DNA from: a virus
Reading direction: 5' to 3' (one strand)
Length of the DNA stretch: 25,809 bases
Virus record (IMG/VR): IMGVR_UViG_3300032006_001586
Span: 1-25,809 of that record
The notes under the pieces were generated by a model. It made no database searches. It saw nothing but the letters and a program-made list of their open reading frames with translations, and was not told where the DNA came from. A program made the translations under genes and the position numbers. Shown here piece after piece: positions 1 through 25,809 of the stretch; within the stretch, counting starts at the first letter, position 1; each line of letters opens with the position of its first letter.

Positions 1-41
1 CTGATTTTTACCTTATAACACCCCTTAATTTCTGGTATACT

Positions 42-530
42 ATGGACAATATATTAGAAATAATGGTGCCAATCCTGGCATTATTATACATTTATTTGCT
101 ATTTTTTGGAAATAAAATATGGCCCATAAGTAAATTGGATAAATGGGCAAAACGTGAGGATGAAATGAAAACATTATTCAAAAAAGCAGGACAAATTATA
201 ATCAAAGAAGGTGAAGAATCCACAGACGCATATATCATACTGAAGGGTGAAGTGGATGTGGTTAAAAACAACAAAGTAATCGCAACTCTCACGGAAAATT
301 CCTTATTCGGAGAGATTGGATTAGTAGATCAACGACCCAGAACTGCTACTTGTGTAGCAAAAACTGGATGTACTCTCGGGACTGTAACAAGAGAAAACTA
401 TACTAAATTACTGGAACACAGACCCAAAGCCGTACTACCCATATTGAGATTAGTTGCCGATAGAATGAGAAATCTAATGTCATTTGTCGAGGGATTAGCT
501 CATGTACAACCAGATAAAAAAGAGGATTAG
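42..530 (+). CDS. Membrane-anchored cyclic-nucleotide-binding domain protein (Crp/CNBD family)
   Basis: 162 residues. Residues about 5-22 form one hydrophobic segment (ILEIMVPILALLYIYLLFF), followed by a basic linker and then a cyclic-nucleotide-binding beta-roll at about 45-150. The phosphate-binding cassette is visible as FGEIGLVDQRPRTATCVA, matching the family pattern G-E-(L/I)...R-(S/T)-A, so the Glu and Arg that contact the cyclic phosphate and ribose in CRP-like proteins appear to be kept. There is no helix-turn-helix after the roll, so it is not a CRP-type transcription factor. It should sit on the inner membrane with the domain in the cytoplasm. Its end overlaps the next gene by 29 bases, suggesting co-translation. 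The domain call rests on the motif; the ligand and role are unknown. Possible roles are sensing or trapping host cAMP or cyclic-oligonucleotide signals, which is inference only. Confidence 0.8.
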   Translation: MDNILEIMVPILALLYIYLLFFGNKIWPISKLDKWAKREDEMKTLFKKAGQIIIKEGEESTDAYIILKGEVDVVKNNKVIATLTENSLFGEIGLVDQRPRTATCVAKTGCTLGTVTRENYTKLLEHRPKAVLPILRLVADRMRNLMSFVEGLAHVQPDKKED

Positions 531-1023
531 AGAACTTCTTTATATACACCAGAATCCAGACCATGTAAGAGATACATCCAAAATAATCACACTATCCCTC
601 CTGAACCATCCCCAATACCAGAAGGCCAAGTCCATCCATATCTACGAATCCACACATTTTGAAGTGGATACCCAATACATCATCAACCATGCCATGAAAT
701 CCTCAAAGGATATATATCATCCCACCATTGATCCATACGATAATGAACGTAATATAGACTTAGTAATCATCCCAGGACTCGTCTTTGATAACAATCTAAC
801 AAGACATGGAAGAGGTAAAGGATACTATGATAGATACTTACAAGACATAAATGCTTTTAAATGTGCAATTGCATATGATTTCCAAGTAATAAAAGACGGA
901 TCTTTAGAGAGAAAAGAACATGATATACCAATGGACATAATAATCACAGAGACTCATATATATACGAGAGAGATAGATAAGTTTACTATAGAACACACGA
1001 ATAGGCTAATGAATAATGAATAA
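502..1023 (+). CDS. 5-formyltetrahydrofolate cyclo-ligase (MTHFS family)
   Basis: 173 residues, slightly shorter than the usual 180-200. The family converts 5-formyl-THF to 5,10-methenyl-THF using ATP, returning a stored folate to the one-carbon pool in the cytoplasm. The hallmark block is clear: LVIIPGLVFD followed by RHGRGKGYYDRYL (family pattern PG-aFD-RxGxGxGYYDR), and near the C-terminus HDIPMDIIITE, matching the family HD-P-D-iiTe block. The N-terminal substrate-side block (YESTHFEVDTQYII) is also recognisable. The start at 502 has GAGGG upstream at a suitable distance and lies inside the end of the preceding gene, so the pair is probably one transcript. A cyclo-ligase is unusual cargo for a phage. 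A role in feeding one-carbon units to viral thymidylate or purine synthesis would be consistent, but no such gene is visible here. Confidence 0.88.
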   Translation: MYNQIKKRIRELLYIHQNPDHVRDTSKIITLSLLNHPQYQKAKSIHIYESTHFEVDTQYIINHAMKSSKDIYHPTIDPYDNERNIDLVIIPGLVFDNNLTRHGRGKGYYDRYLQDINAFKCAIAYDFQVIKDGSLERKEHDIPMDIIITETHIYTREIDKFTIEHTNRLMNNE

Positions 1024-1096
1024 ATTCTTATGGACACTACTAGATATGGTATTATTGCTTTGTATTGTATGGTGTTTAAGGGTATATATGGTATAG
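1016..1096 (+). CDS. Possible single-pass membrane micropeptide (26 aa)
   Basis: A 26-codon frame whose ATG lies inside the stop region of the cyclo-ligase gene (ATGAATAA overlap). It encodes MNKFLWTLLDMVLLLCIVWC followed by a short basic tail, that is, one hydrophobic helix with a positive end. No strong ribosome binding site is seen, so translation would depend on coupling to the upstream gene. It resembles in style the membrane micropeptides on the opposite strand of this window. A chance frame cannot be excluded. Confidence 0.35.
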   Translation: MNKFLWTLLDMVLLLCIVWCLRVYMV

Positions 1097-1636
1097 AAAA
1101 GAAGGGTGGTGTGTTGAGAAGTGTTTTAAAGTGTCCCATAGTGTTGGCATTAGAATGATACCAGACTTACCTCACCGAGTATTCTCAATGATTATTTAAG
1201 TTAGCCCGCCGGTCTCCAATGCTCTCAGAGAACCACAGAGAAATTTCAGAACCTTTCAGAGGATTTCTCAGAGAGGAAACATAATGATCCTTTGTAATGT
1301 ACTGATAAATTCGAGTAAGCAGCAGCCAGAGATAATTTGGGTTGGCGATCTAAGTGGTAAGAAAGAAACTCTCGGAGAACCACAGAGAGCCTCAGAGAGG
1401 TTGGGTCGGGGAAGTCTCGGTTTAATCACGGGAAACAACAGTATATAAGAACACCCCCCGGCGGATATATTTTTGCTTACTCCCGAAAGATAATTTTGCT
1501 CACAGAGAATTTCAGAGACTTACCTGCGGATTCAAAATAAAAAAATTTTCCTGGGCAAAAATAAACCCACAAAGCTACTGAAAGAGATTTCAGATTTCTT
1601 CAGGTAAGACCTACGGGAAAGGCTTTGAAAGAACAT
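1097..1636. other. Non-coding gap between convergent gene blocks
   Basis: About 540 bases without a convincing gene on either strand, between rightward genes ending at 1096 and leftward genes ending at 1637. Its base composition is less AT-biased than the genes around it. It holds repeated CAGAGA-type blocks and GC-rich patches (GCCCGCCGG near 1206, CCCCCCGGCGG near 1455). No T4-type late box and no clear sigma70 promoter was found. A simple hairpin-plus-T terminator, which convergent operons would normally need, is also not obvious. The position would suit transcription termination or a replication or packaging signal, but nothing seen proves any of these. Confidence 0.5.
1222..1519. repeat. 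Dispersed CAGAGA-rich repeat blocks
   Basis: A 20-base block CTCTCAGAGAACCACAGAGA at 1222-1241 recurs with one mismatch at 1369-1388 (CTCTCGGAGAACCACAGAGA). Both are followed by further CAGAG words (TTCAGAACCTTTCAGAGG; CCTCAGAGAGG). A third shorter block, CACAGAGAATTTCAGAGA, lies at 1501-1518 and matches 1235-1252 apart from one inserted base. ACTTACCT also occurs near 1166 and 1518. The blocks are irregularly spaced, so this is neither a CRISPR array nor a simple tandem repeat. Function unknown. Confidence 0.6.
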
Positions 1637-1741
1637 TCATGGTTTTGCTAACCAACCAAGTATTCCGAGAATACCAATGATACTACCCATTCCGAGAATT
1701 AAACCTACAAACTTCTGCCATGCAGTAAATGGATCATTCAT
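1637..1741 (-). CDS. Single-pass membrane micropeptide (34 aa)
   Basis: 34 codons beginning MNDPFTAWQKFVGLILGMGS and continuing through a hydrophobic, glycine-rich helix (IIGILGILGWLA) to a short KP tail. The start overlaps the stop of the upstream gene in an ATGA arrangement (1738-1741), and AGGAG lies about ten bases before the ATG on the minus strand; both support real translation. It is the last gene of the leftward block. No family recognised. A small inner-membrane protein of unknown role is the safest description. Confidence 0.6.
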   Translation of the reverse strand: MNDPFTAWQKFVGLILGMGSIIGILGILGWLAKP

Positions 1742-2178
1742 AACCAGAGACTCCTAAAGTTCTTTCCGAAAATATCCAGACAACATGCTATATACTTCCT
1801 TCTATGTTGTACTACCTTTACCCAAGTAGTCGAATCATTTTCGTCTTTTATATTCTTGAAATGTTTATCTGCATCCAACCAGTTCTGGCTTGTATCTGCA
1901 AGTTTTTCAAATGCAAACTCCACCTTTTTCAGGTCCCGTTTCCATAAGGTAAAGTGTTTATAACTTTCTGGCATGGCACAGTAGTTATCACAGTTTATCG
2001 CAGAATAAGCTTTAACTCTTTTATGGATAATCTTTGCCAGGGACCTGTCCAAGTTATGAAGTTCCAAATCAGAGAAACCTCTAGTGAGGTACTGGTAAAG
2101 ATACTTTGGATTCAACCGTTTTAACATGGGTGAATAATCGTATAAAAAATCGTGGTAAAAATTTTGTAAGAAGTTCAT
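1738..2178 (-). CDS. Conserved phage protein of unknown function
   Basis: 146 residues. The central block GFSDLELHNLDRSLAKIIHK followed by RVKAYS, then a Trp-Lys region (TLWKRDLKKVEFAFEKLAD), resembles a small protein often found in phages of many hosts, whose usual pattern is G-F-S-D-x-D-L-W-x-L-D, then I-x-P-R-L-x-x-F, then E-W-x-x-x-L-x-x-M-x-x-A-F. Here the usual Trp of the first motif is His and the conserved Pro is replaced. That family has no known function to my knowledge. It is mostly helical and rich in aromatic residues, with no membrane segment. It overlaps the downstream micropeptide by four bases and follows the upstream gene by one base, so it belongs to the leftward operon. 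Confidence 0.65.
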   Translation of the reverse strand: MNFLQNFYHDFLYDYSPMLKRLNPKYLYQYLTRGFSDLELHNLDRSLAKIIHKRVKAYSAINCDNYCAMPESYKHFTLWKRDLKKVEFAFEKLADTSQNWLDADKHFKNIKDENDSTTWVKVVQHRRKYIACCLDIFGKNFRSLWL

Positions 2179-2179
2179 G

Positions 2180-2572
2180 TTATATCCTGTTCCCTTGAGT
2201 TTTTAACGGAATAAAATTTTGTTTCCATTTTGCCAAGTACTTGGAAATTTCTTTTGCTATACGGAAGTCTGCCATGCAGACCATGCTTTCGTTTCCTAAC
2301 CTGATTTCGAGTTCACCGTTAGGACGCCTTCTGCTTTCACCATGCAGGATGAGAGTCCCGTAGTAACTTGATACTTTGAATATACCAGATACCTTATTTA
2401 GCATATCAGCAGTTCCGGGATAGGTATCTGATTCATAAAAATACTTCAAGCACTTATCACCTTCGTAAGTTGGTTCAAGTACCCAGCCAGCAAGTTCTTT
2501 GGTATTCAATAAAAGATTATTTGCTGTTCTATCGTCTATTGTTAAATCAACATCAAACTTTTCAATGTGCAT
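2180..2572 (-). CDS. Hypothetical phage protein (130 aa)
   Basis: No family recognised. The protein opens with MHIEKFDVDLTIDDRTANNL and has mixed alpha/beta character. The middle (about 65-110) looks like beta strands (SGIFKVSSYYGTLILHGES), then a basic RRRPNGELEIRLG stretch. No signal peptide or membrane helix is present. TAGGAG sits six bases before the ATG, a good ribosome binding site. It follows the hairpin-rich region at 2630-2804 in the leftward transcript, and its stop is one base before the next gene. The basic surface and operon position would fit an early host-interaction protein, but this is not shown. Confidence 0.65.
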   Translation of the reverse strand: MHIEKFDVDLTIDDRTANNLLLNTKELAGWVLEPTYEGDKCLKYFYESDTYPGTADMLNKVSGIFKVSSYYGTLILHGESRRRPNGELEIRLGNESMVCMADFRIAKEISKYLAKWKQNFIPLKTQGNRI

Positions 2573-2629
2573 AATTAACTCCTATGTTAATAATAAATGG
2601 CAAACAGTATAATCGCAGGACTTAGTTAC

Positions 2630-2804
2630 GCACTTCAAGAGTGCCTGGCTCCTTACCTGTCGGAGGGGAATATCTTCCCTTACCTCCCTGCTACATACTG
2701 CTAACGACAATGCCGTGCCGAGCCTCATCACCGGCTTAGCATCTACTATGAGTGGTTATCTCATTTCAATCATGTGTAGCACACTAGTTGGGAACTACCC
2801 CAAC
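2630..2804. ncRNA. Candidate structured RNA: run of six hairpins
   Basis: A GC-richer island in the gap between two leftward genes. Perfect or near-perfect inverted repeats follow one another: GCACT/AGTGC (2630-2644); GGAGGGGAA/TTCCC..CCTCC (2662-2687); GCTAA/TTAGC (2700-2740) enclosing GCCG/CGGC; ATGAG/CTCAT (2748-2764); GTGT/ACAC (2774-2784); and GTTGGG/CCCAAC (2787-2804). Six stems in 175 bases look like a folded RNA or a leader/attenuator inside the operon. The strand is undecided, since such stems read equally on both; the operon is leftward. Short open frames also exist here (for example 2597-2704 plus), but none has convincing coding character. No tRNA arm pattern or known riboswitch was recognised. 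Confidence 0.35.
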
Positions 2805-2810
2805 ACGAAT

Positions 2811-3026
2811 TTAGTTTATTGTTTTTTTATCGTCCTCAACATCAGGAGGTTCATCATTATAAAAATGATCCTCCAACATTTCCAGACGCATACCAATATG
2901 TTTGATTGTTCTTGCCATGTATTCAAGAACCGAACCAATCTCATTTAAACTATGCTCGGTTGTTTCACATAACGTATTGACTGCTTCTTGTAATTCTTTG
3001 TTTCCTATTTCTTTTTTCTTAGCCAT
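2811..3026 (-). CDS. Small coiled-coil protein, unknown function
   Basis: 71 residues: a basic start (MAKKKEIGNKELQEAV), a long amphipathic helix suited to a coiled coil (about 10-50, with the core ITKHIGMRLEMLE-like spacing of Ile, Leu and Met), and an acidic tail (NDEPPDVEDDKK). No family recognised. It starts five bases after the stop of the membrane micropeptide upstream and ends just before the hairpin region. The protein is probably a small dimer or trimer in the cytoplasm; partner and role are unknown. Confidence 0.55.
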   Translation of the reverse strand: MAKKKEIGNKELQEAVNTLCETTEHSLNEIGSVLEYMARTIKHIGMRLEMLEDHFYNDEPPDVEDDKKTIN

Positions 3027-3030
3027 ACTT

Positions 3031-3165
3031 TCACCAGAAATGTATAATACCCCATATGATACCTGCTAACAGAGTAACATCAGCAACAATGCACCATACG
3101 ATATAAAGTTGCCATATCATTTTGGAGTGTTTTGATTTTTTAATTTTATCTATTAGCAGTCTCAT
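3031..3165 (-). CDS. Single-pass membrane micropeptide (44 aa)
   Basis: 44 codons. A basic N-terminus (MRLLIDKIKKSKHSK) precedes a hydrophobic helix of about 24 residues (WQLYIVWCIVADVTLLAGII) and a short aromatic tail ending WGIIHFW. The charge pattern predicts the N-terminus in the cytoplasm. It fills almost exactly the space between two leftward genes (one base after the upstream stop, four before the next start), which supports it as a real gene. No family recognised. Confidence 0.6.
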   Translation of the reverse strand: MRLLIDKIKKSKHSKMIWQLYIVWCIVADVTLLAGIIWGIIHFW

Positions 3166-3166
3166 A

Positions 3167-3436
3167 TTATGTTACCGTGTATTTATTAATATTCTTTGGT
3201 AGAAATAATTGCGTAATCCAATAGGTTGCCCTGAATGTTTTCGGGACTTCTGGATTATCTTTTTTCTTTGCAAACTTCGCAAAGTATTTTCTTTGACTTT
3301 CAGTAACAGAAAATTTGATAGTATCTTTCTTAGTATCAAAAGACAAAAACCAGTCCTCATCAAACTCGGGAAAAGCATCTCCGAGTCTATCGTATTGAGG
3401 TCTGGGTATTTCCAGAACATAATTTTTTTGTGTCAT
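3167..3436 (-). CDS. Hypothetical protein (89 aa)
   Basis: 89 residues starting MTQKNYVLEIPRPQYDRLGD. It is rich in aromatic residues, with an acidic patch (FPEFDEDWF) and a basic Lys cluster (KYFAKFAKKKD). No membrane segment or known motif. GAGGT lies about eight bases before the ATG. A second frame on the same strand covers almost the same bases, but it starts later without a ribosome binding site. The composition of this frame fits its neighbours, so it is preferred. Function unknown. Confidence 0.6.
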   Translation of the reverse strand: MTQKNYVLEIPRPQYDRLGDAFPEFDEDWFLSFDTKKDTIKFSVTESQRKYFAKFAKKKDNPEVPKTFRATYWITQLFLPKNINKYTVT

Positions 3437-3440
3437 TGAA

Positions 3441-3644
3441 TTACCTCGTTAAAGTGTTATTGATAATTTGATAATCATAACTAGACGGCAGACTGTTTAG
3501 AACATTTTGAATCTCATCTTCTTCATAATCTTGCTCCAATAAAGAAAGACGCCGGGTGTTAATTAATTTCATAACCCTGTATATGGGTCTGCCACTTTTA
3601 GTTTTATTCATTTTTGATATTACAATTTTTGCTTTTCCACTCAT
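3441..3644 (-). CDS. Hypothetical small basic protein (67 aa)
   Basis: I choose the ATG at 3644 (MSGKAKIVISKMNKTKSGRP) over an in-frame TTG five codons upstream, because this ATG overlaps the stop of the preceding gene as ATGA (3641-3644) and has GGAG about nine bases before it. The N-terminal half is strongly basic (KTKSGRPIYRVMKLINTRR), and the C-terminal half is acidic then polar. It could bind nucleic acid by charge alone, but no motif supports this. Part of the leftward operon. Confidence 0.6.
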   Translation of the reverse strand: MSGKAKIVISKMNKTKSGRPIYRVMKLINTRRLSLLEQDYEEDEIQNVLNSLPSSYDYQIINNTLTR

Positions 3645-3868
3645 CTTATTAACTCCCAATCAAAATTTTTATCGTGAAAGCGTTGAATCCAACGCCCGTT
3701 TTTAGGATTGTCAATCGACTGTAAATCAATCCAATCTTTTCCCTCATCAAATAGTACCGTATCCGAAAACGATTGAACCTTGAAAAGACAGCCATCTCTA
3801 TTGATGACCTGTTTCGCCTTTCCAGTTTTCGGATGTAATTTAATTGTATCACCTTCAAGGATTGTCAT
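3641..3868 (-). CDS. Hypothetical small protein, possible SH3-like beta barrel (75 aa)
   Basis: 75 residues. The opening MTILEGDTIKLHPKTGKAK, with later short beta-like segments (CLFKVQSFSDTVLFDEG; DWIDLQSIDN; RWIQRFHDKNFDWELI), has the look of a small all-beta barrel of the KOW/SH3 kind. This is an impression from spacing and not a family match. It overlaps both neighbours by four bases (ATGA at each end), a strong sign of translational coupling. Function unknown. Confidence 0.6.
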   Translation of the reverse strand: MTILEGDTIKLHPKTGKAKQVINRDGCLFKVQSFSDTVLFDEGKDWIDLQSIDNPKNGRWIQRFHDKNFDWELIR

Positions 3869-4056
3869 TTTTCTGCAAGCTCCTGTAATTCTTTGAAGGA
3901 CATATTATTTACAATGTCCATAACGTCAGCAAGGGTCAGGATGTTGCCTCTGTAATCTTCCCAACTAATCCAACCCTTATGCTTGTTGCGTGGTTTAAAA
4001 TTATGTACCTCAACAAACTTACGAACATAACCCATTTCAGACATTATGTTTAACAT
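3865..4056 (-). CDS. Hypothetical small protein (63 aa)
   Basis: An in-frame ATG lies further upstream at 4092, but the ATG at 4056 (MLNIMSEMGYVRKFVEVHNF) has a perfect AGGAGG just before it (4061-4066) and is chosen as the start. The AGGAGG is inside the end of the preceding gene. The protein has a basic middle (KPRNKHKGWISWEDYRG) and a helical end (LADVMDIVNNMSFKELQELA). It ends with an ATGA overlap to the next gene. No family recognised. Confidence 0.6.
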   Translation of the reverse strand: MLNIMSEMGYVRKFVEVHNFKPRNKHKGWISWEDYRGNILTLADVMDIVNNMSFKELQELAEK

Positions 4057-4186
4057 GCTTCCTCCTGAGAATTTTAAATTTAGTTCCGTCAAATCTCATT
4101 ACTTTATCACTATGGAACGTACCTACAATAATTTCAGTTTTGTTTTTAACTTCGTTCCATCTAAAAATTTTAGTTTTATTTTTCAT
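4037..4186 (-). CDS. Hypothetical small basic protein (49 aa)
   Basis: 49 codons beginning MKNKTKIFRWNEVKNKTEII and ending in a basic stretch (LRRKHVKH). It begins one base after the stop of the upstream gene and runs 20 bases into the next gene in another frame, over that gene's ribosome binding site. This packing matches the rest of the operon and supports coding. No strong ribosome binding site of its own is visible, so re-initiation after the upstream stop is likely. The short beta-like pattern and positive charge suggest nucleic-acid or ribosome contact, but there is no evidence for this. Confidence 0.5.
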   Translation of the reverse strand: MKNKTKIFRWNEVKNKTEIIVGTFHSDKVMRFDGTKFKILRRKHVKHNV

Positions 4187-4187
4187 A

Positions 4188-4349
4188 TTAACGTGGTTTA
4201 TAAGTTGGTTTTCGTGGTTTACCTTTTATCACTTGACCCTTCGGGTCTGGTAAACTATCATAACGTACAACCTTAACTGCTTTTCCATTCATAACAGTAG
4301 TATATTTTTTAATTGCTTTAGGTGTTCTGTTTCCATTATAGTATGCCAT
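4188..4349 (-). CDS. Hypothetical small basic protein (53 aa)
   Basis: 53 codons beginning MAYYNGNRTPKAIKKYTTVM and ending in a Pro/Lys/Arg-rich tail (GKPRKPTYKPR). AGGAG lies eight bases before the ATG, a good ribosome binding site. It has no cysteine and no membrane segment. The composition suggests an extended or partly disordered cationic protein. It lies between a membrane micropeptide and another basic small protein in the leftward operon. Function unknown. Confidence 0.55.
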   Translation of the reverse strand: MAYYNGNRTPKAIKKYTTVMNGKAVKVVRYDSLPDPKGQVIKGKPRKPTYKPR

Positions 4350-4365
4350 TATATAATCTCCTTTT

Positions 4366-4473
4366 TTAATTTGAAAGCCATATCATTATTCCACTACCTA
4401 AACCAATACAAAGAACTAAGGCTACTAAAAAAATTTGAATTGTTACTGCAAGTGCATTTAAAGTATCTTTCAT
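4366..4473 (-). CDS. Single-pass membrane micropeptide (35 aa)
   Basis: 35 codons: MKDTLNALAVTIQIFLVALV then LCIGLGSGIMIWLSN, giving one membrane helix of about 25 residues. The start overlaps the upstream stop by one base (TAATG), and GGAGG lies seven bases before the ATG, so translation is very likely. No family recognised. It is one of four such peptides in the leftward operon. Confidence 0.65.
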   Translation of the reverse strand: MKDTLNALAVTIQIFLVALVLCIGLGSGIMIWLSN

Positions 4474-4739
4474 TATTTGTCCTCCAATACTAGATTTTTA
4501 GATGCGTCAATAAATAATTCACGGGCCTGTTTTGCATTGGCACATTTCCAAGTTTCAAAAGGATTCGAGTGCATACAATCTTTCCATTCTGCAAGAACCC
4601 AATTATCTTTTAACCAGAATTTATTGCCACTAGGCCTAACCATATACATTGAACAATTGTCAATGATGTTTCGATAAAATTCTTCATTATCAAAAATATT
4701 TAAATTCTCTAAACTTTTTTCTGTTCTTGTATCTAACAT
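4473..4739 (-). CDS. Hypothetical protein (88 aa)
   Basis: 88 residues starting MLDTRTEKSLENLNIFDNEE. Trp and Cys are frequent in the middle (FWLKDNWVLAEWKDCMHSN, then TWKCANAKQARELF), but the cysteines do not form a zinc-knuckle pattern. AGGAG precedes the ATG at about seven bases. The C-terminal third is helical. It is followed by a membrane micropeptide through a one-base overlap. No family recognised. Confidence 0.6.
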   Translation of the reverse strand: MLDTRTEKSLENLNIFDNEEFYRNIIDNCSMYMVRPSGNKFWLKDNWVLAEWKDCMHSNPFETWKCANAKQARELFIDASKNLVLEDK

Positions 4740-4747
4740 AATTTCTC

Positions 4748-5023
4748 CTATGCGTAGAATGGAAGATTGTTAATATCAATTTCTTTAATACGATCACCAT
4801 TCTCAGGTGTTGCTAAAATCGTTTTCATTTGAAATGGTGCAAATGTTACATGACATTTTGCCCAATAATGTTTAGGGCCACCATTAATAATGTTATATAA
4901 ACCTTCTAACATTTTTTTTCGATTCTTAGAATAACCAGTATAAATTACATTAGCAATAAATGCTTCCGGGCTATTTGGTTCTTTGGTAAGTTCACCATAT
5001 AAATTTTTCAATAACATATTCAT
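4748..5023 (-). CDS. Hypothetical protein (91 aa)
   Basis: 91 residues starting MNMLLKNLYGELTKEPNSPE. The first half is helical with a basic patch (YSKNRKKMLEGLYNII), and the second half contains HYWAKCHVTFAPFQMKTILA and looks like beta strands. AAAGGA lies about eight bases before the ATG. It is the second gene of the leftward operon, after the first micropeptide. No motif was recognised that would suggest an activity. Confidence 0.6.
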   Translation of the reverse strand: MNMLLKNLYGELTKEPNSPEAFIANVIYTGYSKNRKKMLEGLYNIINGGPKHYWAKCHVTFAPFQMKTILATPENGDRIKEIDINNLPFYA

Positions 5024-5033
5024 TATATATCCT

Positions 5034-5108
5034 TTATAAGCACATCATTAAAACGATTAATAATCCAATTAAACTGAAAAGTAAAAGGTCTGTTAAAATT
5101 TCAATCAT
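5034..5108 (-). CDS. Single-pass membrane micropeptide (24 aa)
   Basis: 24 codons, MIEILTDLLLFSLIGLLIVL then MMCL, almost wholly hydrophobic. It is the first frame after the leftward promoter at 5142-5170, with the ATG about 25 bases from the expected transcription start. AAGGAAAA is upstream as a ribosome binding site. The position as first gene and the hydrophobic design like its siblings favour a true gene, but at this length chance cannot be excluded. Confidence 0.45.
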   Translation of the reverse strand: MIEILTDLLLFSLIGLLIVLMMCL

Positions 5109-5141
5109 TTTGTTTTCCTTATTTCTCATTATCATGTACAT

Positions 5142-5170
5142 ATTATCTCATATTTTCCGGGAAAGGTCAA
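5142..5170 (-). promoter_or_regulatory. Leftward sigma70-type (early) promoter
   Basis: Read on the minus strand: -35 TTGACC (5165-5170), 17-base spacer, -10 GATAAT (5142-5147). The match is close to the TTGACA-17-TATAAT consensus. It lies directly downstream of the terminator hairpin of the previous leftward unit and about 25 bases before the first micropeptide gene. It should drive the leftward operon down to 1637. Confidence 0.75.
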
Positions 5171-5174
5171 GAAA

Positions 5175-5197
5175 AAAACGACCCGGTAGGTCGTTTT
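5175..5197 (-). terminator. Hairpin terminator, copy 1 of a repeated module
   Basis: A perfect nine-base-pair stem (AAAACGACC / GGTCGTTTT) with loop CGGTA. On the minus strand it is followed by seven T, so it should end transcription of the gene at 5221-5451; on the plus strand the T run is shorter (TTTTCTTT), so it may work weakly both ways. The 33 bases 5166-5198 are identical to 5520-5552 and include most of the next -35 element. Confidence 0.85.
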
Positions 5198-5220
5198 CTT
5201 TGTAAGTCCTTTGTTTACAG

Positions 5221-5451
5221 TCACTTAGAGGCCTCGAAATCTTGCATAACCATGCGATGTTCTGCCTCATTAATCAGGTTATTCATCATTTCATCCTCAG
5301 AAATTCCAGCATCCCAATCACGGTCGCCACGGGTGATTGCTACCCAACCCTTTTTCTGGGACTTAACGAACCTAATTTCTACTCCCCTAGGTGGGTCAAT
5401 CCGTTCAGCAGCTTCCTTTATTATTTTCAATGATTTCTTTCCTAATTTCAT
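5221..5451 (-). CDS. Hypothetical early protein as its own transcription unit (76 aa)
   Basis: I place the start at the ATG ending at 5451 (MKLGKKSLKIIKEAAERIDP), because AGGAG lies eight bases before it; the two ATGs further upstream are too close to, or before, this site. The protein has a basic helical start, a beta-like middle (GVEIRFVKSQKKGWVAITRG) and a helical acidic end (SEDEMMNNLINEAEHRM). No family recognised. It is flanked by two copies of the same terminator module and has a near-consensus promoter of its own, so it is expressed apart from the operon that follows. A strong promoter and separate terminator suggest a highly and early expressed host-takeover protein (inference). Confidence 0.65.
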   Translation of the reverse strand: MKLGKKSLKIIKEAAERIDPPRGVEIRFVKSQKKGWVAITRGDRDWDAGISEDEMMNNLINEAEHRMVMQDFEASK

Positions 5452-5495
5452 TCTCATAACTCCTTTGTTTATAATCATTTACTTAATACTATACC

Positions 5496-5524
5496 AGTAT
5501 AAGCAATTATGCTCCAGATGTCAA
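5496..5524 (-). promoter_or_regulatory. Leftward near-consensus sigma70 promoter
   Basis: On the minus strand: TTGACA (5519-5524), 17-base spacer, TATACT (5496-5501). Only one base differs from the ideal -35 and -10 pair. The -10 lies in an imperfect palindrome TATAC-CA-GTATA (5490-5501), which could be an operator. The transcript leader to the ATG at 5451 would be about 38 bases. Confidence 0.85.
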
Positions 5525-5528
5525 GAAA

Positions 5529-5551
5529 AAAACGACCCGGTAGGTCGTTTT
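5529..5551 (-). terminator. Hairpin terminator, copy 2 of a repeated module
   Basis: Same nine-base-pair stem AAAACGACC / GGTCGTTTT with loop CGGTA, followed on the minus strand by seven T that run straight into the TTGACA of the promoter at 5496-5524. Nothing leftward lies upstream within this window except the divergent late genes, so on this strand it may insulate the promoter from read-through. Confidence 0.85.
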
Positions 5552-5589
5552 CGCTGTAACTCTTTATTTTATAATGACTTAAAAAGTAT

Positions 5590-5597
5590 TATAAATA
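5590..5597 (+). promoter_or_regulatory. T4-type late promoter box
   Basis: Exact TATAAATA, the -10-only consensus recognised in T4 by the gp55 sigma factor with gp33/gp45. It lies 33 bases before the start of the nucleotidase-like gene and faces right, at the switch point between the leftward early genes and the rightward late genes. Confidence 0.8.
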
Positions 5598-5630
5598 TAT
5601 ACAAACTGCCAATTCCTAGAGAGTAAATAG

Positions 5631-6146
5631 ATGAAATCATTTAAAGAGTACCTAGAAGAAAAAGCATCATATAAAATCTATGTTGATATGGATGGTGTGC
5701 TTGTAGATTTTTTAGCAGGTGTTATGAAAGAATTACGCATTAACCGAGAACCGTATCAGGATGAGATTGATACGTTTTTATCCACAGCATATGGAAGTAC
5801 AAAAAAGTTTTGGAGTACATTACCTTGGTTAAGTGATGGTAAAAAATTATGGAATACCTTAAAAGATTTGAATACAGAAATTTTATCTGCTTGTCCAAAT
5901 AAATGTACCACTACTCCAAGCGTTGTGGCAGGGAAAAAAATATGGGTTAAGAAAAATTTAAAAATATCCAAGGGTATTAATATCACAACCCGAAGAGGCA
6001 AATTAAAATTCGTAGGACCTAAACATATTCTGATTGATGATTATATGAAAAATATTGAAGCGTGGAAGGGTGCAGGTGGAATAGGTATCCATCATAAAAA
6101 TGCAGTATCAACATTAGCACAATTGAAAAAAATATTATTGGGATAA
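5631..6146 (+). CDS. HAD-superfamily 5'-nucleotidase-like protein with capsid-targeting-like N-terminus
   Basis: 171 residues. HAD motif I is clear: VDMDGVLVDF, with the nucleophile Asp19 and acid/base Asp21. Motif IV is ILIDDYMKNIEAW near residues 133-145, with the metal-binding Asp pair, and a Lys-rich segment before it supplies the motif III lysine. Spacing and size match the 5'(3')-deoxyribonucleotidase (NT5C) group, which removes phosphate from dNMPs. Before the domain is MKSFKEYLEE, very like the capsid-targeting N-terminus of T4 internal proteins (MKTYQEF-type), with a Leu-x-Glu that could be a gp21 protease cleavage site; the enzyme may therefore be packed in the head. A late promoter precedes it, and the next gene starts one base after its stop. 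Confidence 0.75.
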   Translation: MKSFKEYLEEKASYKIYVDMDGVLVDFLAGVMKELRINREPYQDEIDTFLSTAYGSTKKFWSTLPWLSDGKKLWNTLKDLNTEILSACPNKCTTTPSVVAGKKIWVKKNLKISKGINITTRRGKLKFVGPKHILIDDYMKNIEAWKGAGGIGIHHKNAVSTLAQLKKILLG

Positions 6147-6147
6147 T

Positions 6148-7605
6148 ATGAAATCATTTAGAGAAGCAATCATAGATAAAAATAAAACTAATAATGATGG
6201 ATATTCTGAGTTAGAAGAAGAGCAAGAAGATATAAACATAATTCTTTTAACAGGTTCCAAGTCAGAAGATGATGAGCTTGTTGTCGCACAGATGATTAAG
6301 ACGGCAATCAAAATGAAACAGAAAGCAATAAGAGTTGTAATAGGTAAAGCATGGATTTCTGATTTTGATTTAGACAACAAAACAATAACTATCAAGAACT
6401 ATGAAGATACCGGAAAGGATATTACAATACATACAGAGAAAACTGTTGTTATTGTAAGAGCGGGTGCAATCACAGGAGGGTATGGTGAAATAGGCAGAGC
6501 TATGATTCATGCTTTTCAAGAGTCTGGTTGTTTCATGTTAAATAATTTAAATTCATCTTTGCTTTGTGATAATAAGTTTTTATCTTACATTACTTTTTCA
6601 AGAAATAATATTCCTATACCAAAAACTTCTTTGGTTACAAATGAAAAAGAAATTGAAAATGCACATAAAAGAATTGGTGGTAAGTTCCCAGTAGTTATTA
6701 AAACTCTATCTGGTACACAAGGCATTGGTGTTTCAATAGTTGAAAGTAAACAATCATTAGTATCTGTTATACAGTCATTAAGAAAACATGAAGCAGACTT
6801 GTTAATTCAAGAACATATAAAATTAGATTATGATGTAAGGACACTTGTACTTGGTGGAAGGGTTATTGCTTCCACAAAAAGAAATAAAATTTCAGATGAT
6901 TTTCGTTCCAATGCACATCTTGGAGCAACCACAGAACCATATGTACTTTCAGATAGAGAACAAAAAATTGTAAAAATGGTTGCAAGAACTCTGGGTGGTT
7001 CTTTGGTTGGTGTCGATCATTGTATTGTTGATGGTAAAATATATATTTTAGAATGTAACGCATCACCTGGTATTACATCTAATTATCATAACTACGATAT
7101 AACAAAAGTACCTCAGAAAAATTTAAAAGATGTTGGAACTACGGATGATATATATAAGACGATAATTAATTTTTTACGATACCCATCAAATAGAAACTTG
7201 ACTGGGTTTAAAGAATGTGGTTTTTTAGAACAAGTAACTATTAAAGGATGTGGAACTTTTATTGCAAAGTTTGATACAGGTAGTGGAACTAAGGCTTCAA
7301 TGAAAATAGTTGATAAGATAAAAGTTGAAGGCAATAAAGTTATGTGGGAATTAAAAGGAAAAAAATATGTACATAAGTTAGAAGCATGGAGTCAACCAAG
7401 AACATCTGATTCAGAAAGGACATCTAATCGTCCTGTTATTTTAGTAGATATAGAGTTTAATAATAAAACATATTTAAATATTCCTATTGCCCTTGACTTA
7501 GAAGGTAATAGTGAATTACTTGTAAATAGAAACTTGTTGGAAATTTTAAAGGTGTCAGTTAATCCAGCACAGAAATTTTTATTATCTGAATGGAGACCGA
7601 CATAA
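6148..7605 (+). CDS. RimK-like ATP-grasp ligase fused to RimB-like aspartic-protease domain
   Basis: 485 residues. N-terminus MKSFREAIIDK resembles the capsid-targeting sequence of T4 internal proteins and is followed by an acidic linker with LEEE. Residues about 30-335 form a RimK-type ATP-grasp ligase: PVVIKTLSGTQGIGV (nucleotide-binding loop), DVRTLVLGGRVIAS, DDFRSNAHLGA, and the metal site ILECNASPGI near 300-309. RimK adds glutamate to the C-terminus of ribosomal protein S6, and related enzymes make other peptide-like bonds. Residues about 355-485 resemble RimB/'ATP-dependent zinc protease' (pfam05618), a retropepsin-like fold: GTFIAKFDTGSGTKAS with the DTG motif near 375, then RPVILVDIEF and LLVNRNLLEIL. 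In bacteria these are usually separate genes. The substrate here is unknown; host S6 or a virion protein are options. Confidence 0.82.
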   Translation: MKSFREAIIDKNKTNNDGYSELEEEQEDINIILLTGSKSEDDELVVAQMIKTAIKMKQKAIRVVIGKAWISDFDLDNKTITIKNYEDTGKDITIHTEKTVVIVRAGAITGGYGEIGRAMIHAFQESGCFMLNNLNSSLLCDNKFLSYITFSRNNIPIPKTSLVTNEKEIENAHKRIGGKFPVVIKTLSGTQGIGVSIVESKQSLVSVIQSLRKHEADLLIQEHIKLDYDVRTLVLGGRVIASTKRNKISDDFRSNAHLGATTEPYVLSDREQKIVKMVARTLGGSLVGVDHCIVDGKIYILECNASPGITSNYHNYDITKVPQKNLKDVGTTDDIYKTIINFLRYPSNRNLTGFKECGFLEQVTIKGCGTFIAKFDTGSGTKASMKIVDKIKVEGNKVMWELKGKKYVHKLEAWSQPRTSDSERTSNRPVILVDIEFNNKTYLNIPIALDLEGNSELLVNRNLLEILKVSVNPAQKFLLSEWRPT

Positions 7606-8213
7606 TGTTAAAGAAAGTAGACGGGAAGTGGGCAATTGTTTCTAAGTCTAAAGGTAAACCATTAGTGTATTATAAGGGTGTTGGCAAACCAAGTGAGGAG
7701 TGGGTTGAGAAGGAAGAAAGAAGGATTCAGTATTTCAAAAATAAAAAGGAAGAAACTATGAAAACATATAAAGACTTTACTGAAGGTATGATGTCTTGGA
7801 AAGATATTAAAAATCGTGATCTTAAAAAGACCGGATATAAGAAAAAAGAAAAACTGAAAGGTAAAGAAGTCCTTGCATATAGTGCTGAACATGGAGAATT
7901 TTCCAAATTTAAAGATGAAAAAGAATTGGAAAAAGCAATGCGTGGGACGGGCAAAAAAATGAAATGGATTAAAGTTGAAAGTCTGGAAGAAGCATTCAAT
8001 TTTAAGAGTGCAGTTAAAAATGGATTTCTTGATCCTCCTGACGAGAAGTATGTTAAAGAATTAAAAAAGAAAGGTTGGGAGATTGATGAGTTTAATATCA
8101 CAAGTAAAGGATTTGAAATTACTGTAATCAATAAAAGAAAAGTTAAAAAAACATTTACAGATAAACGTCCTGAACTTGCACTTAAAACTGCTGCTCAAAA
8201 ATCAAAACGATAA
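7605..8213 (+). CDS. Two-part phage protein with internal capsid-targeting-like start
   Basis: 202 residues from the ATG that overlaps the upstream stop as TAATG, with GGAG nine bases before it. Residues 1-50 (MLKKVDGKWAIVSKSKGKPL, then GKPSEEWVEKEERRIQYFK) match a short conserved module seen in many T4-like marine phages. Residue 52 is a second Met opening MKTYKDFTEG, like the N-termini of the two genes upstream and of T4 internal proteins, and it has its own AGGAAG. The rest is very Lys-rich (about 80-130) and ends in a mixed region with FEITVINKRKVKKTFTD. Thus the locus may give a full-length protein and a 151-residue shorter one, or may be a fusion of two ancestral genes. Biochemical role unknown; DNA contact in the head is possible from its charge. 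Confidence 0.65.
   Translation: MLKKVDGKWAIVSKSKGKPLVYYKGVGKPSEEWVEKEERRIQYFKNKKEETMKTYKDFTEGMMSWKDIKNRDLKKTGYKKKEKLKGKEVLAYSAEHGEFSKFKDEKELEKAMRGTGKKMKWIKVESLEEAFNFKSAVKNGFLDPPDEKYVKELKKKGWEIDEFNITSKGFEITVINKRKVKKTFTDKRPELALKTAAQKSKR
7747..7760 (+). promoter_or_regulatory. Internal ribosome binding site and in-frame start
   Basis: AGGAAG at 7747-7752 lies five bases before the in-frame ATG at 7758-7760 inside the 7605-8213 gene. The product from this start would begin MKTYKDFTEG, a capsid-targeting-like sequence, so internal initiation would make a packaging-competent short form. Confidence 0.45.
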
Positions 8214-8214
8214 A

Positions 8215-8622
8215 ATGCCAAACGCTTTTATATACAATATGGATGGAGAAAAAACTTTGTTACCAAAAGGAAAATTAACTGAGCATTTTTCCAAGAAAGA
8301 ATTTGATTGTAGATGCGGTTGTGATACTGGGCCAATCAATATGATACTTGTTCAAAAATTAGAACAAGCAAGAATAGAATATGCCAGACCGATGAGAATC
8401 AATAGCGGTATTCGTTGCTTACATCATAATCGTTCCATAGGTAGTAGAGATACTTCTTCTCATATTAAATGTCTTGCAGCCGATGTTGGTTGTATTGGTA
8501 TGGAAGAACGACATAAGATGCTTAGTATCTTTCTTAAATATTTTTTACGAGTCGGTGTTCATAAAGAATTTATTCATGTTGACGTTGATCCTGATAAACC
8601 GAAAGGAGTATTTGTTTATTAA
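8215..8622 (+). CDS. M15-family peptidoglycan peptidase (endolysin-like)
   Basis: 135 residues from the ATG two bases after the upstream stop; an earlier in-frame TTG has no support. The protein matches the Peptidase_M15A group, zinc enzymes that cut peptide cross-links of peptidoglycan: LTEHFSKKEFDCRCGC near the start, the MRINSGIRCLHHN block, the metal-binding SSHIKCLAADVG (His and Asp ligands) and FIHVDVD (second His). The usual Gly in 'SSHxxGxAaD' is Cys here. The activity could be host lysis or local wall digestion during injection. It has no signal peptide or membrane segment, so if it is the endolysin it needs a holin; one of the membrane micropeptides could serve, but they lie in the early block. 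It sits just before the baseplate genes. Confidence 0.82.
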   Translation: MPNAFIYNMDGEKTLLPKGKLTEHFSKKEFDCRCGCDTGPINMILVQKLEQARIEYARPMRINSGIRCLHHNRSIGSRDTSSHIKCLAADVGCIGMEERHKMLSIFLKYFLRVGVHKEFIHVDVDPDKPKGVFVY

Positions 8623-8623
8623 C

Positions 8624-8636
8624 AGGAGGCTAAATG
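8624..8636 (+). promoter_or_regulatory. Strong ribosome binding site facing an out-of-frame ATG
   Basis: AGGAGG (8624-8629) is four bases before the ATG at 8634. That frame reads MFTNDYAKRCYRNF and stops at 8676-8678. The long protein of this locus is in the next frame (ATG at 8644, 14 bases from the AGGAGG). The run AAAA at 8655-8658 is where one base fewer would join both frames as MFTNDYAKDAIETFKRF. Confidence 0.6.
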
Positions 8637-8643
8637 TTTACTA

Positions 8644-9117
8644 ATGACTATGCTAAAAGATGCTATCGAAACTTTTAAAAGATTTGATACATATAAGGAA
8701 CCATCATCTATACATTGGTTTGTGTGGTTAATTGAAAATCCGAAATCACCATTTAGTTTAACAGGTGCAATTGATTTATATAACCATGACATTATTCATA
8801 TCTTACTCGGTAGGGGTATGGATGTTAAAGATGAAGCATTGGTTATAGGATTCACTATGGGGAATAGTGAATATACCAACAGTCTTGTTAAATGGTTATT
8901 TTTACTTTGTGCAAGAATGTTATATCCTTCCGGATATAGATTTGGTGATGCAGAGATAAAAGAATATAATCGTGGGTATTCTTATGGATTAACAAGACGC
9001 AAACGAAATATACACTTAGAAATTTTTGATATTGAAGAGGATGTTTCAGACATTAGAAGAAGGTTCGGTATTAACCATATTGATTTAAAAGATTATCCAA
9101 ATCTTTCGACATTTTAG
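8644..9117 (+). CDS. Coq4-like metal-site protein
   Basis: 157 residues from ATG 8644. The segment LYNHDIIHILLGRGMDVKDE contains HDxxH followed after eleven residues by Glu, which is the metal-binding signature of the ubiquinone-biosynthesis protein Coq4. Around it, SSIHWFVWLIENPKSPFSL and ALVIGFTMGN look like a conserved family also found, as I recall, in cyanobacteria and marine phages. Coq4 binds zinc and a lipid-quinone site at membranes. Here a helical soluble protein is predicted, with one more hydrophobic helix near WLFLLCARMLY. The function in a phage is unknown. The true start is uncertain: the best ribosome binding site serves an ATG ten bases upstream in another frame, so the first residues may be MFTNDYAK with an indel. 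Confidence 0.6.
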   Translation: MTMLKDAIETFKRFDTYKEPSSIHWFVWLIENPKSPFSLTGAIDLYNHDIIHILLGRGMDVKDEALVIGFTMGNSEYTNSLVKWLFLLCARMLYPSGYRFGDAEIKEYNRGYSYGLTRRKRNIHLEIFDIEEDVSDIRRRFGINHIDLKDYPNLSTF

Positions 9118-9127
9118 GGATTGAAGT

Positions 9128-9135
9128 TATAAATA
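9128..9135 (+). promoter_or_regulatory. T4-type late promoter box
   Basis: Exact TATAAATA 15 bases before the start of the small basic protein gene. The transcript would begin only a few bases before the ribosome binding site AGAGGA, leaving a very short leader. Confidence 0.75.
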
Positions 9136-9150
9136 TTCAGAGGATTTAAT

Positions 9151-9291
9151 ATGATTAAAGTAAAAGAAACTACAAGGAAAAGCAATAGAGTAAAGAAAGT
9201 TACTTCTATTGGAGCTCATTCAACAAGAAGCAGACCAAAGAATAAACACAAGAAAAGAAATTGGAAACGATATAGAGGACAAGGTAAGTAA
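9151..9291 (+). CDS. Small, highly basic conserved phage protein (46 aa)
   Basis: 46 codons starting MIKVKETTRKSNRVKKVTSI and ending NKHKKRNWKRYRGQGK. Lys and Arg make up well over a third of the residues. AGAGGA precedes the ATG, and a late promoter box lies just upstream. Small basic proteins ending in a (K)YRGQG(R/K)-like tail occur in many marine T4-like phages next to structural genes, by my recollection. The charge suggests DNA or RNA binding, perhaps in the head, but the function is unknown. Confidence 0.65.
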   Translation: MIKVKETTRKSNRVKKVTSIGAHSTRSRPKNKHKKRNWKRYRGQGK

Positions 9292-9309
9292 TAATTGAAC
9301 CTACCCACA

Positions 9310-9317
9310 TATAAATA
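9310..9317 (+). promoter_or_regulatory. T4-type late promoter box
   Basis: Exact TATAAATA 42 bases before the gp25-like gene. It heads the baseplate run gp25-gp6-gene 7 position, which has only overlaps or one-base gaps and so is probably one late transcript. Confidence 0.8.
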
Positions 9318-9359
9318 GTAACATAAAAAAAATATCAATACAAGGAAAAAGATCAAACA

Positions 9360-9776
9360 ATGGCAACTATTTTTTCAAAAGGTTTAAGCACAAATACCCG
9401 CAGATGGAGTGACCTTGATCTAGACTTTAAGGCCCATCCTGTTACCAAAGATATAGTAACCAAGAATGATGTTGAGGCAGTCAAGAGGTCAATAAGAAAT
9501 CTGATTCTTACCAATCGTTATGAGCGTCCTTTCCAGCCAGAATTAGACGGTGGGGTTACAAGACATTTGTTTGAACTTTCAACACCGCATACTAAATATG
9601 ATGTTGAGAGTGCAGTTAGGACTGCCATCTCAAATTTTGAAACCCGGGCAGAAGTTTTAGACATTATTGTGGGTGGTGATTTAGATAGAAATGGTTTTGA
9701 TGTGACAATCAATTTTAAAGTTATAAACGATCCGGAACCAGTAACCATAGAATTATTTTTAGAGAGGCTTAGATAA
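9360..9776 (+). CDS. 25: Baseplate wedge subunit, gp25-like
   Basis: 138 residues, close to T4 gp25 (132). gp25/GpW proteins link the baseplate wedge to the sheath and hub, with a lysozyme-like or T6SS TssE-like fold. The typical features are present: an N-terminal TRRWSDLDLDFKAHP stretch, DVEAVKRSIRNLILTNRYER, then PFQPELDGGVTRHLFE, which is the family 'ERpf.P..G..l...LFe' signature, and a C-terminal strand (FDVTINFKVINDPEPVTIEL). The ribosome binding site AGGAAAAAG precedes the ATG. The stop overlaps the next start as TAATG, coupling it to gp6, its wedge partner in T4. Confidence 0.93.
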   Translation: MATIFSKGLSTNTRRWSDLDLDFKAHPVTKDIVTKNDVEAVKRSIRNLILTNRYERPFQPELDGGVTRHLFELSTPHTKYDVESAVRTAISNFETRAEVLDIIVGGDLDRNGFDVTINFKVINDPEPVTIELFLERLR

Positions 9777-11614
9777 TGCCAACATCCGATAAGTTAGCAA
9801 TCACCGATTTAGAGTTTGACACCATCAAGACAAATTTAAAAACATTCCTTAAGGCACAATCACAATTTGCAGATTACGATTTTGAAGGTAGTGGTATGTC
9901 TGTTCTAATTGACCTTCTTGCATACAATACTCATTATATTGGGTACTATGCAAATATGCTTGGTAATGAAATGTTTTTGGATTCTTCATCTTTGAGAGAA
10001 TCAATTATATCTCATGCAAAACATCTCAACGTCATGCCCACTTCTAGGAGAGCATCAAAGGCAAAATTAAATTTTACTTTTAGACCTTCTGGCACTCCTA
10101 CCACTTTAACGATTGCAAAAGGCACCCAGTTCACTTCAACTATAAATGGTATTGCATATACTTTTGTAACTAACGCTGCAACCTCAGTTCCAAGATCAGT
10201 CCTTGGAACATATATTGCACTTGCCGTAGAAGTTACTGAAGGAAAAATTTTAAATAAAGCATATACAGTAGTTGATGATAGTACTCAACGATTTATTATT
10301 CCAAATGTAAATATAGATACGTCAACTATTACAGTTAAAGTTCAAAAGGCATCTGGTGATTCAGAAGTGTTTACATACACAAACGGTGATGCCGTTGATG
10401 TAACTACGATCAAGGGAACTGATAGAGTTTATTTTTTACAAGAGATAGAAGATCAAAAATATGAGATTACATTTGGTGATGGTACAGTAGGCAAACAACT
10501 ATCAACTGGCAATATTGTTTTTATTGAATACATTGTTAGTAATGGTACACTTGCTAATAAAGCATCTTCTTTTACACCAGTAGCAACTGTTGCAGGCTTG
10601 AGTATTGGTTCCGGAACACCAGGTTTTGATTTGACTACTAATACAAATGCAACTGGTGGTGCTGATCTACAAACTGCTAGTTCTATACAATTTCAAGCAC
10701 CTAAACTTTATCAAGCACAGAAAAGAGCTACAACTAAAAATGATTACAAAGCAGTAATATTGGAACAAAGGTCTGATATAGAATCTATCACAGTCTATGG
10801 TGGTGAGGATGCAGATCCTGTTCAGTATGGAAAAGTTTTTGTTGCTGTTAAACCAACGGGTAATAATACTTTTAGTGTTAATGCAAAAAATTCTATTAAA
10901 AATGATATATTGAAAAAAGTAAATGTTGTGACCGTGACTCCTGAAATTGTTGATCCTATTTTTTATTATCTTATTATAGAGAGTACAGTTAATTATGATC
11001 CTGTTACAAACTTGACAACTGAAGCAACTTTGAAAACAAATATTAATACTTCCATAACAAATTATATTACAAATAATTTAAAAAAGTTTGACCAGAAATT
11101 TCGTTATTCAAAATTAGTTCAGGATATTGATAATACATCCGATGCTATTAGAAATAATAAAACTACTATTAAGTATCAACAAAGAATAACTCCTACAACA
11201 TTGAACCTGGCAGCAAATTACACTTTGAATTTTAGTAACGCATTAGAAAAAGGTACTGTTAGTTCTACATCATTTGTTGGTACTGATGGCAATACATATT
11301 CTTTGGTTGACGATTCCTTAGGAATAATTAAAGCAGCAAGAACTACTAGTGGTGTTGTTGACAGTCCAAAATTATATTTGATACAGACGGATGGTTCAAC
11401 CGATCAGGGTACAGTTGATTATACAACAGGAAAGGTTGTATTAACTAATTTACAACCTGTAACAATTTCTGATGGTACTGGTGATATAAGATTCAATGTT
11501 ACACCTGAGATTAATAATAGTGATATTACACCATTGAGAGAACAAATTTTAACATACGATTCGACAGACACAACGGCAATTACTATTAACATGGTAGCAG
11601 AGACAATAATCTAA
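9776..11614 (+). CDS. 6: Baseplate wedge subunit, gp6-like (Baseplate J family)
   Basis: 612 residues against 660 in T4 gp6. gp6 dimers form the ring that holds the baseplate wedges together. The N-terminal region DLEFDTIKTNLKTFLKAQSQ, then SGMSVLIDLLAYNTHYIGYY and SLRESIISHAKHLNVMPTS is the strongly conserved gp6 signature. The middle shows baseplate-J type beta regions (YEITFGDGTVGKQLSTGN; ATTKNDYKAVILEQRSDIES). The C-terminal 100 residues are a beta-rich extension. It is coupled to gp25 by a TAATG overlap and followed after one base by the next structural gene. Confidence 0.93.
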   Translation: MPTSDKLAITDLEFDTIKTNLKTFLKAQSQFADYDFEGSGMSVLIDLLAYNTHYIGYYANMLGNEMFLDSSSLRESIISHAKHLNVMPTSRRASKAKLNFTFRPSGTPTTLTIAKGTQFTSTINGIAYTFVTNAATSVPRSVLGTYIALAVEVTEGKILNKAYTVVDDSTQRFIIPNVNIDTSTITVKVQKASGDSEVFTYTNGDAVDVTTIKGTDRVYFLQEIEDQKYEITFGDGTVGKQLSTGNIVFIEYIVSNGTLANKASSFTPVATVAGLSIGSGTPGFDLTTNTNATGGADLQTASSIQFQAPKLYQAQKRATTKNDYKAVILEQRSDIESITVYGGEDADPVQYGKVFVAVKPTGNNTFSVNAKNSIKNDILKKVNVVTVTPEIVDPIFYYLIIESTVNYDPVTNLTTEATLKTNINTSITNYITNNLKKFDQKFRYSKLVQDIDNTSDAIRNNKTTIKYQQRITPTTLNLAANYTLNFSNALEKGTVSSTSFVGTDGNTYSLVDDSLGIIKAARTTSGVVDSPKLYLIQTDGSTDQGTVDYTTGKVVLTNLQPVTISDGTGDIRFNVTPEINNSDITPLREQILTYDSTDTTAITINMVAETII

Positions 11615-11615
11615 T

Positions 11616-13970
11616 ATGGGAACTGTAAATCCAAATCAACCAATACATCCTGCTTTACATGATAGGATAAGTGTAAAGGTAGAAGGTCAACTTCCACAAT
11701 TTGTGAAACAAGACCATGAAACCTTTGTTGCATTTCTTGAAGCCTATTATGAATATATGGAACAAACTGGTAAACCTTATGAGATTATAGGTAATCTGGA
11801 TAACTATGTTAATCTAGATAAGACCACTAATGATTTTTTAAATTATTTTAAAAAACAATTTGCTGAAGATATACCAGAGGCTGTTTTTGCAAATGCAAAC
11901 AAACCATTTGTTCTGAAACATCTAAGAGATTTTTATCGTTCCAAAGGTAGTGAAAAATCTTTTCAATTTCTTTTTAGATTATTATATAAAGATGAAATAT
12001 CATTTTATTATCCTGGGAAAGATATGCTTCGTACTTCCGATGGTGATTACGGGCAAAGTCGAGTCATAAGAGTTATTGATACCAGTTGTTGTAATAGTGT
12101 ATTTGATCTTTCTGGAACAATTGTCACAGGTTCGGTATCAGGTGCAACAGCACTTGTTGAATCCATAATAAATGAAAATATAGGTAGTTTTGTTGTATCA
12201 ACAATTTATCTTTCCAACGTGGTTGGAGAATATGTAAGTGGTGAAACCATTACAGACGGAACATATCTTTATGCTTTAGATAGTATGATTACTGGAACAA
12301 CTATAACTAAGTCTGGTTCTGGTTATACACTTGATTCGGCAATTCCTTTAGTTGGTGGTGGAGGAGGTGCAGGTGGTTCAATTAGAATAGGAGAGTTGTC
12401 AACTGGTTCTATTAAGAATGTAACTATCACTAATGGTGGAACAGGATATGTGGTTGGAGATAAATTAACATTAGATAATACAAACAAAATTGAAATAGAT
12501 GGAAGAACAGCAAGTGTTCTTGTAAATAATGTTGATGCGAATGGTACAATTATTAGTGTGGAAATTGAAAATGCAGGAAGTGGATATATGTATGTTCCGA
12601 CTGTAATAGGTGGTGGGTCAGGAACAGGTGCAGTAATAACTTTTCCTACATCTGGTACTACGATAGGTGGTATTAAAAAATTGTCTATTGTGAGACATGG
12701 TTTTGCATATAGTCCTGCACCGACTTTAAATTTTACAGGGCAAGGTGATGGGACAGCAACCGCAACAGTTACGGTTGGTGTTTATGAAGATGAATTTATG
12801 GGAAGAAAGTTTTCAGGTACTGATGGATTTATAAGTTCTGATAAATACATACAAGATAGTTTTTATTATCAATTATTTTCTTATGAAATTGGTGCTGGAA
12901 ATACAATTGACAAATGGAGAGATATTGTTAAACGAGTTGTACATCCTGCCGGATTAGCATTGTTTGGTAAGTATCAAATTATTTCAAATATTGATATGGC
13001 ATTGTCTATTACCAATTTTGCTCCTTCAGCACTAAAACCAAAAGAATATACTATCATATTCCATGATGGTACTATTGCACCAGCATTTACTTTGAACATG
13101 AAAATTACTACTTGTGATGAATTTCAAAACATCAGAGTGGATAGTGCGGGTGACGATTATAATTTAAATAATAATAATTTTGCTGTTGCAGATAGAACAG
13201 CAGAAAATTTTGGTTTAATTACTGATACTATTGACCCATTACTTTCAGAGGATTACCAATTTATTACTCAATCAACATTTTACATGGCTGCTACTAAATG
13301 TCAAATTTATGAAAAAGATTTGGGTATTGAAACACTAAGAATTTCTGGTGGCTGGGATGATTATTTATTGACGGTCACAACTCCAACAAGATATGATGAT
13401 GATGGTTTGGTTACAGAAGCAGGAACTGAAACAATAGATTTTGGTAATGTATTGGATGATATTTATGCTATTACACAATTAAGATTAGGACCCATTCGTA
13501 GAACTTTTCAAAGACAAAAGTTTAGTCAACAGGGTGGATTTAGTCAACAATTATCCCAGTCGGCAACAATTGATGCAATAGTTGTTTATGACCAAGGAAG
13601 TGGATATTCTTCCGCACCTACTGTAGCAATATCTGGTGGAGGAGGAAGTGGTGCAGCTGCAACTGCCACGTTGACAGCAGGGAAGGTTACCAGCATAACA
13701 GTCACGAATGAGGGAACTGGTTACACTACTTTTCCTTCGGTGACAATATCTGGTGGAGGAGGAAGTGGTGCGACTGCTTCAGTAGTTATTAATAGAACTA
13801 CAGGTAGAAGAACTATCGAAGAATTTAAAGATTTACAACCGCAATATTATACAATATTTTATGGTTTGAAAGATAGACGAACTATGAATACTATGATTAC
13901 GCAATATAAAACTGGGCATGAAAATAATGGTGCAAGAAATGTAGCGTTGCCACCTCCTGGGCCTTATTAA
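11616..13970 (+). CDS. Large baseplate/virion structural protein in the T4 gene 7 position
   Basis: 784 residues. The N-terminal 160 residues (HPALHDRISVKVEGQLPQFV, FVAFLEAYYEYMEQTGKPYE, then FVLKHLRDFYRSKGSEKSFQ and FLFRLLYKDEISFYYPGKD) form a block conserved in baseplate proteins of marine T4-like phages, lying between gp6 and gp8 where T4 has gp7. Direct similarity to T4 gp7 (1032 aa) is not evident to me, so I do not assign the symbol. Two blocks of GxGY-type beta repeats occur at about residues 230-390 and 650-725; in the second, two 28-base stretches (13627-13654, 13744-13771) are identical. The repeats probably form beta-helical or Ig-like arms. It is part of the late baseplate transcript. 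Confidence 0.75.
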   Translation: MGTVNPNQPIHPALHDRISVKVEGQLPQFVKQDHETFVAFLEAYYEYMEQTGKPYEIIGNLDNYVNLDKTTNDFLNYFKKQFAEDIPEAVFANANKPFVLKHLRDFYRSKGSEKSFQFLFRLLYKDEISFYYPGKDMLRTSDGDYGQSRVIRVIDTSCCNSVFDLSGTIVTGSVSGATALVESIINENIGSFVVSTIYLSNVVGEYVSGETITDGTYLYALDSMITGTTITKSGSGYTLDSAIPLVGGGGGAGGSIRIGELSTGSIKNVTITNGGTGYVVGDKLTLDNTNKIEIDGRTASVLVNNVDANGTIISVEIENAGSGYMYVPTVIGGGSGTGAVITFPTSGTTIGGIKKLSIVRHGFAYSPAPTLNFTGQGDGTATATVTVGVYEDEFMGRKFSGTDGFISSDKYIQDSFYYQLFSYEIGAGNTIDKWRDIVKRVVHPAGLALFGKYQIISNIDMALSITNFAPSALKPKEYTIIFHDGTIAPAFTLNMKITTCDEFQNIRVDSAGDDYNLNNNNFAVADRTAENFGLITDTIDPLLSEDYQFITQSTFYMAATKCQIYEKDLGIETLRISGGWDDYLLTVTTPTRYDDDGLVTEAGTETIDFGNVLDDIYAITQLRLGPIRRTFQRQKFSQQGGFSQQLSQSATIDAIVVYDQGSGYSSAPTVAISGGGGSGAAATATLTAGKVTSITVTNEGTGYTTFPSVTISGGGGSGATASVVINRTTGRRTIEEFKDLQPQYYTIFYGLKDRRTMNTMITQYKTGHENNGARNVALPPPGPY

Positions 13971-13993
13971 ATTAATTTTTTTCAAAAAAGTAT

Positions 13994-14001
13994 TATAAAT
14001 A
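13994..14001 (+). promoter_or_regulatory. T4-type late promoter box
   Basis: Exact TATAAATA, 36 bases before the gp8-like gene, in the only sizeable gap of the structural run. It should start a separate late transcript. Confidence 0.8.
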
Positions 14002-14036
14002 TAATAAGTATAAAACAACCTTAAAGGAATTACAAC

Positions 14037-15374
14037 ATGAGTGCTATAATCAACAATAGTTTTAGAAAATTTCAGGCAGATGGTTTCATCGCAAGATTCA
14101 GCGAAAGTGGTACGCATATATATCTTGCTATTGGAAAAGCTTCTCCTTGGAGTGGAGCAAGTCTTTCTGAATATACGGAAACAAGTCCTAGTGATTCTGT
14201 TATTCCTATTCCGATTGATACCACGCAAGGTACATATACACATTTTAATGATTTGATCGCAATAAAAAAAATACCCAATACAAGTGTATCTCACGTTATT
14301 AAAAGAGTCGATTGGACTACCGGTACAGTTTACGTTGAATACGATCATTTGCAAGATGATATTATAGATCAAAGTTTCTTTGTTTTCACAGAAGAATATC
14401 GTGTATATAAATGTATTCATAATAACAACGGTGCAGCTTCCACAGTTAAGCCAACTGGTGTTTCGACTTCAATTATTGAAACCTCAGATAATTATCGTTG
14501 GAAATTTATGTTTGAAGTTCAGCAAGCAGATGTTTTGAAATATGTTACAACAGATTGGATTCCAGCACAAACTTTAACAGCAGATGATGGTACAGAACAA
14601 TGGGATGTTCAGCAAGGTGCTGTAGATGGTGCTTTGGATCATATTGACGTAACGGCTGGTGGTTCTGCTTATAGGACTAATGTAGGTACGGCACAAGCAG
14701 GTAGTACTTCTACGACTATTGTTTTAGCTACTGGTGCAAGTGCTACAAATGATTTTTATAATAACATGACTGTTTATATTACAAGTGGTCCTGGTGCTGG
14801 AGAATTAAAAACTATTACAGATTATGTTGGTTCGACAAGAACTGCTACTGTATCAGCATGGACAACTACACCTACAAACGGAAGTGCATACGAGGTAATG
14901 CCTGCTGTAACGATAGCAACCTCTGAAGGTTCTGGTGCAATTGCAAGAGTATCTGGTATAACAGGTGGTGTTATCACAAAAATATCTATGGTGGCAGTAG
15001 GAACTTTATATCGTTCAGGAACTGCAACTATTACAAGTGGTGAAGGAACAGGATGTACTTTAGTTCCTAAGATCGGTCCTCAAGGTGGTCATGGAAAAGA
15101 TGCTGTAGCAGAATTAGGTGGTGGATATGTAATGATGAACGCAAGATTAATTGGTGCTGATGGTAGTAGTGATTTTCCCGTTGGCGACGATTTTAGAAAA
15201 GTACTTTTACTATTGAATCCAAAAGAATCTGGTGGTGCAGCTGCAACAAGTACTACATATAAACTTTCAGAACTTACAGCAGATATTGGGACAATAATTT
15301 ATACAGAATTTAGAGCACCTATAAATCGTTCAGCTGATTCAACTGAGGATATTAAATTAGTTGTTGAATTTTAG
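14037..15374 (+). CDS. 8: Baseplate wedge subunit, gp8-like, with inserted repeat region
   Basis: 445 residues against 334 in T4 gp8. gp8 dimers sit in the wedge between gp7, gp10 and gp6. Matches to T4 gp8 in order: IYLAIGKASPWS (T4 IFITFGRSEPWS), VIKRVDW (T4 VIPRRDW), YRVYKCI, NYRWKFMFEVQQADVLKYVT (T4 DGYVWEYLFEIPP), and near the C-terminus VLLLLNPKES then SADSTEDIKLVVEF. Between them, at about residues 200-350, is a beta-repeat stretch (IDVTAGGSAYRTN; ISMVAVGTLYRSGTATITSG) related to the GxGY modules of the neighbouring genes and absent from T4 gp8; it accounts for the extra length. AAGGA precedes the ATG. Confidence 0.88.
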   Translation: MSAIINNSFRKFQADGFIARFSESGTHIYLAIGKASPWSGASLSEYTETSPSDSVIPIPIDTTQGTYTHFNDLIAIKKIPNTSVSHVIKRVDWTTGTVYVEYDHLQDDIIDQSFFVFTEEYRVYKCIHNNNGAASTVKPTGVSTSIIETSDNYRWKFMFEVQQADVLKYVTTDWIPAQTLTADDGTEQWDVQQGAVDGALDHIDVTAGGSAYRTNVGTAQAGSTSTTIVLATGASATNDFYNNMTVYITSGPGAGELKTITDYVGSTRTATVSAWTTTPTNGSAYEVMPAVTIATSEGSGAIARVSGITGGVITKISMVAVGTLYRSGTATITSGEGTGCTLVPKIGPQGGHGKDAVAELGGGYVMMNARLIGADGSSDFPVGDDFRKVLLLLNPKESGGAAATSTTYKLSELTADIGTIIYTEFRAPINRSADSTEDIKLVVEF

Positions 15375-15376
15375 TC

Positions 15377-15384
15377 TATAAATA
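15377..15384 (+). promoter_or_regulatory. T4-type late promoter box
   Basis: Exact TATAAATA, three bases after the gp8 stop and 22 before the giant structural gene. The leader would be about 15 bases and still include the ribosome binding site AAGG. Confidence 0.8.
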
Positions 15385-15406
15385 ATTAAAAAATAAAAAG
15401 GTAATT

Positions 15407-18400
15407 ATGTCTAATAATATTACATTAAATACAAACCAAAGTCCATACTTTGATGATTTTGATGAAAATAAAAACTTTCATCAAGTTATGTACAAACCAT
15501 CTTTGCCTGTACAGGCTAGAGAACTGACTACTCAACAATCTATTCTTAGAGATCAATTAAAAAAATTCGGAGATCATGTATTTCAAAATGGTAGTAAAGT
15601 AACTGGTGGTGATCTCCATCTGAATTTGGATTATGAATATGTTAAGTTGAAAACACAATATAATAGTGTCGATATTACTGTTGGAAACTTTGTTAGTAAG
15701 ACAGTAGTAGGATCTCAATCTGGAACTAAAGCATTAGTGTTGAATACTAGTGCAGTTGATTCTACTACTGGTGATCCTAACACAATTTATGTAAAATATA
15801 TTTCAGGAGAATCTGTTACCAAAAGTGTTCAAGGGGTTTCAGTAACCACCGGTGGTACTGGTTATTCAACAGCACCCCTTGTTTTAATTTCTGGTGGTGG
15901 AGGAAGTGATGCAGCTGCAACTGCTGTTGTTAGTGGTGGTAAAGTAATTGCTATTGATGTTACTACTAAAGGAACTGGATATACTTCTACACCTACGATT
16001 TCATTTTCTGGTGGAGGAGGAAGTGGAGCAGCTGCAACTGCAACATTAAATACGAAGGCATCTTTTCTTGCGGGTGAAAGAATATTTGCATCTGATTTAT
16101 CTATATCTGCTGATGTAGTTGATGCAACACCAATTAATCTTCACACAATTAATATAACATCGGGTGGTTCTGGATATACGACAGCACCTGTTGTTACTAT
16201 TGCTGCCGCACCTAGTGGTGGAACAACTGCAACTGCTACTGCAACAATTACTAATGGTGTGGTTACTGCAATAACTTTAGTTGAACAAGGTACAGGTTAT
16301 ACAGAAGCACCTGCTGTTACTATTGGTGCAGCACCTGCTGGTGGTGTAACTGCAACAGCAACTAGTACTTTGGCAACTGCTGTTGGTAAAGGTAGTTCTA
16401 TTTCTATAGACGAGGGTGTATTTTATATTAAAGGTAATTTTATTAAAGTAGCAGCACAGACATTAATATTGGATAAGTATAGAAATTTACCATCATATAA
16501 AATTGGTATAGCAGTTGCTGAAACACTTATAAATTCAGGTGATGATACTACTCTTTTGGACAACGCAACAGGTGCAACAAACTTTGCAGCACCTGGTGCA
16601 GACAGATTAAAACTTGCAATAACCCTTTCTAAGAAAACTCTTACTTCAACTGACGATACAGACTTCTTTGAATTGTTAAGAATGAACCAAGGAAAAAAAG
16701 AAATAGATATTAATATTCCTGTTTATTCTGTTTTAGAAAATACTTTTGCAAGAAGAACTTATGATGAGTCTGGTAGTTATACTGTAAGAGCATTCAATAT
16801 TCAGTTAAAAGATCATGCAAGTGATAGTGCAAAAATGATTGTACGTTTAGATCCGGGTAAAGCCTATATCGAAGGTATAGAATATGAGACACTTATTTCA
16901 ACAGACGTTACAGTAGATAGAGCAAGAGAAACTGCACAAGTAAATAACTTTGATCGTTTAATGCAGTATGGTAATTATATTATAGTCAAAGATTTAAAAG
17001 GTTTATTTAATATAACAACTCATGCAACAGTTGATTTACATGATACTGCTCATGCAAGTTTAACCTTGACCAATCCTACCACTTACGCAAGTACTAAGGT
17101 CGGAACAGCTAAAGTAAGAAATCTTGTTCATAGGTCTGGTGATACTACAAGTATGATACATGATATGTATTTGTATGATGTTAAAATAACAAGTACGACT
17201 AAAACATTTAAAGATATTGAATCTGTTGTTATTCCAGAAGATCCGTTGTCAGGTACAGTTACAGTTAATGCAAAAGCAAATATTGATAACCTTGGTAAAG
17301 TTGGTGGTGGTGCAAGTGGTGATGCAAAACTTTTAGAAACACAAAATAATAGTTTAATATTTAAACTTTCACAGGATGTTGTAAAAACCATTCGAGATGA
17401 AAATAGTGTTTGTGATACACAGTATACGATTAAAAGAGTTTTTGCAAATGTTTCGTTTTCATCAGGTGCTGCTACTCTTACAAGTGGTGGTTCAACTGAA
17501 ACATTTAAAGGTGACAATACAGATACAAGTGATGCAAATAAAAGTAAATTTTATCTTGCCACTTGTACAGTTGCCGGTGGATCATACTCCGTTGGTGACA
17601 TTATTTCTTTTAATGGTTCAGGACAATCAATCGTGGTGAATGGTCCTTCTAACACCACAGTAACATTGAATGATGGTACTTCTAATAATTTTTCAGCAGA
17701 TATTATTGCAGAAATGAATATTGACCAAAAATTTGAAAAAACAAAAACTCTTTCAAAGAATGAGACTTTAACCATCAATGCACCAAACACTACTGTATTA
17801 TCTTCCGACTCATTGAATAAATCAGATGTATATAAACTTCATGCAGTATACGGTTCTGCAAATACAAGTACTGATCCTGTACTTCCTACATTAACAGTTG
17901 GTAGTACTTCCGAAGATTTAGCAGTCGGTGAAACAATTACTGGTTTAACATCAGGTGCTACTGGTACAGTTATTTCTGGTACAGCAGGTTCTACTAGTGT
18001 TACCTATATTCCTATCTCAGGAACTTTTGTTGCAGAAAATGTTACAGGAGCAACTTCAGGATTTACTAAAGCTGTATCTGCCGTTACTGCTGGTGATACT
18101 AATATGACTTCCAAATATGAATTGGATACCGGTCAACGTGATAATTTTTACGATCACGGTTCCATCAAATTGAAAGCAGGACAAACAGCACCCGGAGGAA
18201 GAATTACTGTTGTCTTTGATTTCTTTGTGCATACTGGTGTTGGTTATCTTTCTGTTGACTCTTATACTTCAGCAGTTGGTTTTGATAATGTACCAAGTTA
18301 TACTAGTCCTACAACGGGTACATTCGTTGAATTAAGAGATTGTATTGATTATAGACCTCGAAGAACTGATGGTGCAGCCACCATTGCTAATATTGAACTA

Positions 18401-21043
18401 CCTGTACCAAATACAAACTGGCAAGCTGATTATAGTTATTATCTTCCAAGAGTAGATACAATTTATTTAAGTAGAGAAAAGAAATTTGGTTCTAATACTG
18501 GTATTTCGTCTTTAAGGAGTATGAAACCACAAAGACTTGATGGAACAATGGATTTGTATACAATCGAAATTCCTGCTTATACATTCAAACCAAGTGATGT
18601 TACATCAAAGTATATTGAAAATAAAAGATACACTATGAGAGATATTGGTAAACTTGAAAAACGTATTAGTAATTTAGAATATTATACTAGTCTTTCATTA
18701 CTTGAAAAAGAAGCAGAAGAATTAGTTATTAAAGATGCCGCAGGTTTAGATAGATTTAAAAATGGTATTCTTGTAGATGCTTTTAATGGGCATAGTGTTG
18801 GTAATGTTCGTAGTGAAGATTATAAATGTGCTATTGACTTTGATGAAAAGATTTTACGTCCGAGTTTTACTTCTAATAATACAGACGTTATTTTTGATCT
18901 AGCCAATTCTGTTGGTGTGCAACAAACTGGTGATTGTATTACTTTACCATATACTACAATACCATTTATTACTCAAACTGTTGCAAGTAAAGCAGTTAAT
19001 GTTAATCCGTTTGCAGTATTAGCCTGGGTAGGTTCAGTAGAACTAGACCCACCAAGTGATAATTGGATTGATACTACAACGGCTCCAGAGGTTGTTGTAA
19101 ACTTACAAGGAGAAAATGATGCTTGGGAGAGTCTAGTAGGATTAGCATTTGGTACACAGTTTAATGATTGGCAAACAATTAATACAGGTAGAGAGACAGT
19201 ATTAGCATCAGAGGGTGCTGGTACATCTGGAAGAGCTATTCTTGCAAGAGAAACAGTTGAACGTGAAATAACACAAACCCGCACAGGTATTCGTAATGAG
19301 ATTACTGGTGTTGATACAGTAAGGAATAGTATTGGTGATAGAGTAGTTGATGTTTCTATTATACCTTTTATTCGTAGTAGAACAATTAAAGTATCTGTAA
19401 CAGGTATGAAACCTAATACACTAATTTATGCTTTCTTTGATGGTGAAAATGTTTCAGCAAATTGTAAACCAAATGCAACTGCTGAAACACCTGGAAGTCT
19501 TGGTGATCCAATTTATTCAGATGATGCTGGTTCAATTTCTGATTTAGAATTTACCATTCCTAATTCTGATGCGTTGAGATTCAGAACTGGTGAAAGACAA
19601 TTTTTATTAGTGGATAATTCAACTGCTGATTTGGTAACTGCTGGAACTTATGCGGAAGTTATTTACCAAGCACAGGGATTATTACAGACCAGAGAAAATG
19701 TTGTAGTATCTTCAAGAGTTCCTAGAGTACAACAATTTGCTATGGGTAGTGCAACAGATTTTAGAACAACAAGAGAAATCTTTGAAAGAACAAGAACAGT
19801 TGGATTTATTGATCCTCTGGCACAAACATTTTTAGTTGATCCTGTATTATATCCAGATGGTATATTTATGTCCGCAGTTGATTTATATTTTAAAACAAAA
19901 GATACGGATGGATTACCAGTAACATTACAGATTAGAGATACCTTGAATGGTTATCCTTCAAAAACGATTTTACCATTTTCTGATGTCGCAATGTTTCCTG
20001 ATAATGTTAATATTAGTGAAGATGCCTCAGAAGCAACTACTTTTACATTTCCATCATTAGTTTATATGGCACCGGGTGAATATTCTATTGTTGTATTAAG
20101 TAATAGTTTGAAGTATGAAGCATGGATAGCAGAGATGGGTGAAAATATTATTGGAACAACTAGAAAAGTTTCTGAACAACCATATGCAGGTGTATTTTTT
20201 AAATCACAAAATGCTTCAACATGGAGTCCAGACCAAAATCAAGATTTAACATTTAGAATACATAAAGCAGAATTTACTACTGGACAAACTGCTAATGCTA
20301 TTTTCAAAGATGGTACATCTTCTGCGGATGTTAAGGCAGATATTATTCAAATTATTCCTACTGAGGTTAGATTAAATAACACTAATATATCATGGGGTGT
20401 GAAAATGACAGGTAATACTACTGGTATTCTTGATACTACATATACGTCTGTTTTACAAAATGTTAATTTTTTACTTGATACACAGAAAAAAATTACTACT
20501 ATTGCTGGTAGTTATGATTCACGAGCACAGTTTAGTTCTACAAGTAAACACATTAGCCCAGTAATTGATAGTAATAGAAATAGTGTTATCACTATTGAAA
20601 ATGTTATTAATAATTTGTCAACTGATGAAACAAATACTGCTGGTGGTAATGCAACAGCAAGATATATCACAAGGCGAGTTAATTTGAAAGATGGTTTTGA
20701 TGCACAAGATTTAAATGTACATATAGTTGCTAATAGACAAGCTGGTACTTCTATAAAAGTTTATTATAAAGTATTATCACAATTTGATCCTGATACGTTT
20801 GATAATAAATCTTGGGTATTAATGACTGAAGGTTCACAAGAAATTAATAGTATTTCTAAAACAGATGATGATGATGAATACATGGAATTAGAATTTAATC
20901 CAAGTACTGCTACCACTTCATATACTGTAAGTAGTGTTGCTTATGATACTTTTAAAACATTTGCAATTAAAATTGTAATGAACTCTAGTACAACTACTAA
21001 AGTTCCTTTAATAAAAGATTTAAGAGTTATAGCATTGGCATAG
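15407..21043 (+). CDS. Giant DUF4815-type virion structural protein
   Basis: 1878 residues. The N-terminus SPYFDDFDENKNFHQVMYKP, then LPVQARELTTQQSILRDQLK and FGDHVFQNGSKV is the conserved DUF4815-type opening found in large virion proteins of marine T4-like phages. Residues about 145-325 hold four GGxGY beta repeats of two kinds (SGGGGSGAAATAT and AAPSGGTTATATAT). Around residue 1078-1110 is a coiled coil (IGKLEKRISNLEYYTSLSLL), followed by mixed beta regions to the end. T4 has gp9-gp12 after gp8 (tail-fibre socket and short tail fibre), so a role at the baseplate rim or as a fibre base is likely, but direct similarity to those proteins is not visible. A late promoter box precedes it, and the next gene starts one base after the stop. 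Confidence 0.78.
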   Translation: MSNNITLNTNQSPYFDDFDENKNFHQVMYKPSLPVQARELTTQQSILRDQLKKFGDHVFQNGSKVTGGDLHLNLDYEYVKLKTQYNSVDITVGNFVSKTVVGSQSGTKALVLNTSAVDSTTGDPNTIYVKYISGESVTKSVQGVSVTTGGTGYSTAPLVLISGGGGSDAAATAVVSGGKVIAIDVTTKGTGYTSTPTISFSGGGGSGAAATATLNTKASFLAGERIFASDLSISADVVDATPINLHTINITSGGSGYTTAPVVTIAAAPSGGTTATATATITNGVVTAITLVEQGTGYTEAPAVTIGAAPAGGVTATATSTLATAVGKGSSISIDEGVFYIKGNFIKVAAQTLILDKYRNLPSYKIGIAVAETLINSGDDTTLLDNATGATNFAAPGADRLKLAITLSKKTLTSTDDTDFFELLRMNQGKKEIDINIPVYSVLENTFARRTYDESGSYTVRAFNIQLKDHASDSAKMIVRLDPGKAYIEGIEYETLISTDVTVDRARETAQVNNFDRLMQYGNYIIVKDLKGLFNITTHATVDLHDTAHASLTLTNPTTYASTKVGTAKVRNLVHRSGDTTSMIHDMYLYDVKITSTTKTFKDIESVVIPEDPLSGTVTVNAKANIDNLGKVGGGASGDAKLLETQNNSLIFKLSQDVVKTIRDENSVCDTQYTIKRVFANVSFSSGAATLTSGGSTETFKGDNTDTSDANKSKFYLATCTVAGGSYSVGDIISFNGSGQSIVVNGPSNTTVTLNDGTSNNFSADIIAEMNIDQKFEKTKTLSKNETLTINAPNTTVLSSDSLNKSDVYKLHAVYGSANTSTDPVLPTLTVGSTSEDLAVGETITGLTSGATGTVISGTAGSTSVTYIPISGTFVAENVTGATSGFTKAVSAVTAGDTNMTSKYELDTGQRDNFYDHGSIKLKAGQTAPGGRITVVFDFFVHTGVGYLSVDSYTSAVGFDNVPSYTSPTTGTFVELRDCIDYRPRRTDGAATIANIELPVPNTNWQADYSYYLPRVDTIYLSREKKFGSNTGISSLRSMKPQRLDGTMDLYTIEIPAYTFKPSDVTSKYIENKRYTMRDIGKLEKRISNLEYYTSLSLLEKEAEELVIKDAAGLDRFKNGILVDAFNGHSVGNVRSEDYKCAIDFDEKILRPSFTSNNTDVIFDLANSVGVQQTGDCITLPYTTIPFITQTVASKAVNVNPFAVLAWVGSVELDPPSDNWIDTTTAPEVVVNLQGENDAWESLVGLAFGTQFNDWQTINTGRETVLASEGAGTSGRAILARETVEREITQTRTGIRNEITGVDTVRNSIGDRVVDVSIIPFIRSRTIKVSVTGMKPNTLIYAFFDGENVSANCKPNATAETPGSLGDPIYSDDAGSISDLEFTIPNSDALRFRTGERQFLLVDNSTADLVTAGTYAEVIYQAQGLLQTRENVVVSSRVPRVQQFAMGSATDFRTTREIFERTRTVGFIDPLAQTFLVDPVLYPDGIFMSAVDLYFKTKDTDGLPVTLQIRDTLNGYPSKTILPFSDVAMFPDNVNISEDASEATTFTFPSLVYMAPGEYSIVVLSNSLKYEAWIAEMGENIIGTTRKVSEQPYAGVFFKSQNASTWSPDQNQDLTFRIHKAEFTTGQTANAIFKDGTSSADVKADIIQIIPTEVRLNNTNISWGVKMTGNTTGILDTTYTSVLQNVNFLLDTQKKITTIAGSYDSRAQFSSTSKHISPVIDSNRNSVITIENVINNLSTDETNTAGGNATARYITRRVNLKDGFDAQDLNVHIVANRQAGTSIKVYYKVLSQFDPDTFDNKSWVLMTEGSQEINSISKTDDDDEYMELEFNPSTATTSYTVSSVAYDTFKTFAIKIVMNSSTTTKVPLIKDLRVIALA

Positions 21044-21044
21044 T

Positions 21045-21251
21045 ATGGAAACTGTAAAGATAAAAGAGACAAAGTATATTCGTGATTTAGATTCTAAGGC
21101 TGTTCTTAATACAAATACTAATGCCTTAGAGCAATATAAGATAGAGAAGCAAAGACGCGAAGATGAAAAAAACGATATAAATAATATGAAGAAAGATATT
21201 GCTGAATTAAAAGAAATGATTGGACAACTATTAGGAAAACAAAATGGCTAA
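21045..21251 (+). CDS. Small coiled-coil phage protein (68 aa)
   Basis: 68 residues. An N-terminal strand-like part (METVKIKETKYIRDLDSKAV), an Asn-rich link, then one long charged coiled coil (EKQRREDEKNDINNMKKDIA, ELKEMIGQLLGKQ). Similar small proteins (IRDL...AL...coiled coil) are common beside tail genes of T4-like marine phages, as I recall. It starts one base after the giant structural gene, and its last bases overlap the fibre gene start by eight bases, so all three are likely co-translated. It may act in fibre assembly or as a trimerising adaptor; this is inferred from position. Confidence 0.65.
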   Translation: METVKIKETKYIRDLDSKAVLNTNTNALEQYKIEKQRREDEKNDINNMKKDIAELKEMIGQLLGKQNG

Positions 21252-22323
21252 AATTGTACAAAGACGAAGAGGTACCACAGCACAGCATTCTGCATTTACT
21301 GGGGATGTTGGAGAAATAACGGTTGATCTTACTGATAAAACATTGCGGGTACATGATGGTAGCACAGTTACAGGAGTACCACTTGCAAAAGCAGATATGA
21401 CTAATGTTGCTAATACAGTTGGTATTACACAACTTGCACTTAGTGATGGAACGAACGGACAGGTATTAATGACCAATGGTTCCGGTACTCTTTCCTTTAC
21501 TAGTCAACCTGTAATTCCATCTCTAGCAATGGGTGGTGATTTATCGGGTACTGTTTCCAATGCACAGTTAAATGCAAATGTTGTAACTGGAACGGAATTG
21601 GCAAATACTTCTGTAACGACAGCACATATTGTAGATGCAAATATTACTACTGCTAAAATAGCAAGTAATGCAGTTGATACTACACAATTAGCAGGAACAT
21701 CCGTTACTACTGCCAAAATAGATACCGCAGCAGTAACGGAGGCAAAAATAGCAACCAACGCAGTAACAACTGTCAAGATTGTTGATAATGCAATAACATC
21801 TGCAAAAATACCTGTTAATTCTATTGATGGGACAAAGATCGCATTGGGTTCAGATGCTCATGGTGATCTTATGTACTATAATGGAACAGATTGGATAAGG
21901 TTTGCTCCTGGTTCAGCAGGACAAGTCTTGCTATCGGGTGGTGCTGGTGCAAGTCCAACTTGGGGTACAACTGCATATGATATATCTTTTATTGCAGGTT
22001 ATGATAATGTTACTGTAAAAGAAAATATTATAGTACAAACTTATGGTGAAATGGTAATGGCAAGAACAGGAACATTTGAAGGAGAAACTGGTTATATAGA
22101 TACTGTTACTGCTGGTTCAACTGCTATAGTTGATATTCTAAAAAATGGTTCTTCTATTTATTCAACTAAACCACAATTTGCTGCTGGGGCAACTGCTTTG
22201 ACTGCGGGTACTCGTTCAACAACATCATTTGTTTCTGGTGATAGAATAACTTTTAAAGTTGTACAAATAGGATCATCTACTGCTGGTCAAGGTTTAAGAT
22301 TTATGTTAAAGTGTAAGGTATAA
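21244..22323 (+). CDS. Tail-fibre stalk protein, copy A (Mtd-N-like domain plus short repeats)
   Basis: 359 residues. Residues 1-50 (MAKIVQRRRGTTAQHSAFTG, then DVGEITVDLTDKTLRVHDGS) have the form of the N-terminal domain found on Mtd-like and other phage fibres (QxRRGT...GEi..d...l.vhDG). Residues about 95-205 are a run of ten- to eleven-residue repeats (TTAHIVDANITTAKIASNAV and so on, core 'T.KI.xNAVT'), typical of trimeric beta-stalks. The C-terminal about 115 residues form a globular tip (ISFIAGYDNVTVKENIIVQT; VDILKNGSSIYSTKP; RITFKVVQ; GLRFMLKCKV). Its full-length paralogue is at 24013-25143. It starts inside the end of the coiled-coil gene after AGGAAAA. Confidence 0.78.
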   Translation: MAKIVQRRRGTTAQHSAFTGDVGEITVDLTDKTLRVHDGSTVTGVPLAKADMTNVANTVGITQLALSDGTNGQVLMTNGSGTLSFTSQPVIPSLAMGGDLSGTVSNAQLNANVVTGTELANTSVTTAHIVDANITTAKIASNAVDTTQLAGTSVTTAKIDTAAVTEAKIATNAVTTVKIVDNAITSAKIPVNSIDGTKIALGSDAHGDLMYYNGTDWIRFAPGSAGQVLLSGGAGASPTWGTTAYDISFIAGYDNVTVKENIIVQTYGEMVMARTGTFEGETGYIDTVTAGSTAIVDILKNGSSIYSTKPQFAAGATALTAGTRSTTSFVSGDRITFKVVQIGSSTAGQGLRFMLKCKV

Positions 22324-22325
22324 AT

Positions 22326-23213
22326 ATGGCATTTATCAATACAGGGAGACATACTGGAACTGTAGGATTATTAGAACCTGCAACTATTGGTGGAACTGAA
22401 ACCTCTTATGGCAGTTTTAAAATTCATACTTTTTTGAGTTCTGGAACTTTTGAATATCGTGGTAGTGTTGACATATCAGTAGACATATTAACTGTCGCCG
22501 GAGGAGGTGGAGGTGGTTCTGCTGGTGCAGGTGGTGCAGGTGGTTTTGTTGAACAATCAAATATTACAATTTCTCCTGGCATTGTAAATGTTGTAGTTGG
22601 TGCTGGTGGAACGACAGGTGGTGTTAATAATACGATTCATGTTGGGGGTAGTTCTACTTCAAATCTTGCTGGTGCAACAACTGCTATAGGTGGAGGTCAT
22701 ATTCATACTACACCTGCAGGAGGATCAAGAGGTGAAGGTGGTTCTGGTGCTGGTGGTGGACATTCTGGTTCTGGTTCTGCAGGTGGACCTGGCACAACGG
22801 GACAAGGAAATGCTGGTGGTAATGGTGCTAGTTTGGGTGCTGCCTCTGGTGGAGGAGGTGGAGGTGGTGCTGGTGAACCTGGCAGCAGCGCACCTGGGTT
22901 TGGTGGTTGTGGTGATTGTGGAGGTGTAACCGGTGGTGGTTCGGGTCCGGGTGGTGATGGTCTATCAAGTACGTTTAGAGCAAATACTGCTGTCTTTTAT
23001 GCTGGAGGTGGTGGAGGTGGCGGTGGTAATGTAAGTGGTAATGGTGGAGAATCTGCTGGAGGAAATGGCGGAGGTGGTGATCCTCATTCAACTACTGCTG
23101 GTGCGAGTGGTGATGTTAATAGTGGTGGCGGTGGTCATGGTACAGGAAGTGGTTCTGCAGGTGGCAATGGTGGAAGTGGAATAGTTGTTATTCGCGCACC
23201 ATTAAATTTATAG
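22326..23213 (+). CDS. Glycine-rich tail-fibre adhesin-like protein, copy A
   Basis: 295 residues with over half of the C-terminal 220 being Gly, Ser or Ala. The head (MAFINTGRHTGTVGLLEPAT, then KIHTFLSSGTFEYRGSVDIS) is a small beta domain, followed by VDILTVAGGGGGGSAGAGGA, a pattern shared by many glycine-rich phage and bacterial surface proteins ('TsSGtFt...vlvVAGGGGGG'). Glycine runs at several places, including AVFYAGGGGGGGGN near residues 218-231, suit a polyglycine-II sandwich like that of gp38-type receptor-binding adhesins. It follows fibre copy A by two bases, so the two probably form one fibre. A second member begins at 25158. Confidence 0.75.
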   Translation: MAFINTGRHTGTVGLLEPATIGGTETSYGSFKIHTFLSSGTFEYRGSVDISVDILTVAGGGGGGSAGAGGAGGFVEQSNITISPGIVNVVVGAGGTTGGVNNTIHVGGSSTSNLAGATTAIGGGHIHTTPAGGSRGEGGSGAGGGHSGSGSAGGPGTTGQGNAGGNGASLGAASGGGGGGGAGEPGSSAPGFGGCGDCGGVTGGGSGPGGDGLSSTFRANTAVFYAGGGGGGGGNVSGNGGESAGGNGGGGDPHSTTAGASGDVNSGGGGHGTGSGSAGGNGGSGIVVIRAPLNL

Positions 23214-23222
23214 GAGTTATTA

Positions 23223-23729
23223 ATGGCACATTTTGCAAAAGTTGTAAATGATAAAGTTGTTGAAGTTATAAAAGCAGAACAAGAATTTATAGACCAGTAT
23301 GATGATGGTTTGAATGATGGTGGCGAATGGATACAAACTTCTTATAATTCAAAAGGTGGAAAACATTTTGATGGAGAAACTGGATTAGAAGATGGTCAAC
23401 CACATTTAAGATATAATTATGCTGGTGTTGGTTTTGCATACGATAGAGAAAAAGATGCTTTTATTCCTCCAAAACCATATGCAAGTTTTGTATTAAACGA
23501 AACTACCATGAGATGGGAACCTCCTATTCCATATCCACAAGGTTTGGTTGGAGGCCCACAAAGATTTGTTTGGGATGAAGAACATTATCAGGAGTATGGC
23601 ACATGGTTTGATAGACACGACGGATGGGACTTGGCATATCATAATCCAAATCACAAATATCATAACCCAAGCATACCAAAATACGAGGATGATGATTATC
23701 CATTTAATGACTTGCCACAGAAATGGTAA
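23223..23729 (+). CDS. Conserved T4-like marine phage protein (tail-region, AHFA type)
   Basis: 168 residues opening MAHFAKVVNDKVVEVIKAEQ, the 'AHFA(K/E)...V..VIv' start seen repeatedly in virion-associated proteins of marine T4-like phages. It continues with a Tyr/Trp-rich and Pro-rich region (KHFDGETGLEDGQPHLRYNY; FIPPKPYASFVLNETTMRW, EPPIPYP) and a His/Asn-rich tail (LAYHNPNHKYHNPSIPKYED). The ribosome binding site AGGAG precedes the ATG. It lies between the two fibre cassettes. Role unknown; a structural or fibre-assembly function fits the location. Confidence 0.6.
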   Translation: MAHFAKVVNDKVVEVIKAEQEFIDQYDDGLNDGGEWIQTSYNSKGGKHFDGETGLEDGQPHLRYNYAGVGFAYDREKDAFIPPKPYASFVLNETTMRWEPPIPYPQGLVGGPQRFVWDEEHYQEYGTWFDRHDGWDLAYHNPNHKYHNPSIPKYEDDDYPFNDLPQKW

Positions 23730-23992
23730 ATATGGAAACACAAGCAGAACGTGAAAAGAAAATGACATGGCAACAGATTCGTGATGAATCTATTGGAATG
23801 TTAAAAGAAACATACACCGCTGTTACAAGTGGTTATATAGAAAAAGAAATTCAAGAAGAACGATATGAAATTTGTGAAGGTTGTTCAGAGTTTATAAAAA
23901 TTTTAAGATTATGTAATGTTTGTAAATGTTACATGCCAGCAAAAACATTGTTTAACAAATCTAAATGTCCTAAGAGTTATTGGAACAAATAA
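23723..23992 (+). CDS. Small cysteine-rich (zinc-ribbon-like) protein
   Basis: 89 residues from the ATG at 23723; an in-frame ATG at 23732 is an alternative start and neither has a clear ribosome binding site, although the first overlaps the upstream stop region. The C-terminal half holds five cysteines: RYEICEGCSEFIKILRLCNV then CKCYMPAKT and SKCPKSYW. The pattern CxxC...C..CxC...C followed by Trp resembles small zinc-ribbon proteins common in phages (reminiscent of DUF6171). The N-terminal half is helical and charged. Four of the cysteines could bind one zinc. It sits between the two fibre cassettes. Function unknown. Confidence 0.6.
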   Translation: MVNMETQAEREKKMTWQQIRDESIGMLKETYTAVTSGYIEKEIQEERYEICEGCSEFIKILRLCNVCKCYMPAKTLFNKSKCPKSYWNK

Positions 23993-24012
23993 AAATATGA
24001 TAGGAAAACAAA

Positions 24013-25143
24013 ATGGCTAAACTAGTTCAAAGACGAAGAGGTACCACAGCAGAACATTCTGCATTTACAGGAGCGGTTGGAGAAATAACGCATAATACCA
24101 CTAAACATACGCTGGTCATACATGATGGCACAACCGCAGGTGGACATGAACTTGCAAGAAAAGATTTAAGTAATGTTAGTTTAGTAAATTTAATTGGAAT
24201 TACTGAATTAAAAACATCGGATGGGTCTGACGGACAGGTATTAACTACCGATGGTTCTGGTAATGTTACTTTCCGTACAGTTGATGTTGCATCAGCAGCA
24301 GTTGGTGGAGATTTAACGGGTACTGTATCAAATGCACAAATTGGTTCTAACAAGGTTGGTATTACAGAATTAAATGTTACAGATGGAACAAATGGTCAAG
24401 TTCTTACCACAAATGGTTCTGGTACATTATCCTTCGCTAGTACTGGTGCTATTACAGTTGGTGGTGATTTATCTGGTACTACATCCAATGCACAAATAGT
24501 TGCAAGTGCTGTTACTAGTACAGAGTTGGCAACTAATGCAGTAACGACAACAAAACTTACAGACGCAAACGTAACAGCAGCAAAACTAGCAAGTGATTCA
24601 GTAACAACAATAAAAATATTAAATTCAAATATTACGACAGCAAAGATTGCTGATAATGCAATTACGGATTCCAAGATGGCAGATGATGCAGTTGGAGTAG
24701 CAGAATTAAGTGCAACAGGTACTGCTTCTTCATCAACTTTTTTAAGAGGTGATAACGCATGGAGTACAGATGGTTCTGGTCTACTAAACTTACCATATGA
24801 TGTTGCTTTCAATGCTGGATATGATGCAGACATGGTAAAAGAAGATATTACTGTTGCAACGTATGGTGAATTAGTTATGGCACGAGCAGGAACATTTCTT
24901 GGTGAGAATGGTTTTATAGATACTCCAGCAACAGGTGCAACTGCCATTGTAGATATATTAAAAAATGGAACAACTATTTATTCTACGAAACCAACATTTG
25001 CCATTGCTTCAAATACAGCAACTGCCGGTGTTCTTTCAGTAACATCATTTGCTGCTGGTGATAGAATTACTTTTAAAATAACACAAAAAGGTTCAACAGA
25101 AGCCGGAGAAGGATTACGTTTCACATTAAGATGTAAAGCATAG
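24013..25143 (+). CDS. Tail-fibre stalk protein, copy B (paralogue of 21244-22323)
   Basis: 376 residues. Same three-part plan as copy A: Mtd-N-like head (MAKLVQRRRGTTAEHSAFTG, then AVGEITHNTTKHTLVIHDGT), a longer stalk of short repeats (about 75-250, 'TTKL.DANVTAAKLASDSVTT'), and the same tip fold (VAFNAGYDADMVKEDITVAT; VDILKNGTTIYSTKPTF; RITFKITQKGSTEAGEGLRF). The DNA around the start (AGGAAAACAAAATGGCTAAA) is identical in the two copies, pointing to a recent or recombining duplication. The stalk has diverged most. It is followed after 14 bases by a second glycine-rich gene, as copy A is after two bases. Confidence 0.78.
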   Translation: MAKLVQRRRGTTAEHSAFTGAVGEITHNTTKHTLVIHDGTTAGGHELARKDLSNVSLVNLIGITELKTSDGSDGQVLTTDGSGNVTFRTVDVASAAVGGDLTGTVSNAQIGSNKVGITELNVTDGTNGQVLTTNGSGTLSFASTGAITVGGDLSGTTSNAQIVASAVTSTELATNAVTTTKLTDANVTAAKLASDSVTTIKILNSNITTAKIADNAITDSKMADDAVGVAELSATGTASSSTFLRGDNAWSTDGSGLLNLPYDVAFNAGYDADMVKEDITVATYGELVMARAGTFLGENGFIDTPATGATAIVDILKNGTTIYSTKPTFAIASNTATAGVLSVTSFAAGDRITFKITQKGSTEAGEGLRFTLRCKA

Positions 25144-25157
25144 GGAGAAAATATATT

Positions 25158-25809
25158 ATGCCTTTTTTATATGCACCCCATCAAATAGGAAGAAGAAAAG
25201 CACCCTTTAAATGTGAGGGTGGTACAGAGACAACAGTAGGTAATACTAAAGTACATACTTTTTTGAGTACTGGAACTTTTACAGTAACAAGTGGTGAAGG
25301 ACAAATTGATTGTTTAGTTGTTGCAGGTGGTGGTGGTAATCCTAATGTTTCTACTAATTATGGTGCTGGTGCAGGTGGCATGGTTGTACAAAATGGTGTT
25401 ACTGTAGCTAAAGGTGCTTTTACTGTAACAATTGGTGCTGGAGGTAACGCACATCCAGACGGTAGTGGTACTAATTCTAGTATAGTTGATTCAAGTAGTA
25501 ATTCTATAACTACCAATGCTGTTGGTGGTGGAGGTGGAAGTGCATTTGGGGCAAATATGCACGGTGGTTCTGGTATGGGAGGTTTAGACGGTACTGTTGG
25601 TGAAGGTACTGCGGGACAAGGAAATGATGGTGGAAATGGAGCACGTTCAGGAGAAGGTGCCTCAATGGGTGGAGGTGGTGGTGCAGGAGCAGAAGGTGGT
25701 GATGGGACTCCTCCTCCAAGGAGACAACCTGGAACTACACCGGGTGGTGCAGGTGGTGTTGGATTAGAAAATAATTATCGAACTGGATCAAATGTTTTTT
25801 ATGCAGGGG
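25158..25809 (+). CDS. Glycine-rich tail-fibre adhesin-like protein, copy B (runs off the window)
   Basis: Open from the ATG at 25158 (GGGAG about 12 bases upstream) to the window edge, 217 codons so far. The start MPFLYAPHQIGRRKAPFKCE differs from copy A, but the next part TKVHTFLSTGTFTVTSGEGQ, then IDCLVVAGGGGNPN matches it, and the end of the window, GSNVFYAG, aligns with AVFYAGGGGGG of copy A. Gly-rich runs with Ser and Ala follow throughout. The missing end should lie just beyond 25809. It would pair with fibre copy B as copy A pairs with its own fibre. Confidence 0.7.
   Translation, partial: MPFLYAPHQIGRRKAPFKCEGGTETTVGNTKVHTFLSTGTFTVTSGEGQIDCLVVAGGGGNPNVSTNYGAGAGGMVVQNGVTVAKGAFTVTIGAGGNAHPDGSGTNSSIVDSSSNSITTNAVGGGGGSAFGANMHGGSGMGGLDGTVGEGTAGQGNDGGNGARSGEGASMGGGGGAGAEGGDGTPPPRRQPGTTPGGAGGVGLENNYRTGSNVFYAG

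Follow-up and report, generated by a model that had tools for sequence, protein, structure and literature searches.

The window, that is the whole stretch of 25,809 nucleotides analysed here (positions 1 to 25,809 of the IMG/VR virus record IMGVR_UViG_3300032006_001586), carries near its 5' end an open reading frame of 162 aa, confirmed at 42..530 on the plus strand. Its conserved part is a shorter gene for a cyclic nucleotide-binding domain (CNBD), and the following features were assigned in and around it:

42..164, plus strand: 41 additional codons upstream in the same frame, unique to the contig and including a hydrophobic segment; translation doubtful (no relative, weak Shine-Dalgarno sequence, hydropathy)
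60..87, plus strand: terminator-like 12-bp stem-loop within the extension (nt 56-92 fold with −13.6 kcal/mol, z about −3.2)
156..160, plus strand: Shine-Dalgarno-like GAGGA, 4-5 nt 5' of ATG 165 (sequence reading and scoring)
165..530, plus strand: conserved gene for a minimal stand-alone CNBD, 121 aa, start MKT (DNA homology, start sites of relatives, Shine-Dalgarno sequence, PF00027, AlphaFold2)
306..350, plus strand: phosphate-binding cassette FGEIGLVDQRPRTAT, ORF residues 89-103 (invariant residues; match to CRP G71, E72, R82, S83 and A84)
423..500, plus strand: C-terminal helix, ORF residues 128-153, corresponding to the CRP dimerisation helix (structure model and alignment)
502..1023, plus strand: 5-formyltetrahydrofolate cyclo-ligase gene, whose first 29 nt lie within the CNBD gene (PF01812, 97.5 bits)

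The first-pass annotation of this DNA had described a CNBD with an apparently intact phosphate-binding cassette and without a DNA-binding domain, and our findings support all three statements. PF00027 matches ORF residues 48-126 with 66 bits (E 2.9e-18, curated cut-off 27.5), and a comparison with the PDB gave 143 sequences at E ≤ 0.001, with PKG and PKA regulatory subunits on top and the SthK channel lower. An AlphaFold2 model of nt 165-527, built with 67 sequences, reached a pLDDT of 82. The structural comparison with CRP that had been proposed recovered the CNBD beta-roll, the cassette and the C-helix, the Foldseek matches being Thermus CAP (TM 0.83), M. tuberculosis CRP with cAMP (TM 0.82) and E. 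coli CRP (TM 0.78). A first model, made from five sequences with the membrane segment included, reached a pLDDT of 64 and was set aside because of its low confidence. Nothing resembling a DNA-binding domain follows the CNBD and no Pfam HTH model matches; DNA-binding, TIR, EAL and channel domains as well as N-terminal helices are absent from all members of the family. The phage proteins comprise 109-148 aa (121 in the window), extending from the first beta strand to the end of the C-helix. Of 58 bacterial relatives nearly all are longer; the shortest has 136 aa, and most possess about 27-32 residues ahead of the roll.

Scans of viral contigs revealed the CNBD gene in 12 other IMG/VR contigs, here designated by L numbers, and a rescan of the viral contigs with the full family profile yielded no further members. 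Together with the window's own protein there are nine distinct full-length sequences, to which contig L007 adds a gene-tail fragment. Identity to the window protein amounts to 53-89% over the core and, for L002, to 92% over the matched segment. The phage sequences form a single clade with a support of 100/100 in a tree of 67 rows, and in 84,980 bacterial and archaeal genomes nothing closer was found than a generic double CNBD with 40% identity. PHROGs contains no family for these proteins, and a search of 50,697 phage records did not find the family but only CRP-annotated proteins or distant CNBDs with less than 30% identity. A search of a library of predicted viral structures gave a single further CNBD that is convincing, a full-length Crp-like protein. 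No report of CNBDs in phages, or as auxiliary genes of cyanophages, emerged from the literature searched, and the papers on pelagimyophages and Melnitz do not mention a CNBD protein. The gene is under strong purifying selection, as the comparison of the window with L002 gives dN 0.056, dS 0.99 and dN/dS about 0.06.

The earlier assignment of the window to a T4-like phage also holds. Baseplate genes of this type (gp25, gp6 and gp7-like) lie downstream of the CNBD gene, and T4-type genes (gp32, gp41, gp61 and gp48-like) are present in L003, L006 and L024. The nearest relatives of the window gp6 are found in Pelagibacter phage HTVC008M (41.5%), Mosig and the Methylophilales Melnitz phages. The members with genomic context are marine T4-like phages related to Pelagibacter and Methylophilales myophages. 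Permuted two-piece tmRNA genes of the alphaproteobacterial type were noticed in L002 (17375-17720), L003 (2536-2892), L005 (440-832) and L007 (6466-6811), the Rfam check covering L002 alone among these four contigs. Such genes are already known from Melnitz and pelagimyophages (PMC9004378), and their type hints at an alphaproteobacterial or SAR11-like host.

In the ligand pocket, the cassette residues G, E, P, R, T, A and T are invariant in 9/9 distinct full-length phage sequences. The equivalents of CRP G71, E72, R82, A84 and R123 (window Arg141) are unchanged throughout, S83 is replaced by Thr, and the C-helix carries one more Arg that is invariant. The position of CRP T127 is occupied by Leu or Thr and that of S128 by Met or Leu (Met146 in the window). 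The latter position reads adenine in CRP, is the uracil-reading Asn143 in PycTIR and a Glu in a cGMP receptor, while PycTIR uses R138 for stacking against the base (PMC11224242). Ribose-phosphate capture thus appears intact; base choice, in turn, probably differs from that of CRP, PycTIR and this cGMP receptor and is possibly loose, since the base-reading position is hydrophobic.

That the protein soaks up or senses a cyclic nucleotide is the best reading of the locus and is compatible with all findings. As judged from sequence and predicted structure, the gene would give rise to a cytosolic, phage-specific, minimal CNBD that would dimerise through its C-helix as CRP does, bind a 3',5'-cyclic mononucleotide during infection and act by sequestering it, thereby depriving host receptors, either a Pycsar-kind defence receptor (cUMP/cCMP) or the host's own receptor for cAMP or cGMP. 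We give binding and sequestration by the minimal phage CNBD a probability of roughly 40%. It fits best because the capture site is intact and there is no part to signal through, an output domain being absent from every member. There are precedents: the phage sponges Tad1, Tad2 and Acb2 sequester signals (PMC12043709), cyclic mononucleotides are genuine phage-defence signals and are targeted by phages by means of Apyc1 (PMC9117128), and the cUMP receptor PycTIR is known, among others, from the alphaproteobacteria Pseudovibrio and Novosphingobium (PMC11224242). Several points count against sequestration. CNBD-only proteins are common in bacteria (about 31 of the 58 relatives have ORFs of less than 190 aa), and sequestration is not their presumed role; the gene surroundings are metabolic, with no recognised anti-defence island; the phage proteins lack the polar residue that reads the base in CRP and PycTIR; and the resemblance to PycTIR is non-specific. 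CNBD pockets of the CRP/PKA kind accommodate a cyclic mononucleotide. The cyclic oligonucleotides of CBASS or type III CRISPR, which the first-pass annotation had also considered, are therefore unlikely ligands; cAMP, cGMP, cCMP or cUMP would be the signals of relevance.

Comparison with established systems brings out what is particular to the phage proteins. With the CRP/CAP factors of E. coli, M. tuberculosis and Thermus they share the fold (TM 0.78-0.83), the dimer helix and the cassette residues, but they lack the DNA-binding domain and the N-terminal helices, have Met or Leu in place of S128 and are only about 25% identical; the NCBIfam CRP model scores 43 bits against a cut-off of 266. 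In CNBD-EAL proteins of the Bd1971 type and of Thiobacillus the CNBD likewise begins near the first beta strand (about 28-30% identity in structural alignments, with L026/L027 among the best bacterial matches); these proteins carry an EAL domain, whereas the phage protein stops after the C-helix. The Pycsar receptor for cUMP, PycTIR, has a CNBD with the same G, E and R cassette residues, and the equivalent of its R138 is retained in the phage proteins; its TIR domain, however, has no counterpart in any phage member, and the position of its uracil-reading N143 is Met or Leu. A match to the Pycsar PycTIR/TIR effector model of PADLOC (E about 1e-14) was rejected, as generic bacterial CNBDs score equally well or better. 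Bacterial CNBD-only proteins such as L029 and L030 are also single-domain CNBDs but differ by their length (136-184 aa), about 30 residues of N-terminal helix and an identity to the phage clade of at most 40%. Among counter-defence proteins, Tad1, Tad2, Acb2 and Acb4 are likewise small single-domain phage proteins, possibly with signal sequestering in common, but their folds are unrelated and their ligands are cyclic oligonucleotides or forms of cADPR. To our knowledge there is no CNBD among these four. The earlier statement that no sponge of such an architecture is known holds. Apyc1 resembles the phage CNBD in being a phage protein that targets cyclic mononucleotides, on which it acts with relaxed base specificity (PMC9117128); it is, however, an enzyme of the metallo-beta-lactamase fold that degrades the signal, whereas the phage CNBD has no catalytic site.

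The main rival to sequestration is a sensor or regulatory subunit that, once the nucleotide is bound, would engage a phage or host protein and so tune host takeover or metabolism, a possibility to which we lean less. In the sub-lineage of the window its partner could be the translationally coupled 5-formyltetrahydrofolate cyclo-ligase. A triad of genes for a NifU-like scaffold, the CNBD and the cyclo-ligase occurs in L010 and L022/L023, the pair of CNBD and cyclo-ligase in the window, and the latter two genes overlap by 29 nt in the window, 4 nt in L010 and 32 nt in L022. A further point in favour of a sensor is that some residues are invariant specifically in the phage proteins, among them Cys104, Asn119-Tyr120 and the MKT start. 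On the other hand, the neighbours elsewhere are different, namely a nuclease in L002, an aldehyde dehydrogenase in L009, where a NifU-like scaffold gene also precedes the CNBD gene, and a nucleotide-modification-type protein in L005; a cyclo-ligase was not found in 9 of the 12 records, all nine of which are fragments. Genes near the CNBD gene in various members further include PurC or PurM, ferredoxin, IscA-like protein and 2-oxoacid oxidoreductase, of which PurM, like the aldehyde dehydrogenase, is presumed from reading the sequences, and the surroundings in L003, L005 and L006 are quite different (FTR1-like permease, gp32, gp41, gp61). A search of the 13 records for a partner cyclase (PF00211) found none. 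What is conserved is the CNBD protein and not any single neighbourhood, which argues against a fixed neighbour as the target.

The first-pass annotation had furthermore proposed a membrane-tethered protein; on this reading the 162-aa form would be made and would hold the pocket at the inner membrane. We consider this unlikely. The tether is not a feature of the family, as 8/8 other full-length members begin at the MKT that corresponds to window Met42 (nt 165). For the window itself the tether is doubtful. In its favour, the frame is open across 42-530 and encodes a strongly hydrophobic segment (Kyte-Doolittle maximum 2.45 over 19 residues) followed by basic residues. Open stretches of 41 codons that are as hydrophobic are rare by chance: when the phage's own genes were read off-frame, 20 of 2,910 pieces contained one (about 0.7%), and in shuffles the chance is 5 in 100,000. 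L006 has a separate hydrophobic ORF of 41 aa (9910-10035) that overlaps the CNBD start in another frame. Against translation of the extension speaks that DNA homology sets in only at nt 165 (L002, L024) or nt 164 (L009), and that the 41 upstream codons are missing from all other members, even from the 92% identical L002. They are unique to the window contig, no relatives of the membrane segment being found in viral contigs. Furthermore, the Shine-Dalgarno interaction amounts to −6.0 kcal/mol at nt 165 compared with −2.8 at nt 42 (most genes of the phage: −3 to −7), and the stem-loop at 60-87 lies within the extension. No stop codon interrupts this frame between the ORF and the edge of the contig (nt 3), so that initiation at nt 42 is not established either. 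Synonymous-codon scores are the same for the extension and the CNBD core and do not discriminate, and a promoter scan gave no signal above chance. Because of the onset of homology, the MKT starts, the Shine-Dalgarno sequence, the stem-loop and the lack of relatives of the extension, we lean towards initiation at nt 165 as the source of the main product; a membrane-anchored form may exist in the window phage alone but is not needed for the best explanation. A strong stem-loop of ~15 bp (GACTAGCCATCA / TGATGGCTAGTC) was also seen in L002 at about 9905-9953, directly upstream of the CNBD gene, and the upstream stem-loops of both phages may be transcription terminators.

It is rather improbable that the protein acts as a dominant-negative partner of a host CRP-type regulator, forming mixed dimers via the C-helix in which one DNA-binding arm is lost. 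The model does span the N-domain and dimer helix of CRP and nothing further, and the R123 equivalent and the second C-helix Arg are invariant; identity to E. coli CRP, however, is as low as about 25%, and none of the 84,980 genomes holds a host CRP to which a phage member is close. Least probable is a degenerate or structural CNBD devoid of nucleotide binding, for although the base-reading residue is lost and PF00027 takes in non-binding domains too, the ribose- and phosphate-contacting residues are invariant down to 53% identity and purifying selection is strong.

Returning to sequestration, the more far-reaching proposal that this marine phage family comprises the first known cyclic-mononucleotide sponges, a pocket-only receptor domain with relaxed base reading that blunts Pycsar and/or host cAMP signalling, is put forward tentatively and may well prove wrong. 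If true, it would constitute a counter-defence against Pycsar that is absent from the literature searched, the known anti-Pycsar protein being an enzyme. Alternatively, it would give phages a direct means of influencing cAMP-type regulation in marine bacteria of the kind that Pelagibacter and OM43 phages infect.

Some further genes deserve mention. Besides the one in the window, cyclo-ligase genes (PF01812) are located at 3904-4368 in L010 and 10356-10823 in L022; the corresponding PHROGs family, phrog_6697, is listed with function unknown and has apparently not been described as a cyclo-ligase. In L022 the gene occurs together with purC and a pterin dehydratase gene, which suggests that the phage supports one-carbon and purine metabolism. 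L002 contains an iron-sulphur gene set at 6864-9345, in which 2-oxoacid:ferredoxin oxidoreductase beta, NifU-like, ferredoxin and IscA-like genes lie close together. In the window, about 700 bases without a convincing gene (1024-1737) harbour four copies of a CTCTCAGAGAACCACAGAGA-like repeat and gave no match in an Rfam search, and a RimK-like ATP-grasp ligase (PF08443, 122 bits) is encoded at 6148-7605, with a 37% identical relative in L006/L008.
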